A stretch of DNA of 64,000 nucleotides from Pseudomonas protegens CHA0 (GTDB taxonomy: Bacteria; Pseudomonadota; Gammaproteobacteria; Pseudomonadales; Pseudomonadaceae): assembly GCF_000397205.1 (NCBI RefSeq), contig NC_021237.1, positions 3,349,001 to 3,413,000 of the forward strand, read 5' to 3'. Every line of letters starts with the position of its first letter. Within the stretch, counting starts at the first letter, position 1. Below are positions 1-64,000 of this stretch, piece after piece. The translations under genes were made by a program, and so were the position numbers. The notes beneath the pieces were generated by a model, which saw only the letters and a list, made by a program, of their open reading frames with translations, was not told the origin of the DNA and made no database searches.

Positions 1-1001
1 GCCAGGCCATCGAGATGACGGAGCGCACGCCCCAGGGTATGCAAATCGCCTGGGAGCGCCAGGACTACGGCGGCCTGGTGTTCAACGGCCCGCGCCTGAC
101 CGCCGAGCGCTATCTGAACGACAACTGGTACGCCAAGCTGGTCCTGGAGCAGGGCCGCTACAGCGGCGATGTGCTGGATGAGTCGCGCCTGGGCAATGAG
201 ACCAACACCGAACTGACCTTGCAGCGCCAGCTGGAGAACGGCAACTACAAGCTGATCTTCGACAGCAGCCTGCGCAAGGACGATGACCGCAACGGCCTGG
301 GTGCCAGCCGCACCTGGCAACTGGACAGCGGCAACGAGCTGGACGTCGGTGCCGACTGGCACCGCAAGAACGAGGACAGCGGATACATGCGCACCTTCGG
401 CCAGCAGGATGATGTCTGGGTGGGCGGCCGGCATCGCTATTCGGCCCGTGACCAGTTGTCCTGGAACCTGGCCCAGCGCTGGTTCTCGACCCGCGGCGGC
501 GATGACCTGGGCAGCGGCCAGGCGTTGAAGATCGAGTTCGACCACACCTTGCAGTTCGAAGGGCCGAACTGGGAATTGCGCAGCGGTATCGACTACCAGC
601 AGAACAGCCTGAACAACCGCTCGCTGCCCGACCTGGCCAATACCCTGGGCGGAGGCATCGATCTGGTCGGGGCCGATCTCGACAATCCGGAGCAGATCAC
701 CAGCCAGACCCTGCTGCAGAAGCGCTACGGCCAGCTGTTCTTCGGCAGTTCCTGGCGGCGCGGTTTCCCGGGGGCGCTGAACCGCACGCGGGGGCAATAC
801 ACCTGGCTGGTGGATGTCAGCACCGGCTGGCAGTGGACCGACAACACCATCAACTACGCCATCAGTACCGGTGTCGGCACCGAGGTGATAGGGGATGACG
901 AATTGGCAGTGACTTTTGGCTACCAGTCCGCGCCGCAAGGCGGGGCAGGCAAGTCCGGGGGCACTGCAGGTGTCAGCTACAGCGTGCGTTTCGGACGCTG
1001 A
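1..1001 (+). CDS. pelB: PelB, outer-membrane export porin of Pel polysaccharide (3' part only)
   Basis: The reading frame is open from the first bases, so the start lies outside the window; about the last 330 residues are present and end in a TGA at 999-1001. PelB is a large protein with an N-terminal TPR scaffold and a C-terminal outer-membrane beta-barrel through which Pel leaves the cell. The part seen is rich in alternating polar/hydrophobic strands with many W, Y, Q and G residues and ends in a short strand containing Y-S-V-R-F-G-R, as expected for a barrel terminus. Identity is fixed by the gene order pelC-pelD-pelE-pelF-pelG directly downstream, which is canonical. pelA must lie further left. 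Confidence 0.9.
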   Translation, partial: QAIEMTERTPQGMQIAWERQDYGGLVFNGPRLTAERYLNDNWYAKLVLEQGRYSGDVLDESRLGNETNTELTLQRQLENGNYKLIFDSSLRKDDDRNGLGASRTWQLDSGNELDVGADWHRKNEDSGYMRTFGQQDDVWVGGRHRYSARDQLSWNLAQRWFSTRGGDDLGSGQALKIEFDHTLQFEGPNWELRSGIDYQQNSLNNRSLPDLANTLGGGIDLVGADLDNPEQITSQTLLQKRYGQLFFGSSWRRGFPGALNRTRGQYTWLVDVSTGWQWTDNTINYAISTGVGTEVIGDDELAVTFGYQSAPQGGAGKSGGTAGVSYSVRFGR

Positions 1002-1029
1002 TCATGGAATTCAAAGAGGAGTAAACCTT

Positions 1030-1551
1030 ATGCAATCCATTCGTTGCGTGAGTCTGGCAATGGTCGCCTTGCTGATGGCCGGGTGCAGCAGCTTCACCGG
1101 GCAAAGCAGCCCCGAGTTGTCCAAGAGTGCGCGCTGGGGCGTGCTGCCGCTGGTCAACTATTCCCAGACACCCCAGGCCGGCGAGCGCAGTGAGCAGATT
1201 CTGCTCAGCGTGCTGAGCAGCCGCGGCCTGCAACCCCAGGTCTACACCGGTACGGCGGGGCAGGGCGAACAGGCCCTGCTCGACGACAACGAGCGTCTGG
1301 CCGGAGCCATGGACTGGGCCCGGGAGCAGAAGCTCGACTATGTGGTATCCGGCAGCGTCGAGGAGTGGCAGTACAAGAACGGCCTGGATGGCGAACCGGC
1401 GGTGGGCATCAGCCTGCGGGTGGTCGAGGCCGGTACCGGCAAGGTGCTGTGGAGCAATAGCGGGGCCCGCGCCGGCTGGTCCCGGGAAAGCCTGGCCGGG
1501 GCCGCCCAGAAGGTGCTCGACAAGCTTGTCGGTGGCCTTCGGATCGAGTGA
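1030..1551 (+). CDS. pelC: PelC, outer-membrane lipoprotein of the Pel secretion channel
   Basis: This is a 173-residue protein, matching the usual PelC length of about 172. The start at 1030 is preceded by a strong AGGAG ribosome-binding site in the 28-base gap after pelB; longer in-frame starts lie inside pelB and are unlikely. The N-terminus is a lipoprotein signal with the lipobox L-M-A-G-C, placing the lipidated cysteine at residue 19. In the family, PelC forms a ring on the periplasmic face of the outer membrane and funnels cationic Pel toward PelB. The stop overlaps the start region of pelD, consistent with one transcript. Confidence 0.93.
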   Translation: MQSIRCVSLAMVALLMAGCSSFTGQSSPELSKSARWGVLPLVNYSQTPQAGERSEQILLSVLSSRGLQPQVYTGTAGQGEQALLDDNERLAGAMDWAREQKLDYVVSGSVEEWQYKNGLDGEPAVGISLRVVEAGTGKVLWSNSGARAGWSRESLAGAAQKVLDKLVGGLRIE

Positions 1552-1556
1552 CTGCC

Positions 1557-2927
1557 ATGAACTCTCCACACATGGACTATGCGCTGGCGCCCCGCGCCAG
1601 CGGTCCGGCGTCCTGGCTGGAAACCTTTCTGGTGACCGCCCTGGTCATCGGCGTCGGCCTGTGGCTGGCCCCCGAGGACCCCTTGCAGGTGCAGGGCGAG
1701 TTTCCCTGGTCGGTGCTGGCGCCGCTGCTGCTGGGGGTGCGCTACGGGTTTGTCCGCGGCCTGATCAGTGCCAGCCTGCTGGTAGCGGCGTTCTTTGCCC
1801 TGCGTCATTCGGGGCTGGCGAGCTACGCCCAGGTCGCGCCGTCCTACATTGTCGGCGTACTGGTCTGCGGCATGCTGGTGGGCGAGGTGCGCGACCTCTG
1901 GGAGCGGCGTTTGCTGCGCTTGCAGATGGCCAACGAGTACCGCCAGTACCGGCTCGATGATTTCACCCGGGCGCACCAGATTCTGCGGGTCTCCCATGAC
2001 CGCCTGGAGCAGCGCCTGGCGGGTAGCGACCAGAGCTTGCGCAGTTCCCTGCTGGGCCTGCGTGATCGGCTGCGCGCGGCGCCCAATGGCGGCGACCCGC
2101 TGAGCCTGCTGGCCGAGCCGGTGCTGACCTTGCTCGGCCAGTACGGCTCGCTGCGGGTGGCCGGGCTGTACCGGGTGGAGCAGGGCGCCAGTGCGGCGCC
2201 ACAGCTGAGCCTCTTGGCCTCGATCGGCACCATGGGGCCCCTGGACAGCCAGGACCTGCTGGTGCGTATGTGCCTGGAGCGCGAGGAGCTGGTGAGTGTG
2301 CGTGAGGAGCTGCTGGATAGCGGCGCCCAGGCCTCGGTGTCGTCCTTGCAGGCCTGTGTTCCGCTGGTGGACACCCAGGGCCAGGTGCTGGCGATTCTGG
2401 CGGTGCGGCAGATGCCGTTCTTTGCCTTCCAGGAACGCACCCTCAGCCTGCTGGCCCTGCTGGCCGGACATATCGCCGACTTGCTGCACCCGGACCCGCA
2501 GGTTTTGCAACTGCAGAGCGCCGATGCCCAGCACTTCACCCGCCAACTCAAGCGTTCACTGGTGGATGTCGAGCGCCACGGCCTGTCCGGTTGCCTCTAT
2601 GCCTTCGAGCTGACCCAGCCCAATGATGAACTGGCGCGGCTGTTCGAGCGTAGCCAGCGTGGCCTGGACCTGCACCTGAGCCTGGCCAATGCACGCGGGC
2701 ACGAACTGTTGCTGGTGTTGTTGCCGCTGACCAGCGCCGAGGGCGCCCAGGGCTACCTGGCACGCCTGGGCAAGCTGGTCCACGAACACTTCGGCATGAG
2801 CGTGGAGCTGGCCGGCCTGGGGGTCAAGGTACTGCCCTACGACCTGGAGTCGGCCCGGCAACGCGATGGGCTGCGTAACTTCCTGTACAACGAGTGTGGC
2901 CTGAATGATCAGCAAGTGGCTGTTTAG
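1557..2927 (+). CDS. pelD: PelD, inner-membrane c-di-GMP receptor controlling Pel synthesis
   Basis: From the ATG at 1557 the protein has 456 residues, close to the 455 of P. aeruginosa PelD; a GTG at 1548 overlapping the pelC stop would add three residues. The N-terminal third has hydrophobic transmembrane segments, followed by a GAF-like domain and a degenerate GGDEF domain. The sequence R-G-L-D at residues 368-371 is the RxxD inhibitory-site motif that binds c-di-GMP in the P. aeruginosa protein (R367/D370). Binding is known to activate polymer synthesis post-translationally through PelF. The 3' end overlaps pelE by 23 bases, implying translational coupling. Confidence 0.94.
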   Translation: MNSPHMDYALAPRASGPASWLETFLVTALVIGVGLWLAPEDPLQVQGEFPWSVLAPLLLGVRYGFVRGLISASLLVAAFFALRHSGLASYAQVAPSYIVGVLVCGMLVGEVRDLWERRLLRLQMANEYRQYRLDDFTRAHQILRVSHDRLEQRLAGSDQSLRSSLLGLRDRLRAAPNGGDPLSLLAEPVLTLLGQYGSLRVAGLYRVEQGASAAPQLSLLASIGTMGPLDSQDLLVRMCLEREELVSVREELLDSGAQASVSSLQACVPLVDTQGQVLAILAVRQMPFFAFQERTLSLLALLAGHIADLLHPDPQVLQLQSADAQHFTRQLKRSLVDVERHGLSGCLYAFELTQPNDELARLFERSQRGLDLHLSLANARGHELLLVLLPLTSAEGAQGYLARLGKLVHEHFGMSVELAGLGVKVLPYDLESARQRDGLRNFLYNECGLNDQQVAV

Positions 2928-3894
2928 CGGAGCGCTGTTTTTCGAGATCGGCAGCTGGGCCAGCCTGACGGCGCAGTTGCCCGACCTGCAGACCGCGCTG
3001 CTGTATGCAATGACCCATGGCATCGCCTGTGGCCTGCTGACCGCGGCGGTCTGGCTGCTGCTGCCGGCGCGTTATCGCCGGCCGTTGCCATGGAGCCCGC
3101 TGTTCATCTTCAGCCTGGCGTTCTTTGTGCCGCTGATCGGGGCCGTCGGGGTGATTGCCGCGATCTTTCCGGCGCTGTACCTGCCGCGCAAGCGCGAGGC
3201 GCAGACGTGGCAGGCGGTGGGCATTCCCGACCTGCCGTTTCGCGCTCAGACTCAACTGCATTCGCCCACCTTCGGTGACAGCGGGCTGCAGGATGTCTTG
3301 CGTCATGCGCCGGACCCCGACCAGCGCCTGGCGGCCTTGCTCGCCACCCGGCGGATGCCGGGCAAGGAAGCGGTGCCGATCCTCAAGCTGGCCCTGGGCG
3401 ACCCGAGCGACGATGTGCGGCTGTTGGCGTATTCGATGCTCGACAAGCAGGAAACCGACATCAACCAGCGGATCCAGTCCTCCCTGGAACAACTGCCCGG
3501 CGCGGCGCCGCAGAAGGCCGGAGCCTTGCACGCGACGCTGGCCCGCTGGTACTGGGAACTGGCCTACCTGGGCCTGGCCCAGGGCAGTGTGCAGCAGCAC
3601 GTGCTGGGCCAGGCCGGCGAACATGCCGAACAGGCGCTGAAGCTGGGGGAGGGCGGCGAGCTGCTGTTGCTGGCCGGGCGCATCGCCCTTGAACGCGGTG
3701 ACGTCGGCAAGGCGCGCCTGCACATGCACCAGGCCGAGGAGGCGGGCATGGACTCGGCCAAGGTCCTGCCGTTCCGCGCCGAAATCGCCTTTGAAACCGG
3801 CCGCTATGCCGAGATTCCCGGGCTGCTGCGAAGCCTGCCGGCGCAAATGCAGCAACGTCCGCCCTTTGCCGGGCTGGTAAGGACCTGGACATGA
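2905..3894 (+). CDS. pelE: PelE, inner-membrane TPR protein of the Pel synthase complex
   Basis: A 329-residue protein whose ATG lies inside pelD and whose 3' end overlaps the pelF start by four bases (ATGA). It begins with two hydrophobic segments, roughly residues 5-25 and 30-75, separated by a short polar stretch. The rest is helical and alanine/leucine-rich with TPR-like periodicity. In the family PelE links PelD and PelG in the inner membrane and recruits PelF. The assignment follows from position, length and topology; primary sequence in this family is weakly conserved. Confidence 0.9.
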   Translation: MISKWLFSGALFFEIGSWASLTAQLPDLQTALLYAMTHGIACGLLTAAVWLLLPARYRRPLPWSPLFIFSLAFFVPLIGAVGVIAAIFPALYLPRKREAQTWQAVGIPDLPFRAQTQLHSPTFGDSGLQDVLRHAPDPDQRLAALLATRRMPGKEAVPILKLALGDPSDDVRLLAYSMLDKQETDINQRIQSSLEQLPGAAPQKAGALHATLARWYWELAYLGLAQGSVQQHVLGQAGEHAEQALKLGEGGELLLLAGRIALERGDVGKARLHMHQAEEAGMDSAKVLPFRAEIAFETGRYAEIPGLLRSLPAQMQQRPPFAGLVRTWT

Positions 3895-5423
3895 AGAAAA
3901 CCCCCGACTCAACCCCCATCGCCGATGTCTGCCTGCTGCTCGAGGGCACCTGGCCCTATGTGCGTGGTGGCGTGTCCAGCTGGATCCACCAGATGATCCT
4001 CGGCCTGCCGCAGCTGCAGTTTTCGGTGCTGTTCATTGGTGGCCAGCGCGAGGCCTATGGTCAGCGCCGCTATGAGATTCCGGCCAACGTCGTGCATATC
4101 GAAGAGGTGTACCTGGAAGAGGCCTGGCGCAACCCCAGGCACAAGCGCGAGGCCCACAGCGCGTCCCTGGAGGAACTGAGCAACCTGTACCGCTACCTGC
4201 ACAACCCGCAGAAGCCCGCCGCCGAGCTGGGCATCGAAGTGCTGGCATCCCTGGCCCAGGGGCGCATCACCCTGGACGACGTGCTCTACAGCCGGCCCAG
4301 CTGGGAAGCGCTGACCGAAGGCTACGAGCAGCACTGCGCCGATCCGTCCTTCGTCAACTACTTCTGGACCCTGCGCACCATGCAGTCGCCCTTGCTGATG
4401 CTGGCCAATGCTGCCCGGCACATGCCGCGGGCCCGGGTGCTGCACTCGATTTCCACCGGCTACGCCGGGCTGGTGGGCTGCATTCTCAAGCAGTTGTGGG
4501 GCTGCCAGTTCCTGCTCAGCGAGCACGGGATCTACACCAAGGAGCGCAAGATCGACCTGGCCCAGGCCAGCTGGATCGCCGAAAGCAGCAACCAGGCGCT
4601 GAACGACAGCATGGATTCCGGCTCCGGCTATATCCGCATGCTCTGGGTGCGTTTCTTCGAACGCATCGGGCATCTGGTCTATGAAAGCGCCGACCAGATC
4701 ATTGCCCTGTACGACGGCAACCGCCAACGCCAGATCAAGGACGGCGCGCCCCCCGAGCGCACCCAGGTGATCCCCAACGGCATCGACCTGCAGCTCTGGA
4801 CCCAGGCCCTGGAGGCCCGGGCCGAAGGCATTGCGCCGGTGGTCGGGCTGATCGGCCGGGTGGTGCCGATCAAGGACGTCAAGACCTTCCTGCGGGCCAT
4901 GCGCGGGGTGGTCAGCGTGATGCCCGAGGTCGAAGGCTGGATCGTCGGGCCGGAAGAGGAAGACCCGGAGTACGTCGCCGAGTGCCGCAGCCTGGTGGCG
5001 AGCCTGGGGCTGGAGCAGAAGGTACTGTTCCTGGGCTTCCAGAAAATCCAGGACATCCTGCCGCAACTGGGCCTGATGGTGCTGACCTCCATCAGCGAGG
5101 CCCAGCCCCTGGTGATTCTCGAAGCCTGGGCCGCCGGCACGCCGGTGGTCAGCAGTGACGTGGGCTCCTGCCGCGAGCTGATCGAGGGCGGCGAGGCGGC
5201 CGACCGGGACCTGGGGCGGGCCGGGGAAGTGGTGGCGATCGCCGATCCGCAGGCCACCTCCCAGGCGATCATCGACCTGCTGCGCAGCCCCGCACGCTGG
5301 CAATCGGCCCAGGCGGCGGGCCTGTTGCGGGTACATCGCTACTACAGCGAGCGCTTGATGCTCGACCGCTATCGCACGCTCTATCACACGGCCATCGGCA
5401 CCCCACACAAGGAGGCTGTGTAA
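3891..5423 (+). CDS. pelF: PelF, cytosolic GT4 glycosyltransferase (Pel polymerase)
   Basis: A 510-residue GT-B fold glycosyltransferase of family GT4. PelF uses UDP-activated amino sugar (UDP-GalNAc in P. aeruginosa) to build the Pel chain. The N-terminal domain contains the PelF-typical stretch L-E-G-T-W-P-Y-V-R-G-G-V-S near residues 17-29. The C-terminal nucleotide-binding domain carries the EX7E motif with E403 and E411, within S-E-A-Q-P-L-V-I-L-E-A. No signal peptide or transmembrane segment is apparent, consistent with a cytoplasmic enzyme held by PelD-PelE-PelG. It overlaps pelE and abuts pelG with no gap. Confidence 0.95.
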   Translation: MKKTPDSTPIADVCLLLEGTWPYVRGGVSSWIHQMILGLPQLQFSVLFIGGQREAYGQRRYEIPANVVHIEEVYLEEAWRNPRHKREAHSASLEELSNLYRYLHNPQKPAAELGIEVLASLAQGRITLDDVLYSRPSWEALTEGYEQHCADPSFVNYFWTLRTMQSPLLMLANAARHMPRARVLHSISTGYAGLVGCILKQLWGCQFLLSEHGIYTKERKIDLAQASWIAESSNQALNDSMDSGSGYIRMLWVRFFERIGHLVYESADQIIALYDGNRQRQIKDGAPPERTQVIPNGIDLQLWTQALEARAEGIAPVVGLIGRVVPIKDVKTFLRAMRGVVSVMPEVEGWIVGPEEEDPEYVAECRSLVASLGLEQKVLFLGFQKIQDILPQLGLMVLTSISEAQPLVILEAWAAGTPVVSSDVGSCRELIEGGEAADRDLGRAGEVVAIADPQATSQAIIDLLRSPARWQSAQAAGLLRVHRYYSERLMLDRYRTLYHTAIGTPHKEAV

Positions 5424-6794
5424 ATGGCCGGCATCGGTTTCGAACTGCGCAAGATTCTCTCCCGCGACTCCTACACGGCGACCCTGCACGCCTATGTCTA
5501 TGCCGGCCTGATCAGTTCCGGGCCCTGGGTGCTGTCGATCCTCAGCGTGATGCTGGTGGGGGTGATCAGCCTCGGGCTGGTGGTGCCGGAGGTCCTGATC
5601 CGCCAGTTCCTGATCACCGTCACCTACCTGATGGCCACGTCGCTGATCCTGACCGGCGGCCTGCAGCTGTTTTTCACCCGTTTCGTGTCCGACCGCCTGT
5701 TCGAGCGCAAGTACGAGCAGATCCTGCCGAACCTGGTGGGCGTACTCTTGCTGGTGACCCTGGGCTCCGGGGCGCTGGGCATCCTGCTGCTGGTGACCCT
5801 GTTCGACCAGGCGCTGATCTACCGCCTGCTGACCCTGGCCAACTTCGTGGTGCTGTGCAACCTGTGGCTGGTGATCATCTTCCTCTCGGGGATGAAGGCC
5901 TATAACCGCATCCTTCTGGTGATGCTGGTGGGGTATGGCTTGATGGTCGGCAGCGCCTTCTACCTGCGCTACATGGGCATGGAAGGGCTGTTGCTGGCGC
6001 TGCTGCTGGGGCACAGCACGCTGCTGTTCCTGTTTCTCTACGACATCCTGCGCGAGTACCGGGCCGAAAAGCTGGTGGCCTTCGACTTTCTCGACCGCCG
6101 CCAGGTGTTTGTCAGCCTGCTGCTGACCGGGCTTTGCTACAACCTGGGGATCTGGATCGACAAGTTCATCTTCTGGTTCAACCCGGAAACTTCGAGCCAG
6201 GTGATCGGGCCGATGCGCGCGTCAATTCTCTACGACCTGCCGATCTTCCTCGCTTACCTGGCGATCATTCCCGGGATGGCGGTGTTCCTGGTGCGCATCG
6301 AAACCGATTTCGCCGAATGGTACGACCGCCTGTTCCGTGCCGTGCGCGATGGCGAGACCTTGCAGCACATCGGTTCGCTGAAGGCCGAGATGACCTTCTC
6401 GATCCGCCAGGGCCTGCTGGAAATCTGCAAGGTCCAGGGGCTGACGGTGGTCCTGCTGTTCCTCTTCGGCCCGCGCCTGCTGGAGTGGCTGGGGATGTCC
6501 AGCTACTACCTGCCGCTGTTCTACATCGACCTGATCGGGGTGAGCATCCAGGTGGTGTTCATGGCGATTCTCAACGTGTTCTTCTACCTCGACAAACGCG
6601 CCATCGTGCTGGAGCTGTGCCTGCTGTTCGTGGCCCTCAATGCCGCCCTGACCCTGCTCAGCCTGCACCTGGGGCCGAGCTTCTTCGGCTATGGCTTTAC
6701 CCTGTCGCTGCTGATCTGCGTGCTGCTGGGGCTGACGCGGCTGTCGACGGCGCTGGATGACCTGGAGTACGAGACGTTCATGCTCTCGCGTTGA
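5424..6794 (+). CDS. pelG: PelG, polytopic inner-membrane Pel transporter
   Basis: A 456-residue, very hydrophobic protein with about twelve predicted transmembrane helices, typical of the PelG branch of the MOP (Wzx-like) flippase superfamily. It starts immediately after the pelF stop, with AAGGAGG just upstream inside the pelF end. The family-typical N-terminus M-A-G-I-G-F-E-L-R-K is present. PelG is the last gene of the operon and is thought to move the growing polymer across the inner membrane with PelD and PelE. No strong hairpin with a T-tract follows it; the next gene is on the opposite strand. Confidence 0.95.
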   Translation: MAGIGFELRKILSRDSYTATLHAYVYAGLISSGPWVLSILSVMLVGVISLGLVVPEVLIRQFLITVTYLMATSLILTGGLQLFFTRFVSDRLFERKYEQILPNLVGVLLLVTLGSGALGILLLVTLFDQALIYRLLTLANFVVLCNLWLVIIFLSGMKAYNRILLVMLVGYGLMVGSAFYLRYMGMEGLLLALLLGHSTLLFLFLYDILREYRAEKLVAFDFLDRRQVFVSLLLTGLCYNLGIWIDKFIFWFNPETSSQVIGPMRASILYDLPIFLAYLAIIPGMAVFLVRIETDFAEWYDRLFRAVRDGETLQHIGSLKAEMTFSIRQGLLEICKVQGLTVVLLFLFGPRLLEWLGMSSYYLPLFYIDLIGVSIQVVFMAILNVFFYLDKRAIVLELCLLFVALNAALTLLSLHLGPSFFGYGFTLSLLICVLLGLTRLSTALDDLEYETFMLSR

Positions 6795-6907
6795 GGAGCA
6801 TCGGCAAGCGCGTGCTGCGGACCCGCGGCGGTGCTTTGCAGAGGCTTGCAGGATCGGGACGCCGGCTATGCCAACGCGGCCCGGGTTCTGCGCAGCACAG
6901 GGGCCGG

Positions 6908-7675
6908 TCAGGGAGCGTCGAGGTAGGATTTTCGCATTCTCTCCAGCGTGCCGTCCTTGCGCAGCCCCTCGACCGCCGCGCGCAGCTTGTGCACCAGTGT
7001 CGCATTGCAGTTTCTGGAGCAGGCCAGGTACAGATCGGTGCTCATAAAGACCGGACTGACCTGCAACGGCTGAGTCGACACCTTGCGCCAGATGCTCTGG
7101 GTTTCGGGAATGCCGTTGAACCAGGCGTCGACCCGTCCCATCAGCAGCAGTTGAGCCGGGTTCTCGCCAATTTCAAACGGATAGATCTGGTTGTCGCCAA
7201 AGCCTTCAGCCCGAAGCTTCTGCTCTTGGGCACTGCCTCGGCCAACGGCGATCCGAGCGAAGGTTTCCCGTGCCTGCTGCAGGGTTTCGACGCGCGTGTG
7301 CAGGCTGAAGAAGGCTCTGTCCATGGTCATGATGGGCGCGATCCAGGTGTAATCGGCTTCTCTTTCCGGCGTGCGCGACAGGGGAATGATCAGCTTGTCG
7401 ACGCCTTTGCGTACGCTTTGCTGGGCTCGTGCCCAGGGCACTTCTATAAAGTGCAGCGTATATCCGGCCCGGGTCGCCGCTTCCGACGTCGCATCACCGA
7501 CGATGCCATGCAGGCCGGTCTGCTCCAGCATCGATAAAGGCGGCGCTTCGGCGATGTACAGGTCGAAGCTACGGGACTCGGCGCCAGACACTGAGGGCAC
7601 CCAGGCCGTCAGAACGAGCAGCGTCGTCAGGATCAGCGCCCCCCGCTGGCGCAACGTTTGACTCACATGAGTCAT
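6908..7675 (-). CDS. Periplasmic solute-binding protein, SBP_bac_3 type
   Basis: A 255-residue protein with an N-terminal signal peptide: a hydrophobic run at about residues 12-30 ending near V-S-G-A-E. The body has the layout of family-3 extracellular solute-binding proteins, with a Y-I-A-E-A-P-P-like first strand and a final helix followed by a charged C-terminus. Family members bind amino acids or related small molecules for ABC importers or sensors. No permease or ATPase gene is adjacent, so this is an orphan and the ligand cannot be inferred. It separates pel from fit and is convergent with pelG. The ribosome-binding site is weak. Confidence 0.75.
   Translation of the reverse strand: MTHVSQTLRQRGALILTTLLVLTAWVPSVSGAESRSFDLYIAEAPPLSMLEQTGLHGIVGDATSEAATRAGYTLHFIEVPWARAQQSVRKGVDKLIIPLSRTPEREADYTWIAPIMTMDRAFFSLHTRVETLQQARETFARIAVGRGSAQEQKLRAEGFGDNQIYPFEIGENPAQLLLMGRVDAWFNGIPETQSIWRKVSTQPLQVSPVFMSTDLYLACSRNCNATLVHKLRAAVEGLRKDGTLERMRKSYLDAP
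7659..7674. promoter_or_regulatory. Perfect inverted repeat over the start codon of the solute-binding protein
   Basis: TGACTCA, a two-base spacer, then TGAGTCA. The repeat covers the ATG at 7675-7673 and the first codons of the reverse-strand solute-binding protein gene. It could be an operator half-site pair or an mRNA hairpin masking the start, but a 7-bp repeat can also arise by chance in coding sequence. Confidence 0.3.
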
Positions 7676-8170
7676 GGCAGTAACTCAACAAACAGTGGCA
7701 TTTCATGCTCTCGGATTAACGCTGCGTATTCGACACGTACAGAGACCAACCCGCAACGACCTGCAAAACGTGCCGCCAAGATTAGAGGGTTATGCGCAGA
7801 GATGGATGGGGTCGACGGATTTTTTGACCTCTGATAGCCATCACGGTTCAGGGCGCGCACAACCGGTGAGGGCATTGACTGGTGCGCTGATACTCACGTT
7901 GAACAGCCGTGGGCAGCGCCGTATCAGTAACCTCGCCACCTCTCCAGCCAGGGGGCCAGGCTCTGCGCATGCGCCTGATGCGCATGCAGGGGTTTTACGG
8001 GACAGCCTTAAGTTTTAGTTAAAACGCTTCAATCAAACTGCTGATTATCATTCGTAATTGGCTGACTCAGACTGCGTTCGTGCCTCCATGCTCCCTGGAG
8101 CAAGAAACGAGCGGTCTATGCCAGTCAATACTGCAACAACCCGCAGCCTGTCCTCAGCGGATGTTCCGCT
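7676..8170. other. Intergenic region upstream of fitA with repeat elements, likely fit promoter region
   Basis: This 495-base gap separates the divergent solute-binding protein gene and fitA and holds no convincing gene. A direct repeat TGCGCATGC occurs at 7964-7972 and 7979-7987 (15-base period). It is followed by an AT-rich stretch (about 8005-8060) containing the palindrome GTTTTAGTTAAAAC at 8012-8025 and the segment GATTATCATT at 8043-8052. The AT-rich drop in a GC-rich background is typical of a promoter. This is the natural place for fitABCDE control, including FitG action, but no binding site is demonstrated by the sequence. Confidence 0.5.
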
Positions 8171-10312
8171 ATGACGGTGCTGTCTGCCCCATCATCCGCG
8201 GCCGATACGGTCGTTCACTCAGCCTTGGCCTGCTGCCATCTGCTGCTGCAACTTACCCAGGAACGCGTACCGCAAGCCGCGGCCCCGCAATCCCTGGACC
8301 CTGACCCTTCGCGGGACCTGCGCCAGGCGGTCAGGGACTACGCACGCAACGCCGGTGTCGATCTGCGCCTTGAACGCCTGGCACTGACCCGGCTGACCCC
8401 GAAGATGCTGCCCCTTGTCTGGCGCAACCAGAGCGGCGAATTCATGTTGCTGGCGCGGCTCTCGGACACCCAGGCGCTGGTGCAGCGACCTTCAATGCCG
8501 ACCCCGGACATGCTCGATCGCCTGCAGTTGGCCGAGCAGTGGAGCGGGGAGGTGATTCGCCTGCGCCAGAGCGGTTTGCGCTTCGATCTGTCCTGGTTCG
8601 TACCGGAGCTGCTGCGCCATCGGCGGATACTCGGCGAAGTGCTGCTGTGCTCGCTGTTGCTGCAGGTGCTGGCCCTGGCGACGCCGTTGTTCTTCCAGGC
8701 GGTGATGGACAAGGTCATGGTGCACCGGGCGCTGTCGACCCTCGACGTGCTGGTGATGACCCTGGTGGTGGTGGGCCTGTTCGAGGTGCTGCTCAAGGGC
8801 TTGCGCGAATACCTGGCGGCGCACACCGCCAATCGCATCGACATCGGCCTTGGGGTCAAGCTCTTGCGCCATCTGCTGGGCCTGCCGCTGCTGTACTTCA
8901 AGCAACGCCAGGTGGGGGCGATCATCACCCGGGTCCAGGAGCTGGACAGCATCCGCGAGTTCCTCACCGGCTCGCTGCTGACCCTGTGTGTCGACGTGGC
9001 CTTCACCCTGGTGTTTTTTGCGGTCATGGCCTGGATTTCCTGGCCGTTGACCCTGCTGGTGCTGCTGACCTTGCCCCTGTATGCGCTGCTGGCCTGGTTC
9101 AGCACCGGCCCGCTGGAGAAGCGCATCGAGCGCCAGTTCTACAGCGCGGCGCGCAACACCGCCTTTCTCAACGAAAGCGTCAGCAGCAGCGAAACCATCA
9201 AGAGCCTGGCGGTGGAGCCGCGCATGCAGCGTCGCTGGGAGTCGCAGACGGCGCAGATGGTCGCGGCCGGGTTTGCCAGCCAGACCCTGGGCAGTGCCAT
9301 CAGCCAGACCGTGATGCTGTTGCAGAAAGTCACGGCGGTGGCGGTGATCTGCTGGGGCGCTAGCCGGGTCATCGACCTGCAAATGAGCATCGGCCAGTTG
9401 ATTGCCTTCAACATGATGCTGTCCCACGTCAGCCAGCCCGTAGCCAAGCTGATCGAGGTCTGGCAGCAGTTCGTCCGGGTGCGGGTGTCGGTGGACAAGC
9501 TGGGCGACATGCTCAACCTGCCGGTGGAGCAGGCCGAGGGGGATCTGCGCCCGGCACAGGCGTTGCGTGGCGAAGTGCGCATCGAACAGTTGGTGTTCCG
9601 CTACCGCCCGGAACTTGAGTGGGTGCTGCGCGGCCTGGACTTGCAGATCGTCGCGGGGCAGACCCTGGGCATCGTCGGGCCGTCCGGGTCCGGCAAGAGC
9701 ACGCTGACCCGCTTGCTGCAGAAACTCTACACCCCCGATGGCGGGCGCATCCTGATCGACGGCTTGCCCCTGGAGCAGTTGCAGCCGGCCTGGTTGCGCA
9801 GCCAGATTGGCGTGGTGCTCCAGGAAAACTACCTGTTCAACCGCAGCGTGCGCCACAACATCGCCCTGCGCCATCCCACCGCCTCCCTGGAAAGCGTGAT
9901 CGCCGCGGCGCGCCTGGCCGGTGCCCATGATTTCATCCTGCGCCTGCCCCTGGGCTACGACACGGTGCTGGCCGAAGCCGGCAGCTCCTTGTCCGGCGGC
10001 CAGCGGCAGCGCATCGCCGTAGCCCGGGCACTGATGGGCGACCCGCGCATCCTGATTTTCGACGAAGCCACCAGCGCCCTGGATGACGAATCCCAGGCGC
10101 TGATCCAGGACAACATGGCGAGCATCGCCCAGGGACGCACGGTGATCATCATTGCCCATCGCCTGTCTGCGGTACGGCATTGCCAACGCATCATCGCTCT
10201 GGAACAGGGGCGCATCAGTGAATCGGGCAGCCACCAGCAACTCTTGGCCAACGGCGGTTGCTACTCGCGCCTGTGGGCGCTGCAACAGGCGCTGTGCAAG
10301 GAGGCGTCATGA
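8171..10312 (+). CDS. fitA: FitA, type I secretion ABC transporter of the Fit toxin system
   Basis: A 713-residue fused membrane/ATPase transporter of the RTX-toxin exporter type. An N-terminal C39-peptidase-like domain is followed by a six-helix transmembrane domain (about 150-430) and an ATPase domain. Walker A is G-P-S-G-S-G-K-S with K509, the signature L-S-G-G-Q begins at residue 607, and Walker B ends at D631-E. The peptidase-like domain lacks an obvious catalytic cysteine motif, as in HlyB-type exporters of unprocessed toxins. fitA is the first gene of fitABCDE; its stop overlaps the fitB start (ATGA). The locus has two such ABC proteins, FitA and FitC, as described for P. protegens. 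Confidence 0.95.
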   Translation: MTVLSAPSSAADTVVHSALACCHLLLQLTQERVPQAAAPQSLDPDPSRDLRQAVRDYARNAGVDLRLERLALTRLTPKMLPLVWRNQSGEFMLLARLSDTQALVQRPSMPTPDMLDRLQLAEQWSGEVIRLRQSGLRFDLSWFVPELLRHRRILGEVLLCSLLLQVLALATPLFFQAVMDKVMVHRALSTLDVLVMTLVVVGLFEVLLKGLREYLAAHTANRIDIGLGVKLLRHLLGLPLLYFKQRQVGAIITRVQELDSIREFLTGSLLTLCVDVAFTLVFFAVMAWISWPLTLLVLLTLPLYALLAWFSTGPLEKRIERQFYSAARNTAFLNESVSSSETIKSLAVEPRMQRRWESQTAQMVAAGFASQTLGSAISQTVMLLQKVTAVAVICWGASRVIDLQMSIGQLIAFNMMLSHVSQPVAKLIEVWQQFVRVRVSVDKLGDMLNLPVEQAEGDLRPAQALRGEVRIEQLVFRYRPELEWVLRGLDLQIVAGQTLGIVGPSGSGKSTLTRLLQKLYTPDGGRILIDGLPLEQLQPAWLRSQIGVVLQENYLFNRSVRHNIALRHPTASLESVIAAARLAGAHDFILRLPLGYDTVLAEAGSSLSGGQRQRIAVARALMGDPRILIFDEATSALDDESQALIQDNMASIAQGRTVIIIAHRLSAVRHCQRIIALEQGRISESGSHQQLLANGGCYSRLWALQQALCKEAS

Positions 10313-11697
10313 GGTCCGGTGCACTGTTGTCTCGCTGGCGCCGCGCCTGGCAGCGCCTGGGTGACGCGCGGACGCTGCTCAAGCGCAGCCGCGACGAATA
10401 CGAGTTCCAACCCGGCTACCTGGAAATTGTCGAGCGGCCACCCGCGCCCTGGGCACGTGGCACGGCACTGCTGCTGATCCTGGCGATCCTGCTGGCCCTG
10501 GGCTGGGCGATCCTCGGCTTTCTCGACATTCATGCCAGTGCCGCCGGGCGCCTCATGGTCTCCAGCTACACCAAGGTGATCCAGGCGCACGAGGCGGGTG
10601 AAGTTCGGGCCATCCATGTACGTGACGGGCAGCGGGTCAAGGCCGGCGAGGTGCTGGTGGCGCTGAACCCGATCGGCATCGACGCCGAGTTGAGCGAGTT
10701 GCGCACACAACTGGATTTCAAGCGTCTGGAATTGGCCCGGGCCCGTGCACTGCTGACCCCGGACCCCTTGCACAGCTACCAGACGCCTGCTGGCCTGGAT
10801 GTACAGCAAGCCGCGGCGGCCCGGGAGCAACTGCTCAGTACCTGGAAGGAAATCAGCGCCAACCTGGACAGCCTCAACGCCGAAATCGCCATCAACCAGG
10901 CCAATCAAAGGGCTCGGGGCAGCGAGATCAGCGCCTTGGGCAAGCTGGCCAGCAATGTGCGCAAACGGCTTCATGCACGCCGGGCGATGGCCGCCGAACA
11001 ACTGATGCCCCTGGTGGAATTGCTTGAGCAGGAAAAGGAGCAACTGGACGTCGAGCGTTCGCTGGCCCAGCAGCAGGCCGAACTGCAGGTGCTCAAGGCC
11101 CAGGCGCAGAACCGTCGGGAGCAGCGCGACAGCTTCCTGGCCAGGACCCAGCGCGAACAGCATGAATTGCTCAACCGCAGCCAACAGGAGATCGCCGTGC
11201 TCGAGCAGCAACTGATCCGTGGCCGCGACCGGCAGCGCCTGCAAACCCTGCTGGCGCCGGTGGACGGTGTGGTCCAGCAACTGGCGGTGCATACCCTGGG
11301 CGGCGCCGTGCAAGCGGCGCAGCAGTTGCTGGTGATCGTGCCCGAGGGGGCCGAGCTGGATGCCGAGGTCATGGTGCTGAACAAGGACGTCGGTTTCGTC
11401 AGGGCCGGCCAGCCCGTGGAGATCAAGGTGGATGCGTTTCCCTATACCCGCTACGGCACCTTGCGCGGCACCGTGGCCCATGTCTCCGGTGACGCCATCA
11501 AGGACGAACAGCTGGGGCTGGTGTTCCCCACGCGGATTCGCCTGGAGCGTGCGGCCATTGCCGCAGGGCAGGGCTGGATGCCCTTGCAGGCGGGGATGAG
11601 CGTGACCGGCGAGATTCGCACCGGCGAGCGGCGGGTGATCAATTACCTGCTGAGCCCGATTCGCGAGTATCAGTCCGAAGCGTTGCGGGAGCGTTGA
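10309..11697 (+). CDS. fitB: FitB, HlyD-family periplasmic adaptor of the type I secretion system
   Basis: A 462-residue membrane-fusion protein. The start at 10309 has an excellent AAGGAGG site and overlaps the fitA stop; the longer frame would start inside fitA. A short cytoplasmic segment precedes one transmembrane helix (about residues 47-68). It is followed by a lipoyl half-motif, a long coiled-coil rich in E, Q, L and R (about 140-310), the second lipoyl half and a beta-barrel domain, the classic HlyD layout. It should bridge the ABC proteins to the outer-membrane channel FitE. Translationally coupled to fitA and fitC. Confidence 0.94.
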   Translation: MRSGALLSRWRRAWQRLGDARTLLKRSRDEYEFQPGYLEIVERPPAPWARGTALLLILAILLALGWAILGFLDIHASAAGRLMVSSYTKVIQAHEAGEVRAIHVRDGQRVKAGEVLVALNPIGIDAELSELRTQLDFKRLELARARALLTPDPLHSYQTPAGLDVQQAAAAREQLLSTWKEISANLDSLNAEIAINQANQRARGSEISALGKLASNVRKRLHARRAMAAEQLMPLVELLEQEKEQLDVERSLAQQQAELQVLKAQAQNRREQRDSFLARTQREQHELLNRSQQEIAVLEQQLIRGRDRQRLQTLLAPVDGVVQQLAVHTLGGAVQAAQQLLVIVPEGAELDAEVMVLNKDVGFVRAGQPVEIKVDAFPYTRYGTLRGTVAHVSGDAIKDEQLGLVFPTRIRLERAAIAAGQGWMPLQAGMSVTGEIRTGERRVINYLLSPIREYQSEALRER

Positions 11698-11699
11698 GC

Positions 11700-13859
11700 A
11701 TGACCCGCGCTTTCGATGCCGCTTCTGAACCGTCACCGACAATGCTCGACACCGGCCTGCACGCCCTGGCCTGGGCCGCCCGGCGCTTTGATCTGAGCAT
11801 CAGCGTGGCGCAACTGACTCACCGCCTGGGACGGGTTGAAGGTCCGGCCGACAGCCTTGACCTGCGGCGCTGCGCCGGCTGGATCGGCCTGCGCGCACGG
11901 GCAGTGCAGAGCCGGGTGCAGCGTTTGCATCACCTGCCGCTGCCGGCGCTGCTGGACACCACTCGGGGCTGGGCGGTGCTGGACGCGGTGGAGGGCGACC
12001 GGGTCCGGGTATTCTGGCCGCTGCAGGGGCAATGCCAGACCCTGTCGCGCCAGGAGCTGGCGACGCTCTGGCAAGGCCATGATCAGGGACAGGGAGAGGT
12101 GTTGTTGCTGGCCGAGCGGCATGTGCAACTGAAGGCGGGTGGTTTCGGCGTCTCCTGGTTCCTGCCGTCGATCCTCAAGCATGGGCGCCAGTTTCGCAGC
12201 GTGCTGCTGGTGTCGCTGATGCTGCAAGGCGTAGCGCTGGTCACGCCGCTGCTGTTCGAGAACATCATCGACCGGGTCCTGGTCAGTCGCGGCCTGTCGA
12301 GCCTGCAAGTGCTGGGGATCGCCATGCTGGCCCTGGCGCTGTTCGAGCCCTTGTTCGGCCTGTTGCGGTCCTGGCTGTTCAGCAATGTGGCGAGCAAGAT
12401 CAACGCCGAGCTGTCCGCGCGCCTGTACCAGCATCTGATCCAGTTGCCGCTGGGTTATTTCCAGCGGCGCCAGAGCGGCGAGATCATCGCCCGGGTCGGT
12501 GAGATGCAACAGATCCGCCAGTTTCTTACCGGCTCGGCCTTGACCCTGGTGCTGGACCTGGCGTTCTGCGGGTTGTTCATCGCCGTGATGTACAGCTACG
12601 CACCGCTGCTGACCTGGGTGGTGGTGGGCTCCCTGGCCCTGTATTTCCTCTTCTGGCTGTGCGTGGGCCCCTTGCTGCGCAGCCGGGCCTTGCGCGAATA
12701 CGAGTTGAATGCGGCCAACACGGCGTTTCTCACCGAGACCGTGACCGGCATCGAGACTATCAAGACCGGGGCCATCGAAAGCGCCTTCCAGCAGCAGTGG
12801 CAGCGCCAGTTGGCGGCTTATGTGCGTGCGGCGTTCCACACCCGCATCGTCGGGATCTGGGCCGGGCAGGGCATCGGCCTGATCCAGAAGCTGACCGCGG
12901 CGCTGTTGCTGTGGTGGGGCGTGATGCTGGTGCTGGATGGCCAGTTGAGCCCCGGCCAACTGGTGGCCTTCAACATGCTGGCCGGGCATGTGGTGGAGCC
13001 GATCCTGCGTCTGGCCCAGGTCTGGCAGGACTTCCAGCACACGCTGATTTCCCTGCGCCGCCTGGGGGACATTCTCGACAGCGACTGTGAAAGCGGCAGC
13101 GGCGGCCTGGCCTCGGTGCCAGCGTTGCAGGGCGGGGTGAGCTTCCAGGGGGTGCGTTTTCGCTACGAGGAAGACGGCCAGGAGGTGCTGCGCCAGCTGG
13201 ATCTGGAGATCCAGCCGGGCGAGTTCGTCGGCATCACCGGGCCTTCCGGTTCCGGCAAATCGACCCTGACCCGCCTGTTGCAGCGCCTCTATGTGCCCCA
13301 GCACGGCCGGGTGCTGGTGGACGGCATCGACCTGGCCATCGCCGATCCGGTGGCCCTGCGCCGCAACATGAGCGTGGTGCTCCAGGAAAGCGTGCTGTTC
13401 GCCGGCAGCGTTGCCGAGAACATCCGCCTGTGCCGGCCTCAAGCCAGCGACGCCGAGGTGCGGCACGCCGCCGGTCTGGCCGGGGCGGCGCCCTTTATCG
13501 AGGCCCTGGCCCAGGGCTACGAGACCGAGGTGGGCGAGCGGGGCGGCCAGCTCTCCGGCGGCCAGCGGCAACGCATTGCCCTGGCCCGGGCCCTGTTGAC
13601 CAACCCCGGCATCCTGTTGCTGGACGAAGCCACCAGTGCCCTGGACTACGAGTCGGAAGCGGCGGTGATGGCCAACCTGCAGGGCATCGTCCGCGGCCGC
13701 ACGGTGATCAGCGTCGCCCATCGCCTCAATACCCTGCGCCATGCGGACCGGATTCTGGTCATCGATCAGGGCCGGGTGCTCGAACAAGGCACACACCAAC
13801 AGCTGCTAGCCCTGGACGGGTTGTATGCCCGGCAGTGGGCGCTGCAGATGAAGGACTGA
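11700..13859 (+). CDS. fitC: FitC, second type I secretion ABC transporter of the Fit system
   Basis: A 719-residue ABC exporter starting at the ATG at 11700, two bases after the fitB stop; a TTG at 11694 is an unlikely alternative. The N-terminal ~135 residues form a C39-like domain, followed by a transmembrane domain and an ATPase with G-P-S-G-S-G-K-S (K520), L-S-G-G-Q-R-Q-R and I-L-L-L-D-E-A-T-S. It parallels FitA but the two are clearly diverged, so they may form a heterodimer or act in sequence on FitD. A 121-base gap separates it from fitD, leaving room for an extra promoter. Confidence 0.94.
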   Translation: MTRAFDAASEPSPTMLDTGLHALAWAARRFDLSISVAQLTHRLGRVEGPADSLDLRRCAGWIGLRARAVQSRVQRLHHLPLPALLDTTRGWAVLDAVEGDRVRVFWPLQGQCQTLSRQELATLWQGHDQGQGEVLLLAERHVQLKAGGFGVSWFLPSILKHGRQFRSVLLVSLMLQGVALVTPLLFENIIDRVLVSRGLSSLQVLGIAMLALALFEPLFGLLRSWLFSNVASKINAELSARLYQHLIQLPLGYFQRRQSGEIIARVGEMQQIRQFLTGSALTLVLDLAFCGLFIAVMYSYAPLLTWVVVGSLALYFLFWLCVGPLLRSRALREYELNAANTAFLTETVTGIETIKTGAIESAFQQQWQRQLAAYVRAAFHTRIVGIWAGQGIGLIQKLTAALLLWWGVMLVLDGQLSPGQLVAFNMLAGHVVEPILRLAQVWQDFQHTLISLRRLGDILDSDCESGSGGLASVPALQGGVSFQGVRFRYEEDGQEVLRQLDLEIQPGEFVGITGPSGSGKSTLTRLLQRLYVPQHGRVLVDGIDLAIADPVALRRNMSVVLQESVLFAGSVAENIRLCRPQASDAEVRHAAGLAGAAPFIEALAQGYETEVGERGGQLSGGQRQRIALARALLTNPGILLLDEATSALDYESEAAVMANLQGIVRGRTVISVAHRLNTLRHADRILVIDQGRVLEQGTHQQLLALDGLYARQWALQMKD

Positions 13860-13980
13860 CCCCACCGACGGCAGGAGGACTCGCCCACCCGTCATGTCTC
13901 CCCACCCCGCATATCCATACCCATAGGCAGCCCTTCGCGAGACGCAGGGCTTGGCTCAAAACAGACAAAGGATCATTGCA

Positions 13981-16900
13981 ATGGCTTTTATGTCCAAGGA
14001 CTTCACGCGCCTGCTCAATACCCTGATCGACCAACAGATCAAGACGGCAGGGCGGCAAACCGAATGGTTCAACATGAGCGCCGACGAGCGTGCCGCGTAC
14101 ATCGGCCAGGTCGGCGAGCGCCTGCTGGAAATGCAGCAGAGCACCCTGAGCGTGCTGGCCGCCCAGCATTACCAGATGCAGGACAACCCGGTCTCGGTGG
14201 GCGATCAGTTGCAGGTGCTGCAACAACGCCGCAAAGAAATGAAGGCCATCGCCGACACCCCGGCCACCATTGCCTACAAGCAGCAACTGGACCGTGACAT
14301 CCTGTTGTACAGCCGTCAGGACACGGCGATCAGCCACTATGACAGCACCTGGAACAAGGCCCTGCGGCTGCTCAGTCCCGGTGGCGCCAAGGCCGAGGTC
14401 CTGCAAGCCGATGCGCCGGCCAAGCAGAAAGAGCTCAAGGGCCGGATCAACCGCCTGGAGAAGCACCTGAGCCTGCAGGTGGCCGACTCCACCTTCAGCC
14501 AGACCTACGTGACCCTGTTCTCCGAGCTGCAGGCCTACAAGGAGGTGAGTACCCGCTACAACGCCTGGCTCAAGGCCGCCCCGCAGCAGCAGGCCGCGAG
14601 CCTGGACGCACTGGCCAAGCCGCCCCGGGCCTCCGACGAGCTGCCGGTGAACCTTTCACTGCTGATGATGGAGGAGCGCCCGGGCTACATCCGCATGAAC
14701 GTGGCGCTGGTCAATGCCAGCACCGATGGCCGCTTCAAGGACTTCTACCTGGAGCACGGCCGGCTGGTGGTGCCCACCGACGGCGTGCTGAATTTCTCCT
14801 TTGGCACCGCCGCCCGTTCCCTGGCCTGGCAGCAACAGTACCGGCTCAAGAGCGAGCCACCGTCCATGCGCTCGCCGACCTATGCACCGATTCGCTCGGT
14901 GCTGGTCAAGACCGGGTTCGTCGAGCAGTACTTCGCCAACCACCTGGTGTCGGAAAGCTCCCTGCGCGAAGGCTTCAAGGCCCAGGTGCTGAGCAACGGC
15001 CGCAAGCTGCTGTTGACCGGCGTCGATCGCAAAGTGCCCAACCAGGTCGGCATCCAGGTCTCGGGCCAGTCGCCCGGCACCAGCGTGACCCGTGAAGTGC
15101 CCCTGGCTGGCGCCTTGAGCGAACTGATCAACCAGAACGCGGACCTCAGCAGCTTCCAGACCCTGGGCGTCGAAGACTATCGGCAGAACAGCTACCACCC
15201 GGACCGCGACGGCCTGTTCGTCAATATTCATGAGCTGGAACGCTCGGTCGGCTTTGCCGAGCATCAGTACCTGCTGGAAATGCCCCAGGGTGACGCTTAC
15301 CGTTCGGCGACACCTTTTGCCGTGATGACCGTCGAGGGCGACAAGGTCAGCAGCAGCCACCTGAGCAAGGCCCAGACCGAGACCCTGTATCAATACAACG
15401 CGGCGTTTTTCGAGCGCCTGGAACAACTGCGCGGTGAGGGCTTCAAGGCCAGCCGGCTGTTTGAAGGCAGCAGCGAGCGCGCCACCTTCGTGCAACAGCT
15501 GACGCGCCTGCTCGAACGCAACCACATCACCCCGGCCGGGGTGCTGCTGACGCAACACAGCCGCCCGAGCCTGCGGGATATCAAGGGCAACAACCTGAAC
15601 AAGGTGCTGTGGGAACAGGCCTTCGCCGCGTCGGTCTGGCAAAGCCACGACAACGATGGGCTGCTGTTCGGCCTGGGGCAGAACCTGGTGAAGAACCAGG
15701 CACTGGACAAGGTCCTGCAAGGCGGTTATCTGCAGAGCGACATTGCCCAGGCCAAATTGCTGCTGGCACCGCTGTATGAACAGTGGCGTGCTCAAGCGAT
15801 CGAGACGGAAACACAGCGAGTGGCCAGCGCCAACGCCGGGCAGCATCCAGGCAACCCGAAGGTGCATGTCTTCGATCAGGTGGCGGTGGAGCGCGGCCTG
15901 GACAGCAAACTGCTGAACCTGTTGTTGAGCGGCCCCCAGGGCCTGGCGCCGGCCGATGTCGCGTTGCGGCCGACGGTCGAGGCGCTGTTGTCCGGCGACC
16001 AGGGCCGCAGCCTGCGCAAACAGGCGTTGTTCCATGCCCTGCGCCCCGTGGCCGACAGCTTTTCCAAGGCCGCGGTGCCGGTCAATGCCCATGCCGCGCT
16101 GGCGCCAAAAACCGGCGCCGACAAGGTCATGATCAACAACCGGCTGAATCAGCCCGACCCCTACCTGATCCTCAATACCCACCCGGAGCAGGCACAGACC
16201 GATGCCGCGCTGCTGATCCAGGACGACAAGTACCGCAGCTACAGCCAGTTCCGTCCCGATCCGAACAATGAAGCCACACGCTACATGAACGACCTGGACA
16301 CCCCGTTCGTGGGGGGCATTTCCGGGACCACCCAGACCGTCAGCAATGCCTTGCCGGAGTTGTTCGGTAGCGCGCCGAGCGTCAAGCAGTACTGGCAGTT
16401 CCAGATGGCCAACGCGGCCTTCATGATCCGCAACGGCTATCACTCGTTCTTCGAAACCCTGTATGTCGCCGCCCGTTATGAACCCCAGGGGCCGGACAGC
16501 ATCGGCAAGGACCTGCTGCAGACCTTCGACCGCTACCGTGCCGAAGGGCGCCGGGAGGCTTTGCACGGAGAGTTGTACGACGCCGTGATGGCCCGAGTCC
16601 TGCCCATCGTCAATCAAGGCCTGGCGCCGAGCGAGGAGTTCCATCCACCGCGCTTCACCGACCTGGGGCCGCTGCCCGCGCTGTTGGGGCAGGCCGCCAA
16701 GGACCTGCAACTCAAGACCGGGCTGGCGTCGCTCGGAGCCGGCTTCGAACCGCGCCAGGGCAGCGCCGACATTCACCAGTTTGCCGCCGACCCGGTGCAG
16801 TTCGCCCAGACTCACACCCTCAGTGCCGAGGCCCTGGTCAAGGCGGGGCGCTTGCCGGCCCAGGGCAACGTGCAGTTGGTGGAAGTCGCGCCCAGGCTGT

Positions 16901-19900
16901 ATGAGCTCGAATACACCGAGCACAGCGCCAACTCCGTGAGCGCCGGGAGCCCGGACAGCGTGCCGGCGTATTTCCTCGGTTACAACGGGCCGAACCAGGC
17001 CAACGCCGCGCCGGCCTATGTGGACATTCCCAAGCAGGCGCGCGCGGGCAGCTTCCTCTTTACCGGCACCTTGTCGGGCTGCTCGCTGGTGGTGACCAGC
17101 CTGGACGCCACTACCTATCGGGTCTATCACGACGGTCGGGTCAACAGTTCGCTGCTGTACGACAACGTGGTGATGGCGGTCGACTACAAGGACTACCAGG
17201 TGGCCGGCACCGCCGAGGGCCTGGCTGCGGCGTACATGCAGGTCGTCGACGGCCAGTGGCAGTTGGTGTTCCAGCGCCAGGAGTACCAGCGCGAAGGGCA
17301 GATGGTCTGGCCGAAGTTGCGCGAGGGTGCAGAGCCTCTTTCCATCCAGACCGCCGACAGCCAGGTGCAGGAACGCAACCGGACCCAGTTCGCCGAGTAC
17401 CGCGAACAGGTGCACCAGAACCTGAAGAAGGTGGCGACCCAGTTCGGCGTGTCCACTGAAGGGGTGGCCGATGGCGTCTACAGCGGCGGCGACTTTTCTC
17501 CCGAGCACCCGGCCATTGCCGCCTGGAATCGTCTGCGCGATGCGGTCCAGGCCAAGGTCAGCGCCGACATCGAACAGCTCGGCAACCAGCGTTATCAACT
17601 CCAGGAGCAGCGGCGCGGGGCCAGCGACAAGAGCCTGATCGACCAGCAGATCAAGCAGCTCAACCTCACCCAGGATTTCTACCGGGCGCAGTACGAACCG
17701 GTGTTGCGTGAGGCCGCTTCGGTGGAAAAGACCTGGCTCTGGCAGCAGATCCAGGCCAAGCAGGGCAGTGCTGCGGTGGTACGCACCGACGACACGGCGA
17801 TCCAGGGCGGGGGCGATGAGCGCAGCACCAGCGTGGGCGAGCGCTACGCTATTGCCGAGGCCTATCAGCGCGGGGCCCGGGGCACGGCATTCAGTGACGG
17901 CGTACGGGATTTTCGCGAGATCAAGATCCCCGGGCTGGACGACAAGAAGTCGGCCCTGGAGATGAAGCGCCTGTTTCTCGACGGCCAGCTCACGCCTGGG
18001 CAGCGTGGCGCCCTGAGTGCCCGCATCAGTGAGACCAGCCAGGCCGAATACATCGACAAAGTGCTGCGCCAGACCGCGACCCTCAGTGAAGACTTCCGGG
18101 GCGCCGGCAGTGTCTTCGGCCAGTTGGCGCCCCAGGATTTCTACCTGTCGCTGGTGGGTGACCGCTCCGGAGGCCGCTGCTACCCGCTGGTCAGGGCCAT
18201 GGCCGTCGCCCTGGCCAGGGGCGGCGAGGCGGGGGTCAACAGCCTGGTGCAGAAGCTGTTCCTGGCCTCGGCCGATCCCCAGGCGGGCAGCTCGACCTTG
18301 CTCAAGAACAGCCTGATCCGGCTGCATTCCAATGTCGACGCGGTCCAGGCCTCCAAGGCGCTGGGGCAGTTCCAGTTGTCCGACGTGGTGGCCCGGCTGG
18401 CCAACGGCAGCAGCGACTCGATGTTTGCCCTCAACACCCAGAACCACTCGATGATGGTGGGCAGTACCCAGGGCCCCGAAGGCCGTCGCTACTACTTCTA
18501 TGACCCGAACGTGGGGATCTTCGCTTTCGACTCCAGCAAGGGCTTGGCCAAGGCCATGGAGCAGCACCTGGTGCGCCGAAAACTGGCGGCGCACTACGGC
18601 TCGTTCGGCAGCCAGTCGCAGCCGGCCTTCAACCTGGTCGAGATCGACACCCACAAGATGGCCGAGGTGCCGGTGGGCAGCGGGCTGAACGTTGCCGATC
18701 TGTCCCGTCCCGAGGAGTTGGCCGGTGTCATCGGCCAACGCCGCCAGGTGGAGCAGGCGGTGGGTGCCCAGCAGCGCGTCAGCCAGGACCTGCGCCTGGG
18801 CGCGGCGCTGACCACGTTCGACGCCGAGCAATGGGGCGCGCGCTTCGACGCCGCCAGCACCCGGCTGGCCCGGGAGCACCAACTGAGCAGCCAGTGGATA
18901 CCGATCATCGCCAACACCGAGCCACAGCCGGAGGGCGGCTATCGGGTGCAGTTCATCAACCGTGACCAGCCCGATCAGACCCGCTGGCTGAGCACCGACG
19001 ATGGCACCTTTGTCGAATTCCGTCGTTTCGTCGATGAGCACATGAGTGTGCTCAACGAGCACTTCACCCTGGAGCATGGGCAGATCCGGCCCCGCGGCGG
19101 GGTCGGCGAAGTGGCGCATGTGGACGGCCTGAACGCGGGCTTTGCGGTCCAGACGCTGATCCAGTGGTTTGCCGACAAGAACCGCAAGGATGCGGCCCAG
19201 GGCGTGGTTTCACCGGACCTGGCCACCGCCCTGAAGATCCATAGCTACCTGGGCCTGGCGCAGATCGGCCATGGCACGGTGCAAGATGTGGCCAACATCA
19301 CCCAACTGGTGCAAACCGCGTTGCGCGGCGAAGCCCTGGCCGCCGAGTCCTCGCTCAAGGACTTTGCCTCGACCCTGGGGCACACGGTCAACGAGGGCGC
19401 AGGCGTGCTGTTTGGCGGGGCCATGGTCGGCCTGGATGCCTATGAGCTGGCCCATGCCGAGAACGATGTGCAGAAAGCCGTATTCGGCACCCAGCTGGCG
19501 TTCGATTCGGCGAGTTTTGTCAGTGGCGCGGCGGGTATCGGTGCCGGGCTGATCGGCGCTTCGACAACGGCGGCGGTGCTGGGCGGCGCGGGGGTGATCC
19601 TCGGTGGCCTGGCGGTAGGCTTCACGGCACTGGCCCAGGCCTTTGGCGCGGTGGCCGAAGATGCCAAGGCGGTGGGACGTTACTTCGACACCCTGGACAA
19701 GGCCTACCAAGGCAACGGCTACCGTTATGACGAGAAACAGCAGGTGCTGGTACCCCTGGCCGGGGCGGTGGTCAAGCGCCTCGACCTGCGCTCGAACGAG
19801 GTAGGTTTCGACAGCCAGTACATTTACCGCACTCACCACGGCTCCACCGGTTCCGGGGCGATCAACTACTTCTTCTGGGTCGGGGACTTTCCGCGGATGA

Positions 19901-22900
19901 TCCACGACCGCGCCCAGGCGATCGAGGTGCGCAGCGGCATTGGCCACGGCGCCAAGCCGCCCAGACTCGACCACGGCGACAGCAGGACGGTGATCCTGCC
20001 GGGCACGCCCAAGTCCTACATCAGCTACGAGTACATGATCCTGCCGGGGGCCACCACCCGGCATGACACGGGTTTCGATGTGATTCGCAAGCTCGAGCAG
20101 GATCGGCGCTTCGACTACGACTTCTACATCTTCCCGAGCGAGGAGACGATCCGGCGGATTCACCAGGAGTACGTCGAGACGCCGGTAGAAGTGCTGCTCG
20201 ATGGGCACAACCGGCAATTGGTGGTGCCGCAACTGCCCAAGGAGCTGTACGGCTACCTGCGCTACGACATCCAGGGCGCAGGCGGCGAATACCTGATCGG
20301 CCTCAACGAAGGCACCGAGGTCAGGCTCAGCAACGAGGCCGGCCGTCAGCCGTCACGCTGGATCATCGACAGCAGCCAGCTGGAGAGCGACAGCATCACC
20401 GTGGCGAAGGACCACTTGCTGGTGGGCGGGGTCAAAGTCAGGCTCGACCCGGCCCAGAGCGGGCAGGTGCTGCTGGTCAACGCCAAGGGCGAAGTACGGG
20501 CAGCCGATTTTGCCGGCCAGACCACCTACGTGGTGAAGGAAGACGCCAGCCAATGGCAGGTGTCCGGGCAGCGCATCGAACAGCACCTCAAGGAGCTGGC
20601 CCAGGCCCATCAGTTGCACGGCCAATACGTGGTGGTGGAGAACTACAAGCACGGTGAGCGCAATGTCGGTCGGGCGTACTACGAGGTTGCCAAGGACCGC
20701 ATGCTATTCACCGACACCGATGTGCAACAGGCGCGCAACGCCCAGTTTGGGGCGGTCATCGGCGAGCATGCCTACTTCGTCGATGCCGAGAACGCCGCCG
20801 CGTGGCGGGTCGATATTGCCAGCGGCAAGGTCGATGCGCAGTTCGCCCCTGCGTTCAACCAGAGCGCCGGCCAGATCAGCCGGTTCTGGCAAGAGGGCGA
20901 TGCGGTGTATCTGGCCCGTCGTTATCAGCTCAAGGAGCGGGAAGCCGAACTGAGCTTCCGTATCCTTGGTGACCGCATGGAGCTGGTGGGGGTGGTCGGC
21001 GATGAGTCGTTGCTGCAACTGTCGGCAAGCAACAGCCAGCATGGCAAGGACGCCAAGACCCTGCTCAATACCCTGCTCAAGGGCTACGAGACTCAGGCCA
21101 CCCAGCGCGACACCCCGGTGTACAGCCTGGGCGCGCCCGTGCTGGAGCCGACTGCGGCAGAGCTGATCACGGTGTTTGGCCTGGACAACGCCAAAGTCGC
21201 GCACCGCTACTGGGTGCGCAGCAGCGACGGCATCGTGATCAAGCCGAACCTGGCACCACCGGCCGGGCAGGCGCCGCGCGCCGATGCCCCGGGGCAGGCG
21301 CAAAGCGCCTGGCAGATTCCGGCCGACCTGGTGTTGGCGGGCAGCCAGGCGCAGCCCGGTGGCCAGGAAGTGTTTTATTTCTACAGCAAGGCGCAGCAGG
21401 TGCTGTTCCGCCAGGAAGGGCCGGGGCAGAAGGTGCTCGATGCCGGCCAGCCAAGCGCCTTGCGGCTGAGCACGCCGCCCCTGGCCAATGTGCTCAATCT
21501 CAATGGCCATCTGCTGGCCGTGACCAACGACGGGCGCATGGCCCGGATCGAGGCGACGGGACGGCTGAGCTATGAGGCGGTCAACGAGCATTGGCTCAAG
21601 GCCCACAGTAACTGGTGGAAAAACCTCGCCGAGGTCGCCGGCAGCAATGCCACCCTGGCGGTATTCGGGGTCAAGGCCGCCGACGGCAAGAGTGCGCTGC
21701 CGGTGTGGTACCACAACGGTCAGGTGGTGGTGGCATCGTCCGCGCTGCAAGGCAAGCCGCTGCAGTTTCTCGGCTTCGACAGTGCCAGCGCCAGTGCCCG
21801 GCTGTTCGAGCCCGAGAGCGGCAAGCTCTATCTACAGCCGCCGCTGACAGCGCAAGCACTGGCCACCGCGTTTGGCAACGACGAGGTGCTTGAGGCCTCG
21901 GCGCAATTGCCGGCCGCCATTGACTGGATGCCCAAGCTGCAACTGCGTTCGGCGGTCCAGGTCGATGCCGGGTTGCGCCTGACCACGGTGCAAGGCGAAG
22001 TGCTGCTGCGCAGCAACAACGGCGATGTGCAACTGGTGGCCGTGGACAAGGGTTGGCAACAGGCGCGGCTGGGCAATCTGCCCCAGGCCCTGGCAACGGT
22101 GGCTGGCCAGTGGGGCGCCAAAGGCGTGTTGAGCTTGCAGGACGGCGACACCCGCGGCTGGTTCGATATTGCCAGTGGGCAGATGTTCGCCAGCAACGGC
22201 ATCCCGGGTGGCAGCGACTTGCGCTTTATCGGCGTCGCTGCCGGGACGCCGAACTCGGCCTATGTCTACAGCCCGACGGCGCAGGCGCTGTATCAGGTCA
22301 AGGACGGCAAGGCGCTGCAGCTGGGCCATTACGCAAATGTCGAGCGCATCGGCTCCTCGCTGCTGCTTCAGGGAGCCAGCGGCAATGCTCGTCAGGATGA
22401 CTTGGCGCCGCCGTTGATTGCCGGGGTCGACAGCGTGGTGCTGCACGGCGGCGCCGGGGATGACACCTATCGTTTCAGCCCGGCGATGTGGGCGCATTAC
22501 CGCTCGGTGGTCATCGACAACGATGATCCGGGCCTGGCCCTGGATCGGGTGATCCTGCCGGTGGCCGATGGCAAGAATATCCTCGTCAGCCGTCGGGGCG
22601 AGGACGTGCAGCTGACCGACACGGGCAATGGCACCGCCCTGGTGCTGCGCCAGGTGCTGGGCAGCCAGGCGGCCGCCCATGGGCATTTGCTGATCGAGCT
22701 CAAAGGCGACTCGTCGATGCTCAGCGTCGAGCAACTGCTCAAGGGCTTTGGTCCGAGCGGATCGGCCGGGGACAGCGTGTTCGAACTGGCCTGGAGCCAG
22801 CGCGAGACGCTGCCGGCGGCGAACGCTCTGAGCTCGGTGGCGGATGTGCCGGACTCGGCGGCAGATGGTCGGGGCCCCAGCCTGGCAAAACTCAGCGGGG

Positions 22901-22995
22901 CCATGGCGGCCTTCGCTGACACTGGCGGTGCTCGCGAACAACTGCCGAAAAACCATCAGGCCGCGCAGGCGGTGCTGGTGCCTTCACTGACCTGA
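13981..22995 (+). CDS. fitD: FitD, Mcf-type insecticidal toxin
   Basis: A 3004-residue protein, essentially the known FitD length, homologous to Mcf1 of Photorhabdus. The ATG at 13981 is preceded by AAAGGA; an upstream TTG at 13951 would place that site inside the gene. The N-terminal half is large and without repeats. A segment around residues 1390-1520 has a cysteine-protease-like layout (C1400 in G-R-C-Y, H1489 in N-H-S-M, D1508 in Y-D-P-N). Residues about 1806-1900 form a strongly hydrophobic, glycine/alanine-rich block like the pore-forming region of TcdA/TcdB-type toxins. Near the C-terminus one RTX-like nonapeptide (G-G-A-G-D-D-T-Y-R, about 2824-2832) fits type I export. Published work shows expression inside insect hosts but repression on roots; the domain calls are my reading. 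Confidence 0.97.
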   Translation: MAFMSKDFTRLLNTLIDQQIKTAGRQTEWFNMSADERAAYIGQVGERLLEMQQSTLSVLAAQHYQMQDNPVSVGDQLQVLQQRRKEMKAIADTPATIAYKQQLDRDILLYSRQDTAISHYDSTWNKALRLLSPGGAKAEVLQADAPAKQKELKGRINRLEKHLSLQVADSTFSQTYVTLFSELQAYKEVSTRYNAWLKAAPQQQAASLDALAKPPRASDELPVNLSLLMMEERPGYIRMNVALVNASTDGRFKDFYLEHGRLVVPTDGVLNFSFGTAARSLAWQQQYRLKSEPPSMRSPTYAPIRSVLVKTGFVEQYFANHLVSESSLREGFKAQVLSNGRKLLLTGVDRKVPNQVGIQVSGQSPGTSVTREVPLAGALSELINQNADLSSFQTLGVEDYRQNSYHPDRDGLFVNIHELERSVGFAEHQYLLEMPQGDAYRSATPFAVMTVEGDKVSSSHLSKAQTETLYQYNAAFFERLEQLRGEGFKASRLFEGSSERATFVQQLTRLLERNHITPAGVLLTQHSRPSLRDIKGNNLNKVLWEQAFAASVWQSHDNDGLLFGLGQNLVKNQALDKVLQGGYLQSDIAQAKLLLAPLYEQWRAQAIETETQRVASANAGQHPGNPKVHVFDQVAVERGLDSKLLNLLLSGPQGLAPADVALRPTVEALLSGDQGRSLRKQALFHALRPVADSFSKAAVPVNAHAALAPKTGADKVMINNRLNQPDPYLILNTHPEQAQTDAALLIQDDKYRSYSQFRPDPNNEATRYMNDLDTPFVGGISGTTQTVSNALPELFGSAPSVKQYWQFQMANAAFMIRNGYHSFFETLYVAARYEPQGPDSIGKDLLQTFDRYRAEGRREALHGELYDAVMARVLPIVNQGLAPSEEFHPPRFTDLGPLPALLGQAAKDLQLKTGLASLGAGFEPRQGSADIHQFAADPVQFAQTHTLSAEALVKAGRLPAQGNVQLVEVAPRLYELEYTEHSANSVSAGSPDSVPAYFLGYNGPNQANAAPAYVDIPKQARAGSFLFTGTLSGCSLVVTSLDATTYRVYHDGRVNSSLLYDNVVMAVDYKDYQVAGTAEGLAAAYMQVVDGQWQLVFQRQEYQREGQMVWPKLREGAEPLSIQTADSQVQERNRTQFAEYREQVHQNLKKVATQFGVSTEGVADGVYSGGDFSPEHPAIAAWNRLRDAVQAKVSADIEQLGNQRYQLQEQRRGASDKSLIDQQIKQLNLTQDFYRAQYEPVLREAASVEKTWLWQQIQAKQGSAAVVRTDDTAIQGGGDERSTSVGERYAIAEAYQRGARGTAFSDGVRDFREIKIPGLDDKKSALEMKRLFLDGQLTPGQRGALSARISETSQAEYIDKVLRQTATLSEDFRGAGSVFGQLAPQDFYLSLVGDRSGGRCYPLVRAMAVALARGGEAGVNSLVQKLFLASADPQAGSSTLLKNSLIRLHSNVDAVQASKALGQFQLSDVVARLANGSSDSMFALNTQNHSMMVGSTQGPEGRRYYFYDPNVGIFAFDSSKGLAKAMEQHLVRRKLAAHYGSFGSQSQPAFNLVEIDTHKMAEVPVGSGLNVADLSRPEELAGVIGQRRQVEQAVGAQQRVSQDLRLGAALTTFDAEQWGARFDAASTRLAREHQLSSQWIPIIANTEPQPEGGYRVQFINRDQPDQTRWLSTDDGTFVEFRRFVDEHMSVLNEHFTLEHGQIRPRGGVGEVAHVDGLNAGFAVQTLIQWFADKNRKDAAQGVVSPDLATALKIHSYLGLAQIGHGTVQDVANITQLVQTALRGEALAAESSLKDFASTLGHTVNEGAGVLFGGAMVGLDAYELAHAENDVQKAVFGTQLAFDSASFVSGAAGIGAGLIGASTTAAVLGGAGVILGGLAVGFTALAQAFGAVAEDAKAVGRYFDTLDKAYQGNGYRYDEKQQVLVPLAGAVVKRLDLRSNEVGFDSQYIYRTHHGSTGSGAINYFFWVGDFPRMIHDRAQAIEVRSGIGHGAKPPRLDHGDSRTVILPGTPKSYISYEYMILPGATTRHDTGFDVIRKLEQDRRFDYDFYIFPSEETIRRIHQEYVETPVEVLLDGHNRQLVVPQLPKELYGYLRYDIQGAGGEYLIGLNEGTEVRLSNEAGRQPSRWIIDSSQLESDSITVAKDHLLVGGVKVRLDPAQSGQVLLVNAKGEVRAADFAGQTTYVVKEDASQWQVSGQRIEQHLKELAQAHQLHGQYVVVENYKHGERNVGRAYYEVAKDRMLFTDTDVQQARNAQFGAVIGEHAYFVDAENAAAWRVDIASGKVDAQFAPAFNQSAGQISRFWQEGDAVYLARRYQLKEREAELSFRILGDRMELVGVVGDESLLQLSASNSQHGKDAKTLLNTLLKGYETQATQRDTPVYSLGAPVLEPTAAELITVFGLDNAKVAHRYWVRSSDGIVIKPNLAPPAGQAPRADAPGQAQSAWQIPADLVLAGSQAQPGGQEVFYFYSKAQQVLFRQEGPGQKVLDAGQPSALRLSTPPLANVLNLNGHLLAVTNDGRMARIEATGRLSYEAVNEHWLKAHSNWWKNLAEVAGSNATLAVFGVKAADGKSALPVWYHNGQVVVASSALQGKPLQFLGFDSASASARLFEPESGKLYLQPPLTAQALATAFGNDEVLEASAQLPAAIDWMPKLQLRSAVQVDAGLRLTTVQGEVLLRSNNGDVQLVAVDKGWQQARLGNLPQALATVAGQWGAKGVLSLQDGDTRGWFDIASGQMFASNGIPGGSDLRFIGVAAGTPNSAYVYSPTAQALYQVKDGKALQLGHYANVERIGSSLLLQGASGNARQDDLAPPLIAGVDSVVLHGGAGDDTYRFSPAMWAHYRSVVIDNDDPGLALDRVILPVADGKNILVSRRGEDVQLTDTGNGTALVLRQVLGSQAAAHGHLLIELKGDSSMLSVEQLLKGFGPSGSAGDSVFELAWSQRETLPAANALSSVADVPDSAADGRGPSLAKLSGAMAAFADTGGAREQLPKNHQAAQAVLVPSLT

Positions 22996-23010
22996 CCTCG
23001 CAGGAGAAAC

Positions 23011-23037
23011 ACAGGAGGGGCGCAAAGCCCCTCCTGT
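23011..23037 (+). terminator. Hairpin between fitD and fitE, probable attenuator or partial terminator
   Basis: A perfect 11-bp stem (ACAGGAGGGGC paired with GCCCCTCCTGT) with a five-base loop lies 15 bases after the fitD stop. No T-tract follows; the next bases are CTGCGGCGCC. A fully efficient intrinsic terminator is therefore unlikely. It may lower fitE relative to fitD, protect the toxin mRNA 3' end, or act in both ways. Confidence 0.6.
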
Positions 23038-23073
23038 CTGCGGCGCCCTCTTTTCCCGGTGTTAGATCCAACC

Positions 23074-24543
23074 ATGAGCAAACCCATGAATTCGCGGCAG
23101 CGAGCCCTTGCCGGCTGGCTGCTTGTCGTCCCACTGCTGGTGGCGCCCCTGGCGCAGGCGACCTCACAGCACCTGCAACACCTGTCACAACCCCGACCCG
23201 AGGCACTGCCCAGCGACCTGTGGCGGGTGTATCTGGATGCCCGCGAGCACAACAGCGAGCTGGCGGCGGCCCAGGCCGAACAGGCGGCCCGCGCCGAGGC
23301 GGTGCCCCAGGCCAGGGCCGGCCTGCTGCCCACGCTGTCCGCCAGTGCCGATCTCAATGCCACCAGCACCTCCCTGCAGCAGCCGCGGCAGGACACCCGG
23401 CGCAGTGCCACCAGTTATCAGGCGGTGCTGAACCAGCCGATATTCCGCGCCGATCGCTGGTTCACCCTCAAGGCCGCGCAAGCTGAAGACCAGCAGGCCC
23501 AGCTGGAGCTGGCCGCCGCCGAACAGAAACTCATGTTCGACAGCGCCCAGGCCTACTTCGGCCTGCTCAAGGCTCAGGACGCCCTGGCGGCGGCCAAGGC
23601 CGAAGAAGCGGCGCTCAAGCGCCAGCAGCAACTGGCCGAACGGGGCTTGCAGCTGGGCCTGTCGGACCGCACCGATGTGCTGCAGGCCCAGGCCGGCCAT
23701 GACACGGCGCGGGCCAACCGCATCGTGGCGCAGAAGCAGACCGACGATGCCTTCGAAGCCCTGGACACCCTGACGCATCAGCAGTACCAGGCAGTCCAGG
23801 GGTTGCGCCACGACATGCCGGTGCTGTTGCCCGAACCCAACGACGCCCGGCGCTGGGTGGACACGGCGGTGCGCCAGAACCTGACCCTGCAGGCCAGCCA
23901 GTTTGCCCTGGAGGCGACGCAGCAGACCCTGAGCGCGCGCAAGGCCGGGCACGCGCCGACCCTGGACGCGGTGCTGCGCTACCAGACCGGGGACAACGAC
24001 GCCCTGGGCTACGGCAACAGCGATATCCGTGGCAATGGCTACGGTGGCAATGTCGAGCAGCGCACCGTCGGTCTGCAGTTGAACATTCCGCTGTTCAGTG
24101 GCGGCCAGACCCGCTCCCAGGTGCGCGAAGCCCACCAGCGGATGAACCAGCGCGAGTACCTCAACGACGGCTTGCGGCGTCAAGTAGTGGAGCAGACCCG
24201 CAACCTGCATCGCGGTCTCAACAGTGGTGTCGATCAGGTGCAGGCGCGGCGCCAGTCGATCATCTCCAACCAGGGCGCCGTGCTGGCCTCGCAGATGGGC
24301 TTTCAGGTCGGAACCCGCAATATCGTCGATGTGCTGGAGGCGCAGCGTCAGCTCTATAACGCCGTGCGCCAGTACAACAACAGCCGCTATGACTACATTC
24401 TCGACACCCTGCGGCTCAAGCAGGCGGTGGGGACATTGTCGCCCCAGGACCTCAAGGCGCTTTGTGATTACCTCAAGGCCGACTACGATCCGGACCGCGA
24501 TTTTCTGCCGCCGGAGTTTCCACGCCGGCTGGCAAAACGCTGA
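23074..24543 (+). CDS. fitE: FitE, TolC-family outer-membrane channel of the Fit secretion system
   Basis: A 489-residue outer-membrane efflux protein. The start is taken at ATG 23074; a GTG at 23059 is upstream and an ATG at 23086 just inside, and none has a strong ribosome-binding site. The N-terminus is a signal peptide with a hydrophobic core ending L-A-Q-A. The body has the two long heptad-rich helical repeats of TolC proteins, roughly 60-240 and 270-450. It completes the type I secretion apparatus with FitA, FitB and FitC. Confidence 0.93.
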   Translation: MSKPMNSRQRALAGWLLVVPLLVAPLAQATSQHLQHLSQPRPEALPSDLWRVYLDAREHNSELAAAQAEQAARAEAVPQARAGLLPTLSASADLNATSTSLQQPRQDTRRSATSYQAVLNQPIFRADRWFTLKAAQAEDQQAQLELAAAEQKLMFDSAQAYFGLLKAQDALAAAKAEEAALKRQQQLAERGLQLGLSDRTDVLQAQAGHDTARANRIVAQKQTDDAFEALDTLTHQQYQAVQGLRHDMPVLLPEPNDARRWVDTAVRQNLTLQASQFALEATQQTLSARKAGHAPTLDAVLRYQTGDNDALGYGNSDIRGNGYGGNVEQRTVGLQLNIPLFSGGQTRSQVREAHQRMNQREYLNDGLRRQVVEQTRNLHRGLNSGVDQVQARRQSIISNQGAVLASQMGFQVGTRNIVDVLEAQRQLYNAVRQYNNSRYDYILDTLRLKQAVGTLSPQDLKALCDYLKADYDPDRDFLPPEFPRRLAKR

Positions 24544-24611
24544 CAGGGCCAGGAAATGCCTCGGACAAGGGTTGGCGGGCACCGATTTTTTTCAGGTAAA
24601 GGGGGACAGGG

Positions 24612-27600
24612 TTGTACGGGTTATTGGACTTCTTCGACAGTCACAGGCGCTGCTGTTATGCCCTGGGCGTGATGATCGCGGGCGGCGCCGCAGGGGCGCT
24701 GGGCAACTACTACCGTGTGCAAGTCGAAGACGTCTACCGGGCCAGCATCCAGATGCAGACCCGGGAGCAGGCCCAGGACCTGGAACAATGGAAATCCAAC
24801 GGTTTTGCCATTGGCGCACTGTCGATCCTCGGGCGTCACAACCCCTCGCTCAAGCGCATTGTCCTGGAGCCCGAACCCTCTGCGGACCTGATGGAGCGGG
24901 CCACCATTCCCCTCAAGACCCTGTCCCTGGTGGTGGAAGCCAACCATGCGTTTGTTCTCAACCGGGAAGGGGTGGTGGTAGCGGCCCATGACCAGCACGG
25001 GCAGACGCCCCTGGGGCTGAACGTGGCCTTCCGCCCCTACTTCAAGGTGGCTCTCGATGGCGGCAGCAGTGTCTACGGCGCCATCAGCGCCACCACCGGC
25101 ACTCGCATGTTCTACATGGCGGCACCGATCTTCGAGTCGCGTACGCGCCAGGACAAGGTGATCGGGGTGCTGGTGGCGCGTTTTGATGCCGATAGGCTCG
25201 ATGCCAGCCTGAGCAAGCCGTACAGCGACGATCTGAAGATGATCCTGTCCCCCAGCGGCGTGGTGCTGGCCGCCAGTTCCCCGGCCTTTATCCTCAAGTC
25301 CGACCGCGCCTGGCCCTGGAACCGGTTCACGGGGGAGATCCGCCGCCAGTTCAGCGACTATCCGTTTGCCAACGGGGTGCCCGAACGCTTGCCCTTCGAT
25401 GCCCATCAGTCGGTGATCCAGCTGGACGGCCGGCGCTATAGCCTGTCCCGGGTGGATTTCGACTGGAATGACCCGAGCGGTCCCTGGACCCTGATCACCC
25501 TGGGCGACCTGGATACGCTGTTGCCGGGGGAACAGGTGCTGCTGATCGAGGGGCTGAGTGCCCTGGTGTTCTTACTGTTGCTGTGGGGCGGCCTGCGGCG
25601 TCTGGCCGATGCCCGGCGGCACAAGCGCGACGTGGCGCAGATCGAGCAGAGCGAACAGCGCCTGGACATGGCCCTGCAAAGCGGGGCCCTGGGGCTGTGG
25701 GACTGGAACCTCAGCCTGGGGACGGTCATCAACAACGATGTCTGGCTGCAGATTCTTGGCTACAGCAAACAGCAGATGGAACAGGCCTTCGGCCATGGCC
25801 TGGAGCGCTGGACCGCTCTGGTGCATCCGGACGACTACGAGCCGGTCATGGCCCGGCTCAAGGCGCACCTGAACGATGAAGTCGGCGAATACCGCGCCGA
25901 ATACCGCATGCGCAACAAAGAGGGGCAATGGCTGTGGGTGCTGGACATCGGCAAGATCATGCAGCGCGACGCCAATGGAGCACCGACGCGGGTCACCGGA
26001 GTGCTGCAGGACATCAGCGAGCGCAAGGCGGTGGAGGCGCAAATCCAGCAATCACGGCACGATGCCGAGCGGGCGACCCAGGCCAAGTCGGAGTTTCTCG
26101 ACTGCATGTCCCATGAGATCCGCACGCCGCTGAACGCGATCATCGGCATGGCCCACCTGGCACTGGACCTGCCGCTGGAGCCGGTGCAGCGCGACTACAT
26201 CGAAAAGATCGACCGTGCGGCCAAACACCTGGTGGGCACCATCAACGGCGTGCTCGACCTGTCGAAGATCGAAGCCGGCAAGCTGAGCATGGAGCAAGTG
26301 GGCTTCGACCTGCGGGAACTGGTGGACGATGTGTTGCTGCTGGTCCGCCAGCGCGCGGAAGAAAAGGCGCTGCGGCTGCAACTGGATATTCCGGCTTCAC
26401 TGCCGCGCCGTTATGTGGGTGATCCGCTGCGTCTGGCCCAGGTGCTGACCAACCTGGTGGACAACGCGATCAAGTTCACCGAGGCCGGCCATGTCTGTAT
26501 CGGTGTGTGCCTGGTGCGCCAGTGGGATCATCAGGCGCTGCTGTGCTTCAGCGTCACCGACACGGGGGTGGGCATCAGCGACGAGCAGCAGGCCCGTTTG
26601 TTCAATGTCTTTGTCCAGGCCGACCGGTCCATCAGCCGGCGTTATGGCGGCAGCGGCCTGGGACTGACCATCTCGAAGAAAATCGTGCAACTGATGCAAG
26701 GTGATATCTGGGTGAAAAGCCAGCCAGGGCAGGGCGCAACATTCAAGTTCAGCGTGCAGTTGAGCCTGTCGCCGTTACCGCTTGAGGAAAACTGCACCAC
26801 GCCAGCCAATGGTGCCGCAGCGGGGCAGGGCGCGATCAATGACCCGGTACGCTGGCTGGTGGGGACGCGGGTGCTGGTGGTCGAGGACAACCGGCTCAAC
26901 CAGGAAGTGTTGCAGGGCCTGCTGCAGCGCGTGGGGGTCCAGGTGGTGCTGGCGGCGAACGGTGCGCAGGCCCTGCGTCTGTTGCTTGAGGAGGGGCGCT
27001 TTGACGCTGTGCTGATGGATTGTCAGATGCCGGTCATGGACGGCTTCGCCACGACCCGCAAGATTCGCGGGTATCCGCACCTGCGGTGGCTGCCGATCAT
27101 TGCCGTGACCGCCAGTAGCCAGGCCGATGTGCAGGGCAGGGCGGTGGCTGCCGGCATGAGCGATCTGCTGAGCAAGCCCCTGGAGGTCGCGGCGTTCTAT
27201 CGGACCCTGGTGCGCTGGATCAAAGCGACGGACATGCCGGTAGCGCAAGTTCCGGCGCCTCCGGGTACAAGCATCTTGAACCCGACTTATACAGGCATCG
27301 ACACCGCGCGCGGGCTGGCGGTGGTGAACCAGGACCTGGCCCTGCACCGCAAACTCCTGGCCGACTTTCGTGACAGCCAGCAGCAGGTCATCGAACGCTT
27401 GTGGCAAGCCCATGCCGCAGGGGACCTGGCCGCCCTCGGCTCTCTGGCCCACAGCCTGCAGGGCAACGCCGGGAACATCGGTGCCACGGCGGTCAAAGAG
27501 GCCGCTGGACAACTGGAGGAACAGGCGGGCGGGCCGGCAGCGCTGGGGCCGCTGATCGAGCAGCTGGCGCGGTGCCTGGAACCGGTGCTGGCCGGCCTGG

Positions 27601-27842
27601 CGTCCCTGCCAGGGGCAGCCGACGGGGATCTGGCACCGCAGCAGCTGGGGCTGGACCCTGAGCAGGTGTTGGCACTGGAGCGCTTGGCCAAGCTGCTGCG
27701 CAGCCATAATGCCCAGGCCCTGGCGCTGATCGATGAACTGTACGAGCAATACCCCTGTGGCCCTCTGCGGGCCATTCAAGAGCGGATCTACCGGTTGGAG
27801 TTCCAGCAGGCCCATGACCTGCTTGTCGACTTCCAGGGCTAG
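24612..27842 (+). CDS. fitF: FitF, hybrid sensor histidine kinase controlling FitD expression
   Basis: A 1076-residue hybrid kinase starting with TTG after an AAAGGGGG stretch; an ATG at 24672 would cut into the first transmembrane helix. Order: transmembrane helix (about 13-33), periplasmic Cache-type sensor region (about 40-300), second helix (about 308-327), PAS domain (about 350-470), HisKA with S-H-E-I-R-T-P and phospho-acceptor H501, HATPase with D-N-A-I-K-F and G-V-G-I-S, a receiver domain with D803, and an Hpt domain with H947 in A-H-S-L-Q-G-N. In P. protegens FitF senses a host-associated condition through its periplasmic domain and relieves FitH repression. Its stop shares bases with the stop of the convergent fitG. 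Confidence 0.95.
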   Translation: MYGLLDFFDSHRRCCYALGVMIAGGAAGALGNYYRVQVEDVYRASIQMQTREQAQDLEQWKSNGFAIGALSILGRHNPSLKRIVLEPEPSADLMERATIPLKTLSLVVEANHAFVLNREGVVVAAHDQHGQTPLGLNVAFRPYFKVALDGGSSVYGAISATTGTRMFYMAAPIFESRTRQDKVIGVLVARFDADRLDASLSKPYSDDLKMILSPSGVVLAASSPAFILKSDRAWPWNRFTGEIRRQFSDYPFANGVPERLPFDAHQSVIQLDGRRYSLSRVDFDWNDPSGPWTLITLGDLDTLLPGEQVLLIEGLSALVFLLLLWGGLRRLADARRHKRDVAQIEQSEQRLDMALQSGALGLWDWNLSLGTVINNDVWLQILGYSKQQMEQAFGHGLERWTALVHPDDYEPVMARLKAHLNDEVGEYRAEYRMRNKEGQWLWVLDIGKIMQRDANGAPTRVTGVLQDISERKAVEAQIQQSRHDAERATQAKSEFLDCMSHEIRTPLNAIIGMAHLALDLPLEPVQRDYIEKIDRAAKHLVGTINGVLDLSKIEAGKLSMEQVGFDLRELVDDVLLLVRQRAEEKALRLQLDIPASLPRRYVGDPLRLAQVLTNLVDNAIKFTEAGHVCIGVCLVRQWDHQALLCFSVTDTGVGISDEQQARLFNVFVQADRSISRRYGGSGLGLTISKKIVQLMQGDIWVKSQPGQGATFKFSVQLSLSPLPLEENCTTPANGAAAGQGAINDPVRWLVGTRVLVVEDNRLNQEVLQGLLQRVGVQVVLAANGAQALRLLLEEGRFDAVLMDCQMPVMDGFATTRKIRGYPHLRWLPIIAVTASSQADVQGRAVAAGMSDLLSKPLEVAAFYRTLVRWIKATDMPVAQVPAPPGTSILNPTYTGIDTARGLAVVNQDLALHRKLLADFRDSQQQVIERLWQAHAAGDLAALGSLAHSLQGNAGNIGATAVKEAAGQLEEQAGGPAALGPLIEQLARCLEPVLAGLASLPGAADGDLAPQQLGLDPEQVLALERLAKLLRSHNAQALALIDELYEQYPCGPLRAIQERIYRLEFQQAHDLLVDFQG

Positions 27843-28756
27843 CGGGTGTCCTGGGTCAGGGCCTGATAGCGGGCCATGCGGTCGGTGCAGTGCTCGACCA
27901 GGCATTGATGCAAGGCGCGCAACGACGAAGTGATCTGCGAGCGGTGCGAGACCACCAGATTCAGCGGCGCCGCGTCGGACTGCCAACCGGGCAGCAACGG
28001 CAGCAGGCGACCGGCGAGCAGGTCCTCCACGACATTGAGCAGCGGCAGGTTGACCACGCCATGGCCAGCCACGGCCCAGCGCCGTGCGGCATCGCCATCA
28101 TCACAGCAAAAATGCCCTTGCACCGGCACGTCCTCGACCTTGCCGGCCCCATGGAAACGCCAGCGGCTCTCCGGGCGCCCAATGCTGTGGCAGATGATGC
28201 ATTCGTGCTCGCTCAGCTGTTCCGGCGACTCGGGCTGGCCATGCTCGGCCAGGTAATCGGGCGCGGCGCAGGCGATGAAGTAATGCTGCTTGAGCACCGG
28301 TAGCTCGACCAGATCCAGTGCCAGGTTCTTGCCGTAGCGCAACGCGGCATCGAAGCGGCCCTTGAGCAGGTCCTCTTCCTTGTCGCTCAGCGCCAGCTTG
28401 ATGTACATGCGCGGCCGTTCCTGCTTGAGCCGGGCGAGCATGTCCAGCAGCAGGTTGCGGCCCAGGTCGGAAGACACCGTGAGTTCCAGCATGCCGTCAT
28501 CGTGGCGTAACGAGCGCTTGCCGTTGGCCAGGATCTTCAAGGCGTGCTGGGCACTTTCCAGGTAGCGCGCGCCTTCGGGGGTGAGCTTCATGGTGCGGGT
28601 GGAGCGGGTGAACAGCCGCACGCCGAGGCGGTTTTCCAGGCGCTTGAGCCCCAGGCTGGCAGCAGCCGGGGTGATCGACATGACGCGAGCGGCGGGGGAC
28701 AGGCCCTGCAGCTCGGCGATCAGAATGAACAGCTCCAGATCTGCGAAGTTAGGCAT
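27839..28756 (-). CDS. fitG: FitG, LysR-type activator of the fit locus
   Basis: A 305-residue LysR-family regulator. The N-terminal winged helix-turn-helix spans about residues 1-60, with the typical L-S-P-A-A-R-V-M-S-I-T-P-A-A-A-S core. A substrate-binding-like effector domain starts near residue 90. The protein is known as a positive regulator of fitD. It lies 20 bases downstream of fitH on the reverse strand, so the two regulators are probably cotranscribed. Its last codons meet fitF tail to tail: TAG of fitF (27840-27842) and the fitG stop (27841-27839) share two bases. Confidence 0.93.
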   Translation of the reverse strand: MPNFADLELFILIAELQGLSPAARVMSITPAAASLGLKRLENRLGVRLFTRSTRTMKLTPEGARYLESAQHALKILANGKRSLRHDDGMLELTVSSDLGRNLLLDMLARLKQERPRMYIKLALSDKEEDLLKGRFDAALRYGKNLALDLVELPVLKQHYFIACAAPDYLAEHGQPESPEQLSEHECIICHSIGRPESRWRFHGAGKVEDVPVQGHFCCDDGDAARRWAVAGHGVVNLPLLNVVEDLLAGRLLPLLPGWQSDAAPLNLVVSHRSQITSSLRALHQCLVEHCTDRMARYQALTQDTR

Positions 28757-28776
28757 TGGCCAGGCTCACCATCCAT

Positions 28777-29757
28777 TCACCGGCCGAAAAAGCTCTGTGA
28801 CGAACTCAGCAAGGCCGCCGACAGCGGCTCCGGGTCGCCGGCGATGCACTGCTCGAACCCGGGCTGGCGGTACATCTGGCCCATGGCTTGCGCATGCCGA
28901 CTGTGGACGTCCTCGGTGCTGGCCTGGAGCAGGCTCAGGTGGTAGTTCAGTGCCAGGGCGAACAGACGGGCCGACAGGGACAACCGCTCGCAGGTGTCCA
29001 GCTCGCCAGGGCCCTTGAGCAAGGCATCGGCGTGGGTGATTTTCCAGGCAAGGTTGAGGATCGGGTCTTCCGGCTCGGCGTGGGCGAGAATCTCTTCAAT
29101 CAGCAGCCTGCTGTGACCCAGGGCCTGATCGATACGGCTGCCCGGCTGATTGAGGCCCATCAGCGCCAGGCAGGCAGCGCTGCGCAAGGCCGCGGGGTCG
29201 CGCCGGCTCGGGCTGCTGCGCAGCAGAATCGACAGGGTATCGAGCAGGGCCTGGAGGCGAATCTGCGGATTGCCGGCCAGTTGCAGGGTCAATGCACTGA
29301 CAAAACCGTCGCGCATGTCGCTGCCGGCGCAAGGTCCGGCCACTGCTTGCAGGTCATGCAGGGGTTTGTTGCGGTAGCCCAGTTGCGTTGCCACCCGGGC
29401 CAGTACCACAGGGGGCGAAATCGGCTTGGCGATGTAATCGGCGGCGCCCAGCAGCAGCCCCAGGCGTTCGTCTTCGACGCTGCTGCGCGAGGTCAGGAAA
29501 ATCACCGGAATGGCTGCAGTCGCCGGATGACTCTTGAGCTCGCTGAGCACCTGGAAGCCATCCATCTCCGGCATCAGGATGTCGAGAATGATCAGATCGG
29601 GGCTGGCACTGCGAGCCAGGGCCAGGCCACGTTCGCTGTTCTTTGCCAGCAGCACTTCATATTCGGCGGTCAGGGTTTTCGACAGCACGATCAACGATTG
29701 CGGATCATCGTCGATGGCCAGGAGCGTATAGGGCTTGGGAACATGCTCTGCGGGCAT
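28777..29757 (-). CDS. fitH: FitH, receiver-domain response regulator repressing FitD
   Basis: A 326-residue protein with an N-terminal receiver domain (about residues 10-130): acidic pocket I-D-D-D, phospho-acceptor aspartate in L-I-I-L-D-I-L-M-P-E-M-D-G, and the conserved lysine in A-K-P-I-S. The remaining ~190 residues are helical with no recognisable DNA-binding, GGDEF or EAL output domain, so it probably acts by protein-protein interaction. Published genetics in P. protegens describe FitH as a repressor whose activity is removed by FitF. It precedes fitG in the same reverse-strand operon. Confidence 0.92.
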   Translation of the reverse strand: MPAEHVPKPYTLLAIDDDPQSLIVLSKTLTAEYEVLLAKNSERGLALARSASPDLIILDILMPEMDGFQVLSELKSHPATAAIPVIFLTSRSSVEDERLGLLLGAADYIAKPISPPVVLARVATQLGYRNKPLHDLQAVAGPCAGSDMRDGFVSALTLQLAGNPQIRLQALLDTLSILLRSSPSRRDPAALRSAACLALMGLNQPGSRIDQALGHSRLLIEEILAHAEPEDPILNLAWKITHADALLKGPGELDTCERLSLSARLFALALNYHLSLLQASTEDVHSRHAQAMGQMYRQPGFEQCIAGDPEPLSAALLSSSQSFFGR

Positions 29758-29856
29758 GACGAGGGGGCCTGAACAAAATAGGCCGGCAGTCTAGCGTATT
29801 TGGTTTATGGGCACCTAGCGGCCAGCTGCCGCAGTCGAAGAGAATGAATCGCCTGC

Positions 29857-31107
29857 TCATCCTCCGGACAACAACCGCTTTTGCCGCCAGGCCGGTGCGC
29901 TGGTGGGGAAAAGCACTTCAGTCGGCCGGAAGCGGGCGATGCCGTAGGCGGCGGCAATACGCTGGCGTTGCTGGCCCCGGACAAGCGCTTGCTGAAAACT
30001 GCTTTCGCGCTGCGCCAGCCCCAGCACATAGCCCACGCCCGCCTGGAAATCACCTCCATGGGCCTGCCACCAGTCTGCGATCAACTGCGGGTCGGGCCAG
30101 GGTAGATTCTCATCGGGGTCCATGGCCACATTGGCATCCTCAGGGTCGTCGTTCGGGCCTGCATCGAAATCCGGCAGGTCCTGCAATTCCAGATCGAGTA
30201 ACGCCAGGTCTGCCCCAGTAATCTGGCTGAAGGCCTCGCCGGCGACGCGGGCATGAGGCAGGTCGCTCATCTGCTGGATCAGCCAGGGCACGCTGACCGG
30301 GTCGCCCAGCAGCCCAACGGCCTGGATGCCGACGCGCTGTTGCTCGGGGTTCTGTATCAACTGGCGTATCCAGGCGATGCTGTGCTCACGCCTTTGCCAG
30401 GCCAGCAGTACACAGAGCGCGCGGTACTGGAACTGGCCCGGTTGCTCGGCGAACTGCCGCAGCGGCTCCAGCGCCTCCTCGTCGCCCATCTGCGCGGTGG
30501 CCCAATTGGCCCAAAAGCGCGTGGCGGTGTCCTGGTGTTGCCGGTGGGTGCGAATTGTCGGCATCAGGTCACGACGGCGCAGTTCGCCGGCAGTGCGGGC
30601 GGCACGTGCCAGGACGCTTGGGTCGGCGTGGGAAAGTCCGGTAAGCAGGGCAGGGCCGGGGTCATGGCGGTGCATGCCACAGGCGGCCAGGCCGAGGCGC
30701 AGAAACAGGGGGTCGGGGGAGGCGAGCAGGCGATCAACCCAGGGCGATACCCACTTCCAGTCGAGCCAACCCAAGGCCATCAGGTAGCCGCTCTCCGTTT
30801 CTACGGCACTTCGCAAATGCTCGCTGAGCCGTGACAACACCTGTGCGTTACCCGCCTCGAAGGCCAGCACCACACTGGCGAACAGCTCGCCAATGGCGTG
30901 TGGCCCAAGTTGAGCCAACAGGGTTTCCAGGCCGCAGGTGCCGGCGACTCGAAGGCCGTCAAGGTGGGCGTCGATGCGCTCGTCGAGTTGGCTGAGGTGG
31001 TCGAAGTCGTAGTGCGGTGCGCCCAGGGCATAGTCCCGCAGGACGGCGAGGAAGCTGGCTTCTTCGACATGTTGATCCAGAATCAGCGGAATCAAGTTCG
31101 AGTACAT
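29857..31107 (-). CDS. TIGR02270-family HEAT-like protein of the T6SS VgrG module (PA0101 type)
   Basis: A 416-residue, mainly helical protein rich in L, A, R and Q, with HEAT-repeat periodicity in the middle (for example the segments near L-F-L-R-L-G-L-A-A-C-G and V-G-L-L-G-D-P-V-S-V-P). An acidic linker rich in D, P and N sits near residues 310-335. It resembles the TIGR02270 family, members of which sit at the end of P. aeruginosa-type vgrG1b modules (PA0101). Role unknown; a structural or chaperone role for effector loading is plausible. It ends the reverse-strand cluster, 24 bases after the putative immunity gene. Confidence 0.75.
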   Translation of the reverse strand: MYSNLIPLILDQHVEEASFLAVLRDYALGAPHYDFDHLSQLDERIDAHLDGLRVAGTCGLETLLAQLGPHAIGELFASVVLAFEAGNAQVLSRLSEHLRSAVETESGYLMALGWLDWKWVSPWVDRLLASPDPLFLRLGLAACGMHRHDPGPALLTGLSHADPSVLARAARTAGELRRRDLMPTIRTHRQHQDTATRFWANWATAQMGDEEALEPLRQFAEQPGQFQYRALCVLLAWQRREHSIAWIRQLIQNPEQQRVGIQAVGLLGDPVSVPWLIQQMSDLPHARVAGEAFSQITGADLALLDLELQDLPDFDAGPNDDPEDANVAMDPDENLPWPDPQLIADWWQAHGGDFQAGVGYVLGLAQRESSFQQALVRGQQRQRIAAAYGIARFRPTEVLFPTSAPAWRQKRLLSGG

Positions 31108-31131
31108 TTCAAAGTCTTGAGAAATAGTGAG

Positions 31132-32013
31132 TTAAGCAAGTTTCCTCCAGCTCTGCCCGTCATGTACCAAGATATCCTTTTGGCCAACAGACCAAAGCGC
31201 CCCGTTTTTAGCGGAAAGACAGTAGCAAGTATTGGGCTTTGGCATGTTCCAGTTGATTGGCCGCAAAGAACTTTCATCGAGAACGTATACTTCGAACAAG
31301 GTGGCTAAATAGATTTTTCCTTGGTGTTCAGCAATGCTCCAGAAATCATCGGTGAACTCTTCGAGATCGATAATTTCCCATGTGTCCGCTCTGCCACGCA
31401 GCAAAGTGCCTTGGCGGCCACATAAATAACAATAACCATCAGAGGCGCATATCAATGCAGTTATTTTAAAGTTGGTTGGACTGTCGACTTGCCGCCAGTT
31501 GCCTTGCTCCCGCAGCCATATTTCTCCCTTCCAGCCGGCGGCATAGATTTCATCATTGGAGAAACCGCCCAGTGCTTCGAAGCCAAAAACACTGTCTTTA
31601 CTCGTAGGCTTTGGGGCATGTATAGGCTGCCAGGCAGAAGATCCATGGCGTACATACACTTCTCGGGACACTCCGCACAAGTAGGTATATTCGCCTATCG
31701 AGCTTATCCCTCTGAGCATTAGCGGTGGCGGATCCATTTGCGACAAGCTGAGGGTCGAGCCGAGATAGCCTTCCCCAATTTCACCCTCTTCGGATATTGC
31801 CAGCATCTGTTGTGACCGGTCGGTGGTCATGGCAACGGTATCCCAAGTCGCCTCCCCAACTTCTCGCCACTTTCCAGAGTTGTACTCTAGGAAAATAGTG
31901 TGCGAAACGTCCTGGGCTTCTAGTCCGATTTCCCGAAAAGCGAAAAAAGATTTCTGTGCGTCTACGGCGGCAACATAAGCGTAGTAATAATCTTCCAGCC
32001 ATTCGTCAGCCAT
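31132..32013 (-). CDS. Putative immunity protein for the adjacent Tse7-like effector
   Basis: A 293-residue, acidic, cytoplasmic-looking protein without signal peptide. It contains repeated beta-rich segments with the pattern G-x-(I/L)-W/Y-x-x-x-x-x-W-(R/E) at intervals of about 40-45 residues, suggesting a beta-propeller-like fold. It lies 27 bases downstream of the effector gene, the position of Tsi7 (PA0100) in P. aeruginosa. The region is visibly more AT-rich than its neighbours. Immunity function is inferred from position and solubility, matching a nuclease toxin acting in the cytoplasm; the sequence alone does not prove it. Confidence 0.65.
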   Translation of the reverse strand: MADEWLEDYYYAYVAAVDAQKSFFAFREIGLEAQDVSHTIFLEYNSGKWREVGEATWDTVAMTTDRSQQMLAISEEGEIGEGYLGSTLSLSQMDPPPLMLRGISSIGEYTYLCGVSREVYVRHGSSAWQPIHAPKPTSKDSVFGFEALGGFSNDEIYAAGWKGEIWLREQGNWRQVDSPTNFKITALICASDGYCYLCGRQGTLLRGRADTWEIIDLEEFTDDFWSIAEHQGKIYLATLFEVYVLDESSLRPINWNMPKPNTCYCLSAKNGALWSVGQKDILVHDGQSWRKLA

Positions 32014-32040
32014 ATGAATATCCGTTTATTGGGTGGTGGC

Positions 32041-33153
32041 TCAAGGGGAGGGCCTTCTCGCAGTACGGTTCAATACCGCTGGCTTACTTCTTCCGCTTGG
32101 TGAATGTTTTACTTTAGGGGGCTGCGTATTTGGCGGTAGCATTTTTTTATGCCCGTCGGCCAACTGTGCCGTGAGGCAGCGTTCGCTACAGTTTGACTCG
32201 GGAAACGCGCCACGAGTACTTTGGGCCGCCATGGAGGCCTCTTTACCGAATTCGCGCATATCGCCTTTCTTGACCCCAGCGATAACCCCCAGAGCTTTAT
32301 GCTCGCTGTGTCGGACACCATGACTCCCATGAGTGTTCCCCCAGCCCTCAACGCACATACAAGGCGCCGTATCTTTCGAATACTCTTCCCAGCCGGGCTG
32401 GCGCTTGTTGTTACTGAACGCTCCTACAGAAAATGAGCTTTTCGGTATGACATGGTCAGGTGTTTGTGCTGGACAGCATCCGGCTATACCTGCTTCGTCC
32501 TTAGGGCGGTAGGGTACTAACTGACAGCGGCGAGCCGACAAGCATTTGTTTGCTTTGGCTCTTGTCGCTGTTTTGCTGGCCCAAGCGCTTTCATTGACCA
32601 TTGCACCGCTCAGCTCGGCCTCTTTACAAACATTCTTTTCACCGTACGGTTTGTATTCCTGGCAGGATTTTCTTTCTCTTTTTTTCTCCCTTTTGCATTT
32701 TCCCTGGGTGCTCGGCGACATCTTGGAAAGGTGAGGCCAGGGAGGGGTATTACCTGGCTGTGAAGCATGGTTATGCGTCGTCATGTCAAGGTGCCGTACT
32801 ACGTTTTGACCTTCGAACTTCACATTCATCGACCAGGAAGTGAAGTACACCTTCCCCTTGATCTTGCTAGTGATGACCCCCTTCTTGGGCGCATTCCCAG
32901 CCTCATCCCCATAACTTGTCTTGAAGTAACTCTTGTCCTTGAGCATCACCTCTTTGCGGGTGATCTTGACCGTTCGTGTGCCCCGGGTGGTGTCCTTGGA
33001 CATACCCGTATTGGGGTAGGGAATGGGTACCCCCATCGGTGTCGGCGGAGCCACGGGCGGGGTGAAGCAGACATCCGGAAAGCAGGCGACGGACTTGCCA
33101 TCGGCCGCCTTGCAGGAAATCTCCATATTGTTGGCATACACCTCGTTGGCCAT
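32041..33153 (-). CDS. PAAR-like (DUF4150) T6SS effector with C-terminal HNH/EndoVII-type nuclease domain, Tse7-like
   Basis: A 370-residue protein. Residues 1-130 form a PAAR-like DUF4150 tip domain with the family pattern F-P-D-V-C-F-T-P-P and a later G-K-V-Y-F-T-S-W-S-M-N-V segment. A cysteine/lysine-rich linker follows. The C-terminal part (about 220-300) carries nuclease-like residues: D233-H234 in T-P-D-H-V-I-P, N273, H275, H278, H282 and H285, in the layout of HNH/endonuclease VII toxins. P. aeruginosa Tse7 (PA0099) is a PAAR-tipped GHH2 DNase in the same gene order. The start codon overlaps the stop of the upstream ketosynthase-like gene by one base (TGATG). A single gene thus encodes spike tip and warhead. 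Confidence 0.8.
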   Translation of the reverse strand: MANEVYANNMEISCKAADGKSVACFPDVCFTPPVAPPTPMGVPIPYPNTGMSKDTTRGTRTVKITRKEVMLKDKSYFKTSYGDEAGNAPKKGVITSKIKGKVYFTSWSMNVKFEGQNVVRHLDMTTHNHASQPGNTPPWPHLSKMSPSTQGKCKREKKRERKSCQEYKPYGEKNVCKEAELSGAMVNESAWASKTATRAKANKCLSARRCQLVPYRPKDEAGIAGCCPAQTPDHVIPKSSFSVGAFSNNKRQPGWEEYSKDTAPCMCVEGWGNTHGSHGVRHSEHKALGVIAGVKKGDMREFGKEASMAAQSTRGAFPESNCSERCLTAQLADGHKKMLPPNTQPPKVKHSPSGRSKPAVLNRTARRPSP

Positions 33154-34190
33154 CAGGCAGCCCTCACGGTCTGGTAGCTGAGCAGGGCGGCGGCGCGTTG
33201 GCCGGCGTCGTTGCCGAGGTGGCAGAGGATATTCGGGCCGTCACCGTAGCCCTTGCGGCTGGCGGCCAGGGCCACGGCCAGCATCGTCGGGCCGATGGCG
33301 GCGCCGACTTCGCCAATGCAGTCGGCCGGGTGCCAGAGGTGGAAGAACTCCTTGCGCACCCGCAGGGTACGGCTCAGGGCCAGGGAGGCTTCCTTGAAGT
33401 AGTACTGCTCGCCGGAGATGTCGGTGAGCCGATAATCCATTTGCTCCAACCCACAGCCGACCTCGCTCAGGGCAGCGCGTACGGCTTGAGTCAGACCTTC
33501 AGCACGCAGGGGAGTACCTTCGGCCTCCACGGTGGCCTTCTCCACGCCGAATCCCAGGCCGAGGCAGGCCAATTGCGGCTCTTCGCTGGCAACGGGGGCG
33601 GCCAGCACCACGGCGGCGGCGCCTTCGCCGGGGATAAATCCGTTGGAGTTCTGGCTAGTGAGCAGGCGATCGCGTGCTTCGAAAGCGGCCAGCGTCGGTC
33701 CATTCAAGAAGGAGTCGACGCCGGCAATCAGCACGTGGCGATGGCCGCCCTGGTAGATCAGCGTACGCGCATCAAGCAGGGCCACGGCAGCGCTGACCCG
33801 TCCATAGGCGATGACGTTGGAACTGGGATGAAAGCGCAGGCCCAGTTCGGCTTCGATGGCGTGCAGCAGCCCCTTATCGAGGCCGTCGAGGCGGCCGGGG
33901 CGCTCGACTTCCGCCACCCCCAGCAGCAGCGGGGTCTTTTCCGGGTCGACGTTAGGGGTGCTTTGCAGCGCCTCGGCGATGGCGCAGGCGGCCATCTTGA
34001 TCAGTTTGCTGCGCCCACGCCAGGGCTGCTCCAGAGGCACGCTGGCAGCGATCAGCCATTCGCCGCCGCAGTCGATGAAGCGGGTTTCCTGGAAGTTATC
34101 GATAGCGCAGCGAATCGCCGCGCAGCTCGCGGGTGCGCTGAGGCCAACGGCGCTGACCATGCCGGAACCGAGGATGCAAAGTGCAGTCAT
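33153..34190 (-). CDS. Beta-ketoacyl synthase-fold protein of the T6SS module, apparently non-catalytic (PA0098 type)
   Basis: A 345-residue thiolase-fold protein. The ATG at 34190 overlaps the upstream DUF2169 stop by one base, so a longer frame is rejected. The typical ketosynthase landmarks are recognisable: I-A-G-V-D-S near residues 155-160 and F-I-P-G-E-G-A-A-A near 185-193. However, the nucleophile-elbow region (about 127-136, I-A-Y-G-R-V-S-A-A-V) has no cysteine, and the usual G-H-x-x-G-A-A is replaced by C-I-G-E-V-G-A-A. Homologues accompany vgrG/DUF2169/PAAR effectors in P. aeruginosa (PA0098). A scaffold or chaperone role in effector delivery is more likely than fatty-acid synthesis. 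Confidence 0.8.
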   Translation of the reverse strand: MTALCILGSGMVSAVGLSAPASCAAIRCAIDNFQETRFIDCGGEWLIAASVPLEQPWRGRSKLIKMAACAIAEALQSTPNVDPEKTPLLLGVAEVERPGRLDGLDKGLLHAIEAELGLRFHPSSNVIAYGRVSAAVALLDARTLIYQGGHRHVLIAGVDSFLNGPTLAAFEARDRLLTSQNSNGFIPGEGAAAVVLAAPVASEEPQLACLGLGFGVEKATVEAEGTPLRAEGLTQAVRAALSEVGCGLEQMDYRLTDISGEQYYFKEASLALSRTLRVRKEFFHLWHPADCIGEVGAAIGPTMLAVALAASRKGYGDGPNILCHLGNDAGQRAAALLSYQTVRAA

Positions 34191-35302
34191 CAGTCTGTCT
34201 CCTCGGGGGCGTGCCTGGCTTTTACCAGGGAGGAGAGCGACGGGTAGTAATCCTTGCCCAGTTCGCGGGCGCGCCACCAGCCTGTGGACATAGTGCCGAC
34301 CAGCACCTGAGCGATCTCGAACATGTTGTGTCGTAGTACACGAGAGACACGCCAGGTCAGTTGCACCTGGAGCGCGTCTGTGTCGATCAGCAGGGTATCG
34401 ATCACCGCCTGCACAGTCTCGTGACCGCCTTTTTTCAGAAAGAAGGTCACCGGCACGTCCATTTCGGGGATGCGAAAGCCCGCGCGCTCCTGGCGTGTGA
34501 GGTTGAGCAGCAACACATCCTCGCCGCCACGCAGGTAAGGAATCTGCTGATCGTCAGGGGCCGCCTGAAAGTAGCGACGGTCGAAATCTCCCGGCAGAAA
34601 CGGAAAGCGGTCGGCCAGCCAGGCATCGTCGTAAGTGCCAGCGAAGCGAGCACGTTGCGGCCAGCTGCGGCCGATGGGGCCAAGGGCCATAGGACGGAAG
34701 TCGCCAGAGGGACTGTCGATCGCCTTGCCCAATTCCTCGGTGCTCGGCATCGGCATGCCGACGATGGCAGCACTACCCATGCGGCTTGGAAACCAGCCAC
34801 AACCGGTCGGATTGTCCAGGTAGCTGTAACGCAATTCGGAGTCTTCCGCCATCGGATGGCTGCCGCCAAAGGCCTGGGCATAAGAGATGTCCTGCTCGAT
34901 GAAAGGCTGCGGCAAGCCGGGAGAAACGCCCAGTAGCCCCAATTGCCATTGTCGGGGGCCGAGCACGGAAAAGGCCTTGCTCATCTGACCGACGCGAATG
35001 CCCGCAGCCATCTGGCTCACGGGTCGCCCGCCTGGGGCATAGGCCTTGCCGCGCACCAGCACGTCGCAGAACGGCTTGACCGGTGCGAAGTCCATTTCCT
35101 GCAGCGGGGCGCTGAGACCGGGTTCACCGAGGAAGGTATCGGCCATCAGCAGCGGTTGCTGGGTCTCGGCCAGGGTCGCCGGGCGGCCGTCCAGCGGCAG
35201 ATTAAACGTGCCTTTGGCCACCACCACCAGGGATTCGCGGCCATCGGGCTCCATGCCCTGGGTATAGGCAGCAAGCAGTTTGCTGGCGTTGAGCAGTTCC
35301 AT
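34190..35302 (-). CDS. DUF2169 family T6SS effector adaptor
   Basis: A 370-residue protein with the features of DUF2169: an early V-V-V-A-K-G-T-F motif, K-P-x-x-D-V-L-V-R-G-K-A-Y-A-P near residues 75-90, and G-P-R-Q-W near 115. DUF2169 proteins are adaptors required to load specific PAAR/DUF4150 effectors onto VgrG. It lies between the DUF6484 gene (14-base gap) and the ketosynthase-like gene (one-base overlap), the same order as PA0097 in P. aeruginosa. No signal peptide. Confidence 0.85.
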   Translation of the reverse strand: MELLNASKLLAAYTQGMEPDGRESLVVVAKGTFNLPLDGRPATLAETQQPLLMADTFLGEPGLSAPLQEMDFAPVKPFCDVLVRGKAYAPGGRPVSQMAAGIRVGQMSKAFSVLGPRQWQLGLLGVSPGLPQPFIEQDISYAQAFGGSHPMAEDSELRYSYLDNPTGCGWFPSRMGSAAIVGMPMPSTEELGKAIDSPSGDFRPMALGPIGRSWPQRARFAGTYDDAWLADRFPFLPGDFDRRYFQAAPDDQQIPYLRGGEDVLLLNLTRQERAGFRIPEMDVPVTFFLKKGGHETVQAVIDTLLIDTDALQVQLTWRVSRVLRHNMFEIAQVLVGTMSTGWWRARELGKDYYPSLSSLVKARHAPEETD

Positions 35303-35316
35303 AGGCGACTACCTGT

Positions 35317-35763
35317 CTAGTTGATCTGCACCGAACCACCCTTGATGCGGTTGACCCCGCTGGAGCGACTGGACAGGTAGGCGCCCTGGATGATCACTTT
35401 GCCCGCGCGGGTCAGGGTGATGCTGGCCTTGCCGCAACGCAGCACGATCTCGCGTTCGGCGCGCAGTTCCAGGCGCTGGTCGTCCAGTTGCACGCTGGCA
35501 ACCGGTTCGGGCGCCATGGCCTGGCTCAGCAGGCGGCCGATCACTAGTGGGCGGGAAGGGTCGCCATCTTCGAACATCAGCGCCACTTGGCTGCCGATGT
35601 CTTCAGGGGAGAGCAGAGTGGTGCTGCGGGCGGCGATGCTCTGTTGCTCGGGGCAGCCGGGGTAGGTCACCCAGGGCGCACTGGCCTGTGGCAGGTCGAG
35701 CAGTACACCGACGACTACACCATCGATGCGGGCCTGCGCGGGCAGTGAGTATTGAACCGTCAT
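35317..35763 (-). CDS. DUF6484-type small beta-rich protein of the VgrG module (PA0096 type)
   Basis: A 148-residue protein made mostly of short beta strands. The N-terminal half has a V-V-V-G-V-L-L-D-L pattern and the central part a Q-V-A-L-M-F-E-D-G-D-P-S-R-P-L-V-I-G motif resembling the VgrG OB-fold segment (compare F-I-E-G-N-P-D-R-P-I-I-T-G in the adjacent VgrG). The C-terminal part ends in V-I-I-Q-G-A-Y-x-x-S-R-S-S-G-V-N-R-I-K-G-G-S. It probably binds or extends the spike. It lies 11 bases after vgrG. Confidence 0.7.
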   Translation of the reverse strand: MTVQYSLPAQARIDGVVVGVLLDLPQASAPWVTYPGCPEQQSIAARSTTLLSPEDIGSQVALMFEDGDPSRPLVIGRLLSQAMAPEPVASVQLDDQRLELRAEREIVLRCGKASITLTRAGKVIIQGAYLSSRSSGVNRIKGGSVQIN

Positions 35764-35774
35764 ACGCGTTACTC

Positions 35775-38024
35775 CTAGTTTTGCAGGATCTTGCGTCCCT
35801 TGATCACCACGTTCTTGTTAGCCTTGATGTTGATCACGCCAGAGCCGTCTATGGTGATGTCCTTGCCGCTAATGCTGATGGTGCCGTCCTTCTTCATGAC
35901 GATGCTGGCTTTGCCGGTCATGATGGTCACCGAGTCACCGGCATCGATGACAAGGTTCTTGCCCACCGTCAGCTCATCGTCCTTGCCGATATCGGTCGTG
36001 CGTCCTGCGCCGACCTGGCGCGATTCGTTGTCTTTTACCGTCGTTGAAAGATTGGCTCCGACGTCCACCGAGCGGTTGGTGCCCACATTGGTCGACTGGT
36101 AGAGGCCCACGTTGACGTTTTGGTAGGCCCCGACATTCACCGTTTGAAAGGCACCGATGACAACTTCCTGCGCGGCGCCGATGGCGATCGTCTCGTTGAT
36201 ACCTACCGCATGGGTGCGTTGCAGGGCCACGGTCGCGGTTTCGCTGGCGCCCACGCTGATGGTGCGGTTGAGGCCTATGCTGATCGTCTCGTTACTGCCG
36301 ACGCTTTCGGTACGGTTGACGCCAATGCTGATGTCCTCGTTGTTGCCCACGCTTTCGGTGCGGTTGACGCCGATGGTGATGGTCTCGTTGTGATCGACGG
36401 TTTCGGTGCGGTCGTGTTTGACATGCACAGTCTCGTCGTTATCGATGGTCTTGCTGCGGTCGTGGCCGACCCAGTGGGTCTCGTCGTTCTCGACCTCGAT
36501 GTCCTGGTTCTTCTCGGCATGGATAAACAGTTGCTCTGCACCTTTCTTGTCCTCCATGCGGATTTCATTGAAGTTGGCCGGTGAGCCGTCCTTGCTCGAA
36601 CGGCTTTTCACCCCGCTCTGAGTGGCATTGGCCGGTAGCGTGTAGGGCACGGTCTGTTCGGCGTTGTAGACGCGGCCAGTGATGATCGGCCGATCCGGGT
36701 TGCCTTCGATGAAACTGACGATCACTTCCTGACCGATTCGCGGGATCTGCACCGCCCCCCAGTTCTTGCCGGCCCAGGCCTGGGACACGCGCATCCAGCA
36801 GGAGCTATTGGCATTGGACTGGTCGTGGCGGTCCCAGTAGAAATGCACTTTGACCCGGCCATACTGGTCGGTCCAGATCTCCTCGCCATCGGGGCCGACC
36901 ACCACGGCGGTCTGCGGCCCGCGAACAATGGGCATGGGGGTCAGGGGAAGAGGGCGGAAGGCCTGGCTGGCATCCATGCAGTCCAGCTCGCTGGTGAACT
37001 GCTCGGACAGGTCCAGCTGCGCATTTTCATAGAGTTCCTGGCGGATCTGATAGCGTGCGAACACCACCAGGTATTCGCGGTTCTGGTCCTCGCGCTCGTA
37101 GCCGGTCAGCTTGAACAAATGGCCGCAGCCCAGCCCGCGGGCGCGGCCGCGCAGCTGCACGCGCTCGAACTGGCTGTGAATGGCTTCGATGCGGGTACGC
37201 GCGTAGTGCTCGCCGTCGTTGCTCTGAACGTATTCACCGGGGTAGTCGTAGAGCGGGTGGTCGCCGTTGCTGTGACTGCGCGACACACTGGAGCGCACCT
37301 CCAGTCTGGCGCGGGGGCGCTTGAAGTCGTAGTCGTTTAGCTCCAGAGAACCGGGTTGGACTTCCCGCTCCAGTTGCCAATCGTAGAAATGGTCGCGCTC
37401 GCGCATTTGCCGATCGGGCGGGTAGAAGGGCACCGAGTCATAGTCGGCCACCGTGGAGTGGGCGCCATAGGCGTCGGCAAACACCAGTACATGACGCGCC
37501 TGCTCATGGCGAAAGTAGTAATAGATGCCTTCGTGCTCCATCAACCGGCTGACGAAGTCAAAGCTGGTTTCACGGTACTGCACGCAATATTCCCACTCGC
37601 GGTAGTTGCCGCTCAGGCTGTCTTCGAAATCGGAGAAACCGAGGTCGCGGAACACCTGCTTGATGATCTCCGGCACCGTTTTGTTCTGGAAAATCCGGCA
37701 GTCCGAAGTGCGCGTGAGCAGCCATAACCAGGGCCGCAGGCTGACGCGGTAGCCGGCGAACTGACCGTGGCCGTTCACTTGCCGGCAGCTGCAGACAACG
37801 CCGTGGAAATAGCGTTTGCTGCCGTCGTGCAGCTCCAGGGTCAGGCCCATCGGCTTGCCCAGCAACTGGTCGAATGTGATCGCTCGGTTTTCGGAGGTGA
37901 GGTCCAATTCGTAGTGGAACAATCGCCCCAGCTCTTCGTTGCCTTCCATGCTCTGCAGCAACAGGACATCGCCGCCGAGGGGACTGTCGACCTGCACCAA
38001 ACGGTTGTTTTGCGTTATTGCCAT
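35775..38024 (-). CDS. vgrG: VgrG, type VI secretion spike protein
   Basis: A 749-residue trimeric spike protein with a GAGGAAG ribosome-binding site upstream. Residues 1 to about 370 correspond to the gp27-like base. An OB-fold gp5-like domain (about 380-480) contains V-S-F-I-E-G-N-P-D-R-P and W-A-G-K-N-W-G. A long beta-helical needle (about 530-690) is built from imperfect repeats of the pattern T-E-S-V-G-x-N-E-x-I-S-I-G-x-N-R. It heads the reverse-strand module and should carry the PAAR-tipped effector encoded downstream. The structural T6SS core genes are not in this window. It matches VgrG1b-type proteins by context. Confidence 0.93.
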   Translation of the reverse strand: MAITQNNRLVQVDSPLGGDVLLLQSMEGNEELGRLFHYELDLTSENRAITFDQLLGKPMGLTLELHDGSKRYFHGVVCSCRQVNGHGQFAGYRVSLRPWLWLLTRTSDCRIFQNKTVPEIIKQVFRDLGFSDFEDSLSGNYREWEYCVQYRETSFDFVSRLMEHEGIYYYFRHEQARHVLVFADAYGAHSTVADYDSVPFYPPDRQMRERDHFYDWQLEREVQPGSLELNDYDFKRPRARLEVRSSVSRSHSNGDHPLYDYPGEYVQSNDGEHYARTRIEAIHSQFERVQLRGRARGLGCGHLFKLTGYEREDQNREYLVVFARYQIRQELYENAQLDLSEQFTSELDCMDASQAFRPLPLTPMPIVRGPQTAVVVGPDGEEIWTDQYGRVKVHFYWDRHDQSNANSSCWMRVSQAWAGKNWGAVQIPRIGQEVIVSFIEGNPDRPIITGRVYNAEQTVPYTLPANATQSGVKSRSSKDGSPANFNEIRMEDKKGAEQLFIHAEKNQDIEVENDETHWVGHDRSKTIDNDETVHVKHDRTETVDHNETITIGVNRTESVGNNEDISIGVNRTESVGSNETISIGLNRTISVGASETATVALQRTHAVGINETIAIGAAQEVVIGAFQTVNVGAYQNVNVGLYQSTNVGTNRSVDVGANLSTTVKDNESRQVGAGRTTDIGKDDELTVGKNLVIDAGDSVTIMTGKASIVMKKDGTISISGKDITIDGSGVINIKANKNVVIKGRKILQN

Positions 38025-38633
38025 AAACGACTTCCTCTGGCTCGTGTTCGGGCGTCAGTCGTCCGTCTCGCGGGGTCAGGGGAAATCGTGTCCATCCATC
38101 GCGGTACATCCACCACAGAGATGATCTCCATATCGGCCTCATAGGCACTCAGTCAAAGCGAACGTACGAGTCAATCCGGCTTCTGCGGATTAACCTTCTG
38201 TCCAGAGCCACTTGGGCGTCACCTCTAACAATTTCGGTTAAAGTCTTAGCGCGGTTTAATCCTAGTCAAGAAACTCTCCGACCAATGGAGCGAACACCGA
38301 GCCGTTTCAAGGTAGGTGACCGACGGTCATTTGCTGCCTGGCTACGAGCGCGACGACATGCACCGGGAAGTGGCGCGTCATCAAGGCAACTCGCCGTTAT
38401 AGCTGGCTTGGCGTCCCATGAATGGGAGAGGTTGTTCATCTATAGCGGCCCAAGCTCACCACCACCTGCGCCTCAGCGGGTTGCCCATGGCCAAGCACCT
38501 GGGTGAATCGAAGCAAAAGCTGCTCCAGCTCATGGCGCTAAGTTGCCCGATTCGCTTGAATAACGCCCCGCGTCGCCTTGCCAAACAAGCGCGCAGCCAA
38601 AGAATAAAACGGAATATTTCGAAAGGACCCGGC
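38025..38633. other. Intergenic region between divergent vgrG and SulP transporter genes
   Basis: This 609-base gap must hold promoters for the reverse-strand VgrG module and the forward SulP gene. An AT-richer stretch lies at about 38180-38285. A 73-codon frame at 38285-38506 and the extended N-terminus of the SulP frame have no ribosome-binding site and no coding-like composition, so I do not call a gene. I found no sigma-54 promoter of the GG-N10-GC type upstream of vgrG by eye. Confidence 0.5.
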
Positions 38634-40325
38634 ATGTCGTTATCCCGCTGTCTATCTGGCCTGTCCAACTTGCTGCACTACCGCCGCGAATGGTTGCGCG
38701 CCGACCTGCGGGCCGGCTTGTCCGTGGCGGCTATCCAGATCCCGATTGCCATCGCCTATGCGCAGATTGTCGGCCTGCCACCGCAGTACGGGCTTTACGC
38801 CTGTGTGCTGCCGATGATCGTCTATGCCTTGATCGGCAGCTCGAGGCAACTGATGGTCGGCCCCGATGCCGCCACTTGCGCCATGCTCGGCGGGGCCGTG
38901 GCGCCTTTGGCCATGGGCGACCTGCAGCGTACCGTCGAATTGTCGATGATCGTCACCGTGCTGGTGGGCCTGATGCTGATTGCCGCCGGGATCGCCCGGG
39001 CGGGTTTTATCGCCAGCTTCTTCTCGCGGCCGATCCTCATCGGCTACCTCAACGGCATCGGTCTGAGCCTGATCGCCGGGCAAATGGGCAAGGTGGTGGG
39101 CTTCAAGATCGAAGGCGACGGCTTCATCCTGGGGCTGGCGGACTTTCTCCAGCGCCTGGGGGAGATCCATGGCCTGACCCTGGCCGTCGGCCTGGCCAGC
39201 CTGGGCCTTTTGATCTGGCTGCCGCGACGCTATCCGCGCGTACCTGCGGCGCTGCTGACGGTGGCGCTGTTCACCTTGCTGGCCGGGCTATTGGGCTTCG
39301 ACCGCCTCGGTGTGGCGATCCTCGGTCATGTGCCGGCCGGGATGCCGGAGTTGTCCTGGCCCAAGACCACCCTGGAGGAAAGCAAGAGCCTGCTGCGCGA
39401 CGCGCTGGGCATCGCTACCGTGAGTTTCTGCAGCGCCATGCTCACTGCCCGCAGCTTCGCCGCGCGCCATGGCTACGCGATCAACGCCAACCATGAATTC
39501 ATCGCCCTGGGCCTGAGCAACCTGGCCGCCGGTGCCTCCCAGGGCTTTGCCATCAGCGGTGCGGATTCGCGTACCGCGGTCAATGACATGGCCGGAGGCA
39601 AGAGCCAGCTGGTGGGCATCATCGCCGCCCTGGCGATTGCGCTGATTCTGCTGTTTTTCACCGCGCCCATGGCGTGGATTCCGCAGCCGGCCCTGGGCGC
39701 GGTGCTGTTGATGGCGGGCTGGGGCTTGCTCGACGTCAAGTCCCTGAAGCAAATCTACCGACTCAGCCGCTTCGAGTTCTGGCTGTGCCTGCTGACCACC
39801 GTCAGTGTGCTGGGGCTGGGCGTGCTGCCGGGCATCATGTTCGCCGTGACCCTGGCCATCCTGCGCCTGCTGTACAGCATCTACCAACCCACCGACGCGG
39901 TGCTGGGCTGGATGCCGGGCATCGAAGGCCAGGTGGACATCCACCAGTACCCGCAAGCTCGCACTGTGCCCGGCCTGGTGGTGTATCGCTTCGACGACGC
40001 GATCCTGTTCTTCAACGCCGACTACTTCAAGATGCGCCTGCTGGACACCGTGCAGCGCGAGAGCCAACCCGAGGTGGTGCTGTTCGATGCCGAGGCGGTG
40101 ACCGATATCGATGTCAGCGGCATCGCGGTGCTGCGGGAAATCCGCGAGACCCTGGCCGCCCAGGGCATCTACTTCGCTATCGCCCGTGCCCGCGGTACTT
40201 TCCTGGCGATGCTGGAACGTTCGGGGATGACCCGGGAAATGGACAGCCAGTTGCTGTTCGGTTCGGTGCGTTCGGGCATCAGGACCTACCGCATATGGCG
40301 CAACAGCATGCGCGGCAAGCAATGA
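38634..40325 (+). CDS. SulP-family inorganic anion transporter with STAS domain
   Basis: A 563-residue inner-membrane transporter. The ATG at 38634 follows GAAAGGA; an upstream frame opening at 38418 would add 72 non-conserved residues. About twelve to fourteen hydrophobic segments fill residues 20-420, including the SulP-typical I-A-Y-A-Q-I-V-G-L-P-P-Q-Y-G-L-Y-A. A cytoplasmic STAS domain follows (about 440-550, with V-V-L-F-D-A-E-A-V-T-D-I-D-V-S-G). SulP proteins move sulfate, bicarbonate or dicarboxylates; the substrate cannot be decided here. It stands alone and is followed by a GC-rich hairpin. Confidence 0.9.
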   Translation: MSLSRCLSGLSNLLHYRREWLRADLRAGLSVAAIQIPIAIAYAQIVGLPPQYGLYACVLPMIVYALIGSSRQLMVGPDAATCAMLGGAVAPLAMGDLQRTVELSMIVTVLVGLMLIAAGIARAGFIASFFSRPILIGYLNGIGLSLIAGQMGKVVGFKIEGDGFILGLADFLQRLGEIHGLTLAVGLASLGLLIWLPRRYPRVPAALLTVALFTLLAGLLGFDRLGVAILGHVPAGMPELSWPKTTLEESKSLLRDALGIATVSFCSAMLTARSFAARHGYAINANHEFIALGLSNLAAGASQGFAISGADSRTAVNDMAGGKSQLVGIIAALAIALILLFFTAPMAWIPQPALGAVLLMAGWGLLDVKSLKQIYRLSRFEFWLCLLTTVSVLGLGVLPGIMFAVTLAILRLLYSIYQPTDAVLGWMPGIEGQVDIHQYPQARTVPGLVVYRFDDAILFFNADYFKMRLLDTVQRESQPEVVLFDAEAVTDIDVSGIAVLREIRETLAAQGIYFAIARARGTFLAMLERSGMTREMDSQLLFGSVRSGIRTYRIWRNSMRGKQ

Positions 40326-40340
40326 AGCAGAGGAGGGTGA

Positions 40341-40363
40341 CCGGCAGGGAGCGGCCCTGCCGG
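40341..40363. terminator. GC-rich hairpin between convergent genes
   Basis: CCGGCAGGG pairs perfectly with CCCTGCCGG across a five-base loop, 15 bases after the SulP stop and 34 bases from the end of the convergent secreted-protein gene. There is no clear T-tract on either side, so termination strength is uncertain. Confidence 0.5.
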
Positions 40364-40397
40364 CGCTTGATCGAAGCTCAGCCAGGCTGGCACGGCA

Positions 40398-41057
40398 TCA
40401 CTGGGTGATGGTCATGCTGCTGGTGGCCTGGACCGAGCCATAGCGGATGCGCGGATACGTCGGGTCGGCGTAGCTGAAATCCATCACCGTGCCGACGGAA
40501 CCGAAGTACAGGGCCTGGCAATTGAAGTTCACCGCGACCTGGCCGCCGTAAGGGGTGACCCCGATGGCGACCTGGGTCGGCCCGGTCCATTCGATCTTGC
40601 AACCCAGCGTACCGCCTGCTGCGCCGGCATTGTATCCACGACAGTTCAAGGTGGCGTTGCCGTTGCTGGTATTGGGAAAGCCCGCCCATTTGGCGATGGC
40701 CAGGTTGGCCGAGCATGAAGTGTTGACGCTGCTGGCTCCCGGGGCGAGCTTGTAGACCCCCGACGGTGGCGCAAGCGTTGCCGTGACGGGCGTCAATGGC
40801 AGCGCGGCAAGGCTCGATGCCGCCTGGTTTTCCACCACGGTGGTGGGCGAGGGCGGGAGCTTGCACACCACCACGGCGCCGACGTCGTCGGACTTCTTCA
40901 ACTCACCCAGCCCAGTGATATCGGCGCCGCCCTTCGACTCGCAGAAGAGTTTGCGCAACTGGGCTTTCTCTTCGCTGTCAGCCATGGACGAGGCCTGGGC
41001 CAAAGGTGCAAGTGCCAGGCCAATGACTGCAGCCATCAGCACGCTTGAACGTTTCAT
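40398..41057 (-). CDS. Secreted protein of unknown function
   Basis: A 219-residue protein with a clear Sec signal peptide: positively charged start, hydrophobic core to about residue 20, then A-Q-A-S. A short charged segment and a proline/alanine-rich linker (about 75-105) precede a serine/asparagine/glycine-rich beta-type domain containing five cysteines that could form disulfides. I do not recognise the family. It could be a periplasmic or surface protein. It has a purine-rich start region (ATAAGGAATCG) upstream and stands alone. Confidence 0.6.
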   Translation of the reverse strand: MKRSSVLMAAVIGLALAPLAQASSMADSEEKAQLRKLFCESKGGADITGLGELKKSDDVGAVVVCKLPPSPTTVVENQAASSLAALPLTPVTATLAPPSGVYKLAPGASSVNTSCSANLAIAKWAGFPNTSNGNATLNCRGYNAGAAGGTLGCKIEWTGPTQVAIGVTPYGGQVAVNFNCQALYFGSVGTVMDFSYADPTYPRIRYGSVQATSSMTITQ

Positions 41058-41395
41058 GATCGATTCCTTATCGGGTTATGACTGGCTGCACCCTATGAGC
41101 CCCAGGCGGTTTTTTTCATGACAAAAGCTCGGGTGTTTCGCGCAAGCAGGGGCGCTGGGGTTTTGTCCTCTCGGGGCTTGACCTGATGCCGCTATCTGCT
41201 GTTGAATGCGCGCCCTAAAGCCTCTGCAACCTTTTCTCCAAGTGGTGAAGCCAGTGCCCTACGCCAGCCAACACGCCTGATACCGACGACGGTCCATCCT
41301 GCCTGATGGCTGCCCGTGCCTATGCACGGCGGCGCTTCATTGCCATGCCTGCCTGATCCTGTCGTTGGTTTTTCTCTTTTTTCGAGGACAAACCC
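41058..41395. other. Intergenic region upstream of the RNA-repair cassette
   Basis: A 338-base gap between the divergent secreted-protein gene and the RNA ligase gene. It holds no convincing gene. A T-rich stretch (about 41361-41385) ends in a GAGGA ribosome-binding site just before the RNA ligase ATG at 41396. No adjacent rtcR-like regulator gene or sigma-54-type site was seen. Confidence 0.45.
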
Positions 41396-42256
41396 ATGCA
41401 CACGGATATTCGTGCCACCGCGCACAACCTGGAACTGCTCAAATACCCCCGCACGCCCCACCTGCAAGGCTCGCGCCTGCAAGATGGCGACACTGACACT
41501 GGCCAAGTGCGCTATGGCGCCCTGGCCGGACAGTGGCTGGTGGTGGAAGAAAAACTCGATGGTGCCAACGCGGGCATCAGCTTTGGCGCAGGCGGCGAGT
41601 TGCTCCTGCAATCTCGCGGTCACTACCTCACCGGCGGTGGGCGCGAGCGCCAGTTCAATCTGTTCAAGCAGTGGGCCTCGGCCCATGAGCACTGGTTGCT
41701 GGAACGCCTGGAAGATCGCTTCGTGCTGTATGGCGAGTGGCTGCACAAGAAGCACTCGGTGTTCTACGACCACTTGCCACATTACTTCTGCGAGTTCGAT
41801 GTGTGGGACCGCGCCACAGGGCTGTTCCTCTCCACCGCGGCGCGCCGGCGCCTGCTAGAAGGTGGGCCGGTGCTGTCGGTGCCTGTGCTGTACGAAGGCC
41901 CGGCACCGCGCCGGCATGCCGAGCTGCTAGCGCTGGTGGGCGATTCGCTGGCCAAGACCGCGCACTGGCGCCAGGTGTTCGAGCAGGTGGTGCACCGCGA
42001 AGGCCTAGACCTGGCCCGTGCCTGGCGCCAGTGCGACCGCTCCAGCCGCATGGAGGGCCTGTACCTGAAGCTCGAGGACGAGCAGCAGACCCTCGGCCGG
42101 CTCAAGTGGGTACGCCAGGACTTCGTCCAGGCCATCCTCGATGCCGACCAGCACCATGCCAGCCAACCCTTTATCCCCAATCAACTGGCCGCCGGCGTCG
42201 ACCTCTATGCCCCGCGCCTGTCCATGGACTGGCAGGGCCCACGCCACGGCTACTGA
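41396..42256 (+). CDS. RNA ligase (nucleotidyltransferase superfamily)
   Basis: A 286-residue ATP-dependent RNA ligase-like protein. Motif I is E-E-K-L-D-G-A-N-A-G with K53 as the predicted adenylated lysine. A following S-R-G-H segment fits motif Ia, Y-G-E-W fits motif III, E-G-L-Y-L-K motif IV and L-K-W-V-R motif V. Such enzymes seal 3'-OH and 5'-phosphate RNA ends through an AMP-linked intermediate. The start has a GAGGA site. It lies 14 bases upstream of an end-healing HD-Pnk gene, so the two should be cotranscribed and together heal and seal broken RNA. Exact ligase subfamily (Rnl class) not assigned. Confidence 0.87.
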   Translation: MHTDIRATAHNLELLKYPRTPHLQGSRLQDGDTDTGQVRYGALAGQWLVVEEKLDGANAGISFGAGGELLLQSRGHYLTGGGRERQFNLFKQWASAHEHWLLERLEDRFVLYGEWLHKKHSVFYDHLPHYFCEFDVWDRATGLFLSTAARRRLLEGGPVLSVPVLYEGPAPRRHAELLALVGDSLAKTAHWRQVFEQVVHREGLDLARAWRQCDRSSRMEGLYLKLEDEQQTLGRLKWVRQDFVQAILDADQHHASQPFIPNQLAAGVDLYAPRLSMDWQGPRHGY

Positions 42257-42270
42257 AGGAGCCTCCCGAA

Positions 42271-43416
42271 ATGGATACTCAACAACTGCGCCAACTGGTC
42301 CCCGAGCCGGGGCGCGATATGGACACCGCCGCCTGCCTGTCGGCCATTCCGGCCTTGGCGCGCCTGGCCGACACACCGCAGGACCCGATCTACCACGCCG
42401 AGGGCGATGTATGGATTCATACCCGCCTGGTGGTCGAAGCATTACTGGCCCAACCCGCCTACCAGCAGGCCAGCGCCGAGCAGCGCTTTGTGCTGTTCTT
42501 CGCGGCCCTGTTGCACGACATCGCCAAGCCCGACACCACGGTGATCGACAAGGATACCGGGCGTATCGGCCAGCCCGGTCATTCACGCCGGGGGGCGGTG
42601 GATGCGCGGCTACTGTTGTGGCGCGCCGGTGTGCCGTTCGAGCTGCGCGAGCAGATCTGCCGCATCATCGCCGTGCACCAAGTGCCGTTTTTCGCCCTGC
42701 AGGGTGATCGCAGCGGCCGCAGCCCTGAGTTCCTGCTGCACAAACTGTCCTGGGAACTGCCGCTGTGGATGCTCTGTGCCGTCGCCGAGGCCGATATGCA
42801 GGGCCGCAACTACGCCGGCAAGGCCGATGTACTGGACGCCATCGAACTGTGGCGCGAACTGGCGCAGGAGGAGGGCTGCCTGCACGGACCGCGGGCCTTT
42901 GCCGACGACTACACACGCATTCAGTACCTGCGTGGCGCCCGGGTACATCCCGACTACCCGTTGCACGCGCCGCAGGGTTCGTCGGTGGTGATGCTCTCGG
43001 GCCTGCCGGCCAGCGGCAAGGACACCTGGACCGCACAGCATCACCCGGAGCTGCCGGTGGTGTCGTTCGACGACGCCCGCCAGGCCCTGGGCCTGCGCCA
43101 TGGACAGAATGAAGGCGCCGCTGCGCATTACGCCATCGACCGGGCCAAGGCCTTGCTGCGAGAGCACAAACCCTTTGTGTGGAACTCGACGCACCTGTCG
43201 GCGCAGATGCGCAACCGCACCCTGGACTTGCTCTACGGCTACGGCGCGCAGGTGGAAATTCTCTACCTGGAGCGCCCCGAGGGCGAGATCATGCGGCGCA
43301 ACCAGCAGCGCGACACCTCGCTGCGCAACGATGATATCCGCCGCATGCTGTTCAAGTGGGAAGTGCCACTGCCCACCGAGGCGCATCGGGTTGTTTATCA
43401 GGCGGTGACGGGGTGA
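42271..43416 (+). CDS. HD-Pnk: HD phosphoesterase fused to polynucleotide 5'-kinase
   Basis: A 381-residue bifunctional RNA/DNA end-healing enzyme by architecture. The ATG at 42271 follows AAGGAG; the frame upstream of it overlaps the ligase gene and is rejected. The N-terminal HD domain has H50, H82-D83 in L-L-H-D-I-A-K-P, H104, H136 and D175, likely metal ligands. The C-terminal kinase domain has the P-loop G-L-P-A-S-G-K-D-T (244-252) and an S-F-D-D segment (266-269) as catalytic base region. Enzymes of this type, studied in Runella and others, remove 2',3'-cyclic phosphates and phosphorylate 5'-OH ends. Paired with the ligase, this makes a complete heal-and-seal cassette. Confidence 0.88.
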   Translation: MDTQQLRQLVPEPGRDMDTAACLSAIPALARLADTPQDPIYHAEGDVWIHTRLVVEALLAQPAYQQASAEQRFVLFFAALLHDIAKPDTTVIDKDTGRIGQPGHSRRGAVDARLLLWRAGVPFELREQICRIIAVHQVPFFALQGDRSGRSPEFLLHKLSWELPLWMLCAVAEADMQGRNYAGKADVLDAIELWRELAQEEGCLHGPRAFADDYTRIQYLRGARVHPDYPLHAPQGSSVVMLSGLPASGKDTWTAQHHPELPVVSFDDARQALGLRHGQNEGAAAHYAIDRAKALLREHKPFVWNSTHLSAQMRNRTLDLLYGYGAQVEILYLERPEGEIMRRNQQRDTSLRNDDIRRMLFKWEVPLPTEAHRVVYQAVTG

Positions 43417-43518
43417 GTGGTCCAGGGGGACATGGCGACGCGAGGCATGAAGCGTTTCAAACCCTATCCGCTTGAAAAGCAACCAACTTGAAAGTCACGG
43501 CCAGAAATCACCAGGTAA

Positions 43519-43923
43519 ATGAAAATGTCAGATACTGCAGAAAAAATAAGTGAGGTATTACAAGCTTTTCACCGTTTTGAAGATGGCTTGCTATTGTCGT
43601 TCGAGTTTAATTATGCGCCAGGCGAACGACTCGCAGCACAGGTTGTATTTCATGCCAGAGATCACCGTATTGATGGGGATGTTTGGAAGAAAGTCAAAGT
43701 GGTTGTCCGTGGCGTCGAAGAGCTGAGCGCGAAAGTTAGCGGTCATCAATTCAATTCAATTTGCTCGGGGGTTCGGCTGTTGAAGTTTGACGAGTATTGG
43801 TGTGTCGACATTGATGGAAATTACGCTTTGGATGCTGATCCAGCATCCATTGATCAAGTGCGCGAAGAAGGGGATCTATATGTTATTGGTCGTGATATTG
43901 AGGTTTATGAGCTTGAGGGCTAG
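43519..43923 (+). CDS. Small AT-rich protein of unknown function
   Basis: A 134-residue acidic protein without signal peptide or transmembrane segment. Base composition is markedly more AT-rich than the RNA-repair genes just upstream. The sequence shows alternating beta strands and polar loops, with an L-L-K-F-D-E-Y-W-C-V-D-I-D-G core, which reads like a small cytosolic immunity-type protein, but I do not recognise a family. A second ATG lies two codons inside. It begins 102 bases after the HD-Pnk gene and may have its own promoter. Confidence 0.55.
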   Translation: MKMSDTAEKISEVLQAFHRFEDGLLLSFEFNYAPGERLAAQVVFHARDHRIDGDVWKKVKVVVRGVEELSAKVSGHQFNSICSGVRLLKFDEYWCVDIDGNYALDADPASIDQVREEGDLYVIGRDIEVYELEG

Positions 43924-44026
43924 GTGATACCAGTGAAAGTGGTTCTAGCCAGCACGCACCCTCGTTGATTGAACTTCCTGACGTTCCCCCCCGAACATCC
44001 TGCGACGGATGGAGTATCCCCTGGTA

Positions 44027-44539
44027 ATGAAGCTTACAGATCTCTATAACAAGGTAATCAGTAAAGAGCCGTACAATGATATGGACGTGTTCTTCGAGAG
44101 CTATGAAAGCTTTGAAGAGATTCCGCTTGTATCAAGGTATGGTCGCTTAAAGCACCTGATGGATGAAATGAGCAGCGACGGGGTGTCTGATTTCCTGACA
44201 GGGCTCGCTTTGTTTGTTTTAAATACTTTAAGAGTCTTGAAGGTTTCAACAGGTAAAGATGTTTTTTTTGCCGTGACTTTTACAGACTTTGAAGGGCTGG
44301 CGCAGCAAGGTGTTCTCATACCCAATATTTTTATTTGCGCAAAGCCAGCTTCAGTCAGTTTTTTGGAAAAAGTACGAGAACATGATAGAGGGCTTGCGTC
44401 GAAGGAGATGAAGGAAGTGAAAAAACATTTTTCCAGCTGTGGGGCAGAAACTGCTTTTGATTTTTATGAAAGCAGATCTTATGACGCAGCTTGCGCTGAA
44501 GAAATTGTAAGGGTCTTTGCTGTACCCAGGATTTCTTGA
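44027..44539 (+). CDS. Small AT-rich protein of unknown function
   Basis: A 170-residue acidic protein; the ATG at 44027 is preceded by GGAG, while an ATG at 44009 would add six residues. It is mostly helical at the N-terminus with a central hydrophobic strand pair, without signal peptide. It is AT-rich like the preceding gene. Size, acidity and company suggest an orphan immunity protein, but no toxin gene is adjacent and no family is recognised. Function open. Confidence 0.55.
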   Translation: MKLTDLYNKVISKEPYNDMDVFFESYESFEEIPLVSRYGRLKHLMDEMSSDGVSDFLTGLALFVLNTLRVLKVSTGKDVFFAVTFTDFEGLAQQGVLIPNIFICAKPASVSFLEKVREHDRGLASKEMKEVKKHFSSCGAETAFDFYESRSYDAACAEEIVRVFAVPRIS

Positions 44540-45236
44540 GAGTACTGGATTCGTCAGCCAATCCGATTCGATGGTGAAGCACTCCAATGATGGGGTGGGA
44601 GCTATGCGATTGCTCGCTGCGTCAGGTCCATGGGCTTGGTCGAAGCCTATAGGTGCAGAGCGAGCCATCGGTGGATCTGAGCAGTGAGTGGTTTCGAAAA
44701 CTGGAAATGACCAGCTCGGGTACGCCAATTCAAAGCGTCGAAAGCGCCCGGATATGTGATCCAAGCCTGATAGCTGATCACAGCTCCTGTGAGCCTTGGA
44801 GTTATGCTATTTAACATAATATACATTATGCGTAGATATGACATGTTCATGTGGGTCACGATACCCAAGAATTACCCAGGCTCAGCTGCAACGCTTCCTA
44901 CCCTCAGGGACAGCTTCTGAAGCCAGGCTTCGATCACTCTGCTGTCGCTCGCGTCTGGGCCTTCGCAATGACATCCTGGACAAACGAATCCTGATTCCTT
45001 TGCTCCTTGTAGCCAACCCAGGACTTCACCGGCCCTGGGCCGAAAAACTTCCAGTTGCATGACACCCACGAATTCCGACCGCGGATGAACACGTGGTGTG
45101 TGTCTTTCGAAATTCGGAATGCCTGTCAAAGTTCGAGCGGGAGAATTTCAAACTCAGGTGGTTGCTGACTGTGGCCCACCTGCATATCGAACTATTGAAG
45201 GTGGGCTTTGGCTAATTGCCGGGACGACCAAGGAAT
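44540..45236. other. Gene-poor AT-richer stretch with a probable gene remnant
   Basis: About 700 bases without an intact gene I can support. A CATAAT/ATTATG inverted repeat lies at 44815-44830 in an AT-rich run. The reverse strand between 44934 and 45185 reads like degraded coding sequence (separate entry). No tRNA-like cloverleaf or terminator with T-tract was noticed. Confidence 0.45.
44934..45185 (-). pseudogene. Possible small gene remnant with an in-frame stop
   Basis: Read from an ATG at 45185 down to a TGA at 44934, the reverse strand gives about 83 codons interrupted once by TGA at 45128-45126. The translated parts look protein-like, for example K-F-F-G-P-G-P-V-K-S-W-V-G-Y and then S-F-V-Q-D-V-I-A-K-A-Q-T before the end. 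There is no ribosome-binding site at the ATG. It lies 51 bases downstream of the reverse-strand gene at 45237-45812. It may be the decayed end of a neighbouring gene; family not recognised. Confidence 0.35.
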
Positions 45237-45812
45237 CTACCGACAGAGCTCTCTGTATCGATTCACGTTGGAAACTGCAGAGTCTAGTGTTGTTGTTTTG
45301 TATTTGTAGTAGTGGATTATATTCGCCTGGGCCGGTCCGACATTGCCGAAGTATTCTTCCCAGGCACTACTCTTGGTGAGCAAGTCAGAGAGCATGGTTC
45401 TCAAGTCGTTTTCCGTCCAGGCTGTCTTGTAGCCTTTAATCTCACCAGGGGCCGGGCTGTTATGTTTTACATAATTAACCAGCAGGTACTTTCCTTCGTA
45501 GGCCATAAATACCGTATACACGGTCCCTTGAGGGGCTGACTGCCTGTACCAAGGGATCACGACAAAATGATGAACCACTGGTCCCGTACTAAAGTGCCAA
45601 ACAGCTGTCTCCGAGTGCAGGCCGTGAAATAAAAGAGCCTGATCGATTTGGTATTTCATGCTTCCGTTATTTGTAATGACATCGTTTCCAACATCATTTT
45701 GCACCTTCCCGTAGACAGCGCAGCTCATTTGAATGGGCACGGAAGGACAATCCTTCAGCCCCATGAGCGTTGCATTGTTTTCTATTGCCTTGACCAGATC
45801 TTCCCCTGTCAT
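45237..45812 (-). CDS. Protein of unknown function, AT-rich
   Basis: A 191-residue protein lacking signal peptide and transmembrane helices. It is mixed alpha/beta with a central aromatic- and histidine-rich segment (about 60-110, with A-V-W-H-F-S-T-G-P-V-V-H-H-F-V-V-I-P-W-Y) and a basic C-terminus. The H-x-x-x-x-x-x-x-x-H-H arrangement after an early cysteine could belong to a hydrolase or effector, but I cannot name a family. A second possible decayed coding stretch lies just downstream on the same strand. Confidence 0.55.
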   Translation of the reverse strand: MTGEDLVKAIENNATLMGLKDCPSVPIQMSCAVYGKVQNDVGNDVITNNGSMKYQIDQALLFHGLHSETAVWHFSTGPVVHHFVVIPWYRQSAPQGTVYTVFMAYEGKYLLVNYVKHNSPAPGEIKGYKTAWTENDLRTMLSDLLTKSSAWEEYFGNVGPAQANIIHYYKYKTTTLDSAVSNVNRYRELCR

Positions 45813-45999
45813 GCTTCTTGGCTCCTGCCCAGTTGTTCAATATGCATTTTAAATAATCGATATTGCTGTCCCTGGTGAGGATAGCTTCGATCTGCCCTTT
45901 ATCAAATACACCTCGCCGCGGGTCTTGCCGAGTGCTGCCGGGTGTCGAGATATGGCTCGCGGGATGAGCTACCCTGCCCTTACAATATGACGCTTATAA

Positions 46000-46033
46000 A
46001 TAACTAAACTAAATGAATATTTAGTTTAGTTAT
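46000..46033. promoter_or_regulatory. Perfect 15-bp inverted repeat upstream of the lysozyme-inhibitor gene
   Basis: ATAACTAAACTAAAT is followed by GAAT? no: the arms are 46000-46014 (ATAACTAAACTAAAT reading from A46000) and its exact reverse complement at 46019-46033, with a four-base spacer GAAT. Each arm also contains two copies of the ACTAA unit. It ends 21 bases before the ATG at 46055, so it overlaps the expected promoter/leader. It could be an operator for a dimeric repressor or a leader hairpin. Confidence 0.6.
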
Positions 46034-46054
46034 ATTGGATATCAGGAGTTACCC

Positions 46055-46654
46055 ATGACCTTTCCCCTTCGAACAATGGTGGGCAGTGTCGCTTTATCGG
46101 CCCTGCTGGCCACTTCTCTGGCAACGGCCGAACAAGGTCCTTCATTCAACTGCAGTGAGAAAATGACCGGGTCGATAACCACACTGATCTGCCAGAACCC
46201 TGGTCTCGCGGCACTGGACCGCAAGTTGGCCACTATTTATCGCGACGCCCTGAAGAATGCCGGCAAGCGCGGCAATGTGCTCAAGGCCGAACAGCGTGGC
46301 TGGATCAAGGGCCGCGACGAGTGCTGGAAGACCGATGATCAGCAAGCCTGCGTGGCTGATAGCTATCGTCGGCGCATCGTCGAACTGCAGACGGGTTATG
46401 GGCTGGTCACCTCCTCCGCTCCAGTCATGTTCGATTGCGCGAGCAATGGCCGTATCAGTGTCACCTTCTTCCAGACCGAACCGCCCACCCTCACCGCCTT
46501 ATATAAAGGCCGGCAATCGCTGATGCTGGAGGCCAGCTCTGCCAGCGGCTCACGTTACCTAGGGCAGAACGAGAGCTTCTGGGAGCATCAGGGCGAGGCT
46601 GTTGTCACTTGGGGCCATGGGGCTGAAGAGATGATCTGCAAGAAAGCAGGCTGA
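46055..46654 (+). CDS. Periplasmic lysozyme inhibitor with LprI-like and MliC-like domains
   Basis: A 199-residue protein with a signal peptide (core to about residue 24, ending A-T-A). The first mature domain (about 28-105) matches LprI-type proteins: C-x-x-x-x-x-x-x-x-x-x-x-I-C-Q-N-P-x-L-A-A-L-D with a later W-I-K-G-R-D-E-C-W. The second (about 120-197) has the MliC pattern S-G-S-R-Y-x-G-x-N-x-x-F-W-x-x-x-G-E-A-x-V-x-W-G ending in a cysteine. Both domains are linked to inhibition of host or rival lysozymes. AGGAG precedes the ATG, and a perfect inverted repeat lies just upstream. Confidence 0.85.
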   Translation: MTFPLRTMVGSVALSALLATSLATAEQGPSFNCSEKMTGSITTLICQNPGLAALDRKLATIYRDALKNAGKRGNVLKAEQRGWIKGRDECWKTDDQQACVADSYRRRIVELQTGYGLVTSSAPVMFDCASNGRISVTFFQTEPPTLTALYKGRQSLMLEASSASGSRYLGQNESFWEHQGEAVVTWGHGAEEMICKKAG

Positions 46655-46664
46655 GCCCTGCCGT

Positions 46665-46684
46665 CTGCACCGTATGGGGTGCAG
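46665..46684. terminator. Short hairpin between convergent genes
   Basis: CTGCACC pairs with GGTGCAG around a six-base loop, 10 bases after the lysozyme-inhibitor stop and 18 bases before the end of the convergent enoyl-CoA hydratase gene. It has no T-tract, so it is a weak terminator candidate. Confidence 0.4.
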
Positions 46685-46702
46685 GCCGCCAAGCCCTGGG
46701 GG

Positions 46703-47536
46703 TTAGTTCCTGACAATACCCGGCGTACCGGGCGACTGCTGGCTGGCCCGATCCGGATGATCGCGCTCGATGAACCGCCGCAACCCTTCCTGGGTTTCCG
46801 GTTGATGGATCGAGCGGTTGAAGCACTGCGCTTCGATCTTCAAGCCCTCCGCCAATGGCAAGCCATAGCCACGCACGGCCGCTTCCTTGTCCGAACGCAT
46901 CGCCGGTTGCGGCAGGCCGGCCAGGACATGGGCCAGCTCCAGTGCCCGTTTCAGGGAGCGCCCACTGGGCACTATTTCGTTGACCAGGCCGATACGGTAC
47001 GCCTCCTGGGCGTCAATCACCTTGCCCGTGAGAATCAGTTCCATGGCCCGGCCCATGCCGATGATCCGTGGCAGGCGCTGGGTGCCGCCATCCGCCAGGC
47101 CGATATTCCAGCGCCGGCAGGTAACGCCGAACGAGGCGTGTTCTTCAGCGATGCGGATGTCGGCAAAACAGGCCCACTCCAGGCCACCGGCATAGGCCAC
47201 GCCGTTGACCGCGGCAATGATCGGCTTGTAGATCTCGGTCCAGCGGCTGGGGCCGATGATGCCCGGGCGTTCGCCACGGTCGTGGGCTGCCATTTCCTCG
47301 GCGCTGCTGGGCACCAGTTGCGCGGCCGCCTTGAGATCGCCGCCGGCGCAGAAGGCTCGGTCGCCGGTGCCGGTGATGATTGCCACCAGGGCGTTGTCAT
47401 CCTCGCGAAAACGCGTCCAGGCCTCGATCAGCTCGCGGTGGGTGACCGGGCCGATGCAGTTGCGCTGCTCGGGACGATTGAAGCGGATGATCACCACGGG
47501 CCCGGACTGCTCATAGGCTATTTCGCTGAAAGTCAT
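46703..47536 (-). CDS. Enoyl-CoA hydratase / crotonase family protein
   Basis: A 277-residue crotonase-fold protein. Seen: R-F-N-R-P-E-Q-R-N near residue 18, the oxyanion-hole segment F-C-A-G-G-D-L-K-A (about 65-73), and A-A-V-N-G-V-A-Y-A-G-G-L-E near 108-120. The second catalytic region reads R-R-W-N-I-G-L-A-D-G-G-T-Q-R-L-P-R, the EchA-like variant with D-G-G-T rather than the usual glutamate motif. Reaction probably hydration or isomerisation of an acyl-CoA; substrate unknown. It is a single gene divergent from the Ntn-hydrolase gene. Confidence 0.87.
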   Translation of the reverse strand: MTFSEIAYEQSGPVVIIRFNRPEQRNCIGPVTHRELIEAWTRFREDDNALVAIITGTGDRAFCAGGDLKAAAQLVPSSAEEMAAHDRGERPGIIGPSRWTEIYKPIIAAVNGVAYAGGLEWACFADIRIAEEHASFGVTCRRWNIGLADGGTQRLPRIIGMGRAMELILTGKVIDAQEAYRIGLVNEIVPSGRSLKRALELAHVLAGLPQPAMRSDKEAAVRGYGLPLAEGLKIEAQCFNRSIHQPETQEGLRRFIERDHPDRASQQSPGTPGIVRN

Positions 47537-47714
47537 AAACGCTCCTGTTTATGTGTGTCCTGCGGTGAAACGGCTGCGCAATCCAGTATAGGCAGTGCTA
47601 AAAGTGAGGTTATGGCGATTTTCAGGTCACTCCGGGCTTTCTTGACAAGGAAAAAGACTGGTATGAATTCAGAGACCCGCGCCTTCTCGGCCGAATAAAA
47701 CAGGAATCAGCACC

Positions 47715-48797
47715 ATGAAGGTAATGAAGGTATTGCCACTGCCCAGGAAAGCCGTGCCTAGGGCCTTAGTCCTGGCCCTCAGCAGTATCATCCTGTCCCT
47801 GCCCCTCGCCCAGGCCTGCACCCGGCTGACCTACCTGGGAAGCAACCAGAGCGTGATCACCGCCCGTTCCATGGACTGGAAAACCGACGTGGCGACCCAT
47901 CTGTGGATCTTCCCGCAGGGCATGCAGCGCAATGGTGAGGTGGGAGCCAACTCGATCAAGTGGACCTCGCGCTACGGCAGTGTGATTGCCTCGGGCTATG
48001 ACATCGCGACTTCCGACGGCGTCAACCAGGCAGGCCTGGTGACCAACCTGCTGTGGCTGGTGGAGTCCCAGTACCCGTTGCCCGACAACGGCAAGCCGGG
48101 CCTCAGCATCGCCGCCTGGGCCCAGTATGTGCTGGACAACTACGCCACCGTGGCGGAGGCCGTGGACGCGCTGAAGAAAGAGCCCTTTACCCTGGTGACG
48201 GCCAATGTCCCCGGGGACACGCGCCTGGCGACCCTGCACCTGTCGATTTCCGACGCCACGGGGGACAGCGCGATCATCGAGTACATCAAGGGCAAGCCGG
48301 TGATTCACCATGGCCGGGAATTCCAGGTCATGACCAATTCCCCGACCTTTGATGAACAGCTGGCCCTCAATGCCTACTGGAAATCCATTGGCGGCACCGT
48401 CATGTTGCCGGGCACCAACCGCGCCGCGGATCGCTTCGCCCGAGCCTCCTTCTATGTCAACGCTATTCCCAAGGACGAGAGCCCGCAGGTCTCCCTGGCC
48501 AGCGTGTTCAGCGTAATCAGAAACGTCTCTGTGCCTTACGGCATCTCCACCCCGGGTGAACCGAATATCTCCTCCACTCGCTGGCGCACTGTAGTGGACC
48601 ATCAACGCAAGCTGTACTTTTTCGAGTCGGCACTGACCCCCAATACCTTTTGGGTCGACCTGAAGAAGATCGACTTCGCAAGCACTACGGGCCAGGTGAA
48701 GAAGCTCGACTTGGGCAAGGACCAGTCCACCATCTATTCCGGCGAAGTCTCCGGCGACTTCAAGGTCACCCCCGCCTTCAAGTTTCAAGGTGCCTGA
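47715..48797 (+). CDS. Secreted Ntn hydrolase, choloylglycine hydrolase / penicillin V acylase family
   Basis: A 360-residue protein with a signal peptide ending L-A-Q-A; the next residue, C35, followed by T-R-L-T-Y, is the expected N-terminal nucleophile exposed on cleavage. The family-typical R-S-M-D-W occurs about 17 residues later. Members hydrolyse linear amide bonds of bile salts, penicillin V or N-acyl homoserine lactones in the periplasm. Gram-negative relatives include quorum-quenching acylases, but the substrate here is not determinable. AGGAA lies upstream of the start. A strong hairpin follows the gene. Confidence 0.87.
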   Translation: MKVMKVLPLPRKAVPRALVLALSSIILSLPLAQACTRLTYLGSNQSVITARSMDWKTDVATHLWIFPQGMQRNGEVGANSIKWTSRYGSVIASGYDIATSDGVNQAGLVTNLLWLVESQYPLPDNGKPGLSIAAWAQYVLDNYATVAEAVDALKKEPFTLVTANVPGDTRLATLHLSISDATGDSAIIEYIKGKPVIHHGREFQVMTNSPTFDEQLALNAYWKSIGGTVMLPGTNRAADRFARASFYVNAIPKDESPQVSLASVFSVIRNVSVPYGISTPGEPNISSTRWRTVVDHQRKLYFFESALTPNTFWVDLKKIDFASTTGQVKKLDLGKDQSTIYSGEVSGDFKVTPAFKFQGA

Positions 48798-48825
48798 GCG
48801 GGTTCTACGCTGCCGAGGCAATGTG

Positions 48826-48864
48826 CCCCGAGCGCCCGAGGCCACAAGGCCCGGGAGCTCGGGG
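48826..48864. terminator. GC-rich hairpin between convergent genes, probably bidirectional
   Basis: CCCCGAGC (48826-48833) pairs with GCTCGGGG (48857-48864), and inside it CCCG (48835-48838) pairs with CGGG (48852-48855). It occupies the 80-base gap between the ends of the Ntn-hydrolase gene and the convergent secreted-protein gene. No T-tract, so termination strength is uncertain. Confidence 0.55.
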
Positions 48865-48877
48865 TATCGCGAGGGGG

Positions 48878-49375
48878 CTACGGGACCAGGGTCAGTGGCG
48901 GCTGCAGGGTGATATCCAGCGTGGCCAGTGTGCAATTGCCAGTGAGGGCCTGGTTGAAGGCACTCAACTTTTGAAGGGGACCGTTCCAGGTCACGAATAT
49001 GTCATTGGCCCCGCAATTGCTGGCAGGTACGAAATTGGAGACGACAAAGCTGACGCCCTCCAGCTTCAAGGAAAATACGTTTTCCGGTTTCAAGATCCAG
49101 GGCAGATTCTTTGCCTGCAAGGACTTGCAGATTCCGCTACCGCTGATGAACACACTGTGGATCTTGGCTTCATCCTGAGTGTTGATCGAACCGCTCAGGC
49201 TGATGCCACAGGTGACCTGTGCCTGAAACGACGACGGCAGTTTTATCGAGAGGGTGCCATTGTTGCCGTAGAACGGGCCCTGGGGTGAAAAGTGTGGTGC
49301 AGCGGCCACCAGGGTCGTGGAGCACAACCCTATGACAAGCGCACTTGCGATCATCAGGCTATTCAAGCTTTTCAT
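48878..49375 (-). CDS. Small secreted protein, possibly PraA/PraB-like
   Basis: A 165-residue protein with a signal peptide (hydrophobic run to about residue 25, ending A-A-A). The mature part is beta-rich with four cysteines. The order F-x-P-Q-G-P-F-x-G-x-x-G-T-L-S-I, then V-T-C-G-I-S-L-S-G, then I-S-G-S-G-I-C-K-S-L-x-A-x-x-L-P-W resembles Pseudomonas PraA/PraB proteins (alkane-oxidation activators / biofilm-surface proteins). This is recalled family resemblance, not a computed match. Monocistronic, convergent with the Ntn hydrolase. Confidence 0.55.
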   Translation of the reverse strand: MKSLNSLMIASALVIGLCSTTLVAAAPHFSPQGPFYGNNGTLSIKLPSSFQAQVTCGISLSGSINTQDEAKIHSVFISGSGICKSLQAKNLPWILKPENVFSLKLEGVSFVVSNFVPASNCGANDIFVTWNGPLQKLSAFNQALTGNCTLATLDITLQPPLTLVP

Positions 49376-49704
49376 TGTTGTTCCTCACGCATAGGGCGAA
49401 GTGTTTCGCCGGGGTAATGGCCATGATCGAGAGGTCATGAAAACGGCAGGACGTCCCTTTCCAGCCAAGCTTCAGGTCGGTTGCATTTCACGGGAGCGGC
49501 CAAGGCGCCAAGGAAAGTCCTCCGCCCTGGGCGAAATTCAAAAACAGCATTGAAATATTTTTTTGAATCAAATAGCTGGCAATCTCCGATCGGTCAAGGC
49601 TCCCCATCGGCCTTCAACCCTGTGGCAAGCCTGCCGGGGGGCCTGTTAGGCTAACCCGCCCACCGCGTCGCCGCGGTCTCTACAGCCCTTCGCGGAACCG
49701 CACC
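49376..49704. other. Intergenic region between divergent secreted-protein and AraC genes
   Basis: A 329-base gap without a gene. An AT-rich run (about 49545-49575, including a seven-T tract) lies centrally and may mark promoters for both directions. No repeat or clear operator was recognised. Confidence 0.4.
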
Positions 49705-50511
49705 ATGTCCTCCACCGCCCAATTCTGGCGCGACCCGAACCTGCCTTACGTCGAAAGCCGCCGGGCCTGTGACAGCCGCGCCAACTACAAGGCCCACAGC
49801 CATCCGACGGTGTCCATCGGTGCCGTGGACCGGGGTGTCAGTGTGTTCAGCGGCGGCGCCCAGGGCCCGACCCGGATCCGGGCTGGCAGCGTGGTATTTG
49901 TCCCGGCCGATTGCGCCCATGCCTGCAATCCCCTGCCCGACAGCGCCTGGAGTTACCAGATGCTGCACCTGGACCCGCGCTGGGTGGACGCTGTGCGCGA
50001 AGAAGCGCAGCAGCATGGGTCGGCGCTTTCCCAGGTCGTGCTGAGCCACGACAGTGGCCTCTACCAGGCTTTTTGCCGGCTCAACCAGTTGTTGTTTTCC
50101 AACGCCAGCTGGCAGCACAAGGAGGCCGCGCTGATCGAGTTCATCGGTGGCTTGGCCACCCGGGAGCAACCGGTGATTGCCCTGGCGGCCGATCCGGCCC
50201 GGGCCAGCGCAGGCGTGCGCCGGGTCGTGGATTTCCTCCAGTGTGATCCGCAGCAGGCCAGGCCTCTGGAGCACTTGGCGGAACTGGCGGGAATCAGCCG
50301 CTACCAGTTGATCCGCGCCTTTCGCGCGGCCACCGGGATGACGCCCCATGCCTACCAGTTGAACCAGCGGATCATCCAGGCCCGCGCTTCGCTGCAGGCC
50401 GGGGAAGCGTCGGCAGCCCTGGCCCAGCGCCTGGGCTTTGCCGATCAGGCGCATTTTCAGCGAGTGTTCAAGGCTCATGTCGGCGTAACCCCGGGCCTGT
50501 ACAAGGCCTGA
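49705..50511 (+). CDS. AraC-family transcriptional regulator
   Basis: A 268-residue regulator. The N-terminal half is an AraC-type cupin sensor domain with H-S-H-P-T-V-S-I-G and an F-V-P-A-D-C-A-H-A-C-N-P segment. The C-terminal ~100 residues hold two helix-turn-helix motifs, with L-A-E-L-A-G-I-S-R-Y-Q-L-I-R-A-F and the closing A-H-F-Q-R-V-F-K-x-H-V-G-V-T-P-G-L-Y. It sits 81 bases upstream of a LysE-type exporter gene, a frequent pairing in which the regulator controls the exporter. Confidence 0.9.
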   Translation: MSSTAQFWRDPNLPYVESRRACDSRANYKAHSHPTVSIGAVDRGVSVFSGGAQGPTRIRAGSVVFVPADCAHACNPLPDSAWSYQMLHLDPRWVDAVREEAQQHGSALSQVVLSHDSGLYQAFCRLNQLLFSNASWQHKEAALIEFIGGLATREQPVIALAADPARASAGVRRVVDFLQCDPQQARPLEHLAELAGISRYQLIRAFRAATGMTPHAYQLNQRIIQARASLQAGEASAALAQRLGFADQAHFQRVFKAHVGVTPGLYKA

Positions 50512-50592
50512 GGCCGCGCAATTTTCTTCAATACCCCGGCTCTCTCGGCGCCGCAGACTTCCAGGCTTTCACGTCACTGGAAGGCTCTACCC

Positions 50593-51231
50593 ATGATTCA
50601 ACAGTTCCTGCTGGTCGCCGCCGCGCACTTTCTCGCCCTGCTCTCCCCCGGCCCGGATTTCTTCCTGGTAGCACGCATGTCCATGGCCGCGGGGTGGCGA
50701 TCGGCCACCGGCGCCTGCCTGGGCATCGCCCTGGCCAATGGTGCCTTTATCGTCCTGGCGTTTGCCGGGGTCTCGGTGTTTCGGGCAGGCAGCCCGCTGT
50801 TCCTGGCGATCCAGTTGGCCGGGTGCGGCTACCTGCTTTATATGGGCTGGCTGTTTATCCGTCATGCCGGTGCCAGTTCCCTGGCCGCGGTGGACGGCAA
50901 CGACGAAGCCCGGCCGCTGGGCCGGGCCACCTGGTGGCGTGGCCTGGGCATGGGCTTTCTCTCTGGCATCCTCAACCCCAAGAACGCCCTGTTCTATGTC
51001 AGCCTGGCGTCCCTGGTGGGGGCCCAGACCAGTGCCGGCTGGAAGCTGGTCTATGGCTTGTGGATGTTCAGCGCCGTGCTGTTGTGGGACGTGCTGGTGG
51101 CCCTGGCCATTGGCAACCGCCGCGTGCGCGAGCGCTTTGCCCGGGCCCTGCCCTGGCTGGAACGGGGCACGGGGGTGGTGCTGATCCTGCTGGCGCTGCT
51201 GGTGATCGGCGCCACTGTGGGGCGTCACTGA
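50593..51231 (+). CDS. LysE/RhtB-family amino-acid exporter
   Basis: A 212-residue protein with about six transmembrane segments. The family signature is at the start: A-L-L-S-P-G-P-D-F-F-L-V, followed by G-x-x-x-G-A-C-L-G-I. Mid-protein G-F-L-S-G-I-L-N-P-K-N-A is the second LysE-typical motif. Members export amino acids or homoserine lactones. Its regulator is probably the AraC-family protein encoded just upstream. Substrate unknown. Confidence 0.9.
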   Translation: MIQQFLLVAAAHFLALLSPGPDFFLVARMSMAAGWRSATGACLGIALANGAFIVLAFAGVSVFRAGSPLFLAIQLAGCGYLLYMGWLFIRHAGASSLAAVDGNDEARPLGRATWWRGLGMGFLSGILNPKNALFYVSLASLVGAQTSAGWKLVYGLWMFSAVLLWDVLVALAIGNRRVRERFARALPWLERGTGVVLILLALLVIGATVGRH

Positions 51232-51389
51232 ATCACGCCCCGGGCAGTGACTTCCAACTGTCATTACAAATAAACAACAAAGCAATAATCTGCCGAAAGC
51301 GCCGCTGCCGATATTGTCGCAACGGTGAACGGGCCTGCCGGGCATTGCCCGGTATCTGCCCCGCCGAAACAGTGCAAGGAGGACCTGCC

Positions 51390-51806
51390 ATGCAACAACA
51401 GCCACGCCTGGGGTGCGGTGTCGCGATTGTCCGGGACGGCCAGCTGCTGCTGGTCAAGCGCCTGCGCGACCCGGAAGCCGGTTGCTGGGGCCTGCCCGGA
51501 GGCAAGGTCGACTGGCTGGAACCGGTGGAACAGGCCATGCGCCGGGAAATCCACGAAGAACTGGGGCTGACCCTGCAAGGCGTGAGCCTGTTGTGCGTGG
51601 TCGACCAGATCGACCCGCTGCGCCAGGAGCACTGGGTATCACCGGTGTACCTGGCCTCGGCCCCGGCCATGCCGGCGCGCAATTGCGAGCCGCACAAGCA
51701 CAGCGATGTGGCCTGGTTCGAGCTCGACCGCCTGCCCCAACCCCTGACCCAGGCCACCCGCAGCGCCGTGCGCGCCCTGGTGCAGATGGCCGCCCTGGAA
51801 AGCTGA
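51390..51806 (+). CDS. Nudix hydrolase
   Basis: A 138-residue Nudix protein. The ATG at 51390 has a strong AAGGAGG upstream; longer frames run back into the LysE gene region. The Nudix box is complete: G at the start of G-K-V-D-W-L-E, then R-R-E-I-H-E-E-L-G-L, giving GX5EX7REUXEEXGU. Such enzymes hydrolyse nucleoside diphosphate derivatives; the family is close to ADP-ribose/dNTP (MutT-like) pyrophosphatases, but the substrate cannot be read from sequence. Single gene. Confidence 0.9.
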   Translation: MQQQPRLGCGVAIVRDGQLLLVKRLRDPEAGCWGLPGGKVDWLEPVEQAMRREIHEELGLTLQGVSLLCVVDQIDPLRQEHWVSPVYLASAPAMPARNCEPHKHSDVAWFELDRLPQPLTQATRSAVRALVQMAALES

Positions 51807-51941
51807 GCAGCCACGCCCCGGCCCTTCCCGACCTGCGACCGATGGCCGCAGGCATTGGTCTAATTAGCCCGCCGCCGCTTTCGTCTGTTTGTTACCATGC
51901 GCGGGTTTTTGCCTGTCTGGCTGTTCAAAGGGCGTTATTTC

Positions 51942-52547
51942 ATGAGTGTTCTGCTGACTCGCCGCACCCTGCTCACCAGCGCCGGAGTGCTCGGCCTGGG
52001 CCTGCTCGCCGGTTGCGACAACAGTCCCCGACTGTCCTTCAAATACGGCAAGGACCTGAGCAATCAGATTCTTGGCCGCACCTTCAAACTCACCGATTCC
52101 CAGGGCGAAACCAAGTCGCTGTCCAGCTACCGCGGCCTGATGCCGATGATTTTCTTCGGCTTCACCCAGTGCCCGGCCGTGTGCCCCACCACCCTGGCCC
52201 GCGCGGCCCAGGCCAAGAAGCTGATGGGCCGTGATGGCGACCGCCTGCAAGTGGTGTTCATCACCCTGGACCCGGAGCGCGACACACCCGAAGTGCTGGA
52301 CGCCTACGTCAAGTCCTTCGACCCCAGCTTCGAGGCGCTGTACGGCACCCTGGAGCAGACCGCTGCCACCGCCAAGGAATTCGGCGTGTTCTACGAAAAG
52401 ATCCCCAGCGGCTCGACCTACACCCTGTCCCACACCGCCACCAGTTTCGTCTTCGACTCCCGGGGCACCTTGCGCCTGGGGCTTTCCCAGTCCCTTACCG
52501 CCCAAGAGTGCGCGGAAGACCTGCTCACCGTCATGGAGGTTTGTTAA
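51942..52547 (+). CDS. SCO1/SenC-family copper-binding lipoprotein
   Basis: A 201-residue protein whose N-terminus is a lipoprotein signal with L-L-A-G-C (residues 20-24). The ATG at 51942 is chosen because it starts the signal sequence; an ATG at 51897 would add 15 residues in front. The thioredoxin-like body carries the copper motif C-P-A-V-C-P and a later histidine in T-L-S-H-T-A-T. Sco proteins deliver copper to cytochrome c oxidase or act in redox maintenance. The stop overlaps the start of the PCuAC gene (TAATG), so the pair is translationally coupled. Confidence 0.92.
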   Translation: MSVLLTRRTLLTSAGVLGLGLLAGCDNSPRLSFKYGKDLSNQILGRTFKLTDSQGETKSLSSYRGLMPMIFFGFTQCPAVCPTTLARAAQAKKLMGRDGDRLQVVFITLDPERDTPEVLDAYVKSFDPSFEALYGTLEQTAATAKEFGVFYEKIPSGSTYTLSHTATSFVFDSRGTLRLGLSQSLTAQECAEDLLTVMEVC

Positions 52548-53026
52548 TGCATTCCCTACAGCGCCCATCCCGTCTCAAAGCTGCCCTGCTGCTGGTTTCC
52601 TTGCTGGGCCTGGGCGGCACCGCCAGCGCCGCGACCCAAGTGGACAACGCCTGGGTCCGCGCCACCGTAGCCGGCCAGCACGCCAGCGGCGCCTTCATGG
52701 ACCTCACCGCCAGCAGCGACAGCAAGCTGGTTGAGGTGCAATCGCCAGTGGCCAAGAACGTGCAGATCCACCAGTCGAGCATGCACAACGACGTGATGAG
52801 CATGCAGCAAGTGGACGCCGTGGCCCTGCCGGCCGGGCAGAAAGTCAGCCTGGACACCCACGGCTACCACGTGATGCTCATGGAGCTCACCGGCCAGATC
52901 AAGGCCGGCGACATAGTGCCCCTGACCCTGACCGTGGAAAACGCCAAGGGCGAGAAGGAAACCATCAAGGTCGAAGCCCAAGCCCGAGCGCTGAATGCGC
53001 CGGACCACAGCATGATGAAACACTGA
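52547..53026 (+). CDS. Periplasmic copper chaperone, PCu(A)C family
   Basis: A 159-residue protein with a signal peptide ending A-S-A-A. The metal motif of the family is present: H in V-Q-I-H-Q-S-S-M, M-x-S-M-Q-Q-V, and H-G-Y-H-V-M-L-M, i.e. H-M-X-n-M-X-n-H-X-M. The C-terminus is rich in M and H (H-S-M-M-K-H). PCuAC donates Cu(I) to the Cu-A site of cytochrome oxidase together with Sco. It shares one base with the upstream sco gene and is followed by a strong terminator. Confidence 0.92.
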   Translation: MHSLQRPSRLKAALLLVSLLGLGGTASAATQVDNAWVRATVAGQHASGAFMDLTASSDSKLVEVQSPVAKNVQIHQSSMHNDVMSMQQVDAVALPAGQKVSLDTHGYHVMLMELTGQIKAGDIVPLTLTVENAKGEKETIKVEAQARALNAPDHSMMKH

Positions 53027-53060
53027 AAACAAGTAGCGCAAATGGCCCCAGGGCCAGCTG

Positions 53061-53096
53061 AAAAAGCCGCGTTCTCGTAGGACGCGGCTTTTTTTT
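53061..53096 (+). terminator. Rho-independent terminator of the Sco/PCuAC operon
   Basis: AAAAAGCCGCGT pairs with ACGCGGCTTTTT around a nine-base loop and runs into a T-tract ending at 53096. The A-rich left arm also makes it a potential terminator for the reverse direction. It isolates the copper operon from the ATPase/HNH pair downstream. Confidence 0.9.
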
Positions 53097-53297
53097 GTCC
53101 GAGGCAAACGTCCCGACCTGGAAAACCCGACAGTCGCCAATCTCTTGAATGCTTGGCCGGCTATTTCCCGCAACCGACTCATGTGCGAATCTACGCGCCA
53201 TTTTTTACTAATGGCACATAGCTATTTTTTGCCAGTGCGCTGGCCTGCTAGCCAGGGTTCAAAGCAAGAGCTGAAAAACAATTATCAGGGATTCGAT

Positions 53298-54923
53298 ATG
53301 TCGCCAGACCGCACTGTGATCCATGTGCTTTTTTTCGTCGGACAATCGGGACAGCCCACCGTATTGCCATTAACCGATGCTTATGAGGTGGTGGTCTATC
53401 CCTCCGAGGGACCGCCTGACATCCCCCCTTTCACTCTGGAAATAGCCCCTTCATCGCGCACCTCCAGCCGACAGCAGTTAGACGTAGCCTCGTTCACTAC
53501 CCTTTACGGCGAGAATGGCAGTGGCAAGACCGAGATGTTGCTGGGGGTGTGCGAAGGACTGGCTGATTGGGAGTCTAAATCCAAAGTCAGCATTCTTTGG
53601 GAAACGGAACAGGGGCTGTACCTATCGAAAGGTCTTTCGCTTAACAAGACCAGGCTGCTCTCCAGCCTGCAGATCACTCAAGACAAGTTTTGCGTACCGC
53701 CCGAATTTTCGGCAGTTTTCTACTCGACCTCTCCGTTTGAAAAGGTCAGACGCGCACTCTTGCGTCGTAGAAAAGTAAAAGATGTCAGCCCAAGGTTTGG
53801 TCTGGTCGTGGAGTCGGAGATGGTTGCGGCATTTAATGCCTATCCCTTTCTCAAGGACAAAGCCACCTTCGTCTCCGAGGCGACGGCGGAAATAAAACTC
53901 AAGCCGGCTTCATTGGTTGACTTGGTGAAGTCATATTCCGCGGACGGAGCCAGAACCTACAAGGCCCTGGAGCCGGAAATGAAGACCCGGCTTCATGAGA
54001 TCGACAGGCGCTCATCAGTACAGACGAGGTTTATCTGCTCCTTTGCCGTCCTGGAATGCCTGGACAGAGTAACTGATGAACAGCTTCATCTGTTGATTGA
54101 TACGTTGCTGGCAATGATCAAAGTTCACGGCCCGTGGCTCAACGACTTGCTGTTGGTTGACTTCCCTCAACTGCTTCTGCTGGCAGGAAACGATTTCTTG
54201 GCCGAGCAATTGCTCAAGGCCCGCAACGCGCTGGATGTAGTCCGTCCCTTGTTCAAAAACGTCAATACTTGGAGGCGACTGGCCTCTTTGGCCTATTTGG
54301 ATGAGCAAGCCGGTCACCAGATCCGTCAACATGAAGGTGTGTTTTCCGAAGTGGCTGCACTCGGTTTGCTCAAGTTCTCCTTCAAGCAACTGAGCTCCGG
54401 CCAGGCCAGCATGATGTCGCTGTACTGCTCCACCGCCCGGGCCTTCGGCGAGTTCGAGCGCGAGTCGCAGGATAGGTTGATGCTGCTGTGCATCGATGAA
54501 GGCGAGATGTTCATGCACCCCAAGTGGCAACGCATGTACATCGACAGCCTGCTGAAATTCATCGGGCAATTCGGTTCCCTGGCGAAAAGAACCCACGTGT
54601 TCATTTCCACCCATTCACTGATCGTCGCCGCCGATACACCCGCCGGCCGCCTGTTCGACCTGGACAACCAGCAACTGACCAATGCCTTCGGCTACACCCC
54701 CAAGCAAACCTTGAACTCGGTATTCGCGGTGGGAGATTTCACGGGCGAGTTCAACCTGAACCTGCTGACCAAACTCTCAGATGTGTTGAACCGCAAGGAT
54801 CAAGACTTGGAAAGCATCAGGCACGCCTGGCAGATCGCCGACACACTGGCCAACGATGAGCTCAGGCACCATGTACAACAACAGTTGAGCGTGCTGATCG
54901 GAGGCCCGCATGCTCAAGCTTAA
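53298..54923 (+). CDS. PtuA-like AAA/ABC-type ATPase of a Septu-like defence pair
   Basis: A 541-residue ATPase. The ATG at 53298 has AGGG upstream; an earlier frame opening at 53145 would add 51 residues that do not look conserved. Walker A is G-E-N-G-S-G-K-T (71-78). An ABC-type signature L-S-S-G-Q lies at 365-369, Walker B at L-L-C-I-D-E (D400-E401) and the H-loop at S-T-H (H439). A long helical insertion separates Walker A and the signature, as in SMC-like/OLD-like ATPases. It overlaps the HNH-nuclease gene by 14 bases. ATPase plus HNH is the PtuA-PtuB architecture of Septu. Defence role is inferred, not shown. Confidence 0.8.
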   Translation: MSPDRTVIHVLFFVGQSGQPTVLPLTDAYEVVVYPSEGPPDIPPFTLEIAPSSRTSSRQQLDVASFTTLYGENGSGKTEMLLGVCEGLADWESKSKVSILWETEQGLYLSKGLSLNKTRLLSSLQITQDKFCVPPEFSAVFYSTSPFEKVRRALLRRRKVKDVSPRFGLVVESEMVAAFNAYPFLKDKATFVSEATAEIKLKPASLVDLVKSYSADGARTYKALEPEMKTRLHEIDRRSSVQTRFICSFAVLECLDRVTDEQLHLLIDTLLAMIKVHGPWLNDLLLVDFPQLLLLAGNDFLAEQLLKARNALDVVRPLFKNVNTWRRLASLAYLDEQAGHQIRQHEGVFSEVAALGLLKFSFKQLSSGQASMMSLYCSTARAFGEFERESQDRLMLLCIDEGEMFMHPKWQRMYIDSLLKFIGQFGSLAKRTHVFISTHSLIVAADTPAGRLFDLDNQQLTNAFGYTPKQTLNSVFAVGDFTGEFNLNLLTKLSDVLNRKDQDLESIRHAWQIADTLANDELRHHVQQQLSVLIGGPHAQA

Positions 54924-55851
54924 GGTGGATCCGACCGCTAAACAGCGGCACCTGCAAACCTTGGGCGAGCGTTTTGACAAGGCCATGAGTGCCTGGAAGT
55001 CACCCTTCGCCGGTTATCCTCCCTTCACATCAGACTTGAAGAAGGTGTTGCAGAGCGAGCGCGATTTCATACTTGTCGGCGATGTCAGCCGGCTACACGG
55101 GGTGATCCAACAGGTCAAGCACCAAGCCGGGCCCCTTGATCATTACTTGCGAAATCGACCCAGCGCAAAGTCCGGCGCTCGGCAGGCCGATATGGAGAAG
55201 TTGATCACCAAGCTGGGCGAAATCTTCGACTACAGCAATTTCATCTACAAGGGCGTCGGCTGGAACGCCTACAAGCTGGTAGGCAGTTATGCACTGCGCA
55301 TCTGCCCTTACTGCCACCTGCACCATGTGAATTACCACGGCCAGAGTGTCGGCACCCCCAGGAAACTGGAAATGCGGCCGCCTCTTGATCACTTCTTGCC
55401 CAAGTCGATCTACCCCTATCTGGCGGTGTCGCTGTACAACCTGGTGCCCTCTTGTCACCCGTGCAACTCCTCGATCAAGGGGGATGACGACCCCGCCCAT
55501 ACAATCCCCCATCCTTTTGACCCCGCCGCCCCCCTGGACATGAGTTTTACCCTCAAGGGGTCGGCGCTTGGGATCTCTGGAATCACCGAGGAAGAACTTG
55601 AGCTGACCGTCACTGGTAACGGGGCCTGGGGCGAGTTCACCACATTCTTCCACCTGCAGGAGCGCTACCAGTGGTACGCCCCGGAGGTGACCGACATGCT
55701 CAAGCGCAAGCAGTTTCGGGATGAGAGCGATGCGGTGGTTCAGTCGTTGATACGTGCGGATTTCATCCTTGGGTTTGCCCCGCACGACTTCGAAAAACGT
55801 GCCCTGGGCATCTGCCTGCGGGACATCGCCAAAAACCTGAAGGTGCTCTGA
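54910..55851 (+). CDS. HNH nuclease, PtuB-like partner of the upstream ATPase
   Basis: A 313-residue protein whose start is inside the ATPase gene. The HNH module reads C-P-Y-C (132-135), then L-D-H-F-L-P-K-S with D160-H161, N177 in Y-N-L-V-P, and a second zinc pair C182-H-P-C185-N with K190. The order CxxC, DH, N, CxxCN is that of zinc-stabilised HNH endonucleases. An N-terminal helical region of about 125 residues and a C-terminal region of about 115 residues flank the domain, making it longer than typical PtuB proteins of about 200 residues. No other known defence genes are adjacent. Confidence 0.8.
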   Translation: MLKLKVDPTAKQRHLQTLGERFDKAMSAWKSPFAGYPPFTSDLKKVLQSERDFILVGDVSRLHGVIQQVKHQAGPLDHYLRNRPSAKSGARQADMEKLITKLGEIFDYSNFIYKGVGWNAYKLVGSYALRICPYCHLHHVNYHGQSVGTPRKLEMRPPLDHFLPKSIYPYLAVSLYNLVPSCHPCNSSIKGDDDPAHTIPHPFDPAAPLDMSFTLKGSALGISGITEEELELTVTGNGAWGEFTTFFHLQERYQWYAPEVTDMLKRKQFRDESDAVVQSLIRADFILGFAPHDFEKRALGICLRDIAKNLKVL

Positions 55852-55854
55852 GCC

Positions 55855-56472
55855 TCAATCTATCGCCCGCGCCAGCCAAACGGTGAACCCACAGCAGTCC
55901 GGGTCTTCGCTGATGTGCTGCACCACCTCGAAACCATGGGTGTCGAGCAAGGTGCAGTATTCCCCCGGGGAGAGGCTGGCGTGGTACAGGTCTTGGCCCT
56001 CGAATTCGCCGATGGCCTCCCCTGCCTCGGGGCCGCTGGTGAACATCAGGGCACAGCCCGGGCCGGCGTGGCGTTCGAAAACGGCGAACATGGCGCGCTG
56101 ATCGTCCGGGCTCAGGTGAAACAGGCTGTTCCAGGCGAGGATGCCGGCAAAATCCTGGTCCAGGGCGAGGCTGCGCATGTCAGCGTGGATCCATTGCTGC
56201 CCGGCAAAGCGCTGGCGGCACTGGTCCAGCAAGGTGGCAGAGCTGTCGACGCCGGTGACTGCACATTGGTGTTCGATCAGGTTGCGCGCAATCGGCTCGC
56301 CACCTCCGCAACCCAGGTCCAGCACCTGGCCGCCCTGCCCCATGACCCGGCGAAAGCGCTCCAGCCATGCCTGCTCTCCCTCGAAGGCCTCGGGGTTGGC
56401 GCTGCGACGCTGGTCCCAGACCCGAGCATGACGCTGGTACAGATCGACGATATGACGGGCGGACTCGTGCAT
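55855..56472 (-). CDS. Class I SAM-dependent methyltransferase
   Basis: A 205-residue protein with motif I V-L-D-L-G-C-G-G-G-E (about 50-59), the acidic end of strand 2 in V-T-G-V-D-S, and a later D-M-R-S / L-A-W-N-S-L-F-H-L segment consistent with motifs II-IV. This is a typical UbiE-like small-molecule methyltransferase layout. Substrate unknown. It is convergent with the HNH gene, leaving only three bases between the two stop codons. Confidence 0.88.
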   Translation of the reverse strand: MHESARHIVDLYQRHARVWDQRRSANPEAFEGEQAWLERFRRVMGQGGQVLDLGCGGGEPIARNLIEHQCAVTGVDSSATLLDQCRQRFAGQQWIHADMRSLALDQDFAGILAWNSLFHLSPDDQRAMFAVFERHAGPGCALMFTSGPEAGEAIGEFEGQDLYHASLSPGEYCTLLDTHGFEVVQHISEDPDCCGFTVWLARAID

Positions 56473-56543
56473 CCACAGGTTTCCGTGTGCGTGTGTGGCC
56501 GCAAATTACAGCACAACGGCGCTTGGGCCGGGCGTCAAACCGT

Positions 56544-57461
56544 TCAACTGCGCCCTGCCAGCTCCAGCAACTGCTCGCGCAGCCAGCGGTTGGCCGACTC
56601 GTTCTGCACTTGCTTGCTCCAGTACAGGTTGAGGCAGACCTCGGGCAGGGTCAGGGGCATGTCGAGAATCCGGTTGCCCAGCCCGGCGTTGATCAACTGC
56701 GCATTGTTGCGGGTCAGGGTCAGCAGGCCATCGCCCTGGGCCACCAGTTGCGCAGCGGTGAGAAAGTGCTGGCAGTGCTGGCGGATGCGCCGTACCACCC
56801 CCAGGTGCCCCAGGGCCAGGTCTTCGACGCAGATGCCTCGGCGCCTGGAGGTCACCGCCACATGCTCGGCCGCCAGGTAGCGTTCCACCGTCAGTTCGCC
56901 GCTGAAGCCGGGGCCGGCCATCACGCAGAAGGAGTCCTGCAGCAGCAGTTGCTGTTGCAGTTGCGGGTCGGTGAGCCGCGACAGTTCGATGGCCAGGTCA
57001 ATACGCCCGGCAATCATCTCCAGCTTCAGGTCGGCCCAGTGCACGCTGGTGCTGCGCACTTCCAGGTGCGGGGCAACACGGTTCAGGTGCGCCAGGATCA
57101 AGGGCAGGATCACCGGCTCCAGTTGCTCCGGCATGTTCAGGGTGAAACGCCGGCGGTCCCGCAACGGGTCGAAGGCCTGGGCCGGGTTGAGGCTGCGGCG
57201 CAGACCGCTGAGGGCGTCCTGGATCCCCGGGGCCAGTTGCTTGGCCAGCGGCGTAGGGGCCACGCCATAGCCTTCGCGGACGAACAGCGGATCGTCCAGC
57301 TGGGCGCGCAGGCGCGCCAGGGCGTGGCTGATGGCCGACTGGCTGAGGTGCAGCACCGAGGCGGCGCGGGTCAGGTTGCGCTCCTGGTACACCACCTCGA
57401 AGACCCGGAACAGGTTCAGGTCCAGGCGGCTCAGCCCTGACCATTCATGCGGTGAGTTCAT
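56544..57461 (-). CDS. LysR-family transcriptional regulator
   Basis: A 305-residue LysR regulator: N-terminal winged helix-turn-helix with L-N-L-F-R-V-F-E-V-V-Y-Q-E-R-N-L-T-R-A-A and L-H-L-S-Q-S-A-I-S-H-A-L, then a ligand-binding domain from about residue 95. It is divergent from the acyl-CoA ligase and carboxylase genes (162-base gap), the usual arrangement for a LysR activator and its target operon. Confidence 0.9.
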   Translation of the reverse strand: MNSPHEWSGLSRLDLNLFRVFEVVYQERNLTRAASVLHLSQSAISHALARLRAQLDDPLFVREGYGVAPTPLAKQLAPGIQDALSGLRRSLNPAQAFDPLRDRRRFTLNMPEQLEPVILPLILAHLNRVAPHLEVRSTSVHWADLKLEMIAGRIDLAIELSRLTDPQLQQQLLLQDSFCVMAGPGFSGELTVERYLAAEHVAVTSRRRGICVEDLALGHLGVVRRIRQHCQHFLTAAQLVAQGDGLLTLTRNNAQLINAGLGNRILDMPLTLPEVCLNLYWSKQVQNESANRWLREQLLELAGRS

Positions 57462-57623
57462 GGTTGTGCCCTCGCAGTCTCGACCCGCAGCAGGCTAGCA
57501 GCGGGCCGGCGCCGGCAGAACCATGTAGCGCATTCATGAATCTCGATGAATAACCGTCGGTTCTGTGGTGCCCCGGGCGCTGCCTAAGATGGCCGTGCCG
57601 ATAACAACAATTCAGGAGGCACC

Positions 57624-59315
57624 ATGGACCTTGCGGCCTATCAGCAGCACCTTCACGCCCTGCAGCAGGCCGCCTGGCCCGAAGGCGCGCCGCGTACCCC
57701 GCAGTACCCCCTGGGCCAGCAGCCCCTTACCGAATACCTGCGGGCCTGGGCGCAGTCGCAAGCCAGTGCCGTGGCCCTGGACTTCTATGGCTATCAGTTG
57801 AGCTTTGCCGAGCTGGACCGGCTGTCCGACCGGTGCGCCGCCTTGCTCGGCGAGCTGGGAATCGGCCCCGGGGACCGGGTGGCGGTGTACCTGCCCAACT
57901 GCCCGCAATTGCATATCGGCTTCTGGGGCATTCTCAAGTGCGGCGCCGTGTACGCGCCGGTCAGCCCCCTGGCGCGCACCCTGGAGCTGGAGTATCAGCT
58001 CAAGGACAGCGGCGCCCGGGTGATCCTGTGCTTCGACCAACTGCTGGATGTGGTGCAGGCGGTCAGCGACGCCTGCGAGTTGAGCGCGATCCTGGCCACC
58101 AGCCTCAGCGAGTTGTGCCCGGCCACCCCGAGCATTCCCCTGCCGGACCTGCTGCGGGCGCCCAAGCGCCTGGCTCCGGGGGTGATCGACTTTTTCCCCG
58201 CCCTGGAGGCCTGTCGCGCCGCCACCCCGGCCCACCGTCCTGCCCTGGGCGATATGGCCGCACTGAACTACACCGGTGGCACCACCGGCATGCCCAAGGG
58301 CTGCATTCATAGCCACGGCGACATGCTCTACACCTGCGCCAGCTTCGTGCCGGTGGCCTTGGGCCTGAGGCAGGACAGCGTGCTGCTCAATTTCCTTCCC
58401 GAGTTCTGGATCGCCGGGGAAAACGCCGGCCTGCTGTTTCCCATCTACGCCGGCTGCCGCCTGGTGCTGCTGGCGCGCTGGGACGCCTTGGGTTTCATGG
58501 CGGCGGTGGCGCACTACCGGGTCAGCCATTGCGGGCTGCTGGTGGACAGCGCCGCCGAAGTGCTGGAGCACCCAAGCGTCGCCGACTACGACCTGAGCTC
58601 CCTGAAGGCCACCGGCTGCATCTCTTTCGTCAAGAAGCTCACCCCGGACTATCGCCAGCGCTGGCGCGCGCAAACCGGCTGCACCCTGTTCGAGTTCAGC
58701 TTCGGCATGACCGAAACCCACACCTGCGACACCTTTACCGCCGGCCTGCAGACCGACGACTTCGACCTCAAAAGCGCGCCAACCTTCGTCGGCCTGCCGG
58801 TGCCGGGCACCGAGTTCAAGGTCTGCGACTTCGACAGCGGCGCCCTGCTGCCCCTGGGCTCCGAGGGCGAGTTGTGCGTGCGCAGCCCTTCCCTGCTGCA
58901 GGGTTACTGGCAGCGCCCGGAGGCGTCCGCGGCGGCCCTGCGCGACGGCTGGCTGCACACCGGTGACCTGGGGCAGATCACCGGACAAGGGTTTATCCGC
59001 TACCTGGGCCGGCGCAAGGAAATGCTCAAGGTCAATGGCATGAGCGTGTTTCCCAGCGAGCTGGAGGCGCTGTTCGGCCAGCACCCGCAGGTGCTGGCCA
59101 GCGCAGTGATCGGCCGCGCCGATGAACGTCGGGGCCAGCAGCCGGTGGCCTTCGTTGTGCTCAAGCCCGATGCGCCCCAGGACCCGCATGCCCTGGCAGC
59201 CTGGTGCCAGGAGGTGATGGCCGCCTACAAGGTGCCGCAGATCCGCCTGGTGGCCAGCCTGCCCATGACCGCCACCGGCAAGGTCAAGAAGAACGAGCTG
59301 GAACAACAGCTCTGA
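57624..59315 (+). CDS. AMP-binding acyl-CoA ligase
   Basis: A 563-residue adenylate-forming enzyme. Motifs: P-loop Y-T-G-G-T-T-G-M-P-K-G (about 216-226), F-G-M-T-E-T near 362-367, G-W-L-H-T-G-D-L-G-Q near 443-452, and a C-terminal K in T-A-T-G-K-V-K-K. It activates a carboxylic acid as acyl-AMP and forms the CoA thioester. The start has AGGAGG upstream. It lies 31 bases ahead of the carboxylase gene and should be cotranscribed, suggesting that an acid is activated and its CoA ester carboxylated. Substrate unknown. Confidence 0.88.
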   Translation: MDLAAYQQHLHALQQAAWPEGAPRTPQYPLGQQPLTEYLRAWAQSQASAVALDFYGYQLSFAELDRLSDRCAALLGELGIGPGDRVAVYLPNCPQLHIGFWGILKCGAVYAPVSPLARTLELEYQLKDSGARVILCFDQLLDVVQAVSDACELSAILATSLSELCPATPSIPLPDLLRAPKRLAPGVIDFFPALEACRAATPAHRPALGDMAALNYTGGTTGMPKGCIHSHGDMLYTCASFVPVALGLRQDSVLLNFLPEFWIAGENAGLLFPIYAGCRLVLLARWDALGFMAAVAHYRVSHCGLLVDSAAEVLEHPSVADYDLSSLKATGCISFVKKLTPDYRQRWRAQTGCTLFEFSFGMTETHTCDTFTAGLQTDDFDLKSAPTFVGLPVPGTEFKVCDFDSGALLPLGSEGELCVRSPSLLQGYWQRPEASAAALRDGWLHTGDLGQITGQGFIRYLGRRKEMLKVNGMSVFPSELEALFGQHPQVLASAVIGRADERRGQQPVAFVVLKPDAPQDPHALAAWCQEVMAAYKVPQIRLVASLPMTATGKVKKNELEQQL

Positions 59316-59346
59316 GCCCTTCCTTTTCAGCATTGTGAGAATTGCC

Positions 59347-62300
59347 ATGTTCCAGAGTCTGTTGATCGCCAATCGCGGCGAGATCGCCATCCGTATTGCC
59401 CGGGCCTGCGCCGACCTGGGCGTTCGCAGCGTCGCGGTATTCGCCGAGGACGACGCCGCCAGCCTGCACACGCGCAAGGCCGATCTGGCCCTGCCCCTCA
59501 AGGGCCGCGGGGTGGCGGCCTACCTCGACCGCCAGCAACTGATCGCCCTGGCCCTGCAACAGGGCTGCCAGGCGATTCACCCGGGCTACGGCTTTCTCGC
59601 GGAAAACCCCGACTTTGCCCGGGGCTGCCTGGAAGCCGGGCTGACCCTGATCGGCCCCGGCCCCGATGTGCTGCAACTGTTTGGCGACAAGGCCGCGGCC
59701 CGTGCCCTGGCCGAAGATTGTGGGGTGCCCTTGCTGGAGGGCATCAACCGAGCAGTCAGCCTGGAACAGGCCGCAGCCTTTCTCGAACGCCATGGCGCGG
59801 TGATGCTCAAGGCCCTGGCCGGTGGCGGTGGCCGGGGCATGCGCGCGGTCACCGAGGCCGGGCAACTGCAGCAGGCGTTCATCCGTTGCCAGTCCGAAGC
59901 CCAGGCGGCCTTCGGCAATGGCGCGCTGTATGTCGAACAACTGCTGCAGCGGGCGCGGCACATCGAGATCCAGGTGCTGGGAGACGGCAGCGGCGCGGTC
60001 AGCCACTTGTGGGAGCGCGATTGCAGCCTGCAGCGCCGGCACCAGAAGCTGGTGGAAGTCGCCCCCAGCCCGGACCTTGCCCCGCAGTTGCGCCAGCAGT
60101 TGATCGACGCCGCCCTGGCCCTGGCCGCGCGAGTGCGTTACCAGGGCATTGGCACCTTCGAATTCCTTCTCGACCAGGAACACCCGGGGCGCTTCTATTT
60201 CATGGAAGCCAACCCAAGGATCCAGGTGGAGCACACGGTGACCGAGGCCATCACCGGCGTCGACCTGCTGCACACCCAACTGCGCCTTGGCGCGGGCGCC
60301 TCCCTGGCCAGCCTGGGCCTGAGCCGGCCACCAGAGCCCCAAGGCTTTGCCGTGCAGGCGCGGATCAACCTGGAACAGCCCCTGGCCGATGGCGGCATGG
60401 GGCCGGTGGCCGGCACCCTCAGCGCCTATGAAGCCCCCAGCGGGCCCGGGCTGCGGGTCGACGGCTACGGCTATGCCGGTTACCCGGTGAACCCCGGCTA
60501 TGACTCGCTGCTGGCCAAGCTGATCGCCCAGGGTACGGATTTTCCCGCGGCCCTGGGCCGGGCCTATCGTGGGCTTTGCGAGTTTCGCCTGGAGGGCGTG
60601 CCGAGCAACCTGGGGCTGTTGTTGAACCTGTTGCGCCAGCCGGCGGTGCTGGACTATCAGGTGGACACCAGGTTCGTCGAAGCCCATTGGGCCCAGTTGC
60701 TGCAAGATTGCGCCGGGCAACACCGGCCGATGTTCTTTGCCAGGCAGGCCGCCACTGCGCAGAGCACTCGCAGCGATGTCCAGGCGCCCCCGGGCACGGC
60801 GGCGCTGAACGCCCCGAGCACCGGGGTGCTGGTGAGCCTGGAAGTGGCCGTGGGTGATGAGTTGCGGATTGGCCAGCGGGTTGCGGTGCTGGAAGCGATG
60901 AAGATGGAGTTCGAGGTCAAGGCGCAGAGCAGCGGTATCGTCCGGGCCTTGGCCGTCCAGGTTGGCGAAGCACTGGGCGAAGGCCAGCCCCTGCTGTTTC
61001 TGGAGCCGGCGGAGTTTGCCGACCAGGGCCAGCACAGCGAAGAGCAACTGGACCTGGCACTGATTCGCGCCGACCTGGCCGAAGTCCGCGAACGCCATGC
61101 CTTGCTGGAGGATGCCCAGCGTCCGGAGGCGCTGGCCAAGCGTCGCCGCAACGGCCAGCGCACCGCCCGGGAGAACCTCGAGCACCTGCTGGACCCGGGC
61201 AGTTTCATGGAGTACGGCGCCATGGCCCTGGCCGCCCAAAGGCGTCGGCGCAGCGTCGAGGAGTTGCAGGCCCTGAGCCCGGCGGATGGGCTGGTGGGAG
61301 GCATAGGTACGGTGAATGCCGGGCTGTTCGACGGCCAGGACGCCCGTTGCCTGGCCCTGGCCTACGACTACACGGTGTTCGCCGGCACCCAGGGGGTGAT
61401 GAACCACAAGAAGACCGACCGCCTGCTGAGCCTGGCCCAGGAGTGGCGGCTGCCGGTGGTGCTGTTTGCCGAAGGCGGCGGTGGCCGGCCCGGCGACAGC
61501 GACTTTGTCGGGGTCGCCGGCCTGGATTGCCATACCTTCGCCGCCATGGCCCGGCTGTCCGGCTGGGTGCCCACGGTGGGCATCGCCTCGGGGCGCTGCT
61601 TCGCCGGCAATGCCGCCCTGCTCGGCTGCTGCAACCTGATCATCGCCACCCGGAACGCCAGCATCGGCATGGCCGGCCCGGCGATGATCGAAGGCGGCGG
61701 CCTGGGCAGCTTCACCCCGGAACAGGTGGGCCCGGTGTCGGTACAAGGCCCCAACGGAGTGATCGACGTGCTGGTGGCCGACGAAGCCGAGGCCGTGCAG
61801 GTGGCCAAGCAGTACCTGAGCTATTTCCAGGGGCCGCTCAAGGACTGGCACTGCGCCGACCAGCGTGAGCTGCGGCATTTGATTCCGGAAAACCGCCTGC
61901 GGGTCTACGACATCCGCCGGGTCATCGAGAGCCTGGCCGACCGCGACAGCGTGCTGGAGTTGCGCCGGCAATTCGCCCCGGGGCTGATTACCGCGCTGAT
62001 CCGCGTCGAAGGCCGGGCCTTTGGCCTGCTGGCCAACAATCCGGCGGTGCTGGGCGGCGCCATCGACGCCGCGGCCGGGGACAAGGCCGCACGTTTCATG
62101 CGCCTGTGCGAAGCCTTCGGCCTGCCGCTGGTGTCCCTGTGCGACACCCCGGGGTTCATGGTAGGGCCGGAATCGGAGCAGCAGGCCACGGTGCGCCATG
62201 TGTCACGGATGTTTGTCAGTGCCGCCAGCCTCACGGTGCCGTTCTTCACCCTGGTGCTGCGCAAGGGCTATGGCCTGGGCGCGCAGGCCATGGCGGCGGG

Positions 62301-62619
62301 CAGTTTTCACAGCCCGTTGTTCACCGTCGCCTGGCCCAGCGCCGAATTCGGCGCCATGGGCCTGGAAGGTGCGGTGCGCCTGGGCTTCTCCAAGGAACTG
62401 GCGGCCCAGCCCGACCCGCAGTCGCAACAGGCGCTGTTCGACAAACTGGTGGCCAAGGCCTACGCCCGGGGCAAGGCGCTGAACATGGCCAGCTACCTGG
62501 AGATCGACGCGGTGATCGACCCCCTGGAAAGCCGAGCGTGGCTGCTGCGTGGCCTGCAGGCCGCACCGCGCCCGGTGCCCTGGGCCGAGCGCGCCCAGGG
62601 TTTTGTCGATACCTGGTAG
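59347..62619 (+). CDS. Single-chain biotin-dependent acyl-CoA carboxylase (BC-BCCP-CT fusion)
   Basis: A 1090-residue fusion starting at ATG 59347. Biotin carboxylase (about 1-450) has the ATP-grasp loop G-G-G-G-R-G-M and E-A-N-P-R-I-Q-V-E-H. The biotinyl domain has E-A-M-K-M-E with K519 as predicted biotin-lysine. The carboxyltransferase part (about 580-1090) has R-R-N-G-Q-R-T-A-R-E-N-L, G-M-A-G-P-A-M-I-E-G-G-G and G-Y-G-L-G-A-Q-A-M-A-A-G, the PccB-type N and C halves. It carboxylates an acyl-CoA, probably the product of the ligase just upstream. Most bacteria split these domains over two or more subunits. Confidence 0.9.
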   Translation: MFQSLLIANRGEIAIRIARACADLGVRSVAVFAEDDAASLHTRKADLALPLKGRGVAAYLDRQQLIALALQQGCQAIHPGYGFLAENPDFARGCLEAGLTLIGPGPDVLQLFGDKAAARALAEDCGVPLLEGINRAVSLEQAAAFLERHGAVMLKALAGGGGRGMRAVTEAGQLQQAFIRCQSEAQAAFGNGALYVEQLLQRARHIEIQVLGDGSGAVSHLWERDCSLQRRHQKLVEVAPSPDLAPQLRQQLIDAALALAARVRYQGIGTFEFLLDQEHPGRFYFMEANPRIQVEHTVTEAITGVDLLHTQLRLGAGASLASLGLSRPPEPQGFAVQARINLEQPLADGGMGPVAGTLSAYEAPSGPGLRVDGYGYAGYPVNPGYDSLLAKLIAQGTDFPAALGRAYRGLCEFRLEGVPSNLGLLLNLLRQPAVLDYQVDTRFVEAHWAQLLQDCAGQHRPMFFARQAATAQSTRSDVQAPPGTAALNAPSTGVLVSLEVAVGDELRIGQRVAVLEAMKMEFEVKAQSSGIVRALAVQVGEALGEGQPLLFLEPAEFADQGQHSEEQLDLALIRADLAEVRERHALLEDAQRPEALAKRRRNGQRTARENLEHLLDPGSFMEYGAMALAAQRRRRSVEELQALSPADGLVGGIGTVNAGLFDGQDARCLALAYDYTVFAGTQGVMNHKKTDRLLSLAQEWRLPVVLFAEGGGGRPGDSDFVGVAGLDCHTFAAMARLSGWVPTVGIASGRCFAGNAALLGCCNLIIATRNASIGMAGPAMIEGGGLGSFTPEQVGPVSVQGPNGVIDVLVADEAEAVQVAKQYLSYFQGPLKDWHCADQRELRHLIPENRLRVYDIRRVIESLADRDSVLELRRQFAPGLITALIRVEGRAFGLLANNPAVLGGAIDAAAGDKAARFMRLCEAFGLPLVSLCDTPGFMVGPESEQQATVRHVSRMFVSAASLTVPFFTLVLRKGYGLGAQAMAAGSFHSPLFTVAWPSAEFGAMGLEGAVRLGFSKELAAQPDPQSQQALFDKLVAKAYARGKALNMASYLEIDAVIDPLESRAWLLRGLQAAPRPVPWAERAQGFVDTW

Positions 62620-62652
62620 CCCTGCCCCTCCATCGTAGGAGCGGGCCGCAGC

Positions 62653-63969
62653 TCAGGCGTTGGCATCCCAGGCGACAGGGGCTTGTTCGAGGAACTGGCG
62701 CAGTTCGGCCAGCAGGGTGCTGCTGGCGTGGCTGCTGGGCCGGCTGGCGACAAACCTCAGGGCCGGCATGATTTCCTGCACGCCGTCGTAGTGCCATTGC
62801 CCCGGGGTGCGTTCGGCTTCCTGCAGGGCCCGGGCGAAGATCGCCAGGTCGCGCCGGGGCCGGGCAATGCCGCTGATGCGCTCGACCCAGCTCTCGTAGC
62901 GCTGGCGAATCTCCACCCGCCCCTGACGGACCATGGCCAGCACCCCGCAACGGCTGCGGTTGTGCACCGCCACCGGCGACAGGCCGCAATACTCGCCCAA
63001 ACCGTCCCAGCCCTGCTCGGGCAGGACAATCACCGCCAGATCAATGGCCGGGTACTCCTCGATCACCGTGCCCGGATCGGCCAGCAGCGCCTCGCTGCGT
63101 TGCAGCGCGAGCATGGCCGGAGCATACAGGGGCGCATAGCGCCGGGTGTTGTCGAGTACATCGGCCATCTGCGGCAGCAGCGCGGCGAAGCGTGTCAGCA
63201 ATTGCCGGTCGTTGCTGGCCTGTGGGTCGACGCGCACCCGGCCCGCCAGGGCATGCAGGGCAAAGGCGCAGTGCAGGGCCTGGGCCGAAGTGCCCCGGGA
63301 GAAATCACCGAGGCGGGCAATGTCGATCAGCAACTGGCGGTGCCCCAGGGCATGCTCCGGCGTCAGGAAGGCATACACCGAGGCCAGCCCGTCGAGGTCG
63401 AAATGATCGCTGGTGATCACCTGCGCCCGGTCCACCGTCAACCCCTGCTGGAGAAAGCCCAGGGCACTGGTGGTGGAGAGATTGGCCTTGTGCTCGACAG
63501 GCGTCTTGTTCGCCGGCCAATGGGACAGGGTCAACAGGGTCGCCGGGGTATCGATGGAATCCAGGGAGATGTTCTCGCGGTGTGTGCTCTGGCCAAGGGG
63601 CAGGAAGCCATAGCGGCTTTGCCGGCCCAGGCGCAGGGCTGGCAAATCCAGCTCCAGGGGCGGGGCCGGCGTTGCCACCGGCCCTGGGGGCGCCGCCGGC
63701 GCAGGCGCGGTTGCACGGGTCAATTCGCCCTGCCCGCCCAGGCGATAGCCGAGCTGGCAGATATTCTCCCGGCGCAGGTCCCAGGGGTTGCCGTTGCGCA
63801 CCGCGCAGCCGGGCCCGCCGACAACGCTGAGCAAGTCAGTGAAGCGGTTGTCGGCAATGCCGATCACCCTTCCTCCCAACTGCCTGAGCTGCAGGTGGTG
63901 CAAGTGCGGGGCCAGCCCCGGATCGAGGATCAAGGCCGGTTGCGGCGCATCAGTGGCAAGGCTGTTCAT
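62653..63969 (-). CDS. Protein of unknown function, possibly DUF6687 family, with DHxD-type motif
   Basis: A 438-residue cytoplasmic protein. The ATG at 63969 is chosen because AAGGA lies directly upstream inside a slightly longer frame. The N-terminal part contains R-N-G-N-P-W-D-L-R-R-E-N-I, reminiscent of HNH/AP2-type 'N-x-x-x-D-x-R-x-E-N' segments. A proline/alanine-rich linker (about 105-130) leads to a main domain with S-D-H-F-D-L-D-G-L-A near residue 205, which recalls the D-x-D-G signature of DHH-type phosphoesterases. Neither resemblance is strong enough for a functional call. It is convergent with the carboxylase gene. Confidence 0.55.
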   Translation of the reverse strand: MNSLATDAPQPALILDPGLAPHLHHLQLRQLGGRVIGIADNRFTDLLSVVGGPGCAVRNGNPWDLRRENICQLGYRLGGQGELTRATAPAPAAPPGPVATPAPPLELDLPALRLGRQSRYGFLPLGQSTHRENISLDSIDTPATLLTLSHWPANKTPVEHKANLSTTSALGFLQQGLTVDRAQVITSDHFDLDGLASVYAFLTPEHALGHRQLLIDIARLGDFSRGTSAQALHCAFALHALAGRVRVDPQASNDRQLLTRFAALLPQMADVLDNTRRYAPLYAPAMLALQRSEALLADPGTVIEEYPAIDLAVIVLPEQGWDGLGEYCGLSPVAVHNRSRCGVLAMVRQGRVEIRQRYESWVERISGIARPRRDLAIFARALQEAERTPGQWHYDGVQEIMPALRFVASRPSSHASSTLLAELRQFLEQAPVAWDANA

Positions 63970-64000
63970 CGTGGTTTCCTTACAGGTCAATGACGCCAGG

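Follow-up and report, generated by a model that had tools for sequence, protein, structure and literature searches.

Is the overlapping ATPase/HNH gene pair of Pseudomonas protegens CHA0 an undescribed variant of the Septu anti-phage system, as an initial annotation had proposed, or does it belong to a branch that is already on record? We followed up this question computationally within the window, the 64,000-nt stretch of DNA that holds the pair (genes A and B, Table 1), and among related loci elsewhere. Our preferred reading, to which we give a probability of roughly 0.7, is that the pair is an RT-free, two-gene defense system that belongs to the PDC-M62 branch and acts in the manner of PtuAB. 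This reading draws on the intact adjacent genes, the PtuA/PtuB-like predicted folds, the kept active-site residues and the patchy presence of the pair at one site, as well as on prophage-borne relatives and on two relatives, from different genomes, that have Gabija or Hachiman close by.

Table 1. Features of the gene pair and its surroundings, in window positions.
Feature	Positions	Strand	Remarks
Left flanking gene	52508..53026	+	presumably a PCu(A)C-type copper chaperone
Leader, left flanking gene to A	53027..53297	+	GC 51%; stretches common to two same-site relatives
Gene A, ABC/SMC-head-type ATPase, 541 aa	53298..54923	+	PtuA-like predicted fold, best profile PDC-M62A (ORF, profiles, predicted fold)
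Walker A, GENGSGKT	53508..53531	+	A residues 71-78
Helical stretch of A	53943..54368	+	A residues 216-357, mostly helical, before the signature; 36-48% identity among three copies vs 68-84% for 358-465
ABC signature, LSSGQ	54390..54404	+	A residues 365-369
Walker B, LLCIDE	54483..54500	+	A residues 396-401
A/B overlap, 14 nt	54910..54923	+	also 14 nt in L046 and L047, the two close relatives
Gene B, zinc-knuckle HNH protein, 313 aa	54910..55851	+	PtuB-like predicted fold, best profile PDC-M62B (ORF, profiles, predicted fold)
N-terminal helices of B	55090..55254	+	B residues 61-115, among its most variable parts; 38-40% identity vs 70-81% for 116-205
HNH core of B	55303..55479	+	C132 to K190
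Right flanking gene	55855..56472	-	convergent with the pair; presumably a SAM-dependent methyltransferase

The pair sits in a 6.87-Mb single-contig genome, and the GC content of A (54%) and B (57%) compares with 63% for the window. The reading frame of A runs on to an upstream TTG, and we prefer the ATG at 53298 as its start because both close relatives show Met at the aligned place. A promoter search of the leader gave no sigma-70-type match. A sub-threshold Rfam match to SdsR_RyeB (23.7 vs 38 bits) at 53004-53096, over the end of the left flanking gene and its terminator, is probably due to chance.

Both proteins carry the residues expected of an ATPase/nuclease pair. Walker A, the LSSGQ signature, Walker B and an H-loop (STHS) are all present in the 541 residues of A, as the initial annotation had stated, and in an alignment of 15 sequences (the window with loci from genome contigs and viral contigs, as for B; the P. 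piscis row has one extra residue ahead of its Met) G71, N73, G74, G76, K77, S366, S367, G368 and D400 never vary and E401 hardly does, while the H-loop His is replaced by Asn in four of the 15 (L122, L123, L124 and L127). Protein A also passes the Pfam cut-offs for AAA_15 (39.9 vs 32.1 bits) and AAA_21 (29.2 vs 27 bits). Protein B falls below every Pfam and NCBIfam cut-off; its identification as a zinc-type HNH protein of 313 residues, encoded by an overlapping gene, is borne out by the ORF and by a pattern kept in relatives, C132xxC135...D160H161...N177...C182xxC185N186...K190. C132, C135, H161, N177, C185 and N186 are identical in 46 of 46 B-like proteins, window included, with D160 found in 43, C182 in 44 and K190 in 45 of these.

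The PtuA-PtuB-type arrangement that had been proposed for the pair finds support in structure: the predicted fold of A is PtuA-like and structure comparison gives a PtuB-like predicted fold for B, with the best solved relatives by sequence and fold being mostly PtuA or PtuB of retrons. Two results count against a PtuAB-like reading, namely that VIA-align fails to split PtuA chains (11.4) from SMC heads (10.8), AriA (10.5) and Gabija (10.4) for A, and that Foldseek alone gave no significant match for B (best E 4.7).

Profile searches against PADLOC-DB 2.0.0, in which PDC names denote phage defense candidates, place the pair more narrowly. The top four matches of B were all PDC-M62B (1.1e-36 to 1.3e-15, the best of 125.1 bits over profile positions 40-273 of 328), followed by PDC-M01B (1.3e-11) and, lower, PtuB (4.7e-8); the top three matches of A were PDC-M62A (2.3e-21 to 7.1e-15), followed by PtuA (1e-14). 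The anticipated similarity to PtuA and PtuB is thus present in these last values, but the M62 profiles do better for both proteins. Counting against the M62 assignment, the match of A spans the ABC core only (profile positions 374-477 of 597). M62B profiles are 328-401 positions long, so the large flanks of B, which the initial annotation had singled out as extra, do exist but are usual for M62B rather than peculiar to this protein.

A midpoint-rooted tree of 46 B-like proteins, with several long branches and three PtuB rows, points the same way. It took 19 of 26 viral loci (L123, L126, L132, L138, L139, L146 and L147 were left out by choice); 23 further loci were tried as rows, 15 of which were dropped without a usable ORF. 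Three groups emerged: the three PtuB rows (92/95), a weakly supported group of 16 rows (83/84), and a group of 26 rows that includes the window (96/93), with L051 standing alone beside the last. PADLOC labels were checked for sampled rows, among which the best profile was PtuB for L178, L179 and L057, M01B for L056, L164 and L135, and M62B for L122, L128, L062, L068, the window, L046, L047, L058, L053 and L054. The window forms a four-row branch (100/99) with P. piscis, PH1b and Rugamonas rivuli, and this branch is divergent within M62, as the window B reaches 125 bits at best vs 641 bits for the prophage protein L122 on the M62B profile PDLC04741. Judged from sequence, the pair is therefore a member of a branch that PADLOC already lists as the candidate PDC-M62, distinct from Septu, and the label of an undescribed Septu variant has to be given up: PADLOC already holds the family, both proteins score best there, and B lies apart from PtuB in the tree.

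That A and B could instead be Septu proper, a PtuA and a PtuB with extra sequence, strikes us as improbable. Gene order and predicted folds agree with it, as do the PtuA and PtuB profile matches given above, but the M62 profiles score far better for both proteins, the PtuB-labelled L178, L179 and L057 split off in the tree (92/95, given a midpoint root and only three PtuB rows), and these three reach 213-241 bits on PtuB profiles vs 31 bits for B.

The history of the chromosomal site bears on whether the pair serves the host in some other way. The locus has its closest named relatives in Pseudomonas piscis MC042 and Pseudomonas sp. PH1b, where the pair lies between the same two flanking genes as in the window, with identities to the window of 57% and 50% for A and 61% and 59% for B, and the three leaders share stretches. 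In four genomes (G061, G400, G429 and G452), with left flanks 93-94% identical, the site is empty and spans ~50-100 bases; these genomes, which we presume to be among the 398 genus genomes, are absent from the 69 of the 398 listed with an A match. A full-length close A occurs in 3 of the 398, own genome included. The dN/dS of A and B, 0.25-0.29, indicates that both are under purifying selection. Between copies, dS is 1.37 and 1.58 for A and 1.07 and 1.25 for B, with flanking-gene values of 0.40-0.90 (five genes, P. piscis) and 0.21-0.57 (six genes, PH1b). Fourfold sites give 0.49 for A and 0.57 for B in PH1b vs 0.14-0.30 in six flanking genes, and 0.43 and 0.40 in P. piscis vs 0.23-0.46 in five. 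In our reading, a single site has seen loss and, in PH1b at least, replacement of alleles; separate gains or fast divergence are possible alternatives. Allele replacement in both relatives was also considered; it holds for PH1b and not clearly for P. piscis, whose fourfold values overlap those of the flanks. Occupied in three strains and empty in four close relatives, the intergenic site (53027-55854) could be a small hotspot for insertions.

A host DNA-repair or housekeeping role, with no part in defense, is accordingly hard to credit, and we hold it to be very unlikely. SMC and Rad50 heads nearly equal the PtuA score for A, and the pair is surrounded by genes without defense matches; against this stand the rarity of full-length close A in the genus, the four empty sites and the carriage of relatives by prophages. 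In a PADLOC search of ten selected ORFs at 46706-59312, nine had no match at E 1e-5, and the match of the methyltransferase neighbor to mad2 (8.8e-10) we take as generic, in agreement with the earlier statement that the pair is not near known defense genes. None of the ten is a clear defense gene, which counts against the defense reading.

Relatives of the pair are spread across genomes and mobile DNA. A scan of genome contigs found no relative with B alone as query and three with three sequences, and at least 26 B relatives occur in viral contigs, falling by tree in the M62 and M01 groups. An A-like ORF lies just upstream of the B relative in 22 of the 26 viral loci listed and in 12 of the 13 strongest (>90 bits); there is hardly any upstream DNA in L126 and L138, and the only upstream ORF in L146 and L147 encodes 102 aa. 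Eight of ten flanking proteins from four viral loci match PHROGs, including replication, ParB, spanin and terminase proteins. Phage records gave one match, over 55% of the query, and plasmids gave 36 records, all at <60% identity, one of which spans at least 80% of the query. Both genes are present at 15 of 20 Pseudomonas-order loci retrieved by a match to one or the other, with three having A only and two B only, and 14 of 298 Pseudomonas genomes hold an M62B match of >85 bits, the next best being 46 bits. In the viral contig L122, a homing-endonuclease-like gene (L122:9777-10700) lies ~3 kb from the M62 pair.

Four of ten neighboring proteins from five relative loci are defense proteins: GajB and GajA (L048), and HamB and HamA (L060). 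In L048, another Pseudomonas genome, GajA/GajB and an M62-like pair are ~1.1 kb apart (L048:5309-8387 and L048:9488-11454), with a Mutator-family transposase on the other side of the pair from Gabija. The A-like ORF of this pair is only 351 aa long, so the pair may be incomplete, which counts against the defense reading. In L060, the HamA of a Hachiman operon includes a Cap4 nuclease domain, and this operon lies ~0.5 kb from an M62-like pair (L060:8456-10890 and L060:11401-15275), with a 139-aa ORF between. At the other three of the five loci (L052, L058 and L062) the neighbors had no defense match at E 1e-20, which likewise counts against the defense reading.

Two further explanations seem to us slim. 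The pair could be what is left of a type I-A (Ec78-like) retron that lacks its RT, or the effector part of one, as its best solved relatives might suggest; against this, RVT_1 has no match in its own genome vs 3 of 14 control genomes, an Rfam scan of 52500-56600 gave no retron RNA match, and the Ec78-type profiles to which the initial annotation had pointed fall far short of their cut-offs (NF041760, 30.4 vs 500 bits; TIGR02646, 14.3 vs 52.15 bits). A toxin-antitoxin-like pair that stabilizes its own locus, with phage defense incidental, is equally implausible, for all that a predicted nuclease, an overlapping partner gene and a patchy distribution would suit it, since the partner is a 541-aa ATPase and Gabija or Hachiman genes are found close to two relatives.

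If the pair is a PtuAB-like defense system of the PDC-M62 branch, as we favor, previous work on PtuAB and retrons suggests how it might operate. A would form an ATP-bound oligomer that keeps B inactive; infection, by way of a phage trigger or falling ATP, would open the A-B complex and free B; and freed B would cut nucleic acid, either DNA or tRNA (the effector of retron Eco7 cuts tRNA), so as to stop the phage or kill the cell first. The likeliest candidates for sensing or assembly surfaces are the helical stretch of A (216-357) and the N-terminal helices of B (61-115), both among the most variable parts between copies; A 1-60 and A 95-135 are likewise variable (34-49%), and comparison among copies shows the N-terminal part of B diverging faster than the HNH core. 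This faster divergence is compatible with, but no proof of, the sensor function that the initial annotation had suggested for the flanks of B. A bolder proposal is that the pair represents a separate RT-free, ATP-gated HNH immunity class in which these two regions would give allele-specific trigger recognition and whole alleles would be swapped at one fixed site among related pseudomonads. We regard this as doubtful though worth entertaining, and lowered its odds slightly because fourfold sites in P. piscis are not clearly raised.

The PDC-M62 assignment describes a Septu-like branch set apart from Septu by profile, tree and genome context, with the fold in common. The three alleles, which have diverged, and the four near relatives with an empty site make a compact natural test set, in which the most variable regions are marked as trigger-recognition candidates. 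If active, the pair would show that a PtuAB-type effector can work retron-free outside the Septu lineage.

Among known systems, Gabija (GajA) and PARIS (AriA) share with A the same class of ABC-head ATPase, but A is paired with an HNH protein and their profile matches cover the ABC core only. The HNH protein of the PADLOC candidate PDC-M01, which adjoins an ATPase-like ORF, shows the residue pattern of B, but falls in a separate tree group and has a shorter CxxC-to-DH stretch. Retrons Ec78, Eco7 and Ec83, with PtuAB as type I-A effector, account for the majority of the best-matching solved structures, whereas no RT was detected in the genome of the pair and the NF041760 and TIGR02646 cut-offs are missed. 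Septu, which blocks phage through an ATP-controlled PtuA-PtuB complex, likewise has an ABC ATPase gene followed by a zinc HNH gene, with similar predicted folds, but B lies in a separate tree group, exceeds the three PtuB rows (210-215 aa) by ~100 residues and scores weakly on the profiles. PDC-M62 differs in that the window B is far below the L122 score and A matches M62A over the ABC core only, but it gives the best profile for both proteins, has an identical gene order, and shares with B an N-terminal extension and a longer stretch from the first zinc knuckle to DH.
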